NCBI GenBank assembly: GCA_013178305.1
Contig: JABLXB010000003.1
Location: 124,001-188,000, forward strand
Direction of reading: 5' to 3'
Origin: Bacillota bacterium
Lineage (GTDB): Bacteria; Bacillota; Sulfobacillia; JABLXB01
DNA: 64,000 nucleotides
Positions 1-64,000 of the stretch are shown in pieces. Positions within the stretch are counted from its first letter, which is position 1, and each line of letters opens with the position of its first letter. A program made the position numbers and the translations under genes. The notes under the pieces were generated by a model, which saw only the letters and a program-made list of their open reading frames with translations, ran no database searches and was not told the DNA's origin.

Positions 1-1664
1 GCGACAGGAGCGGCTTGGTGCAGCTCGTGTTCCACCCTGAGCAGCGGGAGGCGTACGAAAAGGCCGACCAGGCGCGCAACGAATACGTCCTGGCCGTGAC
101 TGGCATGGTCCGGATGCGCCCCGAGGGCAGGGTCAATCCGGACATCCCAACAGGCGAGGTGGAGATCGCCCCGTCCGAAGTGCTAGTACTGAACCGCGCG
201 AAGACCCCGCCTTTCTATATAGCCGAGGGGTCCGAGGCGGATGAATCGGTCCGCCTGCGGTACCGGTACCTCGACCTCCGGCGGCAGGACATGCAGAACG
301 GACTCATGCTAAGGCACAAGATAACCAAGGCGGTCCGCGATTTCCTCGATTCGCGCGAGTTCCTCGAGATCGAGACCCCGGTGCTCATAAGGAGTACGCC
401 GGAAGGAGCGAGGGACTACCTCGTTCCGAGCAGGATAAGCCACGGGAAGTTCTACGCGTTGCCGCAGTCCCCGCAGCTATTCAAGCAACTGCTCATGGTC
501 GGGGGATTCGACCGCTACATGCAGATAGCGCGCTGTTTCAGGGACGAAGACCTGCGGGCCGACAGGCAGCCGGAGTTCACGCAGATAGACATCGAGATGT
601 CGTTCGTGGATGCTCCGGACGTAATGTCGATGACCGAGGACATGCTGGCCAGCGTATTCGAGAGGGCGCTCGGCGCGAGCATCCCGCGGCCGTTCCCCAG
701 GCTTTCCTACGCCGAGGCGATGCTGAAGTACGGCTCGGACAAGCCCGACCTCAGGTTCGGGCTGGAGATATCCGACATCACGGACCTCGTCAAGGACAGC
801 CAGTTCAAGGTGTTCTCGTCGACCGCGGGTTCCGGCGGGGTCGTCAGGAGCTTCGCCGTCCCCGGTGCGGCCGGCTGGAGCAGGAAGGATCTCGACGACC
901 TCACGGAGCGCGCCGTCTTTCTCGGGGCGAGGGGCCTCGTGTGGGTCGAACTCGGCCAGGACGGGATCAAGTCGCCTGTCGCCAAGTACCTCTCCGCCAG
1001 CGAGGTCGCCGCAATCTCGGGCCGGCTAGGCGCGTCAACCGGCGACCTCCTTCTCATGGTAGCGGGGAACCGGAAGACGGTCGCATCCGTGCTCGGTACG
1101 CTGAGACTCGATATCGGGCAGAAGCTCGACCTCGTCCGGCCGGGATTCCGCTTCTGCTGGGTGACGGACTTCCCGCTGTTCGAGTACAGCGAGGAGGAAG
1201 ACAGGCTTGTCGCCGTGCACCATCCGTTCACGTCGCCGGTGGACGACGACATACCGCTGCTCGAAAACCTCGAGGCGCTGTCGAGTGACTCTCAGGCGAT
1301 CCGCGCAAAGGCGTACGACGTGGTGCTCAACGGCACGGAGGTCGGCGGCGGCAGCATCAGGATACACAGGCGCGACGTGCAGCAGATGGTGTTCGACGCG
1401 CTCGGCATAGGCCCCGAAGAGGCTGCCAGGAGATTCGGGTTCCTCCTGGAGGCGTTCGAGTACGGCGCGCCACCCCACGGCGGGATCGCGTTGGGCCTCG
1501 ACAGGCTTGTCATGGTAATGGCCGGTCGAAACAGCATCCGTGACGTCATCGCCTTCCCCAAGACGTCGAGCGCAACCTGCCTCCTTACGGGGGCGCCCGC
1601 GGAAGCCGACCCGCGACAGCTCGACGAGCTCGGGATCAACATCCTCACCAAGGATTGGACATAG
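1..1664 (+). CDS. aspS: Aspartyl-tRNA synthetase, 5' end outside window
   Basis: Class II aminoacyl-tRNA synthetase that charges tRNA with aspartate. The frame is open from the window edge (first full codon at base 3), so roughly the first 40-50 residues, the beginning of the OB-fold anticodon-binding domain, are missing; the TTG at 15 is an internal Leu codon. Visible are the tail of the OB fold, the class II core with motif 2 (FRDEDLRADRQPEFTQID), the bacterial GAD insertion, and motif 3 (GLDRLVMVMAGRNSIRDVIA) near the C-terminus, followed by the usual FPKTSSA end of the bacterial enzyme. It ends in TAG. Whether it is discriminating or also makes Asp-tRNA(Asn) cannot be decided here. Confidence 0.97.
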   Translation, partial: DRSGLVQLVFHPEQREAYEKADQARNEYVLAVTGMVRMRPEGRVNPDIPTGEVEIAPSEVLVLNRAKTPPFYIAEGSEADESVRLRYRYLDLRRQDMQNGLMLRHKITKAVRDFLDSREFLEIETPVLIRSTPEGARDYLVPSRISHGKFYALPQSPQLFKQLLMVGGFDRYMQIARCFRDEDLRADRQPEFTQIDIEMSFVDAPDVMSMTEDMLASVFERALGASIPRPFPRLSYAEAMLKYGSDKPDLRFGLEISDITDLVKDSQFKVFSSTAGSGGVVRSFAVPGAAGWSRKDLDDLTERAVFLGARGLVWVELGQDGIKSPVAKYLSASEVAAISGRLGASTGDLLLMVAGNRKTVASVLGTLRLDIGQKLDLVRPGFRFCWVTDFPLFEYSEEEDRLVAVHHPFTSPVDDDIPLLENLEALSSDSQAIRAKAYDVVLNGTEVGGGSIRIHRRDVQQMVFDALGIGPEEAARRFGFLLEAFEYGAPPHGGIALGLDRLVMVMAGRNSIRDVIAFPKTSSATCLLTGAPAEADPRQLDELGINILTKDWT

Positions 1665-1726
1665 GCGCCGCTCAAGGTCATAATTGGATCGTGTGCCATA
1701 TTGTGGTAACTGAAACGGGTTTAAAC

Positions 1727-1756
1727 TTGATAATGGTCGAGGATTGTGGTATTCTA
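1727..1756 (+). promoter_or_regulatory. Promoter of the 6S RNA
   Basis: TTGATA at 1727-1732 and TATTCT at 1751-1756 are separated by 18 bases. This sigma-A-type promoter would start transcription around 1762-1765, exactly at the base of the 6S RNA closing stem. Confidence 0.75.
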
Positions 1757-1763
1757 AGAACAG

Positions 1764-1965
1764 CGTAAACCCTACTGTGTTCGTGAGTAGCCGGCTTGGT
1801 TTGAGCCAACACCAACACATTGGGAGCCTGGACTCCGTCCGCGGAATGCATGCCTCCGCCCGGTTGGGCGCTAGTGGACGCATGAAGCGGGCGGGAGGGC
1901 ACCCACCTGCTATGGAGCAGGTTCAAAAACCGCCGGTGATTTACGACGCGGTGGGGTGTTTTCGT
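1764..1965 (+). ncRNA. ssrS: 6S RNA
   Basis: About 200-nt RNA that binds the housekeeping RNA polymerase and mimics an open promoter. The 5' side ACCCTACTGT (1770-1779) pairs over ten bases, including G-U pairs, with GCGGTGGGGT (1948-1957), forming the terminal closing stem. Next to it is the family-typical TGTTCGTGAGTAGCC, then GAGCCAACACC, a long purine/pyrimidine-rich central part, and GGAGCAGGTTC on the return side. The RNA ends near a T-rich stretch (TGTTTTCGTCTTT). It has its own promoter and lies in the aspS-trxA gap without a credible reading frame. Identification rests on primary motifs and the closing stem; a covariance-model search would settle it. Confidence 0.8.
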
Positions 1966-1980
1966 CTTTGAGCGCAAAAC

Positions 1981-2020
1981 GAAGAACGGCGCCCACATGG
2001 CCCACGTGGCGCCGTTCTTC
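1981..2020. terminator. Perfect 13-bp inverted repeat, likely terminator
   Basis: GAAGAACGGCGCC (1981-1993) and its exact reverse complement (2008-2020) flank a 14-base loop. It lies between the 6S RNA end and the trxA promoter. The T-runs beside it are short on both strands, so it could serve either direction as a modest terminator. Confidence 0.55.
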
Positions 2021-2061
2021 TCGCTGAAACCGGTCGTCAGCCTCGATTGAACTGGACATAC

Positions 2062-2090
2062 TTTACACAGTGGAACGTGATCTATAGAAT
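2062..2090 (+). promoter_or_regulatory. Candidate trxA promoter
   Basis: TTTACA (2062-2067) and TAGAAT (2085-2090) with 17-base spacing, about 45 bases before the trxA start codon. Confidence 0.5.
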
Positions 2091-2137
2091 GTTCTCAGCG
2101 CGGAGCTGGTAAGCGCAGGATCGGAAGGGGGAGCGGC

Positions 2138-2470
2138 ATGGCCGGCAACAACGTGGTGGAACTGACCGACGCGAACTTCGCGGATCAGGTTACAAATGCA
2201 ACGGGCGCTGTGCTCGTGGATTTCTGGGCCCCCTGGTGCGGACCGTGCAGGATGGTCGCGCCGGTGGTGGAAGCCGTGGCGTCGGAGTACGCCGGTAAGC
2301 TCAGGGTCGGCAAGCTCAACGTCGACGAGAACGGGACGACCGCGTCGAAGTTCGGCATCATGAGCATACCGACGCTGATGTTCTTCAAGGATGGCAAGCA
2401 AGTCCACCGCATCGTCGGCTTTGTCCAGAAGAACGAGTTGAAGGAGAAGATAGACAACCTGGTGAAATAA
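2138..2470 (+). CDS. trxA: Thioredoxin
   Basis: Cytoplasmic disulfide reductase of 110 residues, the normal family length. The active site WCGPC is at residues 33-37, preceded by the usual FWAPW, and the cis-proline is in MSIPT (Pro78). The C-terminal helix ends in [11 protein letters not shown]. The ATG has a GGAAGGGGGAG ribosome site just upstream. It appears to be a single-gene transcript: own promoter upstream, strong intrinsic terminator right after the stop. Confidence 0.96.
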
Positions 2471-2487
2471 CGCGGCAAGCCTTTGGC

Positions 2488-2515
2488 GCCGCCTTCTGGG
2501 AAAGGCGGCGTTTTT
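2488..2515 (+). terminator. Intrinsic terminator after trxA
   Basis: GCCGCCTT (2488-2495) pairs with AAGGCGGC (2502-2509), closed by a six-base loop and followed by GTTTTT. Confidence 0.88.
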
Positions 2516-2550
2516 GCACGAGGCGGTTTCCTGTGAGGGGAGAGGAGCGC

Positions 2551-3594
2551 GTGGCAAGAGTCATAGACCTGAGGTCGGATACGGTTACGAAGCCGACTCC
2601 CGAGATGCGGAAGGCCATGGCTGAGGCCGAGGTGGGGGATGACGTCTACGGCGAGGACCCGACGGTGAACAGGCTGGAGGAACTCGCCGCCGCCATGCTC
2701 GGCAAGGAGGCGTCGCTGTTCGTCACGAGCGGCACGATGGGCAACCAGGTGGCGATCATGACCCATACCCGCAGGGGTGACGAGATAATCGTTGAGAGCG
2801 AGGCCCACGTGTTCATGTACGAGGCCGGCGGCGCGGCTGTGCTGTCCGGCGTTCAGGTCCGGCAGGTGAAGGGGGAAATGGGCCTGCTCGGCCCCACAGA
2901 CGTCGAGGCGGCCATCCGCGAGATCGACATCCATGCCCCCAGGTCCAGCCTGCTCTGTATCGAGAACACCCACAACCGCGCGGGGGGCACCGTCGTACCC
3001 CCGAAGCGGATGGGGGAGCTGTACGAGGTCTGCAGGAAGCACGGCCTGGCGGTACACCTGGACGGGGCGCGGGTGTTCAACGCGTCGGTGGCTCTCGGGG
3101 TCGACGTGCGCGAGATCACGAAATGGACCGACTCGGTGCAGCTATGCCTGTCGAAGGGCCTGTGCGCGCCGGTGGGCTCGATAGTGGCCGGAACGAAGGA
3201 ATGGGTTGAGGCGGCCCGCAAGAACAGGAAGATGCTCGGCGGCGGCATGAGGCAGGCCGGCGTCATCGCGGCCGCGGGGATCGTGGCGCTCGAGAAGATG
3301 GTGGACAGGCTCGCCGAGGACCACGAGAACGCGCGGTTCCTGGCCGAAGCGCTCTCCGGCGCCAAGGGCCTCAGCATCGACATGAAGACGGTGCAGACCA
3401 ACATGGTGTACGTGGATGTGAGCGGTACGGGCATGACCGCCCCGCAGTTCGAGGAAACCTGCGCCCGCGAGGGCGTGAGGTTCGGCGCCACCGGCCCGGC
3501 GAAGGTCAGGCTGGTTACCCACCACGATGTCTCGAGGAAGGACGTCGAGGACGCCATAGTCGTGATCGAGAAGGTGGCTGAGAAGCGACTGTGA
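2551..3594 (+). CDS. ltaE: Low-specificity L-threonine aldolase
   Basis: PLP enzyme cleaving L-threonine or allo-threonine to glycine and acetaldehyde. The start is taken as GTG 2551 because GGGGAGAGGAG lies directly upstream and the protein then begins [16 protein letters not shown], the conserved N-terminus; an earlier in-frame GTG at 2533 has no comparable site. Of 347 residues, the motif DLRSDT is at the start, [10 protein letters not shown] follows, DGAR is at 171-174, and the PLP-binding lysine is probably Lys202 in [11 protein letters not shown]. The stop overlaps the rarA start (GTGA), so the two are likely translationally coupled. Confidence 0.93.
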
Positions 3595-5018
3595 GCCTGC
3601 TCGGGGGCCCCGGACAATTCGACTCCGGCGAGCGCGGGCGCCAAGGGCGCGGCCCGGGCCGCGGAGCGGGGCCTGGCGGCGCGGCGCGGGACGGGGCCGT
3701 TCACGGCGATGCCCCCCTTGCCGCGCGGATGAGGCCCTCGTCCCTCGACGAGTTCCTCGGCCAGGAGCACATCGTCGGCCCCGGCCGCCTCCTGAGACAG
3801 GCGATCGAGGACGACCGTGTCCCGTCGATGATTTTCTGGGGGCCCGCCGGCACCGGAAAGACGACGCTGGCCGCGATAATCGCGCGGATGACCAGGGCGC
3901 ATTTTACGCAGCTCAGCGCCGTGACCTCGGGAGTGGCGGATCTCAAGAAGGCAGTCGAGGAGGCGCGGGGACGTCGCGACTACGGGCAGAAGACCATCCT
4001 GTTTGTGGACGAGATCCACCGGTTCAACAAATCACAGCAGGACGCGCTGCTGCCGGCTGTGGAGGACGGGACGATCACGCTGATCGGAGCCACTACGGAG
4101 AACCCTTACTTCGAGCTGAACTCTGCCCTGGTTTCCCGCACTCGCATATTCCGGCTGAATCCTCTCGCGGACGAGCAGGTGGCTTCGCTCATCCGGCGCG
4201 CGCTGGACGACCCCGGCAGGGGCCTGGGGCGGTTTCGCGCCACTCTGGACGAGGACGCGCTGGCGCACATCGTGAGCATTTCCAACGGAGACGCGCGCTC
4301 GGCGCTCAACGCGGTCGAGGCCGCGGTGCTGGCGACGAAGCCCGAGCCGGATGGGTCCGTCCGCGTCACGCTTCCTGTTGCGGTAGACGCAGTGCAGAAG
4401 CGAGCCGTAGTGTACGACCGCGCGGGGGACCAGCACTACGACACGGCCTCCGCATTCATCAAGAGCCTCAGGGGCTCCGACCCCGACGCGGCGCTGTACT
4501 GGCTCGCGAGGATGATATACGCCGGTGAGTCCCCGACGTTCATCGCGCGGAGGCTCCTCATCTCGGCCGCCGAGGACGTGGGCAACGCCGACCCGCAGGC
4601 GCTGGTCGTGGCGTCGGCTGCAGCGTACGCGGCCGATTTCGTGGGCTTCCCCGAGGCGCGCATTCCGCTCGCACAGGCGGCAGTGTACATTGCCATGGCG
4701 CCAAAGTCAAACGCGTCATACAACGGTGTCAACGCTGCCATGCGCGACGTCGAGGAGCGGGCGAGTTCGGGCGTGCCCATTCACCTCAGGGACGCGAGCT
4801 ACGCGGGCGCCGCGAAGCTCGGTCACGGCAAGGGATACAAGTACCCACACGATTATCCCGGCGGCCACGTGCCGCAGCTTTACCTCCCGCGCGAACTCGC
4901 AGGCCGGAGATATTACCTCCCGACCGAGAACGGGTTCGAGCGCACTATCAAACAAAGACTCTCGAAGATCAAGCCGTCGCCGCGCCCCAGGGATCACAGC
5001 CCCCGGGGTCCTTCTTGA
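3591..5018 (+). CDS. rarA: Replication-associated recombination protein A (AAA ATPase)
   Basis: Clamp-loader-like ATPase of the RarA/MgsA/WRNIP1 family acting at stalled replication forks. 475 residues from GTG 3591, which overlaps the ltaE stop. Walker A GPAGTGKT is at 84-91, Walker [11 protein letters not shown] around 136-145, sensor 1 in [13 protein letters not shown], then the C-terminal tetramerisation part with [10 protein letters not shown] and [13 protein letters not shown]. The first ~45 residues, before [18 protein letters not shown], are Gly/Arg-rich low-complexity sequence longer than the usual N-terminus; a later start cannot be excluded. Confidence 0.95.
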
Positions 5019-5043
5019 CACTCGCCGAGCCTCGTGCTAAATT
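5015..5043 (+). promoter_or_regulatory. Promoter of the Rrf2/isc operon
   Basis: TTGACA (5015-5020), 17 bases, TAAATT (5038-5043). Predicted start of transcription is near 5050, immediately before the palindrome at 5056-5072. Confidence 0.8.
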
Positions 5044-5055
5044 GTAGCCGGAAAC

Positions 5056-5072
5056 CCGACTAGTTTAGTCGG
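5056..5072. promoter_or_regulatory. Candidate operator for the Rrf2 regulator
   Basis: CCGACT-AGTTT-AGTCGG is a perfect inverted repeat with 6-bp arms, at about +6 to +22 relative to the predicted transcription start. This is a position where a bound repressor would block initiation or clearance. The adjacent downstream gene encodes an Rrf2-family regulator, so autoregulation is the simple reading; direct evidence for the pairing of this site with this protein is lacking. Confidence 0.6.
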
Positions 5073-5152
5073 AATTGTGGCCGGCATCCGGTTTGCCGGC
5101 GGCGTGCCCCGTGCATAGTAAGCCAGGGGATGCATTGGTCGGAGGTGGGCGG

Positions 5153-5581
5153 TTGAAGCTGTCAACGAGGGGCAAGTACGGCGTCAGGGCGATGTACCAG
5201 CTGGCTCTCGATGGCCCGGACCGGCCTGTCTCGCTGAAGTCGATCGCCGGGGCGCAGGGCCTGTCAGTGAGTTACCTCGAACAGCTTATCGCACCGCTTC
5301 GAAAGGCGGGACTCGTCAAGAGCGTGCGCGGGGCGCACGGTGGGTACCTGCTTGGCCGGCCGCCCGAGGAGATAACCGTCGAGGAGATCATCACGGTGCT
5401 CGATGGCCCCATCGCCCCATCGGAATGCGTTCTTCCCAACGGCCCGCCGGGTGGTCCCGGCGTGGAGCACTGCGGTTGCCCGGAGGGGTGCGTCGCCAGG
5501 GGCATCTGGGAGCAGTTGAGGGACAACGTCACCGGCCTGCTGCGCTCCATAACTTTAAAGGACCTGATGATGAGGAGATGA
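5153..5581 (+). CDS. Rrf2 family transcriptional regulator (IscR/CymR-like)
   Basis: Winged-helix repressor of 142 residues from TTG 5153, chosen because GGAGGTGG lies just upstream and the product then begins MKLSTRGKYGVRAMYQLA, the typical Rrf2 start. The recognition helix region contains GLSVSYLEQLIAPLRKAGLV, and the wing has SVRGAHGGYLLGRP. Four cysteines follow the dimer helix (CVLPNGPPGG...CGCPEGC), the region where IscR-type proteins bind a [2Fe-2S] cluster, so Fe-S sensing is plausible. It is the first gene of a run continuing with iscS, iscU and mnmA, with only a 4-base gap to iscS; it likely controls that operon and cysteine/Fe-S supply. Confidence 0.92.
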   Translation: MKLSTRGKYGVRAMYQLALDGPDRPVSLKSIAGAQGLSVSYLEQLIAPLRKAGLVKSVRGAHGGYLLGRPPEEITVEEIITVLDGPIAPSECVLPNGPPGGPGVEHCGCPEGCVARGIWEQLRDNVTGLLRSITLKDLMMRR

Positions 5582-5585
5582 GACC

Positions 5586-6758
5586 GTGCGCAGGATTTAT
5601 CTTGACCACGCCGCTACAACACCCGTGAGGCCCGAGGTCGTGGAGGTAATGAGCAAGTACATGATCGAAACCTACGGGAACCCGTCGAGTATTCACTGGT
5701 TCGGTCGAGAGGCCCGCAAGGGCGTCGACGAGGCGCGGGAGCACTGCGCCGCGCTCATCGGGGCTACGCCGGAGGAGATCGTGTTCACCGGCGGCGGCAC
5801 CGAGGCCGACAACCTGGCGATCAAGGGAGCCGCCGAGTCCTACCAGGAGAAGGGGAATCACATCATAACCTCGGCGATCGAGCACCACGCCGTGCTGCAC
5901 ACCTGCGAGTACCTCGAGAAAAAGGGCTGCCGCGTCACGTACCTTCCCGTGGATGCGGACGGGCTTGTCGACCCCGGCGACGTGAAGAAGGCGATCACGC
6001 CCGAGACTATCCTGATAACGATCATGATGGCGAACAACGAAGTCGGCTCGGTTCAGCCCATCAAGGAAATCGGGGCAATCGCCAGGGAGCGGGGCGTGCT
6101 GCTACATACCGACGCGGTCCAATCGATGGGCCAGGTACCTGTGGACGTAAACGAGATGAACATCGACCTCCTCAGCGCGTCGGGGCACAAGATGTACGGC
6201 CCGAAAGGGATCGGCCTGCTGTACATCCGCAAGGGTGTCAAGGTGACTCCGGTCCTGCACGGCGGGGTGCACGAACGCAAGCGCAGGGCGGGGACGGAGA
6301 ACGTGCCGGGGATCGTCGGGTTCGGCAAGTCCGCCGAGCTGTCCATGAAGGAGCTTCCCGAACGCGTCAAACACCTGGCCGCGATGCGCGACAGGCTGAT
6401 CGACGGCGTCATGCAACGCATCGAGGACGTCAAACTGAACGGCCACAGGTCGCAAAGGCTGCCGAACAACGCGAACTTCAGCATCAAGTACGTCGAGGGG
6501 GAATCGATGCTCCTCAACCTCGACCTGCAGGGTATCGCCGCATCCAGCGGGTCGGCGTGCACGTCCGGGTCGCTCGAGCCGTCGCACGTTCTCCTGGCGA
6601 TGGGCATCCCGCACGAGATCGCGCACGGCTCGCTCAGGATGACCGTCGGCCGCGGCACCACGGCCGGGGACGTCGACTACGTGCTGGAGGTATTGCCCCC
6701 TATAGTGAAGAAACTGAGGGAGATGTCTCCGCTCTACGCGGGCCGCGCGCGGGCGTAA
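5586..6758 (+). CDS. iscS: Cysteine desulfurase (IscS/NifS type)
   Basis: PLP enzyme that removes sulfur from L-cysteine and passes it as persulfide to the Fe-S scaffold and to tRNA thiolation. 390 residues from GTG 5586 (GAGGAGATGAGACC upstream). It begins RRIYLDHAATTPV. The PLP lysine is Lys202 in SASGHKMYGPKG and the persulfide cysteine is Cys325 in SSGSACTSGSLEPSH, a group I enzyme loop. Its place between an Rrf2 regulator and an IscU scaffold with MnmA downstream matches a combined Fe-S and 2-thiouridine supply operon. Confidence 0.96.
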   Translation: MRRIYLDHAATTPVRPEVVEVMSKYMIETYGNPSSIHWFGREARKGVDEAREHCAALIGATPEEIVFTGGGTEADNLAIKGAAESYQEKGNHIITSAIEHHAVLHTCEYLEKKGCRVTYLPVDADGLVDPGDVKKAITPETILITIMMANNEVGSVQPIKEIGAIARERGVLLHTDAVQSMGQVPVDVNEMNIDLLSASGHKMYGPKGIGLLYIRKGVKVTPVLHGGVHERKRRAGTENVPGIVGFGKSAELSMKELPERVKHLAAMRDRLIDGVMQRIEDVKLNGHRSQRLPNNANFSIKYVEGESMLLNLDLQGIAASSGSACTSGSLEPSHVLLAMGIPHEIAHGSLRMTVGRGTTAGDVDYVLEVLPPIVKKLREMSPLYAGRARA

Positions 6759-6823
6759 CCGGTGCATCCGGCCGCCGTCCTGCGAAAGCCGCAGAGCGGA
6801 TTGTGGAGAAGGGGGATTCGGGG

Positions 6824-7381
6824 ATGTACACGGACAAAGTCATGGACCATTTCACCAACCCCAGGAACGTCGGAGAGATCGCGGATCCCGACGGCTCGGG
6901 CACGGTCGGCAACCCCGTGTGCGGGGACATAATGAAGATAACCATCAAGGTCGACGGTGACAGGATCTCGGAAATCAAGTTCAAGACGTTCGGCTGCGGC
7001 GCCGCCATCGCCACCAGCTCGATGGTGACGGAGATGGTGAAGGGCAAGACACTCGCCGATGCGCTGGAGATATCGAACAAGGCGGTCGCGGAGGCGCTGG
7101 GCGGCCTGCCGCCGCAGAAGATGCACTGCTCGAACCTTGCCGCCGACGCGCTGCACAAGGCCATAGGCGACTACCTGTCCAGGAACGGCAACAGGAAGCA
7201 GGTCGGGCCGCTGCCGTGTTGCGGCCCGGCGCCCTGCCGCGAGCCCAGCGCCGGCGCCGGAGATGCCGGCGCGAAGGCGGGGGCGCACGATGCGCCTTCC
7301 TGCAGGAGTTGTGTGGAGGTTTCCGTCGGGCCGGTCGAGCGCGACCACGCCCACCAGGGCCATGATGGCGACGAGGGCTGA
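6824..7381 (+). CDS. iscU: Fe-S cluster scaffold, NifU/IscU type, with Cys/His-rich tail
   Basis: Scaffold on which IscS-derived sulfur and iron assemble a cluster. ATG 6824 is used; it gives MYTDKVMDHFTNPRNVGEI, the family start, and GGGGGATTCGGGG lies upstream. The three cluster cysteines are Cys33 (with Asp35), Cys58 and Cys102, with His101 beside the last. The core ends near residue 122. It is followed by about 63 extra residues containing LPCCGPAPC, SCRSC and an end rich in His and acidic residues (HAHQGHDGDEG). This tail is not the NifU C-terminal thioredoxin-like domain and its role is unknown. Cotranscription with iscS is likely. Confidence 0.93.
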   Translation: MYTDKVMDHFTNPRNVGEIADPDGSGTVGNPVCGDIMKITIKVDGDRISEIKFKTFGCGAAIATSSMVTEMVKGKTLADALEISNKAVAEALGGLPPQKMHCSNLAADALHKAIGDYLSRNGNRKQVGPLPCCGPAPCREPSAGAGDAGAKAGAHDAPSCRSCVEVSVGPVERDHAHQGHDGDEG

Positions 7382-7419
7382 GGCCTTCCGACGGGTACTG
7401 CGCCGGGAGTGAGGCCAGG

Positions 7420-8589
7420 GTGAATTGTGCTCCGCGCGTGAGAGTGGTGGCGGCCATGAGCGGCGGCGTGGACAGCTCGGTGGCCGCCGCGCTTCTGAGA
7501 GAGCAGGGCTACGACGTCGTCGGCGTCACGATGCAGATCTGGCCGGATGTAGCCGAGGACGAGGCCTATTCGCACGGGGGCTGCTGCTCGGTGACCGCCG
7601 CGCACGACGCGCGCCGCGTGGCGGCCGTACTGGGCATTCCCCACTACGTCCTCAATTTCAAAGAGGTCTTCGCCGGCAGGGTCATATCGAATTTTTGCGC
7701 CGAATACGAGTCCGGTCGCACGCCAAACCCCTGCCTCATATGCAACAGGGACATCAAGTTCGGCGAGCTGCTCGGGAAGGCCCGCGAGCTCGGCGCATCG
7801 TTCGTGGCCACGGGCCATTACGCGCGGGTAGTCACTGACCCCTCGACGGGAAGGCGGCTGCTCCTGAAGGGGGTCGACCGCGGGAAGGACCAGAGCTACG
7901 CGCTCTACATGCTCAGTCAGGAACAGCTGGCGGCCGCCATGTTCCCCTTGGGCGGGATGAGGAAGACCGAGGTGAGACGGCTCGCCGCGAGGCTGGGCCT
8001 GCCGACTGCAGACAAGCCAGAGAGCCAGGAGATATGCTTCGTGACTTCGGGCGACTACCGTGAATTCCTCGAGAGCCGGCACCCCCGCGTGGCCACGCCG
8101 GGCCCCATAGTCGACCGCTCAGGCAACGTGCTGGGCACGCACAGGGGGCTGGCTTTCTACACCGTCGGGCAGAGAAGGGGCCTCGGGATCGCGAAGGAGA
8201 TCCCGCTCTACGTCATAGACATCGACCCAGCTCGCAACGCTCTCGTCGTCGGGACCGCCGGCGAGGCCATGTCGTCCGAGTTCGCTGTTTACCAGGCCAA
8301 TTTCATACCATTCGATTCCCTCACAGGGCCGCTTGACGTACGCTGCAAGATCCGCTACAGGGCTGCGGAGGCGCCTGCCACAATCGAACCCATCGACTCC
8401 GTAGCCTGGTCATCCTCGCCGGGTGGGCGGCTGACGCAGAACCGGCGGGCGCGGGTCAGGCTGCACGAGCCGCAGCGGGCAATCACCCCCGGCCAGTCGG
8501 CCGTGTTCTACGATGGCGAAGTGGTCGTCGGCGGCGGCATAATCGAGCGCGCCATGTTGCCCGACGTTCACGTCTTGCGTATAATGTAA
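7420..8589 (+). CDS. mnmA: tRNA-specific 2-thiouridylase
   Basis: Adenylates U34 of Lys/Glu/Gln tRNAs and inserts sulfur to give 2-thiouridine. 389 residues from GTG 7420 with GGGAGTGAGG upstream. The PP-loop SGGVDSS is at 14-20. The catalytic cysteine pair is Cys105 (NPCLICNRDIKF) and Cys206 (SQEICFVTSGDYREFL); GHYAR and GKDQSYALYML are also conserved. The C-terminal beta-barrel has an odd short stretch (SVAWSSSPGGRLTQNRRARVRLH) where the family has a compact strand. Sulfur would come from the IscS encoded upstream. Confidence 0.96.
   Translation: MNCAPRVRVVAAMSGGVDSSVAAALLREQGYDVVGVTMQIWPDVAEDEAYSHGGCCSVTAAHDARRVAAVLGIPHYVLNFKEVFAGRVISNFCAEYESGRTPNPCLICNRDIKFGELLGKARELGASFVATGHYARVVTDPSTGRRLLLKGVDRGKDQSYALYMLSQEQLAAAMFPLGGMRKTEVRRLAARLGLPTADKPESQEICFVTSGDYREFLESRHPRVATPGPIVDRSGNVLGTHRGLAFYTVGQRRGLGIAKEIPLYVIDIDPARNALVVGTAGEAMSSEFAVYQANFIPFDSLTGPLDVRCKIRYRAAEAPATIEPIDSVAWSSSPGGRLTQNRRARVRLHEPQRAITPGQSAVFYDGEVVVGGGIIERAMLPDVHVLRIM
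8557..8585 (+). promoter_or_regulatory. Promoter of the AbrB/PIN pair
   Basis: TTGCCC (8557-8562), 17 bases, TATAAT (8580-8585), lying inside the 3' end of mnmA and 33 bases before the antitoxin start. Confidence 0.6.
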
Positions 8590-8617
8590 GGCAGATCGGA
8601 AAGTAAGGTGAGAGAAT

Positions 8618-8881
8618 GTGAACGAGCAGTACGCAGTCAAGATTTCGGACAAAGGCCAGGTTACGCTTCCCAAGAAGCTGCGGGAACGTCTGGGCCTGAA
8701 GAGGGGAGACTATCTGCTGTTGTCCCCCCAGGGTCAGGGGCTGCGGGTGGAAAAGGCCCTGGTTTCCCCTGTCGCCATGTTCCGCGAGATAGCCGAGGAA
8801 ACAGAGATGCACTTTCGGGATGAAGGCATACGCCCGGCAGACGTTGAGGAGGCTGTCAATTGGGCGCGGCGGCAAAAATAG
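8618..8881 (+). CDS. AbrB/SpoVT-type antitoxin
   Basis: 87-residue DNA-binding protein with an N-terminal swapped-hairpin AbrB domain: AVKISDKGQVTLPKKLRERL followed by GLKRGDYLLL. The C-terminal half (from about residue 50) is helical and acidic and probably wraps the toxin. GTG 8618 follows AAGGTGAGAG. Its 3' end overlaps the next gene by 22 bases, the usual arrangement of antitoxin and toxin. It would neutralise the PIN nuclease and repress the shared promoter. Confidence 0.88.
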   Translation: MNEQYAVKISDKGQVTLPKKLRERLGLKRGDYLLLSPQGQGLRVEKALVSPVAMFREIAEETEMHFRDEGIRPADVEEAVNWARRQK

Positions 8882-9297
8882 TGCTGGACACTAACGTCCT
8901 GGTATCAGCTCTTGGTTGGGCGGGGCCCGAGCGGCGGGTCTATGAGATGTGCCTTCAAGGCGAGATTGACCTGTGCATCTGTCGGCACACGGTTGAGGAT
9001 CTTTTGCGGGTACTCGACTATCCCAAGTTCAAATTCCATGAGCATCACAAGGTGGCATTCGTGCAGGGACTGCTCCGCGTAGCCAATCTCGTCTCACCCG
9101 GTCCCTTGCCTGATGTGATCCGCGATGACCCTGACGATAACCGCGTCCTTGCGTGTGCTTCGAATGCCCGGGCTGAGTTCCTGATCACTGGCGACAGGCA
9201 CTTGCTCCAGCTTGGGTCGTACGGCGATACGATAATCTGCACAGCCTCTACGTTTCTGGCGTCACACGGTCAATCCCGTCGGGTACCTCCCCGGTGA
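8860..9297 (+). CDS. PIN-domain toxin (VapC-like ribonuclease)
   Basis: 145-residue PIN nuclease of the type often annotated as a putative toxin component of a PIN family. Acidic metal-binding residues are visible in VLDTNVLVSAL, EDLLRVLDYPKF, DDPDDNRVLACA and ITGDRHLLQLG. Start TTG 8860 lies inside the antitoxin gene, giving a 22-base overlap and likely translational coupling. RNA targets cannot be inferred from sequence alone. Confidence 0.88.
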   Translation: MGAAAKIVLDTNVLVSALGWAGPERRVYEMCLQGEIDLCICRHTVEDLLRVLDYPKFKFHEHHKVAFVQGLLRVANLVSPGPLPDVIRDDPDDNRVLACASNARAEFLITGDRHLLQLGSYGDTIICTASTFLASHGQSRRVPPR

Positions 9298-9407
9298 GCA
9301 ACTGCTGCAGTCCGCCTGCAAAGTAACAACCCACGCACCACCGCGTCCGCGCATAGCGATTGGCTCCGGCTGGAATAATATCAGCAAAGCCAGGATTTGG
9401 GGAAGGG

Positions 9408-9611
9408 ATGGCTTTGCTAGTATGCCCTAACTGCGGGGCCAGGGGTGTCGGAAAAGTCGGCGCCGGCCAGTTCTACTGCTGGGAGTGTTGTGTCGAATTC
9501 AGGCCCGGCAGGAAAGGCTGGCAGGTGTACCAGGTTCAGGACGATGGCTCGCTTCTGGCGATCGAACCCCGCGGGCTGCCGGCCGATGGGCGGCTGACTC
9601 TCGAGGCGTAG
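9408..9611 (+). CDS. Small zinc-ribbon protein, function unknown
   Basis: 67-residue protein from ATG 9408 (GGGGAAGGG upstream). It holds two cysteine pairs, CPNCG near residue 6 and YCWECC near residue 25, consistent with one zinc ribbon, followed by a short beta-rich part (WQVYQVQDDGSLLAI). No catalytic motif is visible. The roughly 110 bases before it, after the PIN gene, hold no recognisable element. It is close to, and in line with, the YtxH-like and permease genes downstream, so they may share a transcript. Confidence 0.65.
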   Translation: MALLVCPNCGARGVGKVGAGQFYCWECCVEFRPGRKGWQVYQVQDDGSLLAIEPRGLPADGRLTLEA

Positions 9612-9688
9612 CCCCAAAGGAGCCGGCGCCGCGGGCGTGCGGCGCGGCGGCAGGGCCACCCCAAGAAGGGAGCGGTCAAGCCAGCACG

Positions 9689-9880
9689 ATGCGCAGGAAG
9701 TTCTGGAGAAACATACTGGCGGGCGGGGTCATAGGAGCGGTTGTGGGTGTGCTGCTCAGTCCGCAGTTCCGGCCGGCGACCAGGCAAAGGCTCGCCAGCG
9801 CCGGGAACGCGGTGGTGGGTGGCGCCAGGCGACTGTGGCGCAGGGCACGAAGCGTGTCCAGGCGCATGATGGAGAAGTAG
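9689..9880 (+). CDS. Small YtxH-like membrane protein
   Basis: 63 residues: MRRKFWRNI, then a glycine/valine-rich hydrophobic helix (LAGGVIGAVVGVLLSPQ) with the small-residue spacing of YtxH/GvpP-type proteins, then a strongly basic tail (RRLWRRARSVSRRMMEK). One membrane helix and a cationic cytoplasmic tail are expected. The ribosome site is weak (AAGGGAG lies about 15 bases before the ATG). The function of such proteins is not established. Confidence 0.55.
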   Translation: MRRKFWRNILAGGVIGAVVGVLLSPQFRPATRQRLASAGNAVVGGARRLWRRARSVSRRMMEK

Positions 9881-9916
9881 CACCGCGGCCAGGGCGGAGC
9901 CCTGGCCCCCTAATTA

Positions 9917-10951
9917 ATGAATAGAACCAGGGCGAAGACAATAGGGCGCGCCGTCCTCGCTGCCGGCGTGCTCGCGTTTCTGTTTACCGTGCGCGGGATG
10001 CTGCCGCCATTCCTCGTCGCCGTGGTGGCGGCATACCTTCTCGACCCGCCCGTGACCTACCTCGAGCGCAGGTGGCGTGTGCCCCGAGTCTGGTCCATCC
10101 TCGGGATATACGCCGTATTGCTGGGATTGCTCGCCGCCTCGCTCTTTTTCCTCGTCCCCGTGTTCGTGCAGGAGCTCGGCCGCCTGGCCGAGTCGATCCC
10201 CGACTACATTGCGATGCTGCGCGGCATGATCGACGCGGTTCAGTGGGGGTACAGGGGGGCGCGCCTGCCGGACACGCTGAAGGCGGCGCTGGACGAGACC
10301 ATCGCCCGCGCCGAGGCGGGACTCCTCCAGGCGGTCAGGCGGGTGCTGGAAGCCGTCATATCGGGGTTTCCGGGTCTCATCAGCATGCTGATCTCCCCCG
10401 TGCTGGCATTCTACATGTTGAGGGATGCGCGCCGGATCAAGTGGGGGACCCTCGTGGCAGCGGTGTCCGACCCCGCGATGCCGAGTTCCGACTGGGTCAA
10501 ACTTGCCGGCGAGGTGAGCTCGGTCGTCGCCGGCTTCGTGCGCGGCCAGCTGCTGGTCGCGCTTTTCGTGTTCATCACGGTGAGCGTCATCCTGGACATG
10601 ATGGGGGTCAGATTCGCCCTGGTCCTGGGGATTATCGCCGGGCTCGGGGAGTTCATCCCGTACTTCGGGCCTTTCCTCGCGGCCATACCCGCGGTCGTAG
10701 TGGCGCTCGGCCGCTCGCCCGTCCTCGCGGTGCAGGTGGCAGTCATCTTTGCCGTGATCCAGCAGGTCGACGCCACGATAATCGCTCCGAAGATAATCGG
10801 CGAGCACGTCGGGCTTCACCCGCTCGCCGTGATATTTGCCGTCCTTTCGGGCGGTTACCTGCTCGGGGTATGGGGGATGTTCCTCGCCATCCCTGTCGCT
10901 GGAATACTGAAGGCGCTGCTCAGTTTCGTCTACAGGAAGTACTTGAAGTAG
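9917..10951 (+). CDS. AI-2E family (PerM/YtvI-type) membrane permease
   Basis: 344-residue integral membrane protein of the AI-2E/PF01594 superfamily. Two N-terminal helices begin at about residue 10 (VLAAGVLAFLFTVRG, then FLVAVVAAYLLDPPV), followed by a third (ILGIYAVLLGLLAASLFFLV), an amphipathic soluble segment (about 95-150), and a C-terminal block with the family signature GLGEFIPYFGPFLAAIPAVV and LSGGYLLGVWGMFLAIPVAG. Members export diverse solutes; some are cation antiporters, and quorum-signal export is not implied. The start ATG has only a weak ribosome site. Confidence 0.9.
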   Translation: MNRTRAKTIGRAVLAAGVLAFLFTVRGMLPPFLVAVVAAYLLDPPVTYLERRWRVPRVWSILGIYAVLLGLLAASLFFLVPVFVQELGRLAESIPDYIAMLRGMIDAVQWGYRGARLPDTLKAALDETIARAEAGLLQAVRRVLEAVISGFPGLISMLISPVLAFYMLRDARRIKWGTLVAAVSDPAMPSSDWVKLAGEVSSVVAGFVRGQLLVALFVFITVSVILDMMGVRFALVLGIIAGLGEFIPYFGPFLAAIPAVVVALGRSPVLAVQVAVIFAVIQQVDATIIAPKIIGEHVGLHPLAVIFAVLSGGYLLGVWGMFLAIPVAGILKALLSFVYRKYLK

Positions 10952-11036
10952 CGACAAGATCCTTCCGCACCATATCGAGGACATCGGCCGGTGTGGCCGC
11001 CTCGCTCTTAGCTCCGGCGTCATTGCCGTACGCCAT
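10920..11036 (-). pseudogene. 5' remnant of a glutamine synthetase gene
   Basis: Read leftwards from ATG 11036, behind an excellent AGGGAGGT site, the frame gives a 38-residue peptide. Its first part contains TPADVLDMVRKD, which resembles the N-terminus of type I glutamine synthetases (TPxDVLxMIxxxxVKFVDLRF). Similarity stops abruptly after RKD, where the sequence runs into the 3' end of the permease gene on the other strand. Only the leader, ribosome site and about 26 codons appear preserved, as expected for a deletion that removed the rest. The assignment rests on a short motif. Confidence 0.4.
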
Positions 11037-11111
11037 TGAGTTACCTCCCTTCAGTCGTTTGAGCCAATTGTACCATAAGCCGCCAGCGACGGGAAAACCG
11101 GGCGGGGTCTC

Positions 11112-11120
11112 TGGTATAAT
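11112..11120 (+). promoter_or_regulatory. Extended -10 promoter before the Uma2 pair
   Basis: TGGTATAAT at 11112-11120 is an extended -10 element; no clear -35 hexamer is present. Transcription would give a leader of about 68 bases before the first Uma2 gene. Confidence 0.4.
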
Positions 11121-11194
11121 AAGTATAAGCGACTGGGGACAGGCGGCGCGACCTCTGGGACAGCCGTGGATTCAGTAAAGGGGAGGTCTGCACC

Positions 11195-11776
11195 ATGAAC
11201 GAGCCGGGTGTGGCAAAGGAAACCGCGGTCAAGTATGTCGCCAACATTCGTCTCACCTACGAGGATTATTGCCGGATGCCGTCGGGTCACAGGTACGAGC
11301 TCGTCGAGGGGGACATAAGGATGGTACCTTCTCCCACCACATTTCATCAAGAGGTGTCCGGCAGCATAGAGGAAACCCTGCGGGAGTGGGTCAAGGAACA
11401 CGGCCTGGGTAAAGTCTACCATGCCCCTATTGACGTCGTCCTCAGCCAGTACGACGTCGTTCAACCCGACATTCTCTTTGTTTCCCGAGAACGGCTTGGC
11501 ATCGTAAAGAAGGAGAACATACAGGGCGCCCCTGACCTTATGATGGAAATCCTTTCACCGAGCACTGCGGAATGGGATCGGGTCACCAAGCGCAAGCTCT
11601 ACTCGAAGTACGGCGTCCGCGAGTTCTGGCTGGTAGACCCGGATGCACGGACGATCGAGGTGGCCGTCCACACCGGCAGCGACCTTGCAACGGCCCAGGT
11701 ATACCCGTCGGGAACAACCTCGCGCAGCCAGATTCTCAGCGGTTTCTCCCTTGACGTTGACGCGATATTCAGTTGA
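11195..11776 (+). CDS. Uma2 family (DUF820) putative endonuclease, copy 1
   Basis: 193-residue PD-(D/E)XK-fold protein. The core is visible as YELVEGDIRMVPSPTTFHQ, then VVQPDILFVSRERL (catalytic Asp) and APDLMMEILSPST (catalytic Glu), then KLYSKYGVREFWLVDP. ATG 11195 follows GGGGAGGT. The family is abundant in some Cyanobacteria and Bacillota and its biological role is unsettled; nuclease activity is inferred from fold. A second copy follows 40 bases downstream. Confidence 0.88.
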   Translation: MNEPGVAKETAVKYVANIRLTYEDYCRMPSGHRYELVEGDIRMVPSPTTFHQEVSGSIEETLREWVKEHGLGKVYHAPIDVVLSQYDVVQPDILFVSRERLGIVKKENIQGAPDLMMEILSPSTAEWDRVTKRKLYSKYGVREFWLVDPDARTIEVAVHTGSDLATAQVYPSGTTSRSQILSGFSLDVDAIFS

Positions 11777-11816
11777 GCCTGGCCTGAATGGCTCCGCAAG
11801 AAAAGGGGTGTATGAG

Positions 11817-12398
11817 ATGAGCGGGTCCGGCAGAGGAAAGGAAACCGCGGTCAGGTATACCAGTGACATACGCCTCACCTACGATGACTATTGCCGGATG
11901 CCTTCTGGTCACAGGTACGAACTCGTCGAGGGGGACATAAGGATGGTACCTTCTCCCACCACATTCCACCAGAGGGTGTCCAGGAACATACAATACAGGC
12001 TCCTGCGATGGGTTGAGGAACGCGGCCTCGGCGAAGTCTATGATGCTCCCCTGGACGTTGTGCTGAGCCAGCACAACGTCGTTCAGCCGGACATACTGTT
12101 CGTTGCCCGCGAAAGGCTTGGTATTATTACGGAAGACAACATCCAGGGCGCCCCCGACCTCGTCATTGAAATCCTCTCGAAGAGCACTGAAGAGTGGGAC
12201 CGCGTAACGAAACGCGCTGTGTACTCCAAGTATGGGGTGCGCGAGCTCTGGTTCGTGGACCCCTGGTCAAGAACCATAGAGGTCGCGTGCCACACCGGCA
12301 ACGAGCTTGCCACGGTCCAGGTGTATAAGCGGGACACAACCGTGCGAAGCCGGCTTCTCGATGGCTTTCACCTCGATGTTGACGAGATCTTCAAATAA
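11817..12398 (+). CDS. Uma2 family (DUF820) putative endonuclease, copy 2
   Basis: 193 residues, a tandem duplicate of the preceding gene: over the region GHRYELVEGDIRMVPSPTTF the two proteins are identical and the DNA nearly so, while the C-terminal thirds have diverged. Catalytic residues are kept in VVQPDILFVARERL, APDLVIEILSKST and KYGVRELWFVDP. ATG 11817 is used, with AAAAGGGG nine bases upstream; an in-frame GTG at 11808 is possible. It probably shares a transcript with copy 1. Confidence 0.88.
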   Translation: MSGSGRGKETAVRYTSDIRLTYDDYCRMPSGHRYELVEGDIRMVPSPTTFHQRVSRNIQYRLLRWVEERGLGEVYDAPLDVVLSQHNVVQPDILFVARERLGIITEDNIQGAPDLVIEILSKSTEEWDRVTKRAVYSKYGVRELWFVDPWSRTIEVACHTGNELATVQVYKRDTTVRSRLLDGFHLDVDEIFK

Positions 12399-12462
12399 GG
12401 CGCTGCCTGCCTCGCCCGAATGCAAAGTCATAAAGTCATTTCGGGGCACCCATTCATTACGG

Positions 12463-13833
12463 TCAGCACTGGCCCCGGATACCCTGACCGCGGTTACCTT
12501 GGGCCCGCGCGCTTCCGCCCAGTGATTCCGCCACGATCTTCATCGCGCAGTAGTCGCCGCACATCGTACATTCGGCCACTCCCGAGGGGTTCATCTCGGC
12601 GCGCCGCCTCCTGGTAAGGCCGGGGTCGAGGCACAGGCCGAACTGCGTTTCCCAGTCGAGCGCTTTCCTCGCGCGGGCCATGAGGAGGTCACGCTCCCAG
12701 GCGAGCCGCCGTGCGGGCGCACCGTCTCTCTTCGTGCCTGACCCCCGTTCCCTGACGATGTCCGCCGCGTGGCCGGCGATGCGCGCGGCCATCACGCCCT
12801 CGTAGACGTCGGCCTCGCCGGGCAGCCCGAGGTGCTCCGCGGGTGTCACGTAACAGAGGAAGTCCGCGCCGGCCATCCCAGCAACCGCCCCGCCTATTGC
12901 GGCCGCGATGTGGTCGTATCCCATTGCCACGTCCGTAACCAGCGGTCCCAGCACGTAGAAGGGGGCCTCGTGGCACAGGCGCTTCTGGAGAGCGACGTTC
13001 ATCTCGACCTGGTCGAGCGGCATGTGGCCCGGACCTTCCACCATGACCTGAACCCCCACCTCGCGAGCCCGGTCGACCAACTCGCCAAGGACGATCAGCT
13101 CCTGGACCTGCGATCTGTCAGTGGCGTCTGCCAGGCACCCGGGTCTGAACCCGTCTCCAAGGCTGAGGGTGACATCGTGTTGCGCGGCGATCTCCAGGAG
13201 CCTGTCGAATTGCTCGAACAGCGGGTTCTCGCGGTCGTGGTGGAGCATCCAGGCTATTGTGAACGCTCCGCCGCGACTCACGACGTCGCATTCCCGGCCC
13301 TCGGCCTTCATCCGTTGAAGGGTGTCTCTGGTGACTCCGCAGTGGACGGTCATGAAATCGACGCCCTGGCACGCCTGCTCTTCAATCACTTCGAACACGT
13401 CATCGACAGTCATCTCCACCACAGCTCCGCGCAGGCGCCTGGCCTTCACGGCGGCCTCATAGATCGGGACCGTCCCGACGGGGAGGCTGCCACCCAGTAC
13501 AATTTGCCGTGTCGTGCGGATTGACTCAATGCTACCCGTGCTGAGGTCCATTACCGCGTCGGCGCCTGCCCGTATGGCGGCTCCGAGCTTTCGCTCTTCC
13601 GCTTCCGGGTCCGGATTTGCGGACGACGTGCCGATGTTGGCGTTAACCTTGATCCTGCACCCACGACCGATTCCAACCGGCGCAACACCGCTGTGATGGG
13701 CGTTCACCGGGATTACCATTGCCCCGCTTGCGGTGGAGTCTCTCACGTCGCCGGGCTCTATGCCCTCGGTCCGGGCCACAGCGGCCATTGCGGGGGTGAT
13801 CTCTCCGCGCCTGGCGGCCTGCATCTGTGTCAT
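12463..13833 (-). CDS. thiC: Phosphomethylpyrimidine synthase
   Basis: Radical-SAM enzyme converting aminoimidazole ribotide to the hydroxymethylpyrimidine phosphate of thiamine. 456 residues from ATG 13833, which follows AAGGAGGTTACTGGA; further upstream codons have no site. The [4Fe-4S] ligands are in the C-terminal CTMCGDYCAMK (Cys422, 425, 430). Other family blocks are NAHHSGVAPVGIGRG, VNANIGTSS, MVEGPGHMPL and YVTPAEHLGLP. The last 15 or so residues (GNRGQGIRGQC) are a low-complexity extension. Expression is expected to be turned off by thiamine pyrophosphate through the riboswitch upstream. Confidence 0.97.
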   Translation of the reverse strand: MTQMQAARRGEITPAMAAVARTEGIEPGDVRDSTASGAMVIPVNAHHSGVAPVGIGRGCRIKVNANIGTSSANPDPEAEERKLGAAIRAGADAVMDLSTGSIESIRTTRQIVLGGSLPVGTVPIYEAAVKARRLRGAVVEMTVDDVFEVIEEQACQGVDFMTVHCGVTRDTLQRMKAEGRECDVVSRGGAFTIAWMLHHDRENPLFEQFDRLLEIAAQHDVTLSLGDGFRPGCLADATDRSQVQELIVLGELVDRAREVGVQVMVEGPGHMPLDQVEMNVALQKRLCHEAPFYVLGPLVTDVAMGYDHIAAAIGGAVAGMAGADFLCYVTPAEHLGLPGEADVYEGVMAARIAGHAADIVRERGSGTKRDGAPARRLAWERDLLMARARKALDWETQFGLCLDPGLTRRRRAEMNPSGVAECTMCGDYCAMKIVAESLGGSARAQGNRGQGIRGQC

Positions 13834-13894
13834 TCCAGTAACCTCCTTGCGTGGCTCCCAGTGATGTGGGTAACCGGGGTTACCGGCCGGCGGG

Positions 13895-13931
13895 GGAAAC
13901 AACAGCCGCCGGAGCTCGACGCGACCGGCGG
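13895..13931 (-). terminator. Riboswitch-controlled terminator candidate before thiC
   Basis: On the minus strand CCGCCGG (13931-13925) pairs with CCGGCGG (13912-13906), followed by CTGTTGTTT. It lies between the TPP aptamer and the thiC start. The T-run is imperfect. A second small hairpin, GGTAAC-CCCG-GTTACC, lies nearer the start codon, so control could also act on translation. Confidence 0.5.
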
Positions 13932-14009
13932 CGATAGCTCAAGACCTCTCGCTGATTAATCGCTTCCGCGGACCGCGACCTGCCCGCGCGCGATTCGACG
14001 GTACTTGCC

Positions 14010-14098
14010 CGCCACTTTCCTTCGCTGGCATTACCCAGATCAGGTTCGAGGGGTCAGACTCGCGTGCCTATCTCAGCCTTGCCGGCTCCCCCAGTGAC
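14010..14098 (-). promoter_or_regulatory. TPP riboswitch (THI element)
   Basis: On the minus strand the conserved aptamer is plain: GGGGGAGCC, then GGCTGAGATAGGC, then GACCC, CGAACCTGATCTGGGTAATG, CCAGCG and GGAAAGTGGCG. This is the standard pyrimidine-sensing and pyrophosphate-sensing layout. It precedes thiC by about 175 bases and represses it when thiamine pyrophosphate is plentiful. Confidence 0.96.
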
Positions 14099-14276
14099 TG
14101 CCTACATCATAACACGGCTGACGGGATCTGGTAAGCCTCAGCCTCAGCCGCGACGATTGGACGCGCCCGGGCGGCGGCGCAGGGGCGGGGCAATGAACGC
14201 CTTTACGCTTTTCCCCGATAAATATGGAAGGGGCTGGGTCCGCGGGCCCCGTGAGCAGCCGAATGGGGGAGTAGAG

Positions 14277-16160
14277 ATGTTCAGATTCAACGACTGGCGA
14301 CTGAAGTCCAAGCTGTACGCCGCCCTGGCGGTGCCGATGATCGTGAGCCTTGCGATCGTCTGGCAGGCCTACGTCTCACGAAATACTCTCGGGACTGCCA
14401 TCAAGGAAGTCGGCGACGGCCACCTGACGAGCGTATCCCTCCTGCTGAACGCCGACCGCGATCTCTACCAGTCACTCCAGGGCCTGCAGAACTCCCTGGA
14501 GACGCGGGGTGACGAGCGCGAGAAATGGGTGACGGCAGCGACCTCGAACCTGGCGCAGGTCGAGGAACGCTGGGGCAAGTACAAGGCGTTCACGATGTCC
14601 GTCGAATCGGAGAAGTGGGGGAAGTTCGAAGCGGAGCTCTCAAAGTTCCGCGATATGCTGATCCCTATAGTTGCGTCAAGTGACGAGCAGGCGGCTGGTT
14701 CCGGCGTGAAGGAGGCCTTCAGTAAAGCCGCCGCCCAGTTTGAGACCGCGCGCGAGGCGCTATCGCTCATCTCGGATGACGAGGAGAACGTCGCAGCCAC
14801 CAGGGTCAGCAGCGCAACCGCGCAGGTCGCGTCCATAAACAAGCAGCAGATTACCTTCAGCATAATCGGGATCCTCGTGAGCCTGGCCGCCGCAACCGTC
14901 CTCTACAACAGGATCTCAGGGTCCGTGGGCCGCACGCTCAGAATGGTGAAGGACCTGGCCGGGGGCGAGGGCGACCTGACCAGGCGGCTCAAGGTCGAAT
15001 CCAGGGACGAACTCGGGCAACTGTCGGCCCATCTCAACGCCTTTCTCGATAGCCTGTTCGAAATAGTGAAGAGCATATCGGATGGCGCCGACACGGTGGC
15101 CAAGATCAGCCAGGAACTCAACACTGCCGCCGAGCAGCAGGGCAAGACGAGCAGCCAGGTGGCGACCGCGATCAGCGAGGTGGCGCAGGGTGCGGCCGAC
15201 CAGAACAGGCTCGCGACTGAATCGTCCCACGCGGTGGAGTCGTTCGCCGGCGTAATCCGCAGCGTGTCGGAGGGTTCGCAGGAGCAGAAGGAAATGGTCG
15301 TGTCGACCCGCGCGACTGTCGACCGCATGCTCGCCGCAGTGCAGGACGCCGGGGAGGCCACGAAGAAGGTCGCGGAATTGATGGAATCCGCCGCCGAGGC
15401 TGCCGACAACGGCACTCGGGCAGTCGGCCAGACGCTCGAGGGTATGGAGAAGGTCCGCAGCTCGACCCACAATGTGTCATCGAAGATCGGAGAGCTCAGC
15501 AAGCGGTCGGAGGAGATCGCCAGCATCGTCGAGGTGATCCGCGGAGTTGCCGAACAGACCAACCTCCTCGCCCTGAACGCCGCGATCGAGGCGGCGCGGG
15601 CGGGCGAGCACGGGCGCGGATTCGCGGTTGTAGCCGACGAGGTCAGGAAACTCGCCGAGAACACGGCCAAGTCCGCGAGGCAAATCACCGAGCTCATACA
15701 GGGAGTCAACGATGGTATTGAGTCGGCGGTAAGCGGGTCCGACGCCGGCCTGAAAGAGATCGAGAATGCGGTCGATCTGGGGAAGAAGGCCGGCAGCGTG
15801 CTCGAGGACATCGCCGCTCAGGTGCACGAGACCAAGGCCGAAGTTGCGCGGCTCGCGGAGATGGCGCCGCAGCTATCGTCCCGCGGGCGTGAGATAGCGG
15901 GGACTGTCGACAAGATCTCCACGCGCGCGGATGAGAGCGCCGCCGCCAGCGCCGAGATGTCGGCGCAGAGCGATCAGGTGGTCGCCGCGATTCATGGCAT
16001 ATCGGACTTCAGCCAGAAGGTCGCCGCGACAGCCGAAGAGGTCTCCGCCTCGGCGGAGGAGCAGAGCGCGGGCGCCGAGCAGGTCGCCGCGTCCGCGGAC
16101 GCGTTGTCGCAGGCGGCGGGCGAGCTAAACAGGCTGGTGGCGAGGTTCAAGCTGGCGTAG
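14277..16160 (+). CDS. Methyl-accepting chemotaxis protein, membrane type
   Basis: 627-residue chemoreceptor. ATG 14277 (GGGGGAG six bases upstream) gives [13 protein letters not shown] followed by a first membrane helix at about 15-34. The extracytoplasmic part (about 35-188) is predicted to be a four-helix-bundle sensor. The second helix is at about 190-210, then HAMP ([26 protein letters not shown]), and the signalling tip [20 protein letters not shown] with [16 protein letters not shown]. Ligand unknown. Terminated by the hairpin at 16201. No flagellar or che genes lie nearby. Confidence 0.95.
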
Positions 16161-16200
16161 GGTCCGGGGTCCAACCGAGGCCTCGCACCCATGATCGCAG

Positions 16201-16230
16201 GACCGCCGGAGTAGACCCGGCGGTCTTTAC
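16201..16230 (+). terminator. Intrinsic terminator after the first chemoreceptor
   Basis: GACCGCCGG (16201-16209) pairs with CCGGCGGTC (16217-16225), followed by TTTAC. The rest of the 276-base gap to the next gene holds three GACCCCAA-like repeats and a small ACCAC/GTGGT hairpin but no recognised riboswitch or promoter. Confidence 0.75.
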
Positions 16231-16436
16231 TTTGGCGGCCAAAGCCGGGGGCTTCAGCCGCCGCTGACCCCCACGCGGGACCCCAACAGCGGGATCTCAG
16301 CGACGGACCCCAATATTCAGAATTATAAGTCCCGGCACCACCCTAACTTTGTGGTTGCTAGCAGGCGATAAGAGAAGTAAAGGTAGCATACATCGGCCTC
16401 AAGTCCGGAAAACAAATCATACTCTCTGGGGGGGGG

Positions 16437-17996
16437 ATGGTCGTGCTTATCGGAAGGCACGGTCGGAAGGAGCGTCTCGCGCAGTCCGCCTATCACAGAA
16501 GCGTCGTTGAATCGTTACCGGACCCCGCTTTCATTGTGAGTCCTGACCTGACCATCACGTATTTCAACCGCGGGTGCGAGTCGCTGACAGGGTACTCGGC
16601 CGGCGAGGTCGTGGGCAAGATGAAATGCCGCCAGGTCCTCAGGGCCGACATCTGCGAGACGGGGTGCGCAATCGAGTCCTGCATGTTGAAGAAACAAGCT
16701 ATAAGTGGAGCCAGGGTGACCATCACTAACCGGTCCGGCCAGAGAATCCCGGTAAGCGCCAGCGCCTCCGCAATCCTCGACGCGAACGGCGAGGTCATAG
16801 GGGGCATGGAGGTCATCAGGGACATCTCCGATCAAGTGAAGGCGGAGACGGACATCCGCGACAAGGAATCGCTTTCGAGCAGTATCGTGGAGGGGCTTTC
16901 GGACCCGTTTTTCATGGCCGATGAGAACCTCACGATAACCTACATGAACAAGGCGTGCGCCAGGCTGGTGGGGTGGGAGCCGGAAGCGGTCGTCGGAAAG
17001 AAGAAATGCCGCGACGTGTTCAAGAGCGATATCTGCGATTCGGGGTGCGCCTTGAAGCGGTGCATGAGTACGGGCGACACCATAGCGGGGGCCAGGGTAA
17101 CCATAACCCACCAGAGCGGCCGGAAGATCCCGATTCTCGCCAGCGCCGCCAGGATCAGGAATAGCAAGGGTGAGGTCGTGGGGGGTTTCGAGCTGTGCAG
17201 GGACATTTCGTCTCTGGTCGAGTTCGACCAGCAGAAGAAGGAGCTGGAGCGCGTCGCCGCGGAGGTCAGCGCGACGAGCGAGGAGATGGCCGCCAGCTCC
17301 GAGGAGATGTCCGCTGCAACCAGCCAGTTCGCGAACCTCATCGCCGAGATCTCGCAGAATGCCCAGAAAGTGGCCGAAGTGGTCGAGCGCAGCGTGAGCC
17401 TCGCCCTGGAGGGGACGCGGTCGACATCCGAAGTGGAAGAGGCGTCGAAGAAGATCGAGGCCGCCGTCAGGGATGCCGAGAAAAACATGGTTGAGCTCAG
17501 CGGCAAATCCGATCAGATAGGCGCGATTGTTGAGATAATAAGCGGCATCGCGGATCAAACCAACCTCCTGGCGCTGAACGCGGCCATCGAGGCGGCGCGG
17601 GCCGGCGAACACGGCCGCGGTTTCGCGGTGGTCGCGGACGAGGTCCGTAAGCTCGCTGCCCAGGCGCAGAATTCCACCAAGGAAATCGGTACGCTGGTCA
17701 AAGGGATCAACAGCAACATCGAGAGACTCAACACTTCCGTGGGCGGCGTCAACAGGGAGGTCAGCGGCAGCGCCCAGCTCACCCGCCAGGCCACCCGGGC
17801 TCTCGGGACCATGATGGATTCGTTCTCGGAGGCGAAGCAGGGCGCTCAGGAGATGTCGGGGCGGATTCAGGAGGCAGCGGCCAGCGCCGAGGAGCTGAAC
17901 GCCTCAATTGGCCAGGTCGCGGGAGCGGCCGCGTCCCTGCCGAAGCTCGCGGAGTCCGTCATGACCACCGCAGCGGGGCTGGGGCTGGGGCGGTAA
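16437..17996 (+). CDS. Soluble double-PAS chemoreceptor with cysteine-rich PAS domains
   Basis: 519-residue cytoplasmic receptor without membrane helices. Two PAS domains (about 20-135 and 145-262) are duplicates: each carries the same four-cysteine pattern C-x8-C-x3-C-x4-C (Cys64/73/77/82 and Cys191/200/204/209), followed by GARVTIT and RIPV/KIPI. The C-terminal half is the methyl-accepting signalling domain with [20 protein letters not shown] and [18 protein letters not shown] 16437 lies directly after a run of eight G. The conserved cysteines suggest a metal, Fe-S or thiol redox sensor rather than an extracellular ligand sensor; that is inference. Confidence 0.92.
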
Positions 17997-18025
17997 GGTA
18001 GGGGGGCGACAAAACGTCATAAAGG

Positions 18026-18053
18026 TTGACATACCCCCTCCGAGGGATATACT
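18026..18053 (+). promoter_or_regulatory. proS promoter
   Basis: TTGACA (18026-18031), 16 bases, TATACT (18048-18053). About 75 bases of leader follow; a T-box leader does not fit in that space. Confidence 0.7.
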
Positions 18054-18132
18054 TTCTGATCATGGGCTGGCCTGCCATTGTACGGCCAGGTTGGCCAGGA
18101 TAAGGAAGGTCCTGCAGGAGGGGGTTTCCATT

Positions 18133-19944
18133 ATGCGGATGTCCCGGCTGTTCGGCCGCACACTGAGAGAGGCACCCGCGGAGGCGCAGATCGAGAGCCA
18201 CAAGCTGCTCCTGCGCGCGGGTATGATAAGGCCGCTCGCGGCCGGGATTTACACCTATATGCCGCTCGCCTGGCGTACCTACAAGAAGATCGCCGACATC
18301 ATGAGGGAAGAGATGGACGCGATCGGCGGCCAGGAAATCAACATGCCGGTCGTTCACCCCGCCGAGGTATGGCAGGAGACCGGGCGCTGGTACGACATCG
18401 GGCCCGAAATGGTGCGGTTCAAGGACAGGTCGGGCCGCGACATGGTGCTCGCCATGACGCACGAGGAGGTCATCACCGACCTCCTGAGGCGAGAGGTCGA
18501 CTCCCACAGGCAGCTCCCGTTCATGGCATATCACATGCAGACGAAGTTCCGCGACGAGCCGCGCGCACGCGGCGGGCTCATCCGCGTGCGCGAGTTCGTG
18601 ATGAAGGACGCATACAGCTTCCACAAGGACCAGGCATGCCTGGACGAGTACTACCCCAAGATGTGCCAGGCCTACTTCAACATCTGCCACCGCTGCGGCG
18701 TCGACGTCGTGATGGTGCTGTCGGACGTCGGGATGATGGGCGGCTCGATGGCGCACGAATTCATGCTGGTGACCCCCGTCGGCGAGGATACGCTGGTGCT
18801 GTGCGAGAAGTGCGGCTACGCGGCCAACATGGAGGTCGCGGTGGCGAGGAAGGATGCTCCCGCAGGCGCGGGCGGCGCCGCGGGAGTGGCAGGGGCGGCC
18901 GGTAGCGCTTCGGGCCCTGCGGACGTCGAGTTGCCGCTCGAAGAGGTCGCGACGCCGGGGCAGAAGGACATCGAATCGGTTGCCCGCTTCCTCGGCGTTA
19001 GCCCGTCGCAGACGCTGAAAACGATGGTCTACGTCGCCAAGGGTGAGACGGTCCTGGCGGTCATCCGCGGGGACCTGCAGATCCAGGAGCGGAAGCTAGG
19101 CAACGCGCTGAAGGTCGGGGAGATTCGCCTCGCCACAGAGGAGGAGGCGCGGGCTGCGGGCCTCGTGCCGGGGTACACCTCCCCGATCGGATTGAAGGCC
19201 GCCGGGAAGGCATTCCGCGTGGTGGCCGACGACTCGGTGCCCGCCGCGAAGAACCTGGTGGCGGGGGCCAATAAGGAAGGATACCACGTCAGGAACGCGA
19301 ACATCGGGCGCGACTTCTCGGCCGAAATCGTGACCGACATCGCTGCCGCCGTCGACGGCAGCATCTGCTCGAAGTGCGGCGGCGTGATGCACATCACCCG
19401 CGGCATCGAGGTCGGCAACACCTTCAAACTCGGCCTCAAGTACAGCAAGTCGATGGGCGCGACATACCTCGACGTAGACGGCCAGGAGAAACCCATCGTC
19501 GAGGCGTCGTACGGTATCGGCCTCGGCCGCATGCTCTCGTGCGTCGTCGAGCAGAACCACGACGACAGCGGGATAATCTGGCCGGCCACGGTGGCGCCGT
19601 TCCACATACACCTTCTAACCCTCGGTGAGTCGGAGGATGTCAGGGGGACGGGGGAGAAGTTGTACGCCGGGCTCCTTGAGAAGAAATTCGAGGTGCTTTA
19701 CGACGACCGCGACGCCAGTGCCGGCGTGAAGTTTAACGACGCCGACCTCCTTGGGATGCCGGTGCGGATCACGGTGAGCCAGCGGAGCCTGTCGCGTGGC
19801 GGCGTCGAAATGAAGCTCCGCCGCGAGAAGGAGTCGACGCTGGTGCCTCTCGACGAGGTGTTCGACAGGGCGCGCGCGGTCGTCGAGGCGGAGAAGGCTA
19901 GGTTTGTGGCGAAGCACCTCGAAGGGCTTGCTGCCCGTCTGTAG
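18133..19944 (+). CDS. proS: Prolyl-tRNA synthetase, bacterial type with editing domain
   Basis: Class II enzyme charging tRNA(Pro). 603 residues from ATG 18133, with GGAGGGGG upstream; it starts MRMSRLFGRTLREAPAEAQI. Motif 2 lies in FRDEPRARGGLIRVREFVMKD, motif 3 in VEASYGIGLGRML. The bacterial INS editing domain is present (about 225-400; KTMVYVAKGETVLAVIRGD). Just before it lies an Ala/Gly-rich stretch of about 24 residues (AGAGGAAGVAGAAGSASG) that looks like inserted simple sequence. It is the last housekeeping gene before the polysaccharide locus. Confidence 0.97.
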   Translation: MRMSRLFGRTLREAPAEAQIESHKLLLRAGMIRPLAAGIYTYMPLAWRTYKKIADIMREEMDAIGGQEINMPVVHPAEVWQETGRWYDIGPEMVRFKDRSGRDMVLAMTHEEVITDLLRREVDSHRQLPFMAYHMQTKFRDEPRARGGLIRVREFVMKDAYSFHKDQACLDEYYPKMCQAYFNICHRCGVDVVMVLSDVGMMGGSMAHEFMLVTPVGEDTLVLCEKCGYAANMEVAVARKDAPAGAGGAAGVAGAAGSASGPADVELPLEEVATPGQKDIESVARFLGVSPSQTLKTMVYVAKGETVLAVIRGDLQIQERKLGNALKVGEIRLATEEEARAAGLVPGYTSPIGLKAAGKAFRVVADDSVPAAKNLVAGANKEGYHVRNANIGRDFSAEIVTDIAAAVDGSICSKCGGVMHITRGIEVGNTFKLGLKYSKSMGATYLDVDGQEKPIVEASYGIGLGRMLSCVVEQNHDDSGIIWPATVAPFHIHLLTLGESEDVRGTGEKLYAGLLEKKFEVLYDDRDASAGVKFNDADLLGMPVRITVSQRSLSRGGVEMKLRREKESTLVPLDEVFDRARAVVEAEKARFVAKHLEGLAARL

Positions 19945-20045
19945 GCAAGATCTTATGCGGAGATCGGTACTGCGGGACGCTTCGTTTCGCGGTGACCCAT
20001 TGGTGAGTTGCTGCGTCGGCTCAGTGTTCGAAGGAGAAATGCTCA

Positions 20046-20822
20046 GTGTGGGAGCGTGTGAAAGAAGTCTACGCTTACCGCGAAATGCTGCTCAATCTGG
20101 TCGCCAAAGAGCTACGGGCTAAGTATAAGGGTTCGGTCCTGGGTTTCTTGTGGACTTTCTTCAACCCACTCCTCATGCTGACCGTCTACAGCATCGTTTT
20201 CTCATTCATTATGCGGTCGAATATACAGAATTACGCGGTCTTCCTATTTGTGACGCTCCTCCCCTGGAATTACCTGGCCAATTCGGTTCTTCAGGGATCC
20301 GGCAGCCTGGTGCACAACGCCGCGCTCATCAAGAAGGTCTACTTTCCTCGCGAGGTGCTTCCACTTTCTGTAGTGCTGGCCAACCTGGTGAACTATGTAT
20401 TAAGCCTTCTAATCCTGATCCCTGCGTTGCTCATTTCTGGAGTAAGGCTCACCGCTGCTGTGCTTGCCTTTCCTGTGGTGTTGGGCCTGGAGACACTACT
20501 GGCAATTGGCATGGCTTTTCTGGTCGGGGTAGGCAACGTCTACTTTCGGGATCTGCAGCACATCACCGAAGTGTTCGTGACAATGTGGTTCTTCCTCACG
20601 CCTGTCCTGTACTCGTCGGAAATGGTGCCTCCCAATCTGCGAGGATTGTTTGCCCTGAACCCTGCAGTTCCTCTGATTGAGGCATACCGGGAGGTCTTTT
20701 TCTATGGCAGGTGGCCGAACTGGGAGCGCTTGGGCTACCTAGCGTTAGCGTGCGTGGTGTTCCTCTTCGTGAGCGTACGGGTCTTTGACAGGCTTCAGCG
20801 GGCTGTGGCGGAAGAGATATGA
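20046..20822 (+). CDS. ABC-2 type polysaccharide export permease (Wzm/TagG-like)
   Basis: 258-residue membrane subunit of a polysaccharide ABC exporter. The N-terminal interface reads RAKYKGSVLGFLWTFFNPLL, the family signature, followed by about six membrane helices and VGNVYFRDLQHITEVFVTMWF (the second signature). GTG 20046 follows GAAGGAGAAATG. Its ATPase partner is probably the gene at 25300; three other genes sit between them, which is unusual because wzm and wzt are normally adjacent. It would move an undecaprenyl-linked glycan across the membrane. Confidence 0.92.
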   Translation: MWERVKEVYAYREMLLNLVAKELRAKYKGSVLGFLWTFFNPLLMLTVYSIVFSFIMRSNIQNYAVFLFVTLLPWNYLANSVLQGSGSLVHNAALIKKVYFPREVLPLSVVLANLVNYVLSLLILIPALLISGVRLTAAVLAFPVVLGLETLLAIGMAFLVGVGNVYFRDLQHITEVFVTMWFFLTPVLYSSEMVPPNLRGLFALNPAVPLIEAYREVFFYGRWPNWERLGYLALACVVFLFVSVRVFDRLQRAVAEEI

Positions 20823-20887
20823 CGTGGAGTCGGGGATTACGCGAGAGAGTGAACTTCCAGCCTCCAGATAAAGGAGTGACAGCGCTC

Positions 20888-21109
20888 ATGGGAAGCAAAT
20901 CGGTGGGCATTGTTCTTTGCACAGTCGTCTACCTCCTGGTTCCACACATTGCCTATGCTTACGTCGATCCTGGTGCCGGCAGCTACATAATGCAGGTGCT
21001 TTTGGCGAGCCTCATTACTGTTCCGTTCGTAGTTAAGATGTTGTGGAGAAAAGCCTTCGTGAAAAAGGAATGCAAAGAGCAAACTACGGACAAATCAGAT
21101 GAAGACTAG
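20888..21109 (+). CDS. Small membrane protein with DPGAGSY motif, function unknown
   Basis: 73 residues from ATG 20888 (AAAGGAG eleven bases upstream; in-frame GTG 20876 possible). Two hydrophobic helices (VGIVLCTVVYLLVPHIAYA and QVLLASLITVPFVVKMLW) flank YVDPGAGSYIM; the tail is charged. Small two-helix proteins with a DPGxGSY motif occur beside polysaccharide genes in several bacteria, but I know of no established function. The first helix might be a signal peptide. Confidence 0.6.
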   Translation: MGSKSVGIVLCTVVYLLVPHIAYAYVDPGAGSYIMQVLLASLITVPFVVKMLWRKAFVKKECKEQTTDKSDED

Positions 21110-21123
21110 AAGGTGTGCTTGCC

Positions 21124-22494
21124 GTGCATGCAAGAGTGGAATCTTCTTTTAGAGACCCGAGTGGGTTTCTCTTTTTTCGTGACAACGTGCTGTACCGTCA
21201 AGTAAACCTGGTTTACAGGGATCATTACGATCACCTGATTGAGTCTGGACTATACGAGACCCTTGAAGCCAATGGATTGCTCGTTCCCCATGCTGAAGTC
21301 AATCTGCAAGGTAGTGAAAGCGGGCGAGAACGCTACAAGATTATTAGGCCGGAGGTTATTCCGTTCATTTCGTACCCCTATGAATGGTGCTTCAGTCAGC
21401 TAAGGGACGCGGCTCTCACTACTTTGCGCATTCAGAGGATTGCACTCAAACATGGAATGATCCTGAAGGACGCCAGCGGGTTTAACATTCAGTTCATTCG
21501 GGGCAAGCCTATTCTCATCGACACTCTTTCATTTGAGCTGTATCGTGAGGGCCTACCCTGGGTAGCGTATAGACAGTTTTGCCAGCACTTTCTCGGCCCC
21601 TTGGCTCTGATGGCCCGTCGGGACGTTCGGCTTAGCCAGATGCTGCATATTTTTATGGATGGCATTCCGTTGGATTTGACTAGTCGTCTGCTTCCAGCCA
21701 AGACATGGGCGAGTTTTCCACTGCTTTCTCATCTTCATATCCATGGACTGATGCAGAAGAGTTCTGAGCATCAGAAGGTAGACACCAAGACAATCAGCCG
21801 CAAAGGCCTGCTGGCCATTATTGACAGCCTAGAATCCGCGGTCCACGGCCTGAGGTGGGAACCGTCCGGGACAACCTGGAGTGACTACTACGAGAGAAAC
21901 CTTGGGTATACAGGAGAGGGACTGGAATTAAAGAAACGATTTGTGGCTCAGTCATTGGAGCACATTGGCCCGAAGTCCGTCTGGGATATTGGCGCAAATA
22001 CCGGCGTCTTTAGCCGGCTCTCCGCCAGCCGCGGAATACTCACCGTCTCCATGGACAGTGACCCAGCAGCCGTTGAAAGAAACTACTTGACATGTAAAGA
22101 GCGGAATGAATCGTACATACTGCCTCTCCTTGTCGACATAAGCAACCCCAGTGCGAACATAGGATGGGACAATAGGGAACGGATATCGCTCTTTGACAGA
22201 GGTTCTCCCGACGTAATCTTAGCCCTAGCACTGGCTCATCACCTGGCAATCAGCAATAATGTTCCTTTCGCCAGGATAGCTGAGTGTTTTGCCGGACAAT
22301 GCAGATTCCTCATAATAGAGTTTGTACCCAAAGATGATCCCAAGGTTCAGGAGTTGTTGAGAAACAGGGAAGATGTCTTCACAGACTATCGGCAGGAGGC
22401 ATTTGAATACGAATTTGGCAAGTTCTTTAGTACAGTATGCTTTGCCCGGGTCCCGGACTGTAAGAGAATCCTCTATTTGATGCAGAGGAAATAG
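21124..22494 (+). CDS. SAM-dependent methyltransferase family protein
   Basis: 456-residue protein. The N-terminal half (to about 260) has conserved blocks such as RPEVIPFISYPYEWCFSQLR and GMILKDASGFNIQF, with LIDTLSFE, typical of a group of large methyltransferases in polysaccharide loci. The C-terminal half is a Rossmann methyltransferase with the SAM loop VWDIGANTGVFSRLSA and acidic MDSDP. GTG 21124 is preferred (AGAAGG ten bases upstream); GTG 21115 is possible. Codon use is AT-richer than in the housekeeping flank. Substrate unknown; a sugar O-methyl group is a reasonable guess. Confidence 0.75.
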   Translation: MHARVESSFRDPSGFLFFRDNVLYRQVNLVYRDHYDHLIESGLYETLEANGLLVPHAEVNLQGSESGRERYKIIRPEVIPFISYPYEWCFSQLRDAALTTLRIQRIALKHGMILKDASGFNIQFIRGKPILIDTLSFELYREGLPWVAYRQFCQHFLGPLALMARRDVRLSQMLHIFMDGIPLDLTSRLLPAKTWASFPLLSHLHIHGLMQKSSEHQKVDTKTISRKGLLAIIDSLESAVHGLRWEPSGTTWSDYYERNLGYTGEGLELKKRFVAQSLEHIGPKSVWDIGANTGVFSRLSASRGILTVSMDSDPAAVERNYLTCKERNESYILPLLVDISNPSANIGWDNRERISLFDRGSPDVILALALAHHLAISNNVPFARIAECFAGQCRFLIIEFVPKDDPKVQELLRNREDVFTDYRQEAFEYEFGKFFSTVCFARVPDCKRILYLMQRK

Positions 22495-22512
22495 ACTAAA
22501 GGAATTGGTTCT

Positions 22513-25068
22513 ATGTCCAAAATCAGGTTCTACAAGCAGTATGGTGAGACTGCTCTTGTTGCATGCACTTGTGTATCTACATTTCTGTTATTCACCCCAC
22601 TCTATGTATACTGGACTAATGCTGGGGAATGGTCGTTCTCTATTCGCGATGTTCTTGGCCTACTCATTGGTGTTACAGTAACAACTAGTCTGCTAACAAC
22701 AATTCTATTATCAAGACTCAAAGGCTCCGCTTTTGGAACTGTGAAACTAGTGTTGGTCGGCGCGACATTCTTGTCGTGGCTGGAAGGGAATATTCTCCTA
22801 AAGAGTTACGGCGTAGTAGACGGTCGACAGATACAATGGCACGAGTTTGGTGCTCAGAGTTGTATCGATGCTCTTATATGGGCAGTCTTTCTAATTGTTT
22901 TGTATCTCGCCCGCAAGCATTTCCTTAGAGTGGCGAAGGAAATCAGTATAGGACTACTCTTGGCTCAGGCTGTCTTGATTATCTCGGCATATGTGAACGC
23001 GCCTGCAGAACCTGGCTGGAACGGCAGTGTAGGTGAGGCCACCAAGTTCCAGTTTTCCACTACGAAGAATGTCATAGTACTGGTTCTCGATGCGTTTCAG
23101 ACAGACATCTTCCAGGAGCTACTAAATGAGAATCCCAATTATCTAGGTATCTTCCAGGGTTTCACTTATTTCCGCAATGCCGTCGGCGGGTTCCCTACCA
23201 CCTATCCTTCAATTCCCTTGATTCTTACAGGCCAGTATTACGACAATTCACTCCCTATAACTGACTTCCTGGAGAGCGTCTACACCTCCGAGTGCCTTCC
23301 CAGGATACTGAAAAGGGAAGGTTATCGGATCGAGTCATACTCGTTTTCCGGGCAGCCTATACGCCACTATGAAGACTATATGAGTCCGGAGCGAATGGGA
23401 ACAAGCCTAGGGGCGAAAATCGGAGCGCTCGGTGACCTGTGGTCTGCTGCTGCATACCGAAATGCTCCCGGTCTTCTAAAAGCAAGCCTTCATGAGAACT
23501 TGAGCCAGAGGCTACTGATGCCCGTAACCAGATCGAACTTGAGTTTTGCCCAGGAAGCCTCCAACGTTGCAGTCACATGTGATAAACCAGTGTTTAAGTT
23601 CTTTCATTTGGGGGGAGCACACCCGCCATTCTATCTGAACGAAGAACTGGAAATCAAGGACCTGGGTTACACTCGTGAAGCCTACAAGACTCAATCGCGA
23701 GCGATGCTAGAGATCATTCGGAGGTTTCTAGTGGCCTTAGACGCGGCCGGGGCATATGACAACTCTCTCATTTTTGTCGTCGGGGATCACGGCGGGAGTG
23801 GTTTTGGCGTGAATCTGGCGGCGAGCGGCTATCCTGGTCCTCATGGCCGAACAGGTATCATTAGTTCTAGCACAATCAGCCCGGGGCTCCCGCTTGTTCT
23901 GGCAAAGCCCTTTTCGCGCAGGGGGGCACTGAAAGTATCGGACGCACCTGTATGTCTGTCGGATATACCCAAGACGGTGACATCAGTGCTGGGCCTCGAA
24001 TCTGAGCTTCCTGGCCGTTCGATGTTCGAAGTAGCGGAAACAGATGTGCGAAAGCGCAGGTTCTTGTGGTACGGATGGGAACACAGTTACTGGCTCAGAA
24101 ACTATCTTCCCGAGATGCAAGAATATGAGATTGACGGCTTCAGCTGGCTAACCCGATCATGGACACCGACGCACCGAAGGTTTACCCGCAGCGGGATTGA
24201 AGTGCTGGAGCCACCTGTATATCAGTATGGTTCGGAGATTCGGTTTGGGGAGGGAGGAAACGCAGAGCACTACCAAGGAGTGGGGTGGAGTCTGCCTGAA
24301 GAAGGGTTCACATGGACAGAAGCAGAGACTGCGTCACTTTTGATGCCTGTAGGGCCGTCCAGATCCGACCTTGTATTGAAGGCGACGCTGTTTCCTTTCG
24401 TAGCAGGAGGTTTGGACAAACAGAAAGTCGAGATCTACGTTGGCGAGGAGAGACTAGGTGAATGGCTAGTAAGAGACTCCGGTGAGTACCAGATGGTGAT
24501 ACCGAAAGAGTGTGTCAGAGATCCATTAAGGATAGACTTTGCGTTGCCAGGATGTGTCTCTCCAAAGGAGTTGGGTGTAAGCAGCGATTTGCGGACATTG
24601 GGAATCGCAATGAGATCTGTGACCGTTCTACAGGTGCCCGAATACGAATATGGTTCGGAGATTCGGTTTGGAGAGGGAGGAAATGCAGAGCATTACCAGG
24701 GAATGGGGTGGAGTCTGCCTGAAGAAGGGTTCACGTGGACAGATGGGGAGAGTGCATCACTCTTGATACCGATAGACCCATCCCAATCCGATGTTGTATT
24801 GAAGGCGACGTTGTCTCCTTTCATAAAGGGAGATATCGATAAACAGAGAGTTGAGATCTACGTCGGTGAAGATAGACTTGGTGAATGGGTGGTAGCGAAA
24901 CCCGGGGAGTACGAGATCGTAATACCTGAGGCATTGGTGAGGGACTCTCAGTTGGCGATACACTTTGAACTACCGGATTCCATCTCACCTGCGGTGTTAG
25001 GGATCAGCAGTGACGGTCGAGACCTGGGCATCGCCTTCCAGTCTCTGACGATTACGGCGGGGAGATAA
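22513..25068 (+). CDS. Membrane sulfatase/phosphotransferase-fold protein with duplicated C-terminal domain
   Basis: 851 residues. Four or so N-terminal membrane helices (to about 175) precede an alkaline-phosphatase-superfamily domain: VIVLVLDAFQTDIF (metal Asp), FPTTYPSIPLILTGQYYD (likely Thr nucleophile), HLGGAHPPF, FVVGDHGGSGFG (metal site). This architecture resembles phosphoglycerol or phosphoethanolamine transferases that decorate surface polymers. From residue 572 two copies of a roughly 141-residue domain follow (YGSEIRFGEGGNAEHYQG, GWSLPEEGFTWT), probably a beta-sandwich glycan module. Base composition is AT-rich relative to the flank. Substrate not inferable. Confidence 0.8.
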   Translation: MSKIRFYKQYGETALVACTCVSTFLLFTPLYVYWTNAGEWSFSIRDVLGLLIGVTVTTSLLTTILLSRLKGSAFGTVKLVLVGATFLSWLEGNILLKSYGVVDGRQIQWHEFGAQSCIDALIWAVFLIVLYLARKHFLRVAKEISIGLLLAQAVLIISAYVNAPAEPGWNGSVGEATKFQFSTTKNVIVLVLDAFQTDIFQELLNENPNYLGIFQGFTYFRNAVGGFPTTYPSIPLILTGQYYDNSLPITDFLESVYTSECLPRILKREGYRIESYSFSGQPIRHYEDYMSPERMGTSLGAKIGALGDLWSAAAYRNAPGLLKASLHENLSQRLLMPVTRSNLSFAQEASNVAVTCDKPVFKFFHLGGAHPPFYLNEELEIKDLGYTREAYKTQSRAMLEIIRRFLVALDAAGAYDNSLIFVVGDHGGSGFGVNLAASGYPGPHGRTGIISSSTISPGLPLVLAKPFSRRGALKVSDAPVCLSDIPKTVTSVLGLESELPGRSMFEVAETDVRKRRFLWYGWEHSYWLRNYLPEMQEYEIDGFSWLTRSWTPTHRRFTRSGIEVLEPPVYQYGSEIRFGEGGNAEHYQGVGWSLPEEGFTWTEAETASLLMPVGPSRSDLVLKATLFPFVAGGLDKQKVEIYVGEERLGEWLVRDSGEYQMVIPKECVRDPLRIDFALPGCVSPKELGVSSDLRTLGIAMRSVTVLQVPEYEYGSEIRFGEGGNAEHYQGMGWSLPEEGFTWTDGESASLLIPIDPSQSDVVLKATLSPFIKGDIDKQRVEIYVGEDRLGEWVVAKPGEYEIVIPEALVRDSQLAIHFELPDSISPAVLGISSDGRDLGIAFQSLTITAGR
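24226..25068 (+). repeat. Tandem intragenic duplication, 423-bp period
   Basis: Copy 1 begins at 24226 and copy 2 at 24649, both with TATGGTTCGGAGATTCGG. The first ~90 bases are almost identical; identity falls towards the ends of the units. They encode residues 572-712 and 713-851 of the membrane sulfatase-fold protein. Confidence 0.92.
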
Positions 25069-25299
25069 GGGGACCGGTAGTACTGATCACGTTTGAGCAA
25101 GTGATGGAAAGCGATTGGGTACACCGCGACCCCGGGATTTGCCAAGACTGCTCCCCGTGGCACCAGACGCTGCAGCAGGTCTGAACGCGGAACCGAGGCG
25201 GAAGGTGATCCCGGAGGATTCGTCAAATAACGACCTGGTACTGAAGAAGGCAGACCGGTTACACTCAGTCGCATAGAGGTACTACTCGGAGTGGTGGTC
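25069..25299. other. Gap without recognised gene
   Basis: A 231-base gap between the sulfatase-fold gene and the ABC ATPase gene. No promoter of good quality, hairpin terminator or coding sequence was recognised; it may hold a decayed gene end. Confidence 0.5.
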
Positions 25300-26055
25300 T
25301 TGACGTCTATTGAAGTCAAAGATGTATGGAAGAGATTCCGGCTCTACCATGATAGGGCCTCCAGCCTTAAAGAACACTTCATATTCTGGGCCAGGCAGAC
25401 GGCTGAGGACTTTTGGGCGTTGAAGGGTATCAACCTCGCAGTATCCGAGGGAAGCACGGTAGGCCTTATAGGGAGGAACGGTTCGGGGAAGAGCACGTTG
25501 CTGAAGATAATCAGCCGCATACTCTATCCGACACGGGGAGAAGTCACGGTGAACGGCCGGGTTTCCACTTTGCTTGAACTCGGGGCCGGTTTCCACCCCG
25601 ACTTCACTGGCCGGGAGAATGTTTTCTTGAACGCCTCGATCCTAGGTTTGACTCGCAGCCGAACCAGGGAAAGACTGGATGACATCATTGACTTTGCCGA
25701 GATGGGCGACTTCATCGATAACCCCGTGCGCAACTACTCGTCTGGCATGTTTACACGCCTCGGGTTTGCTGTAGCCGTGCATGTTGACCCGGACATCCTG
25801 CTTGTCGACGAAGTACTGGCTGTGGGCGACCTGGCATTCCAGGAGAAGTGCCTATCCAAGATAAGAGAATTGCAGAAGAAAGGCACTACCATCATGTTTG
25901 TCACTCACTCCCCGCAACAGTTGGAAGAACTGTGTGATCAAGCCATATGGCTTGACAGGGGGGAGGTTAGAATGCTGGGGCCAGCCGGAGAGGTGGCCCG
26001 TGCTTATAAGCAAAGTGTGGAGCGCGGCCAAGTGTCCATGGCAGTGAGTGGATAG
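25300..26055 (+). CDS. ABC transporter ATPase for polysaccharide export (Wzt/TagH-like, short form)
   Basis: 251 residues from TTG 25300 (CGGAG eight bases upstream; GTG 25291 is possible). Walker [10 protein letters not shown] at 58-66, ABC signature [12 protein letters not shown], Walker [13 protein letters not shown], switch [27 protein letters not shown] is typical of Wzt/TagH/KpsT exporters. The protein ends about where the nucleotide-binding domain ends, so the C-terminal carbohydrate-binding domain of Wzt from O8/O9a-type systems is absent. It probably pairs with the permease at 20046. Confidence 0.93.
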
Positions 26056-26137
26056 GTATTGGATTTCGTTAACTCAAGCAAGTGTAGCAGCCAACCTACC
26101 TATGCTTGGAGCACAGACCGAGACAGGGGGAGAGGCC

Positions 26138-27118
26138 TTGTTAAAGAGAGCGTTGATCACCGGTATCACCGGCCAGGATGGTGCCTACCTGGCTAAGTTC
26201 TTGCTGGACAAAGGATACCGGGTTTATGGAGCGTTTCGCCGTTCCAGCACTATCCATCTGGAGCGTCTCCACTATTTGTGTATCGCTGACAAAGTGGATC
26301 TCGTAGCTCTCGATCTTCTCGATCTGGGGAACGTAATTCGCGTGCTGCAAACAGTGCAGCCTGATGAGGTCTACAACCTGGCTGCCCAGAGCTTCGTGGC
26401 TGTCTCGTTTGACCAGCCGTTGGTGACGGGAGAAATCACTGGACTGGGGGCGGCCAGGGTACTCGAGGCGATCCGGATCGTAAACCCCGGCATAAGGTTC
26501 TACCAGGCCTCTTCCAGTGAGATGTTTGGCAAAGTGCAGACAGCTCCACAGAATGAGAGAACCCCTTTCTACCCGCGCAGTCCCTACGCGACTGCCAAGC
26601 TTTACGCTCACTGGATGACAGTGAACTACCGGGAAGCGTACAGCATCTTTGCCTGCTCTGGCATTCTATTTAACCATGAATCACCTCTGCGAGGCCTCGA
26701 ATTCGTGACCAGAAAGATTACCCATACGGCGGCGCAAATCGCACACGGCCTCGCAAAGGAGCTGCACCTCGGAAACCTCCAGGCCAGACGGGACTGGGGA
26801 TACGCCCCTGAGTATGTGGAAGCCATGTGGTGTATGCTTCAGCAGCCTGACCCGGATGACTACGTAGTTGCCACTGGTGAGGCTCACAGTGTGGGCGAAT
26901 TCGCCCGCGAAGCCTTCGCCCTGGTAGGACTGGATTGGCGGGATTATGTGGTGGAGGACCCTGCGTTCTACCGTCCGGCGGAGGTGGAACTCTTGACAGG
27001 CGATGCTACTAAAGCGCGGGAAAGGCTGGGCTGGCAGCCACGCACCGGCTTTAAGGAGTTGGTCCGCATTATGGTGGAATCCGACTTGAGAAGGGTAGAA
27101 GGACAGTGCGGGCGCTAG
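26138..27118 (+). CDS. gmd: GDP-mannose 4,6-dehydratase
   Basis: Short-chain dehydrogenase/reductase-family enzyme turning GDP-D-mannose into GDP-4-keto-6-deoxy-D-mannose. TTG 26138 is chosen: GGGGGAGAG precedes it and the product then begins [20 protein letters not shown], the family N-terminus with the NAD(P) loop TGITGQDG. Catalytic residues lie in ASSSEMFGK and YATAK (Tyr-x3-Lys); NHESPLRG and [14 protein letters not shown] are diagnostic. 326 residues, slightly shorter than the enterobacterial enzyme. It overlaps the reductase gene by 13 bases. Confidence 0.93.
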
Positions 27119-28080
27119 TTACTGGCGCGAACGGGTTCGCCGGCCGTTACCTAGTAGGTTTTCTAATGGGGAAAGGGTATGCTGTCTTAGCTGCCTGCCA
27201 TGGCCAGCAACGTGAGGATGCTCTCGGGGCAGGTGTACTCGTGCGGCAACTAAACGTAACAGACAGGGAGAACCTGCTCCACGTGATAGATGAGTTCTTG
27301 CCGGATGAAATCTACCACCTTGCCGGTATTGCTGCGACCACAGGAGAAGACCGGGAGCGCTATTACGAGGTCAACTTCAAGGGCACCTTGAACCTGTTTG
27401 AGGCCGTCCGCGAAGCCGCCCCACAGGCACGGGTACTCTATGTCGGCTCCGCAGCTGTGTACGGTGATGTGTCGTTGGAGGCACAACCGATCACTGAGGA
27501 GTGTTCGTTTGCCCCGGTCAACCATTACGGTGCCAGCAAGGCCGCTGCTGATCTACTTGCGTTCACCTATGGTGCGGAAGGTCTTTACCTCGTTCGGGTT
27601 CGACCCTTCAACCACACCGGCCCCGGCCAGAGCACCGCCTATGTCTGTTCACGGTTAGCCCGAAGCGTGGCAGAGGTAGCCTTGTGCCTTGGAGAGCCCG
27701 TCATTACTGCTGGGAATATTGACGCAGCCCGCGACTTCACGGATGTCCGGGATGTGGTCTGTGCTTATTGGTTGCTTCTGCAGCGCGGCTCCCCTGGCGA
27801 GGCCTACAACGTCTGCAGTGGCAGGGCGTATACCGTCAGAGAGATTACCGGTTTTCTGGCCCAAGTCGCGGGGGTGGAAGTGGAACTTAAGTCCACTGCC
27901 GAGCTCCGCCGCCGAATTGACATTCCTCTGCTCGTGGGTTCAGCGGAGAAGATACGGCGCGCCACCGGGTGGCAGCCGGAAATTCCTATCTGCCAAACTC
28001 TGGGGGACCTGTTCGAGTGGTGGCGTGGAAGGCTTTTATCAGATTCTTCATGTAGGAGTCCCGAGTCTAGCCACGCCTGA
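27106..28080 (+). CDS. rmd: GDP-4-keto-6-deoxy-D-mannose reductase (Rmd type)
   Basis: 324-residue NAD(P)-dependent epimerase/reductase. The N-terminal loop is [12 protein letters not shown], the active site VGSAAVYG with YGASKAAAD, and [10 protein letters not shown] is the substrate block typical of Rmd and RmlD/GDP-sugar reductases. GTG 27106 overlaps gmd. Paired with Gmd, the most likely product is GDP-D-rhamnose. GDP-L-fucose synthase is less likely because the protein resembles Rmd more than WcaG; GDP-D-talomethylose cannot be excluded. Confidence 0.85.
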
Positions 28081-28167
28081 CAGATGGTTTCAGACGGCTG
28101 CTGCTTACGAGGCTGGGCGGAAGAAAGAAACGAGGCAGAGGGGCCGTATTGGAGGGGGAAGAACCTC

Positions 28168-29727
28168 ATGGGTGAAGATCCTGTCGTCGAGGCGATAAGA
28201 AGAGACATTGAAGAGCTCCTGGCGGCAAAGAAGGCAGGCCAGCTCACTTCGATCGAGGTATCCAACCCAGGTAGCCCCGGCATGATGGAGGAAATCCAGG
28301 GGTGGCTTGACCGTGCAGCCGGCCAGTCTCAGGTGGACATAAACCGTGTCCCGGTGCGCTCCACTCGCCCTTTCTGGGGGCCGCTTATTACCATTTACAA
28401 GCGGCTCGTTCGCAAGAGCACCTATTGGCTCTACCAGCCGCTCTTTGGGCAAATAGCGACTTTTCACAGCACACTTCTTGAAGCCTCGGCCCGTCTCGGT
28501 GGGTGGCTGGAGGAGACAAGGAACCACGCCCGGACACAGTCTGGCACCATAGCCTCGGAGTTAGAGCAGTTTAGGACTTCCGTTTTTGCGCATAAGGCGG
28601 AAGTGGAGAATAGGGTGGCCGAGACAAGAGGCGTCGTGGCTTCCCTGATGGATGAACAGGCCCAGCTGAAAGGCGCCGTGGCTTCCCTGATGGATGAACA
28701 GGCCCGGCTGAAAGGCGCCGTGGCTTCCCAGGTGGATGAACAGGCCCAGCTGAAAGGCGCCGTGGCTTCCCTGATGGATGAACAGGCCCAGCTGAAAGAT
28801 GGGGTCAGTGAGCTCCAGCAATGCGTTGCCTCCATCGCGGGCGATAGGACCGGACTCCAGCGGGAAATCCTTGAGGTGACTCGGGCTCAGGCAGGAAACG
28901 TGTTGCAGGAACTGACTAGCCTCCGGAGTCAGGTCGAAGACTACCGGACCGAAACGGCCTTCCTGCGGGCAAAGATGGCACTCGCTGTGCAGCGCCTGGC
29001 GACAAGCAGGCTACATGTTACTACAGAAGTCGGCTTGCCGAAAGCGGCGGAAGTAGCTGATGCGGAGCTTCAGGACGAGGCCTGGCTATACCACGCCTTC
29101 GAGCAGTATTTCCGGGGGCCGGAGACGCTCATCAGAGAGCGCCAGCGCGCCTACCTTCCCGATGTCCAGAAAGCCCACGCGGCTTGCCGCGGCTCGGTGC
29201 TCGATGTGGGGGCCGGACGGGGCGAATTCCTGGAACTCTGCCGCGAGGCCGGGATACCCGCCGAAGGTGTCGACCTGAACGACGCGATGGTCGCGCGTTG
29301 TCGCGAAAAGGGGCTTGAGGTGTCAAGAGCTTGCGGTCTTTCTCACCTGCGCAGCCTTCCCGACGAGAGCCTCTGTGCGGTGACCGCCTTCCAGGTGGTG
29401 GAGCACCTGCGCCCCGCACAGCTCTGGCAGATGGTACAAGCGGCTCTGGTTAAGATTCGCCCCGGTGGTCTATTGATCCTAGAGACGGTGAACCCACACA
29501 GCCTCGCTTCTTTGATGGACTTCTACCTGGACCTGACCCACGAAAGGCCCGTTCCGGCTCCCACCTTGCGCTTCCTTGTGGAGGCGGCGGGCTTCAGGGA
29601 GGTCCAGGTGCGTTTTTCTTCACCTTGCCCTGAGGAAGGAAGTCTCCAGGGCGAAGAGGATAGCGTCAAGAGGCTTAACGTCCTCCTCTTCGGTCCACAG
29701 GATTATGCGGTGATGGGGTGGCGGTGA
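28168..29727 (+). CDS. Methyltransferase with N-terminal repeat-built coiled coil
   Basis: 519 residues from ATG 28168 (GGAGGGGGAAG upstream). The N-terminal part (about 60-110) has the membrane-proximal block RPFWGPLITIYKRLVRKSTY seen in many polysaccharide-locus enzymes. Residues ~110-300 are predicted coiled coil, including four 14-residue repeats (VASLMDEQAQLKGA, residues 157-212). The C-terminal ~185 residues are a Rossmann methyltransferase with SVLDVGAGRGEFLELC and FQVVEHL. Layout resembles chain-terminating enzymes such as WbdD, where a coiled coil sets polymer length, but no kinase domain is present. Whether it methylates the chain end is inference. Confidence 0.8.
   Translation: MGEDPVVEAIRRDIEELLAAKKAGQLTSIEVSNPGSPGMMEEIQGWLDRAAGQSQVDINRVPVRSTRPFWGPLITIYKRLVRKSTYWLYQPLFGQIATFHSTLLEASARLGGWLEETRNHARTQSGTIASELEQFRTSVFAHKAEVENRVAETRGVVASLMDEQAQLKGAVASLMDEQARLKGAVASQVDEQAQLKGAVASLMDEQAQLKDGVSELQQCVASIAGDRTGLQREILEVTRAQAGNVLQELTSLRSQVEDYRTETAFLRAKMALAVQRLATSRLHVTTEVGLPKAAEVADAELQDEAWLYHAFEQYFRGPETLIRERQRAYLPDVQKAHAACRGSVLDVGAGRGEFLELCREAGIPAEGVDLNDAMVARCREKGLEVSRACGLSHLRSLPDESLCAVTAFQVVEHLRPAQLWQMVQAALVKIRPGGLLILETVNPHSLASLMDFYLDLTHERPVPAPTLRFLVEAAGFREVQVRFSSPCPEEGSLQGEEDSVKRLNVLLFGPQDYAVMGWR
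28636..28803 (+). repeat. Four 42-bp tandem repeats inside the coiled-coil methyltransferase gene
   Basis: Units begin at 28636, 28678, 28720 and 28762, each starting GTGGCTTCCC. Each encodes 14 residues, exactly two heptads, so gain or loss of a unit keeps both reading frame and coiled-coil register. Units 1 and 4 differ only at the end; unit 2 has one Gln-to-Arg change, unit 3 has LM changed to QV. Confidence 0.95.
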
Positions 29728-29728
29728 G

Positions 29729-30778
29729 ATGCGGGTCGCAATTGCCACGGTACAAGTTCCTTTCATCTGGGGTGGAGCGGAATACCTTGCTGCGGAACTG
29801 CAAAAGGCCCTGGAGCGGGCAGGCCACCGGGCCGAGACGGTGACGATTCCATTCAAATGGTATCCGCCCGAGCGGATCCCGGAGCACATTCTGGCAGCTC
29901 GCCTATTTGACCTGACCGAGAGCTGCGGCATCAGAGTGGACCTTCTCATTGGCCTCAAATTTCCGGCCTACTGTTTCCACCACCCTCGGAAAGTGCTCTG
30001 GATCCTGCACCAGCACCGGCAGGCCTACGACCTTTGGGGCACGGAATACTCTGACCTTCACCTGTCCCCGCAGGGAGACCAGGTGCGGGAGGCGATCTTT
30101 AAAGCGGATAACCAATACTTGAGGGAAGCAGTGCGAGTCTTCACCATAAGCCGCAATGTCAGTGCGCGTCTGCAACGGCACAATGGGATTACCTCTACCC
30201 CTCTCTACCACCCGTGCCCACATGCGGAGGAGTTCTCTTGCGAGGCGTTCGAACCGTACGCCTTCTTCCCAAGTCGCCTTGATCAGATGAAACGGCAGCA
30301 CCTGGTGATTGAGGCGATGCGGCACGTCAAGACGCCCCTGAAACTATGTCTTGCCGGCAGTGCCGCTACGCCCATGTACCTGGAACAGTTGCAGGACCTC
30401 ATCTGCCGCTACCGGCTTGAGGAAAGGGTCAAGATCATGCATCGTGTTACGGAAGAGGAGAAGCGCGCACTCTACGCCCGCTGCAGGGCCGTGGTCTTCC
30501 CGCCCTATGATGAAGACTACGGCTACGTTACGCTGGAGGCCTCTTACGCCAGCAAGGCGTTAATCACCTGTCGGGATAGCGGGGGGCCACTGGAGTTTGC
30601 TCACGACCGGGACACAGGAATGGTCTGTGACCCCACACCTGAGGGATTGGCTGAGGCCATGGACTACCTGGGAGAGTCCGAGGAAAGGGCGAGGGAGATG
30701 GGGAAAAGGGCGAGGGAGGCGATCCTGGCCATGGGGCTCTCCTGGGAGCGCGTGGTGAAGGAGCTGACTGCACTGTGA
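29729..30778 (+). CDS. Glycosyltransferase, GT4 family
   Basis: 349-residue GT-B enzyme. The N-terminal loop VPFIWGGAEYLAAEL is followed by the C-terminal donor domain with FFPSRLDQMKRQHLVIEAM and the acidic motif YDEDYGYVTLEASYASKALI. It starts one base after the methyltransferase stop, so it is cotranslated with it. Donor and acceptor are unknown; GDP-linked rhamnose is the likely supply in this operon. Confidence 0.88.
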   Translation: MRVAIATVQVPFIWGGAEYLAAELQKALERAGHRAETVTIPFKWYPPERIPEHILAARLFDLTESCGIRVDLLIGLKFPAYCFHHPRKVLWILHQHRQAYDLWGTEYSDLHLSPQGDQVREAIFKADNQYLREAVRVFTISRNVSARLQRHNGITSTPLYHPCPHAEEFSCEAFEPYAFFPSRLDQMKRQHLVIEAMRHVKTPLKLCLAGSAATPMYLEQLQDLICRYRLEERVKIMHRVTEEEKRALYARCRAVVFPPYDEDYGYVTLEASYASKALITCRDSGGPLEFAHDRDTGMVCDPTPEGLAEAMDYLGESEERAREMGKRAREAILAMGLSWERVVKELTAL

Positions 30779-32121
30779 GGATCGCGTGGTTTAGTCCTCT
30801 TCCCCCTTTGAAGTCGGGGATCAGCGAATACAGTGAGACAGTCGTCTATGAATTAAGAAAGCATGCTGTGGTCGATTTGTGGGTCGAAAACATCCCTCAA
30901 CTGCGTTTCTGCCGGGATTTCCGCGTGTACAACTACGGGGAGCGCTCCGAGCTTCTGCCACTGCTTGAGACCTACGACGCGATTGTCTACAACATGGGCA
31001 ACAATGCGGAATTCCATGCGCAAATGTATGATGTCTTGCAGGTTCACCCGGGCATAGTCATTCTTCACGACTACGTCCTTCACCACTTTTTCGCGGGCTA
31101 CTTCCTGGACAAGAGGCGTAACTCGGCGTCCTACATACGGGAAGTCCACGAGCAGTATGGGGCCGAATCTGCAGACTTGGCAAGGAAATGTCTGGAGGAC
31201 GGGAAGCCCCTTTGGGAGAGGGAAGAAGTCTTTCATTATCCCCTTAATAGGACGGTCTTAGATCGCGCCCGCGGGTTGGTAGTCCATTCGGAATACGCAA
31301 GAGCAATGCTGAGAAAACAGGCCGACAAGAGGCCCGGCCTGACGACTAAGAAGATTGATCAACCGGTTTCTCCGCTGTCGCGGCAGCACCACAGCGGATC
31401 AAGGGAAGAACTTGGCCTACCTAAAGACAAGATAATTGTGGCGTCTCTCGGCTTCATAACCCCGTCGAAAAGGCTGCACAAGGTAATAGGGGCCGTCGCT
31501 GAAGACAGGTTCTTGAGAGAAAGAGTCGTCATCTTGGTCATTGGCGAAAGCATCTCGCCGGATTACCGGCTTGAAGCGTATGCTACGAAGTATGGCATTG
31601 CACCAGTCGTCAGGATGTTGGGGTATTTACCCATAGAAGCAGCCTATGCCTATCTCAGATGCGCGGACATATGCGTGAACCTGCGTTACCCTACCATGGG
31701 TGAAACAAGCAGCAGCCTGATCAGGATTATGTCCTTGGGCAAGCCGACCCTAGTCTCCAACGTCGGGTGGTATGCAGATCTCCCCGATGACTCCGTTGTA
31801 AAGATCGACCCGCTGAACGAGGAAGAGGGGTTGACATCTTGGCTACGACGCCTAGTGTCTGATGGCGAGCTGCGGGATAAGATCGGCGAAACGGCGAAGG
31901 CATACGTTGAGAGAGAACACTCATTGGAGAAGTTCGTTCGGGAGCTTTGCGAATTCATCCAGGAAACTGGTGCTGAGGGAAGCAGTCTCTACATCCGCGT
32001 CTTAGATAGGATTACGGACACCTTGAATGAGCTTGGCCAGGGGGCCGATCTTGTTCTCCCTCACCTTCCGGCGCATCTAGCGTGGCTTTACCTGGAAGGA
32101 GGAAAACGTAGGGCACTCTAG
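30775..32121 (+). CDS. Glycosyltransferase, GT4 family
   Basis: 448 residues from GTG 30775, overlapping the previous stop by four bases. N-terminus RIAWFSPLPPLKSGISEYSE is typical of GT4 enzymes; the C-terminal half has VASLGFITPSKRLHKVIGAV and the donor-site region YPTMGETSSSLIRIMSLGKP, where the usual EGFGLPxLE motif is replaced by GETSSSLIR. The long C-terminal tail (from about 390) is not typical. Substrates unknown. Confidence 0.85.
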   Translation: MRIAWFSPLPPLKSGISEYSETVVYELRKHAVVDLWVENIPQLRFCRDFRVYNYGERSELLPLLETYDAIVYNMGNNAEFHAQMYDVLQVHPGIVILHDYVLHHFFAGYFLDKRRNSASYIREVHEQYGAESADLARKCLEDGKPLWEREEVFHYPLNRTVLDRARGLVVHSEYARAMLRKQADKRPGLTTKKIDQPVSPLSRQHHSGSREELGLPKDKIIVASLGFITPSKRLHKVIGAVAEDRFLRERVVILVIGESISPDYRLEAYATKYGIAPVVRMLGYLPIEAAYAYLRCADICVNLRYPTMGETSSSLIRIMSLGKPTLVSNVGWYADLPDDSVVKIDPLNEEEGLTSWLRRLVSDGELRDKIGETAKAYVEREHSLEKFVRELCEFIQETGAEGSSLYIRVLDRITDTLNELGQGADLVLPHLPAHLAWLYLEGGKRRAL

Positions 32122-32170
32122 ATACACATATCGGTGGGCATTCAATAATGGTGTAGCTGAGGCGAGCGCC

Positions 32171-33292
32171 ATGCTTGTTGGTATCGATGCCCGCTATGGC
32201 CTGCGGAAGAACCGGCGGGGTATCGGGACGTACATATACTATCTGCTTTCCGAGTTCCGGCGGCAAAGGCCGCCTGGCATGGAAATCATCCTTTACGCAG
32301 ATAACACCGCCTGCCCAGAGGTGGTTGCGGCCTTTGAAGGGCCGCCGTTCAGAGTGCGGCTATTACCTGCGCTGAACCTGGCCTGGTGGGAGCAAGTGGC
32401 CCTGCCGCTTGCCGCCCGCCACGACAGGGTGGATCTCCTGCACTGCACCAGCAACATTGCGCCGGTTTTGTCTAAACCTTGCCGTCTGGTTACCACCATC
32501 CACGACGTAATCGAGTTCCGGCGCCGGGAGTTTAGTAAGGCAAAGCTTTCTTTGCGCCACCGTTTGAGCCGCACGTACCGGATGGGGGTTTTGACGCGGG
32601 TGTCTGCGATGAGCGATCTGGTCATCACCGTTTCGGAATACTCCCGGCAGGACATCAGCAAGGTCTTGGGGATACCACGGGAACAGATCCGTGTCACATA
32701 TGAGGCTCCCACGGCAGCTGAGCAACCACTTGAGCGCTCGGAGCTTTTTTCGCGGCTCGGCATAGAGGATGGGGAGTACATGTTTGCCGTGGGTGCGGTG
32801 GACAGGCGCAAGAATACTGTGCGCCTTCTGGAGGCGTATCGCCGGCTGCGCGCCGAAAGAAGAGCCTCCCCTTCTCTTGTTGTGGCGGGAATCGAGAGGC
32901 CGGAGACCTTCGTTCCTCTAGCGGGGGAGGGCGTACACCTTTTTGGTTTCCTCCCGGATGAGGTTATCGCCGGCCTTTATAGACATGCTCTCTTCTTTGT
33001 CTATCCATCTCTTTATGAGGGCTTTGGGTTACCGGTGCTGGAGGCGATGAGCCTGGGGACACCCGTGCTGTGCTCGACCACTACCTCCGTGGGGGAGGTG
33101 GCCGGGGAGGCAGCGCTGAAGTGCGATCCTACAGACACTGGCGACCTCGCGGCAAAGATGAGGCTACTCATTGATGATGCGGGCTTGAGGAGAGACTTCA
33201 TAGACTTGGGGTGCCGCCGTGCGAGGGAGTTCTCCTGGGAGCATTGCGCCCGTCAAACGCTCGCAGCTTATTTTGAAGCCCTTGGAGGCTGA
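32171..33292 (+). CDS. Glycosyltransferase, GT4 family
   Basis: 373 residues from ATG 32171. The N-terminus contains RYGLRKNRRGIGTYIYYLL, resembling mannosyl- and rhamnosyltransferases such as WbaZ/WbdA-like enzymes. The C-terminal domain shows FAVGAVDRRKNTVRLLEAY and the E-x7-E motif YEGFGLPVLEAMSLGTPVL. It lies 6 bases before the next GT4, which is similar in layout, so the two may be old paralogues acting in sequence. Confidence 0.9.
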   Translation: MLVGIDARYGLRKNRRGIGTYIYYLLSEFRRQRPPGMEIILYADNTACPEVVAAFEGPPFRVRLLPALNLAWWEQVALPLAARHDRVDLLHCTSNIAPVLSKPCRLVTTIHDVIEFRRREFSKAKLSLRHRLSRTYRMGVLTRVSAMSDLVITVSEYSRQDISKVLGIPREQIRVTYEAPTAAEQPLERSELFSRLGIEDGEYMFAVGAVDRRKNTVRLLEAYRRLRAERRASPSLVVAGIERPETFVPLAGEGVHLFGFLPDEVIAGLYRHALFFVYPSLYEGFGLPVLEAMSLGTPVLCSTTTSVGEVAGEAALKCDPTDTGDLAAKMRLLIDDAGLRRDFIDLGCRRAREFSWEHCARQTLAAYFEALGG

Positions 33293-33298
33293 GTAGTA

Positions 33299-34450
33299 TT
33301 GCGGATAGGTGTTGATATCGATATTCTGACCCTGCCCAACCCCTATACCGGCATACCCAACTACCTGCGCCACCTGGCTAATGGCCTAGCACAATTCAAA
33401 CCGGACGTCGCGCATTTCTACCTGCTTTCGCGCAGACAGGTGTATGAAAATGACATCTTGCCGGCCCACGTCTCTCCCGTGGTGGTCCGGTGGCCACTAG
33501 GCTGGGGCTGGCAGAGTGTGGTCTTGCCCTGTGCAGCGTGGTGGTTGAGGTTCGATCTGCTGCACATGCCCGCTTTTGCCGTGCCGCCTTTCGTGCCGTG
33601 CCCTGTGGTGGTTACGGTTCACGACCTGGCATATCTCACGCACCCTGAATGGTGCCGGGAGGAGACGGTCAGTTATCTGTCCCGGCGGGTCCCCAGAGCC
33701 TTGAGGAAGGCATCTGCTGTCATTACTCCATCTGCCTTCGTCAGGGACGAAGTCGTGCGGTGCTTCGGTGTTCCCACGGAGAGAATCCACCCAATACTTC
33801 ACGGGGTGAGTCCCGCATTCAGGGTATTGCCGAAAGAAGAGGTAACAGATACCAGGCAAGAGATGGGTTTGCCGGAACGTTTCCTCCTCTACGTGGGCAC
33901 CATTGAGCCCAGGAAGAACCTACTTGGGTTAATCCAGGCGTTCGGGCAAGCAGTGGCGCAAGGTCTGGACCATTCTCTCGTGATTGCTGGAGCCAAGGGG
34001 TGGAAGTGCACGGATATTTATGCGCTACCCCGACAGTTGGGTCTAGAGCACCGGGTCCTGTTCCCAGGTTATGTGCCGGGTAATCTGCTCCCGGCTCTGT
34101 ACAACGCTGCTACCATCTTTGTCTATCCTTCTCTGTACGAAGGCTTTGGCCTGCCCGTGCTGGAGGCCATGGCGTGTGGTACCCCGGTTGTAGCATCCAA
34201 TGTTTCTTCCCTCCCCGAAGTTGTGGGTGAAGCCGGGATACTGGTGAATCCTCTGGACAAAGACGAGCTGGCGTCTGCCATACTCGTCTTGGCCTCAAAT
34301 GAAGGAATGCGGCAGGATCTTTCCCGAAAAGGGCTTGAATGGGCGGCGCAGTTTTCCTGGGAAAGGACTGCCCAGGAGACCGTAAGGGTTTACGAAACCT
34401 GCTCAAATCACGCCACAAGAGATCTGTGTAGGGGGCCAGCAAAGGCATGA
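33299..34450 (+). CDS. Glycosyltransferase, GT4 family
   Basis: 383 residues from TTG 33299 (GGAGG about ten bases upstream). N-terminus IDILTLPNPYTGIPNYLRHL; HDLAYLTHPEW and the donor site YVGTIEPRKNLLGLIQAF and YEGFGLPVLEAMACGTPVV are standard. It is a likely paralogue of the preceding gene. Its last bases overlap the next gene by four (ATGA). Confidence 0.9.
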   Translation: MRIGVDIDILTLPNPYTGIPNYLRHLANGLAQFKPDVAHFYLLSRRQVYENDILPAHVSPVVVRWPLGWGWQSVVLPCAAWWLRFDLLHMPAFAVPPFVPCPVVVTVHDLAYLTHPEWCREETVSYLSRRVPRALRKASAVITPSAFVRDEVVRCFGVPTERIHPILHGVSPAFRVLPKEEVTDTRQEMGLPERFLLYVGTIEPRKNLLGLIQAFGQAVAQGLDHSLVIAGAKGWKCTDIYALPRQLGLEHRVLFPGYVPGNLLPALYNAATIFVYPSLYEGFGLPVLEAMACGTPVVASNVSSLPEVVGEAGILVNPLDKDELASAILVLASNEGMRQDLSRKGLEWAAQFSWERTAQETVRVYETCSNHATRDLCRGPAKA

Positions 34451-35640
34451 AGACCGTCTTTCTTACCGCTGAGCCACCCTGGCCGCTCGATCAGGGGGAC
34501 AAGCTCCGGAACTATCATCTTCTCAAGGCATTGGCTGAGGCGCACGCGGTCACTCTCGTGTCGTTTTGTGCCCCAGGTGACGAAGAGGGAACTTGGCGGG
34601 AGGTGATTGGTCCCTTTTGCGAGGCTGTCTATGCAGTACCGCTTGGCCGTCTCCAGATGCTCCTCAATGTAGCTCGGCTACCTCACTTACCCGTGACCAT
34701 GGCCGCGCGGGCTTCCTTCAGGATGGGGGGGCTACTCCGTCAGATGACGGGAACGGGTGAGTTCGATCTTGCTTTCGCGTGCCAGCTGAAGATGGCTGGC
34801 TATCTGAAGCAGTGCTCAGTCAGACGTCGGGTGGCCGATCTCACTGACAGTCTCAGTCTCTACCGCCGCCGGATGACACGATTTGCCTCCTCCAGCGCGG
34901 CCAGGCTTTTCGGCTTAATAGAGGCAGCCCGGCTTGCCCGTCAGGAACGGCGCATTGCCGGACTGACGGATGTGGTGCTCCTTGCTTCCGCATCGGATGC
35001 GGCAGCGCTGGAAAAGATAGCTCCCGGAGCCAACGTATGTGTTCTGGCCAACGGAGTGGACCTGGATTATTTCCGACCGCTGCCCGATCCGGGGCGTCCC
35101 GTGCTCCTCTTCTACGGTCACCTCCGCTACCCGCCTAATGCCGACGGCCTCATCTGGTTCTGCCGCGAGGTTTTCCCCCAGGTCCGCAAAGTAGTCCCGG
35201 AGGCAGAGCTGCACATCGCCGGAAAAGAGGCCTCCGTGGATGTCGTATCTCTTGCCCGGCTACCAGGAGTGAAGTTCTGGGGTCACGTGCCGGACCTCCG
35301 GCCATGCTTGGCCAGCTCTTCCCTGGTGGTTGTCCCTTTGCGTTTTGGCACCGGCATACACAATAAGGTACTGGAAGCCCTCGCCGCTGGCCGTGCCGTG
35401 GTCTCCACTTCGTTAGGCTATGAGGGTCTGGAAGTAGTCCCGGGTGTGCATCTGGAAGTTGTGGACAAACCGGCCGACTTTGCCGCCGCGGTGGTCGGCC
35501 TGCTGCGCGATCCGGCCCGCCGAGCCGCTCTGGCCGCCGCAGGCCGTAGGTTGGTGGAGGAACGGTACAGTTGGAGAATGGTTAGCCAGGTGTTGCAGAG
35601 CCTTCTCGTGGGCACAGAGGGAACGGAAAATGCCAATTAG
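34447..35640 (+). CDS. Glycosyltransferase, GT4 family (TIGR03087-like)
   Basis: 397 residues. TAEPPWPLDQGDKLRNYHLL at the N-terminus is the signature of sugar transferases found in many exopolysaccharide loci. VADLTDSLSLYRRRM, FYGHLRYPPNADGLIWFCRE and FGTGIHNKVLEALAAGRAVV complete the match. ATG 34447 overlaps the previous stop. The next gene follows after about 165 bases, the first real gap in this run of glycosyltransferases. Confidence 0.88.
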   Translation: MKTVFLTAEPPWPLDQGDKLRNYHLLKALAEAHAVTLVSFCAPGDEEGTWREVIGPFCEAVYAVPLGRLQMLLNVARLPHLPVTMAARASFRMGGLLRQMTGTGEFDLAFACQLKMAGYLKQCSVRRRVADLTDSLSLYRRRMTRFASSSAARLFGLIEAARLARQERRIAGLTDVVLLASASDAAALEKIAPGANVCVLANGVDLDYFRPLPDPGRPVLLFYGHLRYPPNADGLIWFCREVFPQVRKVVPEAELHIAGKEASVDVVSLARLPGVKFWGHVPDLRPCLASSSLVVVPLRFGTGIHNKVLEALAAGRAVVSTSLGYEGLEVVPGVHLEVVDKPADFAAAVVGLLRDPARRAALAAAGRRLVEERYSWRMVSQVLQSLLVGTEGTENAN

Positions 35641-35805
35641 CAGGATTTCCGCTGCTTGGCGCGAACCCTCCTTGGGGGCATGGGGGTGGAACGCGATGCC
35701 TGAGATAAAACTGGGCTACCGAGAGGACTCGGTTGGCTTGGTTCCGTAAGGGTTGGACTGTAATGGATGTCCTTTCCTGCACTAGCGCCACACGGAGGAG
35801 ACAAC

Positions 35806-37389
35806 GTGCGTTGGCAATACTGTTTCTTGATGCTAGTGACTTGTGTTATGGCAGTCGGCTGTCTGTCTATGTGGCTGGGTCAAGACGTGAATTGGGATCT
35901 AAGGAACTACCATTTCTATAACGGCTACGCCATCATGACTGGTCGCGTTTCCAAGGATTACGCCCCTGCTCAACTCCAGACGTTTCTGAACCCGTTCTTG
36001 GATATACTCCACTATTCACTGATCAGATGGCTCCCGCCAAAGGTTGCCGGCTTCATCCTGGGCGCAGTGCATGGTATAAACCTGTATCTGCTCTTCATCA
36101 TTTCCTTGTGGGTTCTTCCAATCAAGCGTGTTCCCAAACAGATAGTATCATTGATGTGTGCTATTCTCGGTATGTATGCACCTACTGCTGTTTCCGAAGT
36201 CGGTACTACAATGGGCGATTTGACTCTTTCGCCTCTTGTCTTGGGTGGTTTGTACTACTTGCTAAAATCATGCTCCAACCCTAGGGAATCGGCGAAGTGG
36301 CTTCTCTTCTCAGGTTTCCTTTTTGGCAGTGCTGCAGGAACGAAACTCACCTTTTCCCCCTACGTCGTTGCTGCAGCGATAGCATTACTGATTGTACATA
36401 GGAACACTCATTTGCCTACAAATGATGGACTCGTCTATGCAAGGACATTCCTTTTGTTTGCAGCAGGCTCTGCTCTCGGGTTTGTCTTAACGGACGGTTA
36501 TTGGGCCATTTTATTATACACTCATTTCAAGAACCCGTTTTTCCCCTTTTTCAATCAACTGTTCAAATCTCCCTATGCTCTTCCAACATCTTGCCGGGAC
36601 CTTCGCTGGTTGCCCAAGACTGTGGGTGAGTATTTAATGCTCCCGTTTTCCTTTGTTGGTTTGGGACCGCACAGAATCCTGGAACTACCTTTCAATGCAA
36701 TCAGGTTCCCGTTGGCGCTAGTCTTGACGGTGGTCTATGCTATGATGTCTTGCTGGACTCGGATGCGCAAGAAGGACTGCACCACTGCAAATGAGTTCAA
36801 TCTTCTATTGACCTTTTTTGTGGTCTCTGTATCTATTTGGGCTGCGATCTTTTCCTACTACCGCTACCTTGCTCCTTTGGAGTTGATGGCGCCATTGCTC
36901 ATTGTGCTTCTGATTTTTCATGTGTTTTCCACCTCAAAGTCAAGGTGTCTGTCGGTGTCTCTTGCATTTCTGCTGATGGTTGGTACGATGAAGGCTCCAA
37001 ACTGGGGTCGTTTGCCCTGGCGTGACTCCAACTACTTCGGGACATCTGTCCCACTGATCCCAGGCCTAAAAGAGGGCACAGTGATAATGACGTCGTACTC
37101 GCCGACTGCATTCCTTCTTCCTTCCTTTCCAGTTGAGACCCGTTTTGTCCGTGTACAAAGCAACTTTGATCCCGCAGCTTCAGAAAAGTGGCAACGGGAA
37201 ATCAGAGATGTCCTCACATCTCACTCAGGGCCGTTTTTTCTGCTTACCACGAAAGACGGTTTTCAAGAGGCTTCCAGCATCTTAAGGGGATATGGTTTTA
37301 TGCCAATTCAGGAAAGGTGCGCCGAAATAACCAATTGTCTGGAACCGGTAGACTTGTATGAGCTGAGAAGAATTAATCTGAACAATTGA
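35806..37389 (+). CDS. Polytopic membrane protein, GT-C/GT87-like
   Basis: 527 residues from GTG 35806, chosen because GGAGGAG ends five bases before it; ATG 35767 would add 13 residues. About ten or eleven membrane helices. The first external loop has WDLRNYHFYNGYAIMTGR and DYAPAQLQTFLNPFLD, where acidic residues are placed as in GT-C glycosyltransferases that use lipid-linked sugars. A lipid-P-sugar donor could come from the DPM1-like enzyme encoded next. Gene is clearly AT-richer than its neighbours, suggesting separate acquisition. Confidence 0.65.
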   Translation: MRWQYCFLMLVTCVMAVGCLSMWLGQDVNWDLRNYHFYNGYAIMTGRVSKDYAPAQLQTFLNPFLDILHYSLIRWLPPKVAGFILGAVHGINLYLLFIISLWVLPIKRVPKQIVSLMCAILGMYAPTAVSEVGTTMGDLTLSPLVLGGLYYLLKSCSNPRESAKWLLFSGFLFGSAAGTKLTFSPYVVAAAIALLIVHRNTHLPTNDGLVYARTFLLFAAGSALGFVLTDGYWAILLYTHFKNPFFPFFNQLFKSPYALPTSCRDLRWLPKTVGEYLMLPFSFVGLGPHRILELPFNAIRFPLALVLTVVYAMMSCWTRMRKKDCTTANEFNLLLTFFVVSVSIWAAIFSYYRYLAPLELMAPLLIVLLIFHVFSTSKSRCLSVSLAFLLMVGTMKAPNWGRLPWRDSNYFGTSVPLIPGLKEGTVIMTSYSPTAFLLPSFPVETRFVRVQSNFDPAASEKWQREIRDVLTSHSGPFFLLTTKDGFQEASSILRGYGFMPIQERCAEITNCLEPVDLYELRRINLNN

Positions 37390-37423
37390 GAGTAACGTGC
37401 CGATAGGCAACGGGGTGGTCTTA

Positions 37424-38641
37424 GTGCAGCGAGTATCGATAATAATCCCAGCATACAATGAAGAAGCAGGTATTCAGCCTACACTACAAGAACTCAGGGA
37501 AGCCCTTGCTGGGGATTCCACCGAAATCATCGTAGTGGACGACGGCTCTACGGATAAGACTGCTCAACTTGCCCAAGGCTTGGCCGATAGGGTGGTTAGT
37601 CACGCCACAAACCGCGGCAAGGGTGCGGCAATGCGAACAGGCTTCGAAGTGTCCAATGGGGAATGCATTGTTTTCCTGGATGCTGACGGAACCTACCCAG
37701 CCATGTTCATCCCGTCCATAGTCCGGAAGCTCGAAGAGGTGGATGTGGTATTTACCTGCCGTACAAACAGGGAACACATTCCTCTTCTTAATCGATTTGG
37801 CAACTGGCTCATTACAGGGTTGATCAAGAGGTTTTCTGGATTCATAGGTAACGACCCTCTCTCGGGGCTGTATGGTCTGAGACGCGAGGCGCTTAAAGCA
37901 ATAGGGTTAGAGTCTTCAACGTTTGCCATCGAAACGGAGATCGTCGTAAAGGTAAGTGGAATGAGATTCTCTGCCGCAGAGATACCAATAGCCTACCGTA
38001 GTCGCCTGGGTTTGACAAAACTGCGCCCGTTTCGGGACGGATGGCGAATACTGCGTGTCCTCGTTGACCTGCTATTCATCTTCAGGCCAGTCTTGACCTT
38101 TACTCTGCCTGGGTCAATCATAGCTCTAATCGGATTGTGTTTCGCCGGTGTACTGACCGTCAAAGGGGCCATTCATCTTGACCACGTCCGCCTGAGCCTG
38201 CACACCTTCTTGACCAGCCTGACCCTCATACTTCTCGGGGCCAACACGGCGTTTTACGGCATCATAATTGACCTTTACGCGGTACGTCACCGGTTCAAGA
38301 AACCGTCGCGGGTCACCCGCACGCTCGCAAACACTTCTGTCTATACGGGCACGCGCAACTTCAGTCTCTTTCTCGTTTGTCTTAGCGTGCCAATTCTGGG
38401 GTACCATTTCATGTGCTGGCAACGTGGCGGGTACGGACCCTTCGTGGCCACCAGAAGTTGGATGCTCTCACTAACCGGGTTCCTTCTCGGGCTGCAAGGA
38501 GTCTACACAAGCATCATTGGAAAAGTCTTTGCCAAGGATTGCCTGGAGGCGGATGCTATTGCGGGAAAGGTGGACGCTCTGGGATCAAATGATCGCCAAC
38601 ATGCGTTATGCGAAGGTAAGAAGACTGGTACCTGCCGGTAG
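37424..38641 (+). CDS. Polyprenyl-phosphate sugar synthase-like GT2
   Basis: 405-residue enzyme with a cytosolic GT2 domain (VSIIIPAYNEEAGI, VVDDGSTDKT, FLDADGTYPA) and two or more C-terminal membrane helices (FTLPGSIIALIGLCFAGVL and LTLILLGANTAFYGIIIDLYA), the layout of dolichyl/undecaprenyl-phosphate mannose or glucose synthases. GTG 37424 has GGGGTGG before it; GTG 37397 is possible. It would supply a lipid-linked monosaccharide to a GT-C enzyme such as the protein encoded upstream. Its 3' end overlaps the next gene by 89 bases. Confidence 0.85.
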   Translation: MQRVSIIIPAYNEEAGIQPTLQELREALAGDSTEIIVVDDGSTDKTAQLAQGLADRVVSHATNRGKGAAMRTGFEVSNGECIVFLDADGTYPAMFIPSIVRKLEEVDVVFTCRTNREHIPLLNRFGNWLITGLIKRFSGFIGNDPLSGLYGLRREALKAIGLESSTFAIETEIVVKVSGMRFSAAEIPIAYRSRLGLTKLRPFRDGWRILRVLVDLLFIFRPVLTFTLPGSIIALIGLCFAGVLTVKGAIHLDHVRLSLHTFLTSLTLILLGANTAFYGIIIDLYAVRHRFKKPSRVTRTLANTSVYTGTRNFSLFLVCLSVPILGYHFMCWQRGGYGPFVATRSWMLSLTGFLLGLQGVYTSIIGKVFAKDCLEADAIAGKVDALGSNDRQHALCEGKKTGTCR

Positions 38642-39137
38642 TGTACTCTGCGATCTTGGCTGTGGCCCTGATGGGCGTTTTCTGCAGGCACTACTAGATT
38701 CTGGAACAATCAGCAAGGGCTACGGATTCGACCGGAACGTTGACCGGGTGAGGGAGAGGGGAGAGATGGTGTTGTCCCCCCTGGACCTGAATAGTGGTAT
38801 TCCCTTGCAGGGTGCAAGCATCGACTGCGTTACCATGCTGGCGCTGCTAGAGCATCTGAGCAAACCTGCTGCGGTGATTGAAGACGTTTTTCGGGTTCTG
38901 AAGCCGGGCGGGAGAATCATCCTTACCACTCCTAGTCCTTGCTCGAAAGCGCTACTGGAATTCTTGGCTTTTCGTCTTCAGTTGATCTCCGCTGAGGAGA
39001 TACGAGACCACAAACGCTACTATTCCGAAACAGATCTCCGAGCGCTGTTGGGTGACAAAAGTTTTACAGGCGTTGTCTACAAGAGGTTCCAGTTTGGGTT
39101 GAACCAGCTCGTGGCCGCGAGCAAACCTGCAACATGA
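38553..39137 (+). CDS. SAM-dependent methyltransferase, type 11
   Basis: 194-residue class I methyltransferase: SAM loop VLCDLGCGPDGRFLQ, MLALLEHL and VLKPGGRIILTTPSP. ATG 38553 is used since GGAGG ends four bases before it; this makes it overlap the GT2 gene by 89 bases in another frame. It is the last plus-strand gene of the locus and meets the minus-strand genes after a 65-base convergent gap without an obvious terminator hairpin. Substrate unknown. Confidence 0.82.
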   Translation: MLLRERWTLWDQMIANMRYAKVRRLVPAGSVLCDLGCGPDGRFLQALLDSGTISKGYGFDRNVDRVRERGEMVLSPLDLNSGIPLQGASIDCVTMLALLEHLSKPAAVIEDVFRVLKPGGRIILTTPSPCSKALLEFLAFRLQLISAEEIRDHKRYYSETDLRALLGDKSFTGVVYKRFQFGLNQLVAASKPAT

Positions 39138-39202
39138 TTACCCTTTTCATTGATTTATGCTTGTCCTTGGGGTCAGGAGGAGTCACGGGTGGCCAGTCTT
39201 TT

Positions 39203-40336
39203 CTATGGAGTTCGATCTGCTGTTCCCCCAGCCAACTGGGCAACCCTGTAGTAGAGGCTCCTTGTCTTGCCCAGATGGTCTTCGAACCGGAAGAGGTGTT
39301 CGTACAACCGCCTGCCCATCGCTCCATACTGTCGACGCAAGTCGGGCTTCTTGATGAGACACGCGAGGCGCTCACGCAGCACGCTGACGGACCTATCTCC
39401 GGCCGGTATAAGGTAGCCGTTGACGCCGTCACTGACCAGTTCACTCACCCCGCCCACGTCAGACGCCACAACCGGCAAACCTGCCATCAGCGCCTCGATT
39501 ATGCTGATGGGTAGCCCCTCGTACCTTGATATCAGGCAGAAGATGTGCGACTGTGCAAGAAGAGAGGCGACGTCATGTCTTTGGCCCAGGAACTCAACCC
39601 TCCCGGACAAGCCTCGCCGGTCCACGTACTTGTGCACTGCCGGGAGTAACGGCCCGTCCCCGATGAACCAGAGGCGCCAGTCGCCGTCCAGGGGCTCCAG
39701 GGCTTTCACCAGTGCGATGTGGTCTTTCGGATGAGCGAACCTGGCGACCATGGAGATAGTGACCGGGCGGCCATTGCCGGGCTTCGCCCTCTGCCCGCAG
39801 TCCGGGATGGCGTTGTGGATCAGGTGCAAGAGACCTGGTGGGGCCACGCGACATCTGTCAGCCAGACCTCGGTCGTGCTTCGACACGACAATGATGGCAC
39901 TGGACCAACGGGCTGCCACCTTCTCGGCAAGGAGGGCAACGAGCCGCCGTGGCCAGGGTGTCCCCTCCGAAAAGGCCCAGCCGTGTGCGGTGAATATGGC
40001 AGGGACCCCTTCCAGGCGCGCCGCCAGGCGGCCGAGGAACCCCGCCTTGGATGAGTGACAGTGAACAACATCAGGACGGAATTCGCGGATGATGCGGCGC
40101 AGGTCGACTACCGTGCGGACATCGTTCCAGGGGCTGATGCGGCGGACCAGGTGAGGCAGTATCCATACTGTGCTCCCAAGCGTTCTTGCCCTGGAAGCCA
40201 GCATTTCTTCTTCCCCGGTCACCAACCCCCGCTCCACATCGTTGAGGCCTTCCAGGAGGTTCAGTACATGGGTTTGGGCGCCCCCAGGCTCAGACCTCGT
40301 TATCACGTACAAGACCCTGGTCGGTGTGCCACTCAT
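39203..40336 (-). CDS. Glycosyltransferase, GT4 family
   Basis: 377 residues from ATG 40336, which follows the stop of the upstream gene by one base (TGACATG), implying coupled translation; an ATG at 40378 would overlap that gene. N-terminus YVITRSEPGGAQTHVLNLLE, donor site SMVARFAHPKDHIALVKAL and YEGLPISIIEALMAGLPVVA are typical of GT4 enzymes that add the second sugar to a lipid-linked primer. That role would fit its place directly behind the initiating transferase. Confidence 0.9.
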   Translation of the reverse strand: MSGTPTRVLYVITRSEPGGAQTHVLNLLEGLNDVERGLVTGEEEMLASRARTLGSTVWILPHLVRRISPWNDVRTVVDLRRIIREFRPDVVHCHSSKAGFLGRLAARLEGVPAIFTAHGWAFSEGTPWPRRLVALLAEKVAARWSSAIIVVSKHDRGLADRCRVAPPGLLHLIHNAIPDCGQRAKPGNGRPVTISMVARFAHPKDHIALVKALEPLDGDWRLWFIGDGPLLPAVHKYVDRRGLSGRVEFLGQRHDVASLLAQSHIFCLISRYEGLPISIIEALMAGLPVVASDVGGVSELVSDGVNGYLIPAGDRSVSVLRERLACLIKKPDLRRQYGAMGRRLYEHLFRFEDHLGKTRSLYYRVAQLAGGTADRTP

Positions 40337-40337
40337 G

Positions 40338-41756
40338 TCAGGAGTCCACGGGAGGCGGACTGGGTCTGTCCAAACCATGCTGCCCAGCTACTGGAGATGC
40401 AATTCCTTCCGCACTCTGAGGAGTGAGGACCGTCACGATTGTCTGCATTATCACCGAAAGATCTGCCGCAAGGGAATAGTTAGCTATGTAAAGCAGGTCA
40501 TAAAGCAGTTTGTCCTCGGGATCTGTCGAGTATTTGCCCCTGACCTGAGCTAGCCCCGTGAGGCCTGGCGTGACTGAGAGCCGGTATTTGTAGCCGGGGA
40601 TAGAGGCTGCGAACTCTTCAACGAACTCAGGCCGTTCAGGGCGTGGACCCACAATGCTCATGTCACCCCGCAACACGTTGAAGAGTTGGGGAGTCTCGTC
40701 CAGTCGAAGGGCGCGCAAGACCCTCCCAGCGGGCGTTACGCGAGGATCTCCTTTCAACGAGAGTACAGGGCCCGTTTCAGCCTCGGCATTGCGGTGCATT
40801 GTCCTGAACTTCCACACTTCGAAGACCCTTCCTCGCAGGCCCACCCTCTGCTGACGATAAAGGATTGGGGGGCCGGAGGTTAGCAGGATTACTGCCGATA
40901 TGAGAGCCATGACGGGCAGCGATACGCTGAGGGCGAGGGTTGTTACAGCGACGTCGAATGCCCTTTTCACAAAGGCCTGCCCAGGGTTCAGGCCCAGTCC
41001 GGCGAGCAGCAAGAGCGGATGATCATCGATTCTGCCGGTGCGCGCGCTTGCCATTAGGATGTCGAGTGGTCCGGGCTGGACCAGGACCTGCTTTCCTCGA
41101 CCAGCGAACGTTTCGATGATCTGCCGTCTATCGGGTTCGGGCACGTCTACGAGGAGTACCCCATCGTACCCACCTGTGGGTGAAGAGCAGGTATGAGAGT
41201 GCTCGGCCATACGCAGGGCTTCTTCGGGGTTCACTACGCCGGCTACCAGTACCCGGTTCGACCCCGTCAGCCGCAGGTTGAGCAGGAGATCCTGTGTTGC
41301 GTTGCGCGATACCACAAGAAGTCGCTGGATTCCCCCGGCTTTTGTGTCCAGGTGTGCAACAATGTGCCTCCACGCTGCGATCAGTATCGAATTGATTGCC
41401 AGGGCAATGGCAAACACGGTTCGCGGAAACGCAAACCCGCGGAACCAGTAGGCTCCCGCCATGGTAGCGAGGACGGACAGGAAGACGGCTACGACAGTTG
41501 ACCGCATCCCATTGTTGGCGTTGAACGGTGGCATTCCGTATAGGCCGAGCGCAGCGAAAACCGTGGCTGTCACAAGGAGGATCCAGGGTAGTAGTATCCG
41601 AAAAGCCTCCGCGTTGCTTTCAGGCAATGGTAAGGAGAACCGGAACACAAACGCTAGATAGTATCCGGCGACCGTCAAAACACAGTCCGTCAGCAGAACC
41701 AGACCGCGAGGGACCGGCAAGAAGTACTGCTTGAGCTTGCCGAGACTCGCCTGCAA
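40338..41756 (-). CDS. Initiating polyprenyl-phosphate glycosyl-1-phosphate transferase (WbaP/WsaP-like)
   Basis: 472 residues from TTG 41756, preceded by GGGGTGGAGAG. Four N-terminal membrane helices, a CoA-binding-like middle domain, a fifth hydrophobic segment (VAVTTLALSVSLPVMALIS) and the catalytic domain: QQRVGLRGRVFEVWKFRTM, RVLRALRLDETPQLFNVLRG, DMSIVGPRPERPEFV and TPGLTGLAQVRG. Enzymes of this class transfer a hexose-1-phosphate, often Gal or Glc, to undecaprenyl phosphate. Upstream galE and galU, in the same direction, would provide UDP-Gal or UDP-Glc. Likely the first step of the exported glycan. Confidence 0.93.
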   Translation of the reverse strand: MQASLGKLKQYFLPVPRGLVLLTDCVLTVAGYYLAFVFRFSLPLPESNAEAFRILLPWILLVTATVFAALGLYGMPPFNANNGMRSTVVAVFLSVLATMAGAYWFRGFAFPRTVFAIALAINSILIAAWRHIVAHLDTKAGGIQRLLVVSRNATQDLLLNLRLTGSNRVLVAGVVNPEEALRMAEHSHTCSSPTGGYDGVLLVDVPEPDRRQIIETFAGRGKQVLVQPGPLDILMASARTGRIDDHPLLLLAGLGLNPGQAFVKRAFDVAVTTLALSVSLPVMALISAVILLTSGPPILYRQQRVGLRGRVFEVWKFRTMHRNAEAETGPVLSLKGDPRVTPAGRVLRALRLDETPQLFNVLRGDMSIVGPRPERPEFVEEFAASIPGYKYRLSVTPGLTGLAQVRGKYSTDPEDKLLYDLLYIANYSLAADLSVIMQTIVTVLTPQSAEGIASPVAGQHGLDRPSPPPVDS

Positions 41757-42375
41757 ATGCTCTCCACCCCTGTCCCGTAACCTGTCACCCGGCTCAGCGT
41801 TCAACCAAGCGAATCGAAGCCGGCACTTGTCAGACGATCCCGAGCCGCCTCCTGGCGAAATCCATCGGCCCCCAAAGAATCGAAACGACAATCCGCGCAG
41901 TGATTCTTGGCGGGCACGCGCGAATCCTCCACAACCGTGTAGCCACTCTCGGTCCGGCACACAGGGTTGACGAATCTCTGAGGCTCACCAAGGCGTCAGA
42001 CCTTATCGAAGCGAGGAATACGCCGACGCTTTCTCGCGACTTACGAAAACCTCTGTCGATTATGCCGTCATGGAAAAGGCACCGAGGTTGCGATGGTGCC
42101 CGGTAGTTTTGGGTGGGATGACGTTGGAGGCTGGCCTGCCCTTGCGAGAATCTACGGTAATAAACGTACTGGTCGGCAGGAAGCCACACCTTTTAGACGC
42201 GTCTGACTGCATTTTCTACCTGCCATCTGACACTCCGAGTTTGAGTCCAGTGTAGCATAGTGCATTCCTAGAGAAACCCGCTGTCACATGTACAACACTC
42301 CGGTTCATGGTGGTGTCAAGCACGGGAACAGAACGACGACGACCGGGTGTCGGTTTCCTCACCCATTGACGGGAC
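41757..42375 (-). promoter_or_regulatory. Long leader between galU and the initiating transferase
   Basis: This 619-base stretch has no convincing gene. On the minus strand it holds a possible -35 TTGACA (42319-42314) with only a poor -10, a terminator-like hairpin at 42100-42071, and further down a CCGGCT/AGCCGG stem about 50 bases before the start codon of the transferase. The AT/GC make-up is mixed. A regulatory leader is a reasonable reading; a decayed gene is the alternative. Confidence 0.4.
42071..42101 (-). terminator. Attenuator-like hairpin in the leader
   Basis: On the minus strand GGCACC (42100-42095) pairs with GGTGCC (42083-42078), an 11-base loop between, followed by TTTTCC. 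With only four T it is a weak terminator. It lies about 320 bases before the transferase start, so it could stop read-through from galU or act as an attenuator. Confidence 0.45.
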
Positions 42376-43272
42376 TCAGTGTAGGTTTATCGACGCTGCC
42401 ACTTCTCGTAAAGTCCTGGCCACCGCTTCCCTGAGATCGTCCCTCTTCAGGGCGAATTCCAGAGTGGCCCGTATCAGGCCCGCGGCGTCTCCCACGTCAT
42501 ACCTCTGTCCGGTGATTGTCGTTGCATGGACCCCGCCTTCCCGCGCAAGTCTGTCCAGCGCGTCTGTAAGCTGAATTTCGCCGTTCTTGCCCGGCGGGAG
42601 GTCTTCCAGTATGTCGAATATTGCAGCCTCCAGCACATATCTGCCGATGACGGCGAGATTGGACGGGGCGGCCTGCGGTCCTGGCTTTTCGACCAGGCGC
42701 CGGACGCGGGGGAGACCCTCGCCCATCACGGCATCAACGATTCCATACCGGCTTGTATCTTCCGGCTGAACTTCTTGAACTGCGACGATACTCCCGCCGG
42801 CTTCGCTGTGAGCGTCCATCAACTGCCTTATGGCGGGCGGATCGGCCACGAACACTTCATCTCCCAGTAACACGACAAAGGGTTCGTCGCCGACATGGTG
42901 CTTCGCCTGCAGTACGGCATGCCCGAGGCCGAGGGGTTCCTTCTGGCGTATGTAATGAATATCGGCGAGGTCTGCGATGCTGCGGACCGTCCTCAGCATG
43001 TCATCCTTGCCCGAGCGTTCGAGAGCGAGTTCCACCTCGATACAGCGGTCGAAGTGGTCTTCAATAGCCCGCTTGGACCTGCCAGTCACGATGATCACGT
43101 CTTCGATTCCGGCTGCGACGACTTCTTCCACCACATACTGGATGATCGGCTTGTCGATTATCGGCAACATCTCTTTTGGCTGCGCCTTGGTTGACGGGAG
43201 AAACCTTGTGCCGAGGCCGGCTGCGGGGATGACTGCCTTTCTGACTCGCTTTCCGTGCTGGCCGATGGTCAT
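42376..43272 (-). CDS. galU: UTP-glucose-1-phosphate uridylyltransferase
   Basis: Makes UDP-glucose from UTP and glucose-1-phosphate. 298 residues from ATG 43272, with GAGGAGG ten bases upstream. The nucleotide-binding signature AVIPAAGLGTRFLPSTKAQ, then PKEMLPIIDKPIIQYVVEE, GLGHAVLQAKH and LLGDEVF, and VEKP are all present. It starts four bases after the galE stop and so is cotranscribed with it. UDP-glucose can be epimerised by GalE to UDP-galactose for the initiating transferase. Confidence 0.96.
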   Translation of the reverse strand: MTIGQHGKRVRKAVIPAAGLGTRFLPSTKAQPKEMLPIIDKPIIQYVVEEVVAAGIEDVIIVTGRSKRAIEDHFDRCIEVELALERSGKDDMLRTVRSIADLADIHYIRQKEPLGLGHAVLQAKHHVGDEPFVVLLGDEVFVADPPAIRQLMDAHSEAGGSIVAVQEVQPEDTSRYGIVDAVMGEGLPRVRRLVEKPGPQAAPSNLAVIGRYVLEAAIFDILEDLPPGKNGEIQLTDALDRLAREGGVHATTITGQRYDVGDAAGLIRATLEFALKRDDLREAVARTLREVAASINLH

Positions 43273-43276
43273 GCTT

Positions 43277-44287
43277 CTAGGGCCTCCTCGATTTCCCGGC
43301 AAATCCATGAGGGTTTCTGCTGTGCCACTTCCACGCCGAGGCTACAATATCCTCAAGAGAAGGGCGCTGCGGTTTCCAGGAGAGGATCTCGGCCGCGCGC
43401 CTCGTCGAAGCCACCAGAGCCACCGGGTCGCCTTCCCGCCTGGGCGCCATCTCGACGGGAATACGCTTACCGGCCGCCCTCTCGCAGGCGGCCAGCACTT
43501 CGAGAACCGTGTTGCCCGTTTCGGCGCCAAGGTTGACGGGGCCGGTGACTCCACGCTCCAGGGCGTCCAGAGCCAGGACGTGCGCTGTCGCCAGGTCAGA
43601 CACGTGGACGAAATCCCTGACTGCCGTGCCGTCCTTCGTGGGATAGTCGGTCCCGAATATTGAGGCCTTGTCGATCGCTCCCAGAGCTGCCCGCATCAGT
43701 AGGGGAATCAGATGGGTCTCCGGATTGTGGTCCTCGCCGATGTCACCGGCTTCGTCCGCGCCAGCTGCGTTGAAGTACCTCAGGCTGATGTACCGCAGGC
43801 CGTAGGCTTTCGCGTGCCAGGCCAGCATCCGCTCGATGAAGAGTTTCGTTTCCCCGTAGGGGTTTACCGGCCGGCAGGGATGGTTCTCCTCAATCGGGAT
43901 GGACTCCGGTTCTCCGTAAACCGCCGCGCTGGAGGAAAAAACGATGTCCTTCACGCCGCAACGCCGTATCGCTTCGAGCAGCCTTACCCCGCCGACCATG
44001 TTATTCTCGAACGCCGGCGAAGGGTTCCTCATCGACTCCCCGACGAGGCTGGACGCGGCCAGGTGGACCACGGCGGTCACCCCGTAATCCTGCATAACCC
44101 TGCTCAGGAGGTCCGCGTCACGCACATCGCCGGCGATGAATACCTCGATGCCCGGTGGCTGTGCCTCGACGAGGCTCCTGTGTCCGGTTGACAGGTTGTC
44201 GTACACGACCACGCGTCTGCCGGCGCGGAGTAGTTCGCGCACCACGTGGCTTCCGACGTATCCGGCGCCCCCGGTGACCAGGACCAA
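43277..44287 (-). CDS. galE: UDP-glucose 4-epimerase
   Basis: Interconverts UDP-glucose and UDP-galactose. TTG 44287 is chosen: GGAGG ends eight bases before it and the protein then begins LVLVTGGAGYVGSHVV, the family start; the open frame upstream is low in conserved features. 336 residues. NAD loop GGAGYVGSH, catalytic SSSAAVYG and YGETK, and RYFNAAGAD with HLIPLLMRAA are standard. First gene of the minus-strand run with galU. Confidence 0.95.
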   Translation of the reverse strand: MVLVTGGAGYVGSHVVRELLRAGRRVVVYDNLSTGHRSLVEAQPPGIEVFIAGDVRDADLLSRVMQDYGVTAVVHLAASSLVGESMRNPSPAFENNMVGGVRLLEAIRRCGVKDIVFSSSAAVYGEPESIPIEENHPCRPVNPYGETKLFIERMLAWHAKAYGLRYISLRYFNAAGADEAGDIGEDHNPETHLIPLLMRAALGAIDKASIFGTDYPTKDGTAVRDFVHVSDLATAHVLALDALERGVTGPVNLGAETGNTVLEVLAACERAAGKRIPVEMAPRREGDPVALVASTRRAAEILSWKPQRPSLEDIVASAWKWHSRNPHGFAGKSRRP

Positions 44288-44572
44288 TGCGTGCACCTCC
44301 AGGCAACCACCCAGGTAAAGCTGGCCCAGCCGAAGCTGGCCCAGCAAAATCCGGCGCAGTGGCCGCTTCTTCAGGCTATCGCGGACTGCCACAGGCTACT
44401 GTTCTCTAGACAAGATGCGGTTCCTCCTCAGGCAGCCGGCGGACTTTCGTAAGGTCATCGATACAGTCAAGGCGAAGCTTGGCCCAGACGAACCAGGCGC
44501 AGCCTGAGCTGGTGCGCCACACGTGTCGTAGCAACCTCCCACTGTTTTCCAGGCACTGCACAGACAGCTTCG
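44288..44572. other. Gap with short direct repeat and gene fragment
   Basis: Between galE and the toxin-antitoxin promoter. AGCTGGCCCAGC occurs twice (44319-44330 and 44334-44345, 15-base period). A 30-codon frame at 44415-44507 ends KVIDTVKAKLGPDEPGAA and resembles a fragment beyond the toxin gene; it has no good start signal and is probably a remnant. No galE promoter stands out. Confidence 0.5.
44448..44486 (+). repeat. Left copy of a diverged 39-bp repeat flanking the VapBC-type pair
   Basis: Aligned without gaps to 45471-45509, 29 of 39 bases match, and both translate in the plus frame to similar tails (RKVIDTVKAKLGP here, RRVIERAKAKTGP on the right). It may be the 3' end of a decayed gene. 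Confidence 0.5.
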
Positions 44573-44601
44573 TTGATACAACTGCTGTAATGCTGTATAC
44601 T
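44573..44601 (+). promoter_or_regulatory. Promoter of the VapBC-type pair
   Basis: TTGATA (44573-44578), 17 bases, TATACT (44596-44601), 22 bases before the antitoxin start codon. Confidence 0.8.
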
Positions 44602-44623
44602 GTAACGCAGGAGGTCGGAGAAG

Positions 44624-44926
44624 GTGGATAAGAACAGATACCGGACTCAGCTCTACCTCGATGAGACTCAGTACCGTTTTCTCAGGGAGACTGCGGCAAG
44701 ATACGAAACGAGCATTGCTGCTGTAGTGAGAGACCTCATTGATAAGGAGATGGGGAGCATGGAGTCCGTGGACGAAGATGACCCATTGTTTCGCATAAGC
44801 CAATCCGCTGTCAGGACAGGGCGCACGGATGGGTCTGTAGCCCATGATCGCTACATTTATCGCCAACAACCTCAGCAGAGCGGCGATCAACAGGTGCCCG
44901 GGGAAGGCGGGGACAGGTCGTCATGA
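44624..44926 (+). CDS. Ribbon-helix-helix antitoxin (VapB-like)
   Basis: 100 residues. The N-terminal ribbon-helix-helix fold is YRTQLYLDETQYRFLRETAA followed by ETSIAAVVRDLIDKEM; the remainder is polar and probably disordered until it meets the toxin. GTG 44624 follows GGAGGTCGGAGAAG. It ends in ATGA, shared with the toxin start. Expected to bind its own promoter and block the PIN toxin. Confidence 0.85.
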   Translation: MDKNRYRTQLYLDETQYRFLRETAARYETSIAAVVRDLIDKEMGSMESVDEDDPLFRISQSAVRTGRTDGSVAHDRYIYRQQPQQSGDQQVPGEGGDRSS

Positions 44927-45345
44927 TCCGGTCGACAGATTCTCTATTCATCGACACCTCTGCATTCATAGCCCTGTACGACGCGAGCGACCGCCATCAC
45001 GAGGCGGCAAAGGACTTCTTCACGGCGGAACGGATCCGGGCCCTCCGGGTACAACTGGTGACCACGAATTTCGTCTTTGCTGAGGTATACACATATTTTT
45101 GTAGGGACCACGGCCGTGCCACGATTGTGGGCAGGCATATTCGTGAAAGCAAGATCCTGCGATATCTTCGCCCGGGTCCCGCAGACGAGGACGCAGCGTG
45201 GAATCTGGCGCAAGAGTACCACGATAAGGATTTCAGTTTTGTCGACTGCTTGAGTTTCGTCGTTATGTCCAGACTTGGCTGCCGGAAGGCATTTGCGTTT
45301 GATTCTCACTTTCGGCAGATGGGTTTTGACATGTTGCCTGACTGA
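44923..45345 (+). CDS. PIN-domain toxin (VapC-like)
   Basis: 140-residue PIN ribonuclease. Acidic active-site residues lie in LFIDTSAFIALYDASD, NFVFAEVYTYF, FSFVDCLSFVVMSR and AFDSHFRQMGF. This is the subtype with DxSxF at the first site and a terminal FDxHFxxxGF. Overlap with the antitoxin by four bases. It differs from the PIN protein at 8860, so the two pairs are not recent duplicates. Confidence 0.9.
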   Translation: MIRSTDSLFIDTSAFIALYDASDRHHEAAKDFFTAERIRALRVQLVTTNFVFAEVYTYFCRDHGRATIVGRHIRESKILRYLRPGPADEDAAWNLAQEYHDKDFSFVDCLSFVVMSRLGCRKAFAFDSHFRQMGFDMLPD

Positions 45346-45470
45346 GCCCGGCTGTGTTTGTCACTGCTGTGCGCCGCACACGTCGTCGTGTCGCACTTGT
45401 GTGGTATACTCCTGTCATGAAAGTGCCTGGTGCTCACGGGCAGCACTCGATCTGGCTCCTGGACTGGCTC

Positions 45471-45509
45471 GAAGGGTGATCGAAAGGGCCAAGGCGAAAA
45501 CTGGCCCAT
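45471..45509 (+). repeat. Right copy of a diverged 39-bp repeat flanking the VapBC-type pair
   Basis: Matches 44448-44486 at 29 of 39 positions. It lies in the 279-base gap between the toxin and the DUF1841-like gene. The gap also holds a -10-like TATACT near 45413-45418 before a 20-codon open frame that starts ATGAAAGTGCC; neither looks like a functional gene. Confidence 0.5.
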
Positions 45510-45624
45510 CAAGGTAGCGGCGCCAGGGCTTCCAGCACTTGCGCTTGGGTTGTACAATGCACGCAGGTTCGCATTGCGCAAACACACAGCGGAATAGCTA
45601 CACGACTGATGGCGGTGAAGCAAG

Positions 45625-46011
45625 GTGCGGTTGAAAGAAATTGCCGAATGCCCCGAGTTAGACATTGATACTGAAGAATCGGCCATTTCCGCAGTACTCG
45701 CCGAACACCCCGACCTCCGGATCCTCTGGGAGAAATACCCCGTACTGACGGGGGAAATAGTGATAAACGAGGTCAACCCGATCTTCCACGTATACGTTGA
45801 GGCTGTGGCGGAGACGCAGATTCAGACGGGGAGCCCGCCTGAGGCCAAAGAAGCTTTCGAACGGCTCAAACGCGCCGGGCTCAGCGGCCACGCTGCGCGT
45901 GCCTCCATCGCGGGCCTGATCGTATGGTACATCTACCACATCTTGAAGGAGGAAACCCGCTTCGACAGAGAGGAGTACGCGCGTCTTTCCACAGGCCGGC
46001 CGTTGCGGTGA
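45625..46011 (+). CDS. DUF1841-like protein
   Basis: 128 residues. NPIFHVYVEAVAETQIQTG, PPEAKEAFERLKRAGLSGHA and an all-helical C-terminus with IAGLIVWYIYHILK match the layout of DUF1841 proteins (helical, conserved NPxxH and E-x2-I). Function of the family is unknown. GTG 45625 has only a weak ribosome site; TTG 45631 is an alternative. Its 3' end abuts the antitoxin remnant on the opposite strand. Confidence 0.65.
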   Translation: MRLKEIAECPELDIDTEESAISAVLAEHPDLRILWEKYPVLTGEIVINEVNPIFHVYVEAVAETQIQTGSPPEAKEAFERLKRAGLSGHAARASIAGLIVWYIYHILKEETRFDREEYARLSTGRPLR

Positions 46012-46150
46012 TTATGTCTTCATCCGTCATCCGGCCCCTCACTGCGGGTTTTCTTCCTACCTCGAGTACGATGCTGTTTTCACCTACTGCTTTCACCTGC
46101 AGGACATCTCCGGCCCCGATTCTTAACTGACGCCAGCCCGATGGGGTGCG
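46000..46150 (-). pseudogene. Remnant of an AbrB-type antitoxin gene
   Basis: The minus strand encodes LRIGAGDVLQVKAVGENSIV, then RGRMTDEDIITATAGLWKD. These are the second half and linker of AbrB-type antitoxins. The part upstream of LRIGAG does not give the expected KGQVxIPxELR in any continuous frame, and no start with a ribosome site is present, so the gene looks 5'-decayed. No matching toxin gene remains next to it. Confidence 0.45.
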
Positions 46151-46514
46151 CTCGAGCTCGCCGCACGAAGTCTTGTCCCCCCAGCAGTCCCGGGCCCTGG
46201 CGAAAACGCCGGTGTCAACAACGGCGATGCCATCGTGTACGACCTGCATACCGGGCTCAGGTACGACACAACCCTACGATATGGTAAAATGTGACAGCAG
46301 GCGGAATGCGCGGCTGACCGCACCGGCTAAGCCAACCGGCTGACGTCCCAGGTAAGCGATGGTCTGTTGGTGAGCCACGTGTGGTCATGCGTTCTCGGCG
46401 GTTGGCGGTGCGGTGGGTGGCCTGCGAAGTTAGGTGGAGGGGGGAGAAACAGGCGGATTGAGGTGTGGAATCACGTTCCCGGTTGAACTCGCACGTTCGA
46501 ATGAGGTCAGCCAC

Positions 46515-47174
46515 ATGGGCAAGATCCTCTACCTGACGGCGTTGGCAGTTCAACCGCGGTCCATAAGCCAGCTTGCGCGGGCGGCGGGGGTGGACCCGGG
46601 GCATGCAAGCAGAGTCTGTGCCGAGCTGGTGAGAGCAGGGTGGATGCGTACGACCGGGAGTAGGCGGGGACTGCTACCTGTGCCGGCAATGCCAGACGCG
46701 CTGCAGGAGCAACACGCCAGGCGGCTGTTCAAGATGCTCGCGATGGCCCCGCAGAAGGGAGAGTTCCTCATGAAGTGCTGGCTCGATCTTCTCGTGGCTA
46801 GTAACAATCTAATCGACAACGCGAGACCTGGGTTCCTCTGCAACCCTCTCACAGGAGAACCGCTCGAATTCGACCGGTACTATCTGGAGGGGGTTGCTTT
46901 TGAATTCAACGGAAGACAGCACTACGGCCCAACCGCGGCGTATCCAGATGAGCAGGCGTTCAGAGAGCTGAGAGCGAGAGACCTCCTGAAGAAGGGGTTG
47001 AGCCAGGAACAGGGCATTGTGTTGGTAGAAGTGATCAGCGAAGACCTGACCTTCGACAATATGGAAAGAAAAATCCCGGACGTGCTACCGAGGAACATAA
47101 TCGACAGGGACGGCCTGTACGCAAAGGCGCTCGCTCGCGCCTCCCAGGATTACCGTGCGAAGGCTGGACACTAA
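46515..47174 (+). CDS. Winged-helix protein fused to a restriction-like nuclease domain
   Basis: 219 residues from ATG 46515 (GAGGT eight bases upstream; the frame is open further 5'). Residues 1-65 look like a MarR/ArsR-type winged helix: LTALAVQPRSISQLARAAGV, HASRVCAELVRAGWM. From about residue 105 a PD-(D/E)XK-like nuclease domain is suggested by EFDRYYLEGVAFEFNGRQHY, then RARDLLKKGLSQEQGIVLVE, the pattern of very-short-patch-repair-like endonucleases (E-F-x-G-x-Q-H-Y, D-x2-K). No partner methylase is visible. The fold call is by eye. Confidence 0.6.
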   Translation: MGKILYLTALAVQPRSISQLARAAGVDPGHASRVCAELVRAGWMRTTGSRRGLLPVPAMPDALQEQHARRLFKMLAMAPQKGEFLMKCWLDLLVASNNLIDNARPGFLCNPLTGEPLEFDRYYLEGVAFEFNGRQHYGPTAAYPDEQAFRELRARDLLKKGLSQEQGIVLVEVISEDLTFDNMERKIPDVLPRNIIDRDGLYAKALARASQDYRAKAGH

Positions 47175-47270
47175 TCACCGGACGCTAATCGCCAGACACG
47201 GTGCGGTCGAGCCGGTACCCTGCGGGCCTACCGAATGTGGGCTATCCGATGAGTCCTGGATGAGTCCTGG

Positions 47271-47550
47271 GTGTGCACGCGCAGCACCAGGCGACAGTCC
47301 CGGCGTCTGCTGAAAGCCGACGACAAACACGGTCTCGCGTGCGCACACGCAGTACAAGTCCGGCGTATTGTGCATGGACGCAGCAAATCGCGCGAATTCC
47401 TGTGCGTGAGTGCAGTATCAGCCGGCGTCATGCTGTGGTGCAGAGATTCTGAGGCGAGTAATGCTCTGACGCAGAAGTCTTCGGCCGAATCATGCTGCAG
47501 CGCAGAAAAGACTGCATGAGATTGTGGCGAAGCAGTGCTGGAAAACTTCG
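47271..47550 (+). repeat. Array of about 31-bp degenerate phased repeats
   Basis: Units begin at 47271, 47339, 47370, 47402, 47430, 47461, 47492 and 47522. In each, GCAG starts exactly 10 bases after the unit start; most units begin GTGC or ATGC. Spacings after 47339 are 31, 32, 28, 31, 31 and 30 bases, close to three helical turns. A weaker unit (GCCG at 47316) fills the gap after the first. The array stops about 65 bases before the SLH gene; the rest of the 440-base gap (47175-47270) shows nothing. Confidence 0.7.
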
Positions 47551-47614
47551 TTGGACAATGGTAATATTATCTTGGATTCCTATAACATCCAAAGGGGAAA
47601 GGAGGTGAACGGAA

Positions 47615-49336
47615 ATGCCAGGATTCAGAAGCAAGTACGTGGCCGGCAACATCTGCCTCCTGCTCTTCGCGGCTTTTCTGGCGATGACGGCGGTGGGCAT
47701 AGTCGAGGCCGGCAAGGCATACGCTGACCCGTATACTTGGACGTATTCGGGATCCAGCTCGCAGTATTCGACGACGCAGATAAAACCTGCTGTCTGGATG
47801 TCGCCATTGACGAGCGCCACCGAGGGGCCCAGCCTGTTTACCTACTACATAAAGTTGGTAGGTACGCCGACTGGCGACTATACGGTGGAGGCTACTCAGA
47901 AGAGCGTCATCGGAAGTGCGTACGACACCGCGTATCGCAACCTCCTCGAGCTCGTTTATGCTCCGCCATCCAGCTGGAACCTTCAGCCCGGTTACCGGGT
48001 TGAGTACAGCCAGGTCCGCGAGCTAATTGCCCAGCACGCCGTCTACGTTGACCTCCTGTACAGGCCACCGTCGACCGGCGGTGGAGGCGGCGGTGGCGGC
48101 GGAACCGCGCAGCAAATCCTCACGGGCCAATATGGCACCATCGTGGTGCTGCCGGCGCTCGGCAGCGCTACATACAATGTAGACGAATCCCTCGTGGTGA
48201 GCGCTCTGCAATCCCTCGCAGCTAGTATCAGGGAGTTCACGATCGCCGATCTCTCGGCGACCGACGCCTCGGAAAAGGCCACGGTCATCGGGTCGGGGAT
48301 TCTCCAGGCAGCACTGAACCTCGCCAAAGACCTCGTCGTCAACAACGGCCAGGTCGTGATCACGTTCCCGAGCGGCTCGATCGATCCATCTATCGTCGGA
48401 CAGGCCGGAGCGGGCGCCGCGTTCAGGGTCGTCGTCGGCATCATGGGCGACACCGCCAGCGTGCAGCTGGTCAGCGGAACGCAGGCGGCGGACCAGGGCT
48501 TCATCCCGCAGTCCACGGTGTTCTCGCTCGATGCTACGCTTGTGCAGGGATCGCAGACGGTGGGCGATATCTCGCGCTTCAACAGCCCGGTGCGCGTGAC
48601 GTTCTCGTACAACCCGCAGCCGGGTATCGACGAGAACAAGCTCGGCGTGTATGGCCTCGATCCCGTCACCAACACCTGGACGTACGTCGGAGGCAAGGTG
48701 AACCCGGACACGAACCAGATCACGGCCAACCTGTGGCACTTCAGCCAGTATGCCGTCATGCTCTACGACAAGACGTTCGTCGACGTGGCGACGCACTGGG
48801 CGAAGACCGACGTGGAACTGATGGCCTCCAGGCACGTGGTCAAAGGCGTGAGCGACACGCAGTTCGCGCCCGAAGCGCCAGTAACCAGGGCCCAGTTTGC
48901 GTCGCTGCTTCTCAGGAGCCTCGGGCTGGAGGAGCACAAACCGGCGATGGAGACGTTCCTCGATGTATCGCGCAGCTCGTGGTACTTCGGTGCGGTTGAG
49001 GGCGCCTTCAAGGCGGGTATCATCAAGGGATACAGCGACGGTACCTTCAAGCCTGACGCCAGGGTGACGCGCGAAGAGATGGCGACTATGCTGGTAAGGG
49101 CGCTCGGCAAGGCCGGCGTGAACACGGCGGTGAACGCGGCAGACATTGAGGCGCTCTCGAAGTTCGCCGACAGGAACAAGATATCCGGATGGGCGGCCGA
49201 AGCTGCGGCGTACACCGCAAAGACAGGTATCCTGAACGGCAGGACCGCGACCACGTTCGTGCCGCAGGGCACCGGCACGAGGGCCGAAGCCGCGGTCATG
49301 ATGAAGCGGTTCATGGCCAATACCGGCCAGATCTAA
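47615..49336 (+). CDS. S-layer homology (SLH) domain surface protein
   Basis: 573-residue exported protein with a near-perfect ribosome site (AAAGGAGGTGA). Signal peptide at 1-37 (hydrophobic core LLLFAAFLAMTAVGIVEA, likely cut after AYA). The mature part starts with a beta-rich, Ser/Thr/Tyr-rich domain, then a nine-Gly linker near residue 155, a further beta domain, and three SLH modules (from about 388, 449 and 510: FVDVATHWAK, FLDVSRSSWYFGAVEGAFKA, FADRNKISGWAAEAAA with TRAQFA, TREEMA, TRAEAA). SLH modules anchor proteins to secondary cell-wall polymer, so this is an S-layer or cell-wall protein and a candidate glycan acceptor. Confidence 0.93.
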   Translation: MPGFRSKYVAGNICLLLFAAFLAMTAVGIVEAGKAYADPYTWTYSGSSSQYSTTQIKPAVWMSPLTSATEGPSLFTYYIKLVGTPTGDYTVEATQKSVIGSAYDTAYRNLLELVYAPPSSWNLQPGYRVEYSQVRELIAQHAVYVDLLYRPPSTGGGGGGGGGTAQQILTGQYGTIVVLPALGSATYNVDESLVVSALQSLAASIREFTIADLSATDASEKATVIGSGILQAALNLAKDLVVNNGQVVITFPSGSIDPSIVGQAGAGAAFRVVVGIMGDTASVQLVSGTQAADQGFIPQSTVFSLDATLVQGSQTVGDISRFNSPVRVTFSYNPQPGIDENKLGVYGLDPVTNTWTYVGGKVNPDTNQITANLWHFSQYAVMLYDKTFVDVATHWAKTDVELMASRHVVKGVSDTQFAPEAPVTRAQFASLLLRSLGLEEHKPAMETFLDVSRSSWYFGAVEGAFKAGIIKGYSDGTFKPDARVTREEMATMLVRALGKAGVNTAVNAADIEALSKFADRNKISGWAAEAAAYTAKTGILNGRTATTFVPQGTGTRAEAAVMMKRFMANTGQI

Positions 49337-49382
49337 CCCAAGAACCCGACTGATAGGCAACTGATAAGTCTCGAACGAGACA

Positions 49383-49422
49383 CCGGGGGTCCCGCGGCAG
49401 AGGCGGGGCCCCCGAGTCTTCA
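49383..49422 (+). terminator. Terminator after the SLH gene
   Basis: GGGGGTCCCGC and GCGGGGCCCCC pair around a GGCAGAG loop, followed by GAGTCTTC. Very GC-rich stem with a weak T-run. The remaining ~210 bases to 49635 hold a small imperfect stem (CCG-CTTCCAA-CGG) of unknown meaning. Confidence 0.7.
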
Positions 49423-49635
49423 TCCAGCGGGATTGCTGGTGGCAGGCAATTCCACTGGAGATCCGCCCAGTACCAGCCTGGGAAGGGAAATTGTGGCCGG
49501 GATAGGAGGAATTGCCGCTTCCAACGGTGAATTCGCAGCATGTTTCCCCACTTCGCCGGACCAGGACGAACCCGGGTAGTTGAGGCTAACGAACTTCCTG
49601 GTAGGGCGCGATCTTGAAAGGATGGCGATAGGCGA

Positions 49636-52227
49636 TTGGTTTCCGAAGGGACGGGGCGGAGGCTCAATCTGAGCCTCGAACCCGTCACTGGACCATTCAT
49701 ATTCCTCCTGCTGATATTGGGCTCGCTGGCCAGAGGGCTGTTTTTCCAGACAGACCTACTGCAGTTCCAGATAGCCGTTGTAGTGATATTCGCCCTCGAA
49801 TGGCTCGACCGGATGGCCCGGGGCGATGGGACGATCCTGGCGGGCTGGGAGGATGCGCTTCCACTCCTTCTCGGGCTGGCGTACTGTGCAAGTCTTGCCG
49901 TCGCGGTGGACAAGCGAGCGGGGGCGAGCGAAGCCCTGAAGTACCTGACGCTTTTCATGGTCTACTGGGTCGTGTCGCGATTGGCGTACACCAGGGCGTG
50001 GGCCGTGCGGTTCGCGAACCTGGTCGTTTTCATCGGTGTGCTGCTTTCGGTTATCGGCCTTGGGGCAGCGGTCGGGCTGATAGACTTCCCCGGTGCCTTC
50101 GTCCGGGGTGAAATCCTGTCCACGTTCCAGTACTCCAATGCCCTTGCGGGTTTCCTCGCGGCCGCGTGTGTCATAATTCTTGCGTTGTGGGGCCCCAGGC
50201 CCAGGCCCAGCCCCAGGCCCAGGGCGGCCGGTCAGGGGCAGCGCGGAGGCGAGCAGCCCCAGCAGCTCGATTATGAGGTGTCGTGGCTCGCCGAGGCCTG
50301 GTACGCCTTCGCGTTTGTGCTGTGCGCGGTTGTCCTGCTGTCGACCAGGTCCAGGGGTTCGTGGGTGCTCCTGCCCGTCGCTGGGGCAATAGCCCTGTGG
50401 GGGCTCCCAACGGGACAGCGGTTTCAGGCAAGCCTCAGGGCCTCCGCGGGGGTTGTAGCCACGCTCGTAATCCTGCGGCGGATCGACGGGATCATTGCAG
50501 CCGCCAATAAGGCGGCTTCCGGTGCGGCGCCGGCGACTCCCGGCGTCGTAGACAAACCGGTTGCGCAGGTTGCGGCGTTCAGAATCGCAGCATACGTCGG
50601 CATCGCGACCCTGGCGGTCCTCGCCGGGGTCGTGGCCCTTCGCATGCTCGCAGCGGCGCTGAGGAGGGCCAACACGGCGCCCGAAACGCAGCGTGTGGCC
50701 AGGGTAGTGCTCACGACCTGGGCCATCGGAGTGACGGTATGGTACGCGGTCTATGCCGGCTCTGCATATCCGAGTGCAGCGCGGGGGTTCTTCACTCCGC
50801 ACACCGCGGCGGAGTTAGAAAGTATTGACGTAGGCGCACAAGGCCTCGTGGCCCGGGAGTTGTTCTGGTCAGATGCCATCCGGATCGTGCGGGACCGCCC
50901 GCTGCTCGGTGCGGGCGGCGGCGGATGGAACGCGCTCTACCATATCTACCAGAGAAAGCTCTATTCATCGGCCCTCGTCCACAGCCACCCACTCGAGGTG
51001 GCGGTGGAGACCGGCGTTCCCGGCTTCCTGATATACACAGCGATGTGGGTCGTCATGGTACGAAACGCGTGGGCACTGTGGCGCAGGAGGTCGGTCGCGG
51101 AGGCGTATGGGGAACTAGACTCCGATACTGAAGCCGCGTGGGCGGCGTGCCTGCCCGCGTTTTCTGGAGCCGTCGCGATGGGACTTCACTCTGCCATGGA
51201 CTTCGACTTCTCACTCGCGGCCATCGCCGCAGTGGCGTGGGGGCTGATGGCGTGCGTCAACGGCGTGGCGCGAACGGCGCAGCCACGCGGGGCGAACGGC
51301 GCGAACAACGCCACCGGGGCGAACGGCGCGAACAGCGCGCACGGCCCTGACGCGGCGGGTCCCGTCGTCAGGACGCGCTCGCTGCTCGTGCAGGGGATTG
51401 TCGGGCTCGCCGTGTGTGCCGTGGTGTTCACTCCTACTCTGAGGTTAACCGAGGCTAGCGCGAAGGGCACGTCAGCGGCCAGGGCGATGATATCGGGTGA
51501 CTACGCCGCGGCCGACAAGCTTTACCGCGAAGCCATCCGGCTTGACCCGTTTACCGCTTCATACTGGATCGATCTCGCGCAGCTCTCGCTCGCGAGCTAT
51601 ACCGTTGACGCACAGCCGTGGCGCCTGGAGCAGGTGAGGGATTACTGCGACAGGGCCGTCAAAGTCCAGCCGTCGAACCTCGCGGCGAGGATCCGCGCGA
51701 CGGAGATCCTGTCGTCGATGGGGGACCTCGACAGGGCCCTGCGTCTTGCCGTGGATACGACGAAGTGGATTCCGCGTGATGTCCGCGTGTACGAAGGCCT
51801 GGCGAGGGTCTACGTGACCATGGCGGTGCGGGCACTGGGCGCCGGAGACAGGGCGGCAGGACGGGAGTACGCGGGAAAGGCGCGCGAAATCGTTCCCGCG
51901 GCAGCTCAATCCATCAACCCTAACCCCGGCCCGAAAATCCCGGAAGCACTGGTACAACTTGCCGAGACTCCACCAATGGGTTATGCTGTTGGACAGGCAT
52001 CCCTCTTTCTGGGTGATTATGCAGAGGCTGCTAGAATGTTCGAGAAAGCGGCGCGGCTGAAAAGCATTCAGGCGGACGCCCAGGTCTGGCTGGGTGTGTC
52101 GTACGAGATGGCGGGCGACACCGCCCGCGCGAAGAGGGTCCTGAACTCGGCAAGGACGGCGCTGGGTGCTAACCTCTTTGACTTGCGTTACAGAGAGATC
52201 AGGAGCCTTGCCGGCGCCCTACGGTAA
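49636..52227 (+). CDS. O-antigen ligase/polymerase-like membrane protein with TPR-like tail
   Basis: 863 residues. About twelve membrane helices; the large external loop carries RELFWSDAIRIVRDRPLLGA followed by YHIYQRKLYSSALVHSHPLE, the Wzy_C motif of O-antigen ligases and PglL/WsaB-type glycan transferases. The C-terminal ~250 residues (DYAAADKLYREAIRLDPFTA, GDYAEAARMFEKAARLKSI) are TPR repeats. Two low-complexity insertions interrupt loops: a Pro/Arg/Gln-rich stretch near residue 186 and an Ala/Gly/Asn stretch near 553. TTG 49636 follows AAAGGATGG. It could ligate a lipid-linked glycan to protein or polymer, or polymerise repeats. Confidence 0.85.
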   Translation: MVSEGTGRRLNLSLEPVTGPFIFLLLILGSLARGLFFQTDLLQFQIAVVVIFALEWLDRMARGDGTILAGWEDALPLLLGLAYCASLAVAVDKRAGASEALKYLTLFMVYWVVSRLAYTRAWAVRFANLVVFIGVLLSVIGLGAAVGLIDFPGAFVRGEILSTFQYSNALAGFLAAACVIILALWGPRPRPSPRPRAAGQGQRGGEQPQQLDYEVSWLAEAWYAFAFVLCAVVLLSTRSRGSWVLLPVAGAIALWGLPTGQRFQASLRASAGVVATLVILRRIDGIIAAANKAASGAAPATPGVVDKPVAQVAAFRIAAYVGIATLAVLAGVVALRMLAAALRRANTAPETQRVARVVLTTWAIGVTVWYAVYAGSAYPSAARGFFTPHTAAELESIDVGAQGLVARELFWSDAIRIVRDRPLLGAGGGGWNALYHIYQRKLYSSALVHSHPLEVAVETGVPGFLIYTAMWVVMVRNAWALWRRRSVAEAYGELDSDTEAAWAACLPAFSGAVAMGLHSAMDFDFSLAAIAAVAWGLMACVNGVARTAQPRGANGANNATGANGANSAHGPDAAGPVVRTRSLLVQGIVGLAVCAVVFTPTLRLTEASAKGTSAARAMISGDYAAADKLYREAIRLDPFTASYWIDLAQLSLASYTVDAQPWRLEQVRDYCDRAVKVQPSNLAARIRATEILSSMGDLDRALRLAVDTTKWIPRDVRVYEGLARVYVTMAVRALGAGDRAAGREYAGKAREIVPAAAQSINPNPGPKIPEALVQLAETPPMGYAVGQASLFLGDYAEAARMFEKAARLKSIQADAQVWLGVSYEMAGDTARAKRVLNSARTALGANLFDLRYREIRSLAGALR

Positions 52228-52338
52228 CAGGACGGCGGCCCCGCCGGCCCCTCCGGCGGCCGAACCAGTAAGGGGCGCGTGTGGAGACCGGTAACCGGCT
52301 TTCATGGATGCGCGGGTGCGTCGAAGGGGGTACAGCAG

Positions 52339-53616
52339 TTGCAGGAAGTCCCTGAGATGATGGATACGATAGACCTCAGACAATACGTCGCCATACTCCG
52401 GAAGTGGCGCTGGGTCGTGGTTTTGATTACGATCATGAGCATGGCGACTGCGGGTGTAGTGTCGTTCTTCGTCCTTCCGCCCGTTTACGAGACCAAGGTG
52501 ACCATGCTGGTGAGCCAGCCCGCCGCCCAGCGGCCCGTGCGGCAGGAGACCGGCGTCGAGGAAGTCGCCAGCGCAATCTCGAGACTCCCCGAAATGACGC
52601 TGAACACGTACGTCGGCCAGGTACTGAGCCCGTACTTCCTCGACCAGGTAGCCACCTCCATGAAGTTCGACAAAACGATCGTGGGCGCCAAGGAGCTCGC
52701 CACCATGATGGACGCCCGCGTGATCAAGGATACGAATCTCATCGAAGTCAGGGTCAGGAACACCGATCGCGTTCTCGCGGCCGACATTGCGAACACCATG
52801 GCGCGTGAATTCCTCGAGTTCATATCCAAGAACGTCCAGGACCAGATGGGCAAATCGGTCAGGTTCCTCCAGGACCAGATCGCTCTGGTCAAGAAAGACC
52901 TCGACGCTGCCAATAACAAGATGAAGAACCTCAAGACCGAGTCGTCGTCGATCGAGATTCTGCAGAACGAGGTCAACGCGAGGTTCGATATGCTGGCGAA
53001 GGCGAGGGAACAGCTCGCCAACGCAAAGGCGGAGCAGGCGCTGACCGCCGCCGGCTATGAGAAAGCGAAGCAGATCCTCGACGACTTCAAGAAGGATAAG
53101 GAACTCATGGGGATCCCCATGACTGACGACAAGGAGACCAGGGCCAGGGTTGCGGGACTCGAGCAAATCGTCAACACCAAAGACGTCGAACTCGCGCAGA
53201 AGAACGCGCAGGTGGCCGCGATCGAGGAGCGGGTCGCCCAGGTGAGCCTTGAGGTCGAGCAAATCCAGCGGCAGCTCGTTTACAAGAAAACGGAATACGA
53301 GCAGCTTGACAAGCAGATCCAGCAGCTCGAGGAGACATACAAGGTCCTGTCGGAACGCATACTTCAGGCGCAGATGGCGCGGTCGCTGAACATGGGCGAG
53401 GCGAACATCTCGGTGGTGTCGCCCGCGCTGATACCGACGACCCCGGTCCGGCCGAACAAGAAGCTGAACGTGGCAGTGGCAGGGGTGTTGGGCATCTTCC
53501 TTTCGCTGGGCCTCGTATTCGTTCTCGAGTACCTGGATAACACGATGAAGAACCCCGACGACGTGAGAAAGCACCTGGGATTGCCCACTCTCGGCAACAT
53601 CCCGGTTATCGAATAG
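52339..53616 (+). CDS. Wzz/CapA-type chain-length and kinase-activator protein
   Basis: 425 residues from TTG 52339 (GAAGGGGG eight bases upstream; ATG 52357 possible). First membrane helix (VVVLITIMSMATAGVVSFFVL) near 30, long extracytoplasmic coiled coil (about 150-370), and a second helix (LNVAVAGVLGIFLSLGLVFVL) near 390 after the proline-rich TTPVRPNKKL block. Wzz_C/GNVR-type family. It acts with the tyrosine kinase encoded next to set polymer length and to activate the kinase. Confidence 0.92.
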   Translation: MQEVPEMMDTIDLRQYVAILRKWRWVVVLITIMSMATAGVVSFFVLPPVYETKVTMLVSQPAAQRPVRQETGVEEVASAISRLPEMTLNTYVGQVLSPYFLDQVATSMKFDKTIVGAKELATMMDARVIKDTNLIEVRVRNTDRVLAADIANTMAREFLEFISKNVQDQMGKSVRFLQDQIALVKKDLDAANNKMKNLKTESSSIEILQNEVNARFDMLAKAREQLANAKAEQALTAAGYEKAKQILDDFKKDKELMGIPMTDDKETRARVAGLEQIVNTKDVELAQKNAQVAAIEERVAQVSLEVEQIQRQLVYKKTEYEQLDKQIQQLEETYKVLSERILQAQMARSLNMGEANISVVSPALIPTTPVRPNKKLNVAVAGVLGIFLSLGLVFVLEYLDNTMKNPDDVRKHLGLPTLGNIPVIE

Positions 53617-53628
53617 GAGCGACTGCCC

Positions 53629-54348
53629 ATGGTGAAGCCAGGCTTCCTCAATGGAAAAAGGGAACCGAAGGACAGGCTGATCACGAAAACACACCCGCGC
53701 TCGCCGATATCCGAGGCGTTCAGGGCGCTCAGGACGTCTTTGCGGTTCGCGGACATCAGTCAGAGTATGAAGATGATCCTCGTCACGAGTCCCGGACCGT
53801 TCGAGGGGAAGTCGACCATCATGTCCAACCTCGCGGTCGCGATGGCCCAGGCTGAAAAGCGCGTGCTGGCCATCGACGCAGACCTCCGGAAGCCGATACT
53901 CCACAGGATATTCGAGACAGAGCAGCAACCCGGTCTCACCAACATCCTGGTTGGGGACTGTCCAGTTGAATCCGGGATACAGTCCAGCGGCATGGACCAC
54001 CTCGACATCATCGCGTCGGGTCCCATACCCCCGAACCCGTCGGAGATCCTCGGCACGGAAGCCACCCGGGACATCTTCGCCAGGCTCAAATCAATGTACG
54101 ACTACGTGATCGTGGACTCGCCGCCGGTGATGGCAGTGACCGACGCAGTCGTGATGTCTTCCATGGTGGACGCGGTAATCCTCGTGATGCGCGCCGGCGT
54201 CACCCGTATTGAATCTGCCGTAACCGCGAGGAACGTGATAGAGAACGCCAAGGGCAAGATCCTGGGCGCCGTCCTGAACGAAGTCCGGCACTCGGCTGAC
54301 GGCTACCATTATTACTACTATTACGGCCGGTCGAAAGGCGAGAAATGA
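53629..54348 (+). CDS. Bacterial tyrosine kinase (CpsD/CapB type)
   Basis: 239 residues. P-loop TSPGPFEGKSTIMSNLAV, second Walker motif VLAIDADLRKP, and DYVIVDSPPVMAVTDAV; the C-terminus has the autophosphorylation cluster GYHYYYYYGRSKGEK with five consecutive tyrosines. ATG 53629 follows AGGAG. It is a stand-alone kinase of the Gram-positive type, activated by the adjacent Wzz-like membrane protein and reset by the phosphatase encoded next, with which it overlaps by four bases. Confidence 0.95.
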   Translation: MVKPGFLNGKREPKDRLITKTHPRSPISEAFRALRTSLRFADISQSMKMILVTSPGPFEGKSTIMSNLAVAMAQAEKRVLAIDADLRKPILHRIFETEQQPGLTNILVGDCPVESGIQSSGMDHLDIIASGPIPPNPSEILGTEATRDIFARLKSMYDYVIVDSPPVMAVTDAVVMSSMVDAVILVMRAGVTRIESAVTARNVIENAKGKILGAVLNEVRHSADGYHYYYYYGRSKGEK

Positions 54349-55133
54349 ACCGCGACCCCGCTCACACCTGCGGTATCCCCTTAGTGGACGTTCACTGCCA
54401 CATCCTGCCAGGGCTCGACGACGGACCCCGCAACGCAACGGAGGCGCTCGAAATGGCCAGGGCTGCGGCCATCGCCGGGTTCAAGGCGATAGTCGCAACG
54501 CCGCACGTGATGGCCGGGGTGTTCGACGGGACGCCCACCAGTATCACTGAGGCCGTATCGACCCTGCAGGCGAGGTGCGATGAATCCGGCGCAGAGATCG
54601 TGCTCCTCCCGGGATCCGAGGTCTACCTGGATGAGAGGACACCATCGCTGCTTAAGGGTGGCGACCTGGTTCCGGTGGGTCGCAGCGGGAAGTACCTGCT
54701 GATTGAATTGCCACAGCACGACATGCCGCACTATACACGCGAACTTCTCTTCAGGATCTCTCTCGCAGGTTACACTCCAATTCTCGCGCATCCGGAGCGC
54801 AACGCGGCCCTGAGAGACAACCAGGCTATCGCCAACGAACTTGCTGATGCCGGCGCACTGCTCCAGCTCAACGCAGGCAGCCTGTTGGGCGTGTATGGCC
54901 GGCGGGTGAAGCAGGCTGCCGAACGATGGTTGGCCGGGGGCCTCTACTCAGCAATCGGTTCAGACTGGCACAGCCCCAGCGAACCGAACAGCCTGGTCGA
55001 GGTGCTCAGATCCAGGTTCGCGGGCATCGAGCGACTTCTGGCAGGTAACGTTCGAATAGCAGGCGATATCACCCCTCAGGGGCGATGTCGAGACCGGGGG
55101 TCAGGTGGTAAGATCCGGGGGCGAACGCTGTAG
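54345..55133 (+). CDS. PHP-type tyrosine phosphatase (CpsB/CapC/YwqE family)
   Basis: 262-residue metal-dependent phosphatase. Metal-site motifs DVHCHILPGLDDG, ATPHVMAG, GSEVY, HPERNAAL and GSDWHS follow the PHP pattern. ATGA overlap with the kinase gene. It removes phosphate from the tyrosine cluster of the kinase, a switch controlling polysaccharide assembly in Gram-positive bacteria. The C-terminal tail after RIAGDITPQGR is longer than usual. Confidence 0.94.
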   Translation: MNRDPAHTCGIPLVDVHCHILPGLDDGPRNATEALEMARAAAIAGFKAIVATPHVMAGVFDGTPTSITEAVSTLQARCDESGAEIVLLPGSEVYLDERTPSLLKGGDLVPVGRSGKYLLIELPQHDMPHYTRELLFRISLAGYTPILAHPERNAALRDNQAIANELADAGALLQLNAGSLLGVYGRRVKQAAERWLAGGLYSAIGSDWHSPSEPNSLVEVLRSRFAGIERLLAGNVRIAGDITPQGRCRDRGSGGKIRGRTL

Positions 55134-55259
55134 GGTAATTCACAATTAGCACAGTCTTAATGGCAATTGTGTTGAATTTTCCGGCGTTTTGGTATATCTT
55201 GGAGTGTACCGGACAGGTTTCCAGTCCCTGACGCCGCTATCGTATGGGGGTCGGGTCAA

Positions 55260-57290
55260 ATGGCAATTGAAGTCAACGGCAAGCTGAATACGTTGAGGCG
55301 CAGGTCCGCGTTGGCGCTGGCGGACCTGGTGTTTTTCAATATGGGAGTCCTCCTTGGACTCGCTGCTCGCTTTGAAGGTAGCGTACCGCTCCAGTACATA
55401 CGCCAGTACGTTGGACCACTCGGGCTGGTCCAGTCCGCTCTCGTAGCTGTGTCGTACGCAGCAAGTCGCCTGTACAGCAGCATCATCCGGTATTCCAGCA
55501 TAGACGAGGCGCTGAGCCTGGCCAAGGGTGTCACGGTTTCGGTCGTCACCTTCATCGGGTTAATCACCTTCTTCCCTCCGGCGCGGGGGTTCCCGCGTAG
55601 CGTCCCGTTCGTCGCCGCAAGCGCAAGCTTCCTTCTGTCGGGCGGTATTAGAATCCTCGCGAGGATGTATCTCAGCGACACCTGGCCCTGGGTCAGGGCG
55701 AACCGTTCGTGCGCTGTCAGGAGGGTAATCCTGGTCGGCGCCGGCGACGCGGGCGCGATGGTGGTGCGCGAGCTCAAGGGACGCCTGAAGAATGAATACG
55801 ACCTCGTGGGCCTGGTGGACGATGACGGACGGAAACAGGGGATGCGCCTGAACGGAGTACCTGTACTCGGTGAGATTTCGCAAATCCCCGACCTGCTCAG
55901 GCGTTACGCCGTGGAGGAAGTGATCGTGGCGATCCCGTCGGCCAGCGGTTCGGTCATCCGCCGGGTGTTCGCACTGTGCGAGGGTGCCGGCGTCAAGATG
56001 AAGACGGTCCCCGGGCTCTACGAGATTATCAACGGGAATGTCAAGGTGGGCGAGATACGCGACGTCGACGTCGAGGACCTGCTTGGCAGGGAACCAGTGA
56101 ACCTGAACATGCAGCAGATCTCGGGGTACATACAGGGGAAGTGCGTACTGGTGACCGGGGCTGGCGGCTCGATCGGCTCCGAGATTTGTCGCCAGATTGC
56201 CAAATTCCGGCCGGCCAAGATCGTACTGTTCGACCACGACGAGAACTCGATTTTCGAGCTCTCGCACGAGGTCGGATTCAGGTTCCCGGCGGTGAACCTC
56301 GCGATTGTGGTAGGCGACGTGAGGGATATCCACAAGGTCCACGCGACCTTTGAGGAGTACAAACCCGGTGTCGTCTTTCATGCCGCGGCGCACAAGCATG
56401 TGCCGCTGATGGAGGAACACCCGGAGCAGGCAGTCAAGACCAATGTATTCGGCACGCTCAACGTGGCGCTCGCCGCCTGGCGCGGCAGGACCGACCGGTT
56501 TGTGCTGATATCCACCGACAAGGCCGTAAACCCCACCAGCGTGATGGGGGCCACCAAGGCCGTCGCCGAGCATATCGTCGTGACGCTGGACAAAGGCTGG
56601 CATCCTGTTGAGGGTCTCGGCAACGGAGAGCGGCGAACGAAGTTCATGGCTGTCCGCTTCGGGAACGTCCTCGGCAGCCGCGGCAGCGTCATACCCTTGT
56701 TCAAGGAGCAGATCGCCCGCGGCGGGCCGGTGACGGTCACGCACCCCGAGATGAAGAGGTACTTCATGACCATACCCGAGGCTGTACAGCTTGTCATCCA
56801 GTCGGGCGCCCTGGGGGATGGGCGGGAGGTCTTCGTGCTGGATATGGGCGACCCCGTACGGATAGTGGACCTGGCTGAGACGCTGATCCGGCTATCCGGA
56901 TTGGAGCCGGGCAAAGACATCACGGTGGAGTTCAGCGGGATGCGGAACGGCGAGAAACTCTTTGAGGAGATCTTTTCTGATGAGGAGAAATTCGAGCGTA
57001 CGGCTCACCCGAAGATATTCGTGGCCAAGGACTGTGTAGTCGATGCGGACAAGCTTCGCGATAGCCTGTCACGGCTGGAGAAGTTCTCGTTTGACGGTGG
57101 AAGGGGACCGAAGGACACGATCAAGTGGATCCTCAAGGAACTCATCCCTACGTATAACCCGTGGTCGGTTGACAGCTCCCGTGCCTCTCGCCCCGGTGAA
57201 CCACGGGGGCCCCAGGCTGAAACCCCTCAGAGTGAACCGGGCAAGGCCAGGCGCCAGCGCCTGGCTCGAGACCCGGGGATGACCGCATAA
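55260..57290 (+). CDS. Membrane-bound nucleotide-sugar dehydratase (CapD/WbpM/FlaA1 type)
   Basis: 676 residues: four N-terminal membrane helices (to about 120), a first Rossmann domain (VILVGAGDAGAMVVREL) and the catalytic second one (VLVTGAGGSIGSEICRQI). It has STDKAVNPTSVMGATK, where the usual catalytic Tyr is replaced by Met (S-M-K triad), the hallmark of the UDP-GlcNAc 4,6-dehydratase group. ATG 55260 has a weak G-rich ribosome site. It may feed a 6-deoxy amino sugar into the second glycan; no matching 4-aminotransferase is recognised close by apart from the Wbp-like gene at 59132. Confidence 0.93.
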   Translation: MAIEVNGKLNTLRRRSALALADLVFFNMGVLLGLAARFEGSVPLQYIRQYVGPLGLVQSALVAVSYAASRLYSSIIRYSSIDEALSLAKGVTVSVVTFIGLITFFPPARGFPRSVPFVAASASFLLSGGIRILARMYLSDTWPWVRANRSCAVRRVILVGAGDAGAMVVRELKGRLKNEYDLVGLVDDDGRKQGMRLNGVPVLGEISQIPDLLRRYAVEEVIVAIPSASGSVIRRVFALCEGAGVKMKTVPGLYEIINGNVKVGEIRDVDVEDLLGREPVNLNMQQISGYIQGKCVLVTGAGGSIGSEICRQIAKFRPAKIVLFDHDENSIFELSHEVGFRFPAVNLAIVVGDVRDIHKVHATFEEYKPGVVFHAAAHKHVPLMEEHPEQAVKTNVFGTLNVALAAWRGRTDRFVLISTDKAVNPTSVMGATKAVAEHIVVTLDKGWHPVEGLGNGERRTKFMAVRFGNVLGSRGSVIPLFKEQIARGGPVTVTHPEMKRYFMTIPEAVQLVIQSGALGDGREVFVLDMGDPVRIVDLAETLIRLSGLEPGKDITVEFSGMRNGEKLFEEIFSDEEKFERTAHPKIFVAKDCVVDADKLRDSLSRLEKFSFDGGRGPKDTIKWILKELIPTYNPWSVDSSRASRPGEPRGPQAETPQSEPGKARRQRLARDPGMTA

Positions 57291-57313
57291 GCCACCAGTG
57301 GAGGTTGCGGCAG

Positions 57314-58057
57314 GTGGACAAGCATTTGGACACACGTGCTATACATAGCCGGGCCTATGTCGAAGAAGGCGTGAGCCTGGGCGGGGACGTCGAAATCGGG
57401 CCTAATGCCGTGGTCTATTCAGGAACCGTCCTGGGTGACGGCGTCAAGGTTGGCCCCAATGCAGTCCTTGGACAGAGGCCGACGAAGGCTAAGTCCAGCA
57501 CCCTGAAGGTTTCAGGAGACCTTGGCGGGCTCAGAGTCGGTTCAGGAACGGTCATTGGGGCCGGGGCGATAGTCTATGCGGGCACTACCATAGGAAACGA
57601 CTGTTTCATAGCCGATTCAGCGCAGGTGCGTGAGCGCTGCACGATAGGAAGCCGTGTCATCGTCGGTCACGCCGGTACTGTGGAGAACGACTGCCGGGTT
57701 GGCGACCGGACCCGCATTCAGACCGGGGCCTATATTACGGCCCATTCGGTCCTTGAAGAGGACGTGTTCGTGGCCCCCATGGTGACCACCACCAACGACA
57801 ACTACATGGGACGCACCGAGGTGAGGTTCTCCAGGACCAAAGGGGTCGCTGCGAAGAGGGGCTCGAGGATAGGCGGCAACGCGGTGATATTGCCGGGCGT
57901 GACCGTGGGCGAGGAGGCCATGGTGGCGGCGGGCAGCGTCGTCACCAGGGACGTGCCGCCTTATACCAGGGTGATGGGGGTTCCCGCCAGGCCTGCGGGG
58001 GATGTCCCGGAGGAGCAGATCCTCTATCCCAGGGGCGGCGCAGGGACGCGCGGGTGA
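57314..58057 (+). CDS. Left-handed beta-helix N-acetyltransferase (WbpD/WlbB-like)
   Basis: 247 residues from GTG 57314 (GGAGG nine bases upstream). Hexapeptide repeats run through the protein (VSLGGDVEIGPNAVVYSGTV, VIGAGAIVYAGTTIG), with the catalytic-type segment FVAPMVTTTNDNYMGR and the end VMGVPARPAG. In the Wbp/Wlb route such enzymes acetylate the 3-amino group of UDP-2-acetamido-3-amino-2,3-dideoxyglucuronate. The three following genes supply the other steps. Confidence 0.88.
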   Translation: MDKHLDTRAIHSRAYVEEGVSLGGDVEIGPNAVVYSGTVLGDGVKVGPNAVLGQRPTKAKSSTLKVSGDLGGLRVGSGTVIGAGAIVYAGTTIGNDCFIADSAQVRERCTIGSRVIVGHAGTVENDCRVGDRTRIQTGAYITAHSVLEEDVFVAPMVTTTNDNYMGRTEVRFSRTKGVAAKRGSRIGGNAVILPGVTVGEEAMVAAGSVVTRDVPPYTRVMGVPARPAGDVPEEQILYPRGGAGTRG

Positions 58058-58061
58058 ACTG

Positions 58062-59063
58062 ATGGAATCCGTACGGTTTGGGGTCATAGGGTGTGGCGCC
58101 ATAGCGAAAAGGCACGCGGAGGCCATCTCCGGGATACCGGAGGCGAGGCTCGTGGCGTGCTTCGACGTGGTTGAGGATAACGCGAGGGTGTTCGCCTCGA
58201 GGTACGGGGGTAGGGTGTGTGGCGACTACCGCGGCCTCCTGGATGACCCGGAGGTAGACGCTGTGATAGTGGCGACGCCCAGCGGCCTTCACGCGTGCCT
58301 GGGGATGGAGGCGCTCGATTCGGGAAAGCACGTGCTCGTCGAAAAGCCCCTTGCGCTGAGCCCGGTCGAGGTGCGGCGACTCATCGAAAAGGCGAACGAG
58401 GCTGGCAGGTGTCTCGGCACTGTGCACCCCAACAGGTACTACCCGGCGAGCCGGATGGTCCACTCTGCAGTCCAGGAGGGCCGGCTGGGGAGGCTGAGTC
58501 ACGGGGTGGCGACGGTGCGGCTGAACAGGACCCAGGCCTACTACGACGAAGCGCCGTGGCGCAAGTCGCGGGATTTAGACGGCGGGGTGCTGTTCAACCA
58601 GGCGTGGCATGCGATGGACATGCTCGTCTGGCTGATGGGACCCGTGAGCGACGCACACAAAGTGGCTGCATGCAGGGCGCACGAGATGGAGGCTGAGGAC
58701 GTCGCCATCCTGACGATGAGGTTCGAGAGCGGCGCGCTGGGGCTTGTCGAGGCCACAACCAACATCTACCCGAAGAACCTGGAGCAGAGCATCGCGGTGT
58801 TTGGAGAGACGGGCGCAATAATCCTCGGCGGCTCGAGAGTGGACGCGATTAGGCTGTGGAGACTGCCCGATGACGACGAAAAGGCAGTGCTCGATCGATT
58901 CGGGGAGTCCGCCCCGCCAGGTCTCGGCCCGGGGTGGGCCCACGCCCAGGCGGTGCTGGAGTTCGTGCGGCAGGTTCGCTCGGGCGAGACGGGGGCCTCG
59001 GATGAGGCCAGGACGGCGGTTGAACTTGCGCGCCTGGCGAGCGGGTGGGGTATGGCTCCCTGA
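58062..59063 (+). CDS. Gfo/Idh/MocA oxidoreductase (WbpB/WlbA-like)
   Basis: 333 residues from ATG 58062, four bases after the acetyltransferase stop. NAD loop VIGCGAIAKRHAEAI, EKPLALS, HPNRYYPASRMV and DLDGGVLFNQAWHAMDMLVW are conserved in the WlbA/WbpB group, which oxidises the 3-hydroxyl of UDP-GlcNAcA. Its product would be aminated by the DegT-type enzyme encoded next. Confidence 0.9.
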   Translation: MESVRFGVIGCGAIAKRHAEAISGIPEARLVACFDVVEDNARVFASRYGGRVCGDYRGLLDDPEVDAVIVATPSGLHACLGMEALDSGKHVLVEKPLALSPVEVRRLIEKANEAGRCLGTVHPNRYYPASRMVHSAVQEGRLGRLSHGVATVRLNRTQAYYDEAPWRKSRDLDGGVLFNQAWHAMDMLVWLMGPVSDAHKVAACRAHEMEAEDVAILTMRFESGALGLVEATTNIYPKNLEQSIAVFGETGAIILGGSRVDAIRLWRLPDDDEKAVLDRFGESAPPGLGPGWAHAQAVLEFVRQVRSGETGASDEARTAVELARLASGWGMAP

Positions 59064-59131
59064 GGCATCGCTCGCTGAGGGTTACCTCTTCAAAGTGGAC
59101 AGACCGGGGCGGACAGAAAGGGGAACTTGAA

Positions 59132-60310
59132 TTGAAGGTACCGGCGTTCGACCTGACGGAACAGAACAGGTGCCTGCGGGCGAAGCTCATGGAGGCGATC
59201 GGCGAGGCCGTGGACAGCGGCCACTTCATCCTCGGCGAGCCGGTGGCGGAGTTCGAGGCGGGGCTCGCGAGGCTGTGCGGCGTCCGGCACGCGGTCGGCG
59301 TCGCCAACGGGAGCGACGCGCTGTATCTCGCGCTGGCCGCGTGCCGCATCGGCCCGGGGGACGAGGTAATAACCACCCCGTTCACGTTCTTCGCCACGGC
59401 GGGTGCTGTTGCCCGCGCTGGGGCGACGCCGGTCTTTGCAGACATAGATCCCGTGACGTACAACATCGACCCCGCGGAAATCGAGAAGAGGGTCGGACCG
59501 CGGACGAAGGCCATCATCCCCGTGCACCTGTACGGGCACCCCGCGGACATGGACCCGATCTGCGAGGTGGCCAGGCGGAACGGGCTGAAGGTCATCGAGG
59601 ATGCGGCCCAGGCCATCGGGGCGGAGTACCACGAGCGGAAGGTGGGGAGCCTCGGGGACCTGGCGTGCATCAGCTTCTTCCCCACGAAGAACCTGGGGGC
59701 GTTCGGCGACGCCGGCGCGGTGGTCACGGACGACGACGAGCTTGCGGAGAGGCTCCGGATGCTCCGCGTCCACGGGAGCCGGCAGAGATACTACCACGAG
59801 ATGCTGGGGATAAACAGCAGGCTGGATACGCTGCAGGCGAGGATCCTGAGTCTGAAGATGAAGCACCTCGGCGAGTGGACGGAGAAAAGGCGCGCCATCG
59901 CGACGGCGTATGCGGAGAGGCTTGCGCCGCTCCTGGAGCCGGGGTTGCAGTCCTCGGACGCGGGGGCCTCGGGCGCCTCGGGTGCTGCTCACCCGGGCGC
60001 GGCGGCGGGCTGGCTCTTGCGCCTGCCGTCGGAGACGGAAGGATGCAAGCACGTGTACCACCAGTACACGATAGCGGCGAGAGACCGCGACAAGCTGAAG
60101 GCTTACCTCGCGGAAAAGGGGATAGGCAGCACCGTGTACTACCCGCTGCCGCTACACCTGCAGAAGGCCTTCGCGGGCCTGGGGTACCGGAATGGGGATT
60201 TCCCCGTGGCGGAGCGGGCGGCGGAGGGCGTGCTGTCCTTGCCGGTGTACCCGGAGATGACTGCGGAGCAGGTCGAATACGTGGCGGATGCGCTGGCGCA
60301 GTTCAAATGA
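59132..60310 (+). CDS. DegT/DnrJ/EryC1 aminotransferase (WbpE-like)
   Basis: 392-residue PLP sugar aminotransferase from TTG 59132 (AAAGGGGAA upstream). HFILGEPVAEFEAGLA, GVANGSDALYLALAA, EDAAQAIGAEY, and SFFPTKNLGAFGDAG with the PLP lysine at residue 186. Close to WbpE/WlbC, which aminates C3 of the keto sugar. An Ala/Gly/Ser-rich insertion (SSDAGASGASGAAHPGAAAG) sits near residue 275. The +2 frame is open over the whole gene, a GC effect. Confidence 0.93.
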   Translation: MKVPAFDLTEQNRCLRAKLMEAIGEAVDSGHFILGEPVAEFEAGLARLCGVRHAVGVANGSDALYLALAACRIGPGDEVITTPFTFFATAGAVARAGATPVFADIDPVTYNIDPAEIEKRVGPRTKAIIPVHLYGHPADMDPICEVARRNGLKVIEDAAQAIGAEYHERKVGSLGDLACISFFPTKNLGAFGDAGAVVTDDDELAERLRMLRVHGSRQRYYHEMLGINSRLDTLQARILSLKMKHLGEWTEKRRAIATAYAERLAPLLEPGLQSSDAGASGASGAAHPGAAAGWLLRLPSETEGCKHVYHQYTIAARDRDKLKAYLAEKGIGSTVYYPLPLHLQKAFAGLGYRNGDFPVAERAAEGVLSLPVYPEMTAEQVEYVADALAQFK

Positions 60311-60321
60311 GGGGATTCAAT

Positions 60322-61743
60322 ATGGAGAGTACAGTGGTTGAGGCGGGTGCCGTTGCGGCGGGTGCAGCTGCAGCGAATGCGGTTGAGGCGAGGGGCGCCA
60401 CCGCCGAGATGCTGAAAGAGAAGATACGCGCGAAGGCCGCGGTCGTGGCCGTGGTGGGGGCCGGGTACGTGGGGCTGCCGCTTGCCGTGGAGAAGGCGAA
60501 GGTGGGCTTCCGCGTGTGGTGCATCGACCGCAACCCCCGTAGAGTGGAGATGCTGAACCGCGGCGAGAACTACATCCTCGACGTGAAGCCGGACGAGCTC
60601 GCGAGCCTGGTCGGCCAGGGGAGAATTAGGGCAACGACGGAGTTCGACGCGCTGGACGAGTGCGACGTGGTGATAATCTGCGTGCCGACGCCGCTCACGG
60701 TGAACAGGGAGCCGGACCTCCAGTACGTGGTGCACGTGGCGGACAAGATTGGTGAGCGATTGCGGCGGGGTCAGCTCGTATCGCTGGAGAGCACGACGTA
60801 CCCCGGGACGACGCAGGAGGTAGTGCTGCCGAGGCTCGAGAGAAGCGGCCTCAAGGTGGGGGAGGATTTCTTCCTGGCGTTTTCGCCGGAGAGGGTGGAC
60901 CCCGGGAACGCGAGGTACACGACGCAGAACACGAACAAGCTGGTGGGCGGGGTGACGCCGGCGTGCCTGGACGTGGCCTCCACGTTCTACTCCCAGACGA
61001 TATTGAAGGTCATACCGGTATCATCGCCCGCGGTGGCCGAGATGGCGAAGGTGTTCGAGAACACGTACCGCGCGGTGAACATAGCCCTCGTGAACGAGAT
61101 GGCCCTGTTGTGCGACCGTATGGGCCTGAGCGTGTGGGAAGTGCTGGACGCCGCGTTCACGAAGCCGTTCGGGATCCAGCCGTTCTACCCGGGCCCGGGG
61201 GTGGGCGGGCACTGCATCCCGATAGACCCGTTCTACCTGACGTGGAAGGCAAGGGAGTACGACTTCTCGACCAGGTTCATTGAACTGGCGGGCGAGATAA
61301 ACCTGAGGATGCCGTATTTCGTGGTGGAGAAGGCGGCGAGGATCCTCGGGACTCAGAGGAAGTCGCTTCGCGGAGCCAAGGTGCTCATTCTGGGCGTGGC
61401 ATACAAGAAGGACATACCTGATGAGCGGGAGTCGCCTGCGCTGAAGGTCATCCAGATCCTCCTGAAAGAGGGGGCCGAGGTTTCGTACCACGACCCGTAC
61501 ATACCGCAGATAGAGGTGACGAACGGTGACTACGGCCCTGCGGCGAAGACGGTCAGGCTTTGGTCGGTGCCGCTGGAGGACGAGGTGCTGCGGGGTGCGG
61601 ACATGGTGATCATCACGACGGACCACTCTTGCGTGGACTATGCGCGGGTGGTGGAGCAGGCGCAGGCGGTGCTGGATGTGAGGAATGCCACTCGTGAGGT
61701 AGAGTCGAGTTGCAGGGGGCACGGCACCCTCTGGAGATTATAG
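60322..61743 (+). CDS. UDP-N-acetylglucosamine 6-dehydrogenase (WbpA-like)
   Basis: 473 residues from ATG 60322 (GAGGGG upstream; ATG 60307, overlapping the previous stop, is possible). The N-terminus before VVAVVGAGYVGLPLAVEKAK is an Ala-rich low-complexity stretch. The catalytic cysteine is in PGVGGHCIPIDPFYL (about Cys297), and GVAYKKDIPDERESPALK matches the C-terminal domain. SPERVDPGN and NTNKLVGGV indicate the WbpA/VipA subgroup rather than UDP-glucose dehydrogenase. It would carry out the first step (UDP-GlcNAc to UDP-GlcNAcA) of the Wbp route. Confidence 0.92.
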   Translation: MESTVVEAGAVAAGAAAANAVEARGATAEMLKEKIRAKAAVVAVVGAGYVGLPLAVEKAKVGFRVWCIDRNPRRVEMLNRGENYILDVKPDELASLVGQGRIRATTEFDALDECDVVIICVPTPLTVNREPDLQYVVHVADKIGERLRRGQLVSLESTTYPGTTQEVVLPRLERSGLKVGEDFFLAFSPERVDPGNARYTTQNTNKLVGGVTPACLDVASTFYSQTILKVIPVSSPAVAEMAKVFENTYRAVNIALVNEMALLCDRMGLSVWEVLDAAFTKPFGIQPFYPGPGVGGHCIPIDPFYLTWKAREYDFSTRFIELAGEINLRMPYFVVEKAARILGTQRKSLRGAKVLILGVAYKKDIPDERESPALKVIQILLKEGAEVSYHDPYIPQIEVTNGDYGPAAKTVRLWSVPLEDEVLRGADMVIITTDHSCVDYARVVEQAQAVLDVRNATREVESSCRGHGTLWRL

Positions 61744-61813
61744 CCGAAAGTCTTTACGGATCCCCCTGGGAACCTGGATCATTTGCTGTCAAGTCGAGAT
61801 CGAGGAGAAGTCC

Positions 61814-62953
61814 ATGAATCAGATTTGTTGTAACCGTGTTGTACACGTCACGAGCACGCATGGGCCGACGGATGGGCGAATCTACTTTCGCGAATGTAGG
61901 GCTTTGCGGCGAGCAGGCATGAAAGTGTGTGTCGTTGCTCGTGTTGCACCAGTCAGCAAATTGGACGATGGGATAGACTTTGTCGAGTTCCCGCGGGACT
62001 TCACCCGAGTTGGTGTGCTGACTCGGCCAGACCGAGTTGCCCGCTTCCTCAGGGGACTGGAAGCGGACGTCTACCATTTTCATGACCCAGATCTGTTACC
62101 AGTGGCAGGGCTAATGAGTTCGCGCGATAGCATCATCATCTATGATTGCCATGAATGGTATCAACAGGTGTTCCCGCACAAAGGGTATCGCCCGTTGTTA
62201 GCCAAAGGCGCAGCAATCGGGCTCTCGCTTGTTGAGCGGATTGTGATACCCAGACTGGATGCTGTAATCGTTCCTACAGAAGAACTCGCCCGGGTTTATA
62301 AAACGCTTGCGAAAACAGTTGTCTCTATCCGCAATTTTGCCCCTGTGGATGGATGGACGACTTGCACGGAGTCTGGGGAGAAGACTTGGGATCTGATACA
62401 CACAGGGACGGTGTCCCGGCCCAGACTGGAGGTCATGTTGGACATCGCTAGGTCAATCAGGGATACAGGCCGTAGCATCAAGTTCTGTCTTTTGGGAGTT
62501 TCGGATGAGGTCAGGTCCTGGGTGAACAGCGATGCAAAGGCTAGGAGCCTGGTGGACTGTGTTGGCAGGGTGAGTGAGACGGAGGTGCCGGGATTTCTTG
62601 AGCGGTCGAGGATTGGGATCAACTATCATCCGTACCAACAACGGTTCATGGTAGCCATACCGATGAAAGTATTCGAGTACATGCGCCACGGCTTGCCTTT
62701 TGTCTCCACAGCGTTGCCACCTCTGAAGAGGCTTCTTGGTGATTCAGGTACTGGCCTACTAGTAGAAGAAAACACAGTGCCGTCGTTCGTGGCTGCGATT
62801 ACCAGCTTGCTGGATGATCAAGTTGGAACTGCACAGATGGGACAGAGAGGGCGGGAACTGATTACCCGCGAGTACAACTGGGAGCGGGAGTCTGTCAAGC
62901 TTGTCGGACTCTATCGGCAGCTCCTGGGCAAAAGGGGTCTTGCAGTTGCGTAG
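61814..62953 (+). CDS. Glycosyltransferase, GT4 family
   Basis: 379 residues; ATG 61814 follows GAGGAGAAG. VHVTSTHGPTDGRIYFRECR at the N-terminus and VYHFHDPDLLPVAGL are typical of GT4 enzymes working on amino-sugar polymers; the donor site lies in INYHPYQQRFMVAIPMKVFE with YMRHGLPFVST. Codon use is AT-richer than in the preceding Wbp-like genes, so it may belong to a separately acquired segment. It overlaps the next gene by eight bases. Confidence 0.88.
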   Translation: MNQICCNRVVHVTSTHGPTDGRIYFRECRALRRAGMKVCVVARVAPVSKLDDGIDFVEFPRDFTRVGVLTRPDRVARFLRGLEADVYHFHDPDLLPVAGLMSSRDSIIIYDCHEWYQQVFPHKGYRPLLAKGAAIGLSLVERIVIPRLDAVIVPTEELARVYKTLAKTVVSIRNFAPVDGWTTCTESGEKTWDLIHTGTVSRPRLEVMLDIARSIRDTGRSIKFCLLGVSDEVRSWVNSDAKARSLVDCVGRVSETEVPGFLERSRIGINYHPYQQRFMVAIPMKVFEYMRHGLPFVSTALPPLKRLLGDSGTGLLVEENTVPSFVAAITSLLDDQVGTAQMGQRGRELITREYNWERESVKLVGLYRQLLGKRGLAVA

Positions 62954-63800
62954 GCTTATTATCAATGCAGATGGGTTGGGCTTCAGCCCGGGCGTAAACA
63001 GAGGGATCCGTGAGACGGCCGCATTTGGGCTTGTCAAGAGCACGAGCGCGCTTGTGAATTTTGAAGCAGCCGAAGAAATTCCGCAATTTGCACGAGACTT
63101 TCCCATGGTTTCAATTGGAATCCACCTAAACCTTACTGTCGGTCGACCTGTCGCAGAGCCCAGTAGAGTCCGCTCTCTTATTGATCCGCAGAGCGGAGAG
63201 TTCTACGGAAACAGACTGCCATTCTTGCTGATGAGCGGCCGGGTCAAATGGAACGAGATTTGTCTTGAGTTGGAATCACAGGTTAAGAAGATGATTGATT
63301 TCGGGATACAGATCACCCATGTTGACGGTCACCAGAACAAACACCTTTATCCCCCGTTGTTTTTCGCTGTTCTAGAGACGGCCAAGAAGTATGGCATTAA
63401 GCGCATACGAAGCCACAGGCGGTTCTTGACCGGGAGTCCGCGACAGAAATTGAACTATTACGTTGCACATCCTCAGCGACTCGCAACGCACATGGCTGGG
63501 CGAGTGCTCACCGATTATGCTCGCGTCAAAGGCTTAAGGTGCGCTGACAGACTGATTAGTCCTGGATACGCGGACTCGTCCAGGAAGTACTTGCTCAGCT
63601 CTTGGATGGAGTTGGCCAAGATCCTTCCCAGTGGAACCAGTGAGATATACTGTCATCCGGCTTACCCTGACGACATTTTGCGGCGGTACGCTACCTATGT
63701 GGAAGAAAGACGAATCGAGGTTGAAGTATTGACCAGTGAGGAATTGCGGGCTAGTTTTGCTATGGCGAACATCGAGATTATATCTTTCTATGACCTTTGA
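62946..63800 (+). CDS. YdjC/ChbG-type carbohydrate deacetylase
   Basis: 284 residues from TTG 62946 (AAAAGGGG upstream). Family blocks: RLIINADGLGFSPGVNRGI, IGIHLNLTVGRP (metal His), ITHVDGHQNKHLYPPLF (His) and EIYCHPAYPDD. These enzymes remove acetyl groups from amino sugars. The first block normally reads NADDFG; here the second Asp is Gly (NADGLG), so activity may be altered. It may deacetylate a polymer intermediate carrying the diacetamido sugar. Confidence 0.85.
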   Translation: MRRLIINADGLGFSPGVNRGIRETAAFGLVKSTSALVNFEAAEEIPQFARDFPMVSIGIHLNLTVGRPVAEPSRVRSLIDPQSGEFYGNRLPFLLMSGRVKWNEICLELESQVKKMIDFGIQITHVDGHQNKHLYPPLFFAVLETAKKYGIKRIRSHRRFLTGSPRQKLNYYVAHPQRLATHMAGRVLTDYARVKGLRCADRLISPGYADSSRKYLLSSWMELAKILPSGTSEIYCHPAYPDDILRRYATYVEERRIEVEVLTSEELRASFAMANIEIISFYDL

Positions 63801-63815
63801 AGGAGATCTTTAGTC

Positions 63816-64000
63816 ATGGGTTTGCTTGTTGCGGGCGATGTGATGCTATCACGGAACGTCAGGCACCGAATAGCGGGGATCGCTGCGAGCCTTCAGGCCT
63901 TGAAGTCCAGTTTTCCAGGATGCGCTTTGGTGGCGAATCTTGAGTCTCCCGTTTGTACAGCTCCGTTACGTTATCAGAATGGCTTCCGAGCTGATCCTGG
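63816..64000 (+). CDS. CapA family protein, 3' end outside window
   Basis: The frame is open to the window edge (61 codons). ATG 63816 follows AAGGAGA. The start GLLVAGDVMLSRNVRHRI and VANLESPVC are the first two metal-site blocks of CapA/PgsA-type metallophosphatase-fold proteins, which are linked to capsule and polyglutamate assembly. The rest is not visible. Confidence 0.75.
   Translation, partial: MGLLVAGDVMLSRNVRHRIAGIAASLQALKSSFPGCALVANLESPVCTAPLRYQNGFRADP

What the first reader, a model, noticed from the sequence alone, without database searches (positions are those of the whole stretch)
28636..28803. Coiled-coil ruler made of in-phase 42-bp tandem repeats
Four near-identical 42-bp units encode 14 residues each, exactly two heptads, inside the coiled coil of a polysaccharide methyltransferase. 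In WbdD of E. coli O9a the coiled coil length sets O-antigen chain length. Here unit number could change by slippage or recombination without breaking frame or register, which would give a genetically adjustable molecular ruler.
Basis: partly seen in the sequence, partly recalled or inferred. Interest (0 to 1): 0.66.

Follow-up and report, generated by a model that had tools for sequence, protein, structure and literature searches.

The report
Repeat-built coiled-coil spacer on sugar-capping enzyme
A bacterial enzyme that probably caps growing surface sugar chains has a rod-like spacer lengthened by four near-identical 14-amino-acid blocks, and relatives in other microbes have gained or lost such blocks in whole coiled-coil repeats, so the length of this presumed molecular ruler changes by duplicating DNA units.

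Summary
The array is real: four in-frame 42-bp units (28629-28798, 94% match), unique in the genome, absent from codon-shuffled controls, and in register with the coil on its 3' side. It lies in a long predicted helix between an N-terminal anchor-like segment and a C-terminal methyltransferase 40% identical to that of E. coli O8 WbdD. The protein is not WbdD itself: domain order is reversed, there is no kinase, and the neighbouring Wzt lacks the glycan-binding domain that nearly all linked Wzt of relatives carry. All 80 relatives found share the reversed layout. The closest orthologues lack the array; without it the window's spacer (177 residues) matches three of theirs (166-174). A control coiled-coil family had 1 of 30. 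One E. coli O8 genome of 303 carries an exact 156-bp coil duplication; sampled O9/O9a coils never vary. Ruler function here and within-strain switching remain untested. New variant of a known kind.

The parts
28168..29727 (+). Coiled-coil methyltransferase (CC-MTase) gene, probable start ATG 28168 (519 aa); longer ORF from 28084 (547 aa)
   Evidence: Open frame; start chosen because orthologues L043/L188/L189 share the N-terminus (M)xxEDPVIQxIKRDIEELL there
28348..28464 (+). Conserved anchor-like segment VPVRSTRPFWGPLITIYKRLVRKSTYWLYQPLFGQIATF, basic and hydrophobic; proposed membrane or polymerase docking end of the spacer
   Evidence: Best conserved stretch outside the MTase among Bacillota orthologues, with a degenerate version in distant members; docking function is inference
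28423..29016 (+). Coiled-coil spacer (two long predicted helices)
   Evidence: AlphaFold2 helices 86-206 and 217-283 in model numbering; heptad hydrophobic contrast
28629..28798 (+). 42-bp x 4.0 in-frame tandem array (14 aa = two heptads per unit)
   Evidence: TRF; unit comparison; shuffles; unique in genome
29086..29727 (+). SAM-dependent methyltransferase domain, putative chain-capping domain
   Evidence: Pfam Methyltransf_23 2.3e-14; PDB 3dli 1.7e-44; E. coli O8 WbdD 39.8% over 216 aa, 9.7e-36; Foldseek 3dli top
20046..20822 (+). Wzm-type ABC-2 permease
   Evidence: Pfam PF01061 4.3e-15
25291..26055 (+). Wzt-type ABC ATPase, 254 aa, without the C-terminal glycan-binding domain Wzt_C
   Evidence: Pfam PF00005 without PF14524; no Wzt_C in the whole own genome
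26048..27118 (+). GDP-mannose 4,6-dehydratase (GMD)
   Evidence: NCBIfam gmd 1.1e-131, above cut-off
27106..28080 (+). NAD-dependent epimerase/reductase, possibly GDP-4-keto-6-deoxymannose reductase (RMD-like)
   Evidence: Pfam GDP_Man_Dehyd 6.4e-55; 66% to the neighbour in Desulfovirgula; exact activity is inference
29729..32121 (+). Two glycosyltransferase genes directly downstream (29729-30778, 30775-32121), candidate polymerase partners
   Evidence: Pfam Glycos_transf_1; same order CC-MTase, GT, GT in L044 and L060

Best explanation
The gene encodes a chain-capping enzyme of an ABC-transporter-dependent surface glycan (perhaps a deoxyhexose glycan made through GDP-mannose dehydratase). An N-terminal anchor-like segment holds one end at the membrane or at the polymerase; a parallel coiled coil acts as spacer; the methyltransferase sits at the far end and methylates the chain end once the chain is long enough to reach it. 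This is the WbdD ruler logic with the polypeptide order reversed (anchor-coil-cap instead of cap-coil-anchor). The 4 x 42-bp array is a recent in-frame expansion that lengthened the spacer from about 177 to 233 residues (about 26 to 35 nm if fully helical, about 2.1 nm per unit). Because each unit is two heptads, gain or loss keeps frame and register, and in part of this enzyme family spacer length changes in such quanta. Shown: array, predicted helix, methyltransferase homology, cluster context, absence from the closest orthologues, whole-heptad copy-number differences between sister species of relatives. Inferred: capping, anchoring, oligomerisation, ruler action, any effect on glycan length, slippage or recombination as the cause.
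For: Array and register. Helix. MTase homology to O8 WbdD; alignment. Family: 80 of 80 genome relatives have the MTase at the C-terminus; 44 of 80 loci contain Wzt, 41 directly upstream. Closest orthologues lack the array; anchor-to-MTase distances 77, 166, 168, 174, 219 against 233 here (177 without the array). Cyanobacterial homologues: 13 of 30 with arrays, all with a basic period of 42 or 63 bp, 1.9-13.1 copies. Sister pairs at 96-98% DNA identity: only coil gap 42 bp (L124/L125), 336 bp = 8 units (L138/L140), 21 bp (L129/L131), none (L127/L128); the 13-copy array lies in a single 4.50-Mb contig. Arrays in 7 of 80 relatives against 6 of 706 neighbouring ORFs (Fisher p about 9e-5) and 13 of 30 against 1 of 30 for Wzz/GumC coiled-coil proteins (p about 4e-4). 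A natural exact 156-bp duplication in E. coli O8 WbdD coil, 1 of 303 genomes. Literature: coil length sets chain length in E. coli O9a, and coiled-coil terminators are widespread in ABC-dependent glycans (PMC5082667, PMC11231755).
Against: No glycan-length data for this organism or for any reversed-order homologue that I found. The Wzt partner lacks Wzt_C, so cap-dependent export as in O8/O9a is unlikely here. E. coli O9/O9a coils do not vary in the sampled genomes, and O8 varies in one genome only. In more distant relatives the periods are not all heptad multiples (27, 33, 45, 66, 180 bp), and the O8 duplication is 52 aa (52 mod 7 = 3). Helix confidence drops at the 3' end of the array. Neutral drift of a spacer would give the same DNA pattern.
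Confidence: 0.55

Rival explanations
1. The coiled coil is a tolerant linker or oligomerisation rod. Tandem units expand and contract by slippage or recombination, and selection only removes changes that break frame or register; length has no tuned effect on the glycan.
For: Copy number and unit sequence differ between close species; coil length ranges 77-233 aa among Bacillota orthologues; some arrays are not heptad multiples; no chain-length data.
Against: Enrichment over another coiled-coil family of the same cyanobacteria (13/30 against 1/30) suggests something specific to this spacer; length is invariant in E. coli O9/O9a, where length is known from the literature to matter.
Confidence: 0.3
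2. A contingency locus: unit number switches within a population at high frequency and gives cells with different glycan lengths.
For: Near-identical units without synonymous differences suggest recent expansion; an 8-unit difference between sister species.
Against: Only one assembly per species was available and no reads; E. coli O8 shows one event in 303 genomes, far below contingency rates; 42-bp imperfect units are not the usual short-repeat type.
Confidence: 0.08
3. The methyltransferase methylates internal sugars or another substrate and is not a terminator; the coil only tethers it to the glycosyltransferases.
For: A second methyltransferase gene lies in the cluster (38517-39137).
Against: 40% identity to the O8 WbdD methyltransferase; gene order Wzm-Wzt-CC-MTase-GT in many relatives, 43 of 44 of their Wzt with a C-terminal extension.
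Confidence: 0.2

Closest known systems
WbdD of E. coli O8 / K. pneumoniae O5 (methyl terminator)
   Same: Homologous methyltransferase (39.8% over 216 aa), no kinase, coiled coil separating it from an end region, linked to Wzm/Wzt and glycosyltransferases
   Different: Methyltransferase is N-terminal and coil C-terminal in O8 WbdD, reversed here; O8 Wzt is a 404-aa protein, whereas this Wzt has 254 aa and no Wzt_C; no array of short heptad units in O8
WbdD of E. coli O9a / K. pneumoniae O3 (kinase-methyltransferase ruler)
   Same: Proposed ruler logic: catalytic domain held away from the polymerase by a coiled coil
   Different: No kinase here, no significant methyltransferase similarity by BLAST, reversed order; O9/O9a coil length invariant in the sampled E. 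coli
WsaE of Geobacillus S-layer glycan synthesis (PMC2943079)
   Same: Methyl cap of an ABC-exported glycan in a Gram-positive; the window also has an SLH protein and an O-antigen-ligase-like protein
   Different: WsaE is reported as an N-terminal methyltransferase fused to two glycosyltransferase domains; here the methyltransferase is C-terminal and no glycosyltransferase is fused
Wzz/PCP chain-length regulators
   Same: Chain-length control involving coiled-coil proteins of surface glycans
   Different: No Wzz domain, no catalytic similarity, different pathway type; rarely carries tandem arrays (1 of 30)

Membership tests
WbdD-type coiled-coil chain terminator | Methyltransferase domain homologous to WbdD | tested here: met
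   39.8% identity over 216 aa to O8 WbdD, 9.7e-36; not to O9 WbdD
WbdD-type coiled-coil chain terminator | N-terminal catalytic domain followed by coil and C-terminal anchor | tested here: not met
   Order reversed in the window protein and in all 80 relatives
WbdD-type coiled-coil chain terminator | Extended coiled coil between catalytic and anchoring ends | tested here: met
   Predicted helices 86-206 and 217-283, heptad pattern; oligomer not modelled
WbdD-type coiled-coil chain terminator | Amphipathic membrane helix and polymerase recruitment site | not testable with these tools
   A conserved basic-hydrophobic segment exists at the other end of the coil; binding needs experiment
WbdD-type coiled-coil chain terminator | Partner Wzt with C-terminal glycan-binding domain that reads the cap | tested here: not met
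   No PF14524 in the own genome; Wzt 254 aa; Desulfovirgula Wzt also short, 245 aa; 43 of 44 Wzt linked to other relatives carry an extension of 120 aa or more
WbdD-type coiled-coil chain terminator | Coil length sets glycan chain length | not tested
   Needs glycan analysis of length variants
WbdD O9a kinase-methyltransferase | Kinase domain | tested here: not met
   No kinase family in Pfam and NCBIfam scans, and no second folded domain in the model
Contingency (phase-variable) repeat locus | Unit number varies within a species or culture | not testable with these tools
   One assembly per species and no reads; sister species of relatives vary

The most novel reading that the evidence does not exclude
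A widespread, undescribed family of reversed-polarity chain terminators whose coiled-coil rulers are written in heptad-phased DNA tandem repeats, so that glycan length evolves in discrete, register-preserving steps by unit duplication and loss.
Probability: 0.35. Interest if true: 0.78.

Novelty: new variant of a known kind. Interest (0 to 1): 0.58.

Why it matters
How chain-length rulers of bacterial glycans change in evolution is open; engineered WbdD coils show that length matters, but I found no described natural length series. Here sister species carry nearly identical terminators that differ by one heptad, one unit or eight units. These are natural experiments for the ruler model, outside the enteric bacteria in which it was built, and they test it with the domain order reversed.

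Tried and rejected
A scan of genome contigs with the window protein alone found nothing; an alignment-based scan worked. The 36-mer of the unit is absent from viral contigs. The own class (154 genomes) holds only methyltransferase-only or differently fused proteins, no array-bearing orthologue. RmuC was tried as a coiled-coil control but is missing from the cyanobacteria; Wzz was used instead. WbdD membership was rejected because tested features fail. A mod-7 count of anchor-to-motif distances across the cyanobacteria (12 of 27 at 0, 9 at 3) is suggestive but confounded by ancestry, so it is not used as proof. The Wzz control loci hold about 600 of some 740 residues each. Assembly collapse cannot be excluded for the draft genomes, so copy numbers there, the window's included, may be too low. 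Literature searches found no paper on this layout or on heptad-unit variation in glycan terminators, but only open-licence papers are held. An archaeal family search failed for lack of a genome handle.

Full report
Observation. The array is as described: 28629-28798, period 42, 4.0 copies, 94% matches, no indels. Codon-phased units start at 28636, 28678, 28720 and 28762. The first three differ by 1-3 nt, all amino-acid changing, and the fourth diverges in its last five bases. Codon-shuffled ORFs never exceeded a score of 67 against 312, and the unit is found nowhere else in the genome. Each unit is 14 residues, two heptads. The best a/d register is the same in the array and the 3' flank; from about residue 159 onward overlapping windows keep it too, although the 5' flank as a whole (141-184) fits another register.

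Protein. The gene probably starts at 28168 (519 aa). AlphaFold2, with 28 homologues, gives a long helix (86-206), a break of low confidence, a second helix (217-283) and a confident methyltransferase. The methyltransferase is closest in the PDB to 3dli and is 40% identical to E. coli O8 WbdD. There is no kinase. Between N-terminus and coil lies a conserved basic-hydrophobic segment (KRLVRKSTYWLYQPLF), a degenerate form of which recurs in distant members.

Surroundings. Wzm, Wzt, GDP-mannose dehydratase, a related reductase and glycosyltransferases surround the gene, and an SLH protein and an O-antigen-ligase-like protein lie further on. The window Wzt has 254 aa; the own genome has no Wzt_C domain. 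The closest Wzt, from Desulfovirgula, is also short (245 aa, 79% identical). In other relatives 43 of 44 linked Wzt carry a C-terminal extension, and one that was scanned is Wzt_C. So the cap may terminate chains here without being read by Wzt.

Family. An alignment-based scan of one genome per species returned 80 loci from Bacillota, cyanobacteria, Acidobacteriota, Proteobacteria, methanogens and others. All 80 have the methyltransferase at the C-terminus, nearly all behind a long N-terminal region; Wzt lies in 44 loci, directly upstream in 41. E. coli O8 WbdD is the reverse: methyltransferase first, coil second.

Origin of the array. Five Bacillota orthologues, with 56-76% identical methyltransferases, lack it. 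Anchor-to-methyltransferase distances are 166, 168 and 174 in three of them, 219 in another and 77 in Pelotomaculum; in the window 233, or 177 without the array. The array therefore accounts for nearly all of the difference from the three nearest in length.

Unit-number variation. Arrays occur in several separate lineages: 45 bp x 4.9 in Methanoperedens, 33 bp x 7.5 in a euryarchaeote, 180 bp x 2 in a Methanomicrobiales archaeon, 42 bp x 3.5 in Brasilonema. In 30 cyanobacterial homologues, 13 carry arrays, all with a basic period of 42 or 63 bp, from 1.9 to 13.1 copies. Sister species give the clearest evidence: L124/L125 (97.5% DNA identity) differ in length only by 42 bp; L138/L140 (96.7%) by 336 bp in the coil, eight units; L129/L131 (96.2%) by 21 bp; L127/L128 not at all in the coil. 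L138 lies in a single 4.50-Mb contig. Controls: 6 of 706 neighbouring ORFs and 1 of 30 Wzz-family proteins of the same cyanobacteria have comparable arrays. These counts are not corrected for shared ancestry.

E. coli as the best-sampled comparison. Of 303 genomes with O8 wbdD, the full-length matches listed (59 rows) all span 1278 bp, and a junction probe finds one genome, ECONIH4 (plasmid pECO-5e72), with an exact 156-bp in-frame duplication in the coil. A Serratia plasmid carries the same junction. In O9/O9a the 48 listed full-length matches all span 817 bp, even at 87.5% identity. So known rulers do duplicate in nature, but rarely, and their length is otherwise held constant.

Interpretation. 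The best reading is a chain terminator that works like WbdD with reversed polarity and whose spacer grows and shrinks by heptad-phased units. Capping, anchoring and ruler action are inferred from homology and from published work on WbdD (PMC5082667, PMC11231755). The main rival is a tolerant linker under selection only for an intact coil. A within-population switch has no support yet.

Novelty. [quoted passage not shown] I found no description of the reversed layout, nor of heptad-unit copy-number variation, in the open-licence library; subscription papers were not searchable.

Noticed in passing
window 22513-25068: Sulfatase-fold membrane protein with two 69%-identical C-terminal repeats of about 140 aa, between Wzm and a Wzt that lacks Wzt_C; the repeats could be a separate glycan-binding module (speculation).
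   Followed up: partly
window 25291-26055; L187:12032-12766: Wzt of the window and of Desulfovirgula lack the Wzt_C domain although both are linked to a CC-MTase.
   Followed up: partly
L040:2831-4264: Natural exact 156-bp tandem duplication in the coiled coil of plasmid-borne E. coli O8 WbdD (pECO-5e72), shared with a Serratia marcescens plasmid and absent from the other E. coli O8 genomes.
   Followed up: yes
L138 (G241:C1:293898-297914): Cyanobacterial CC-MTase with 13.1 copies of a 42-bp unit at 97% identity; its congener L140 has 4.9 copies.
   Followed up: yes
window 21115-22494: 459-aa protein in the glycan cluster without any Pfam match.
   Followed up: no
window 11195-12398: Two adjacent paralogous ORFs, similar over most of their length (11195-11776 and 11643-12398).
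   Followed up: no
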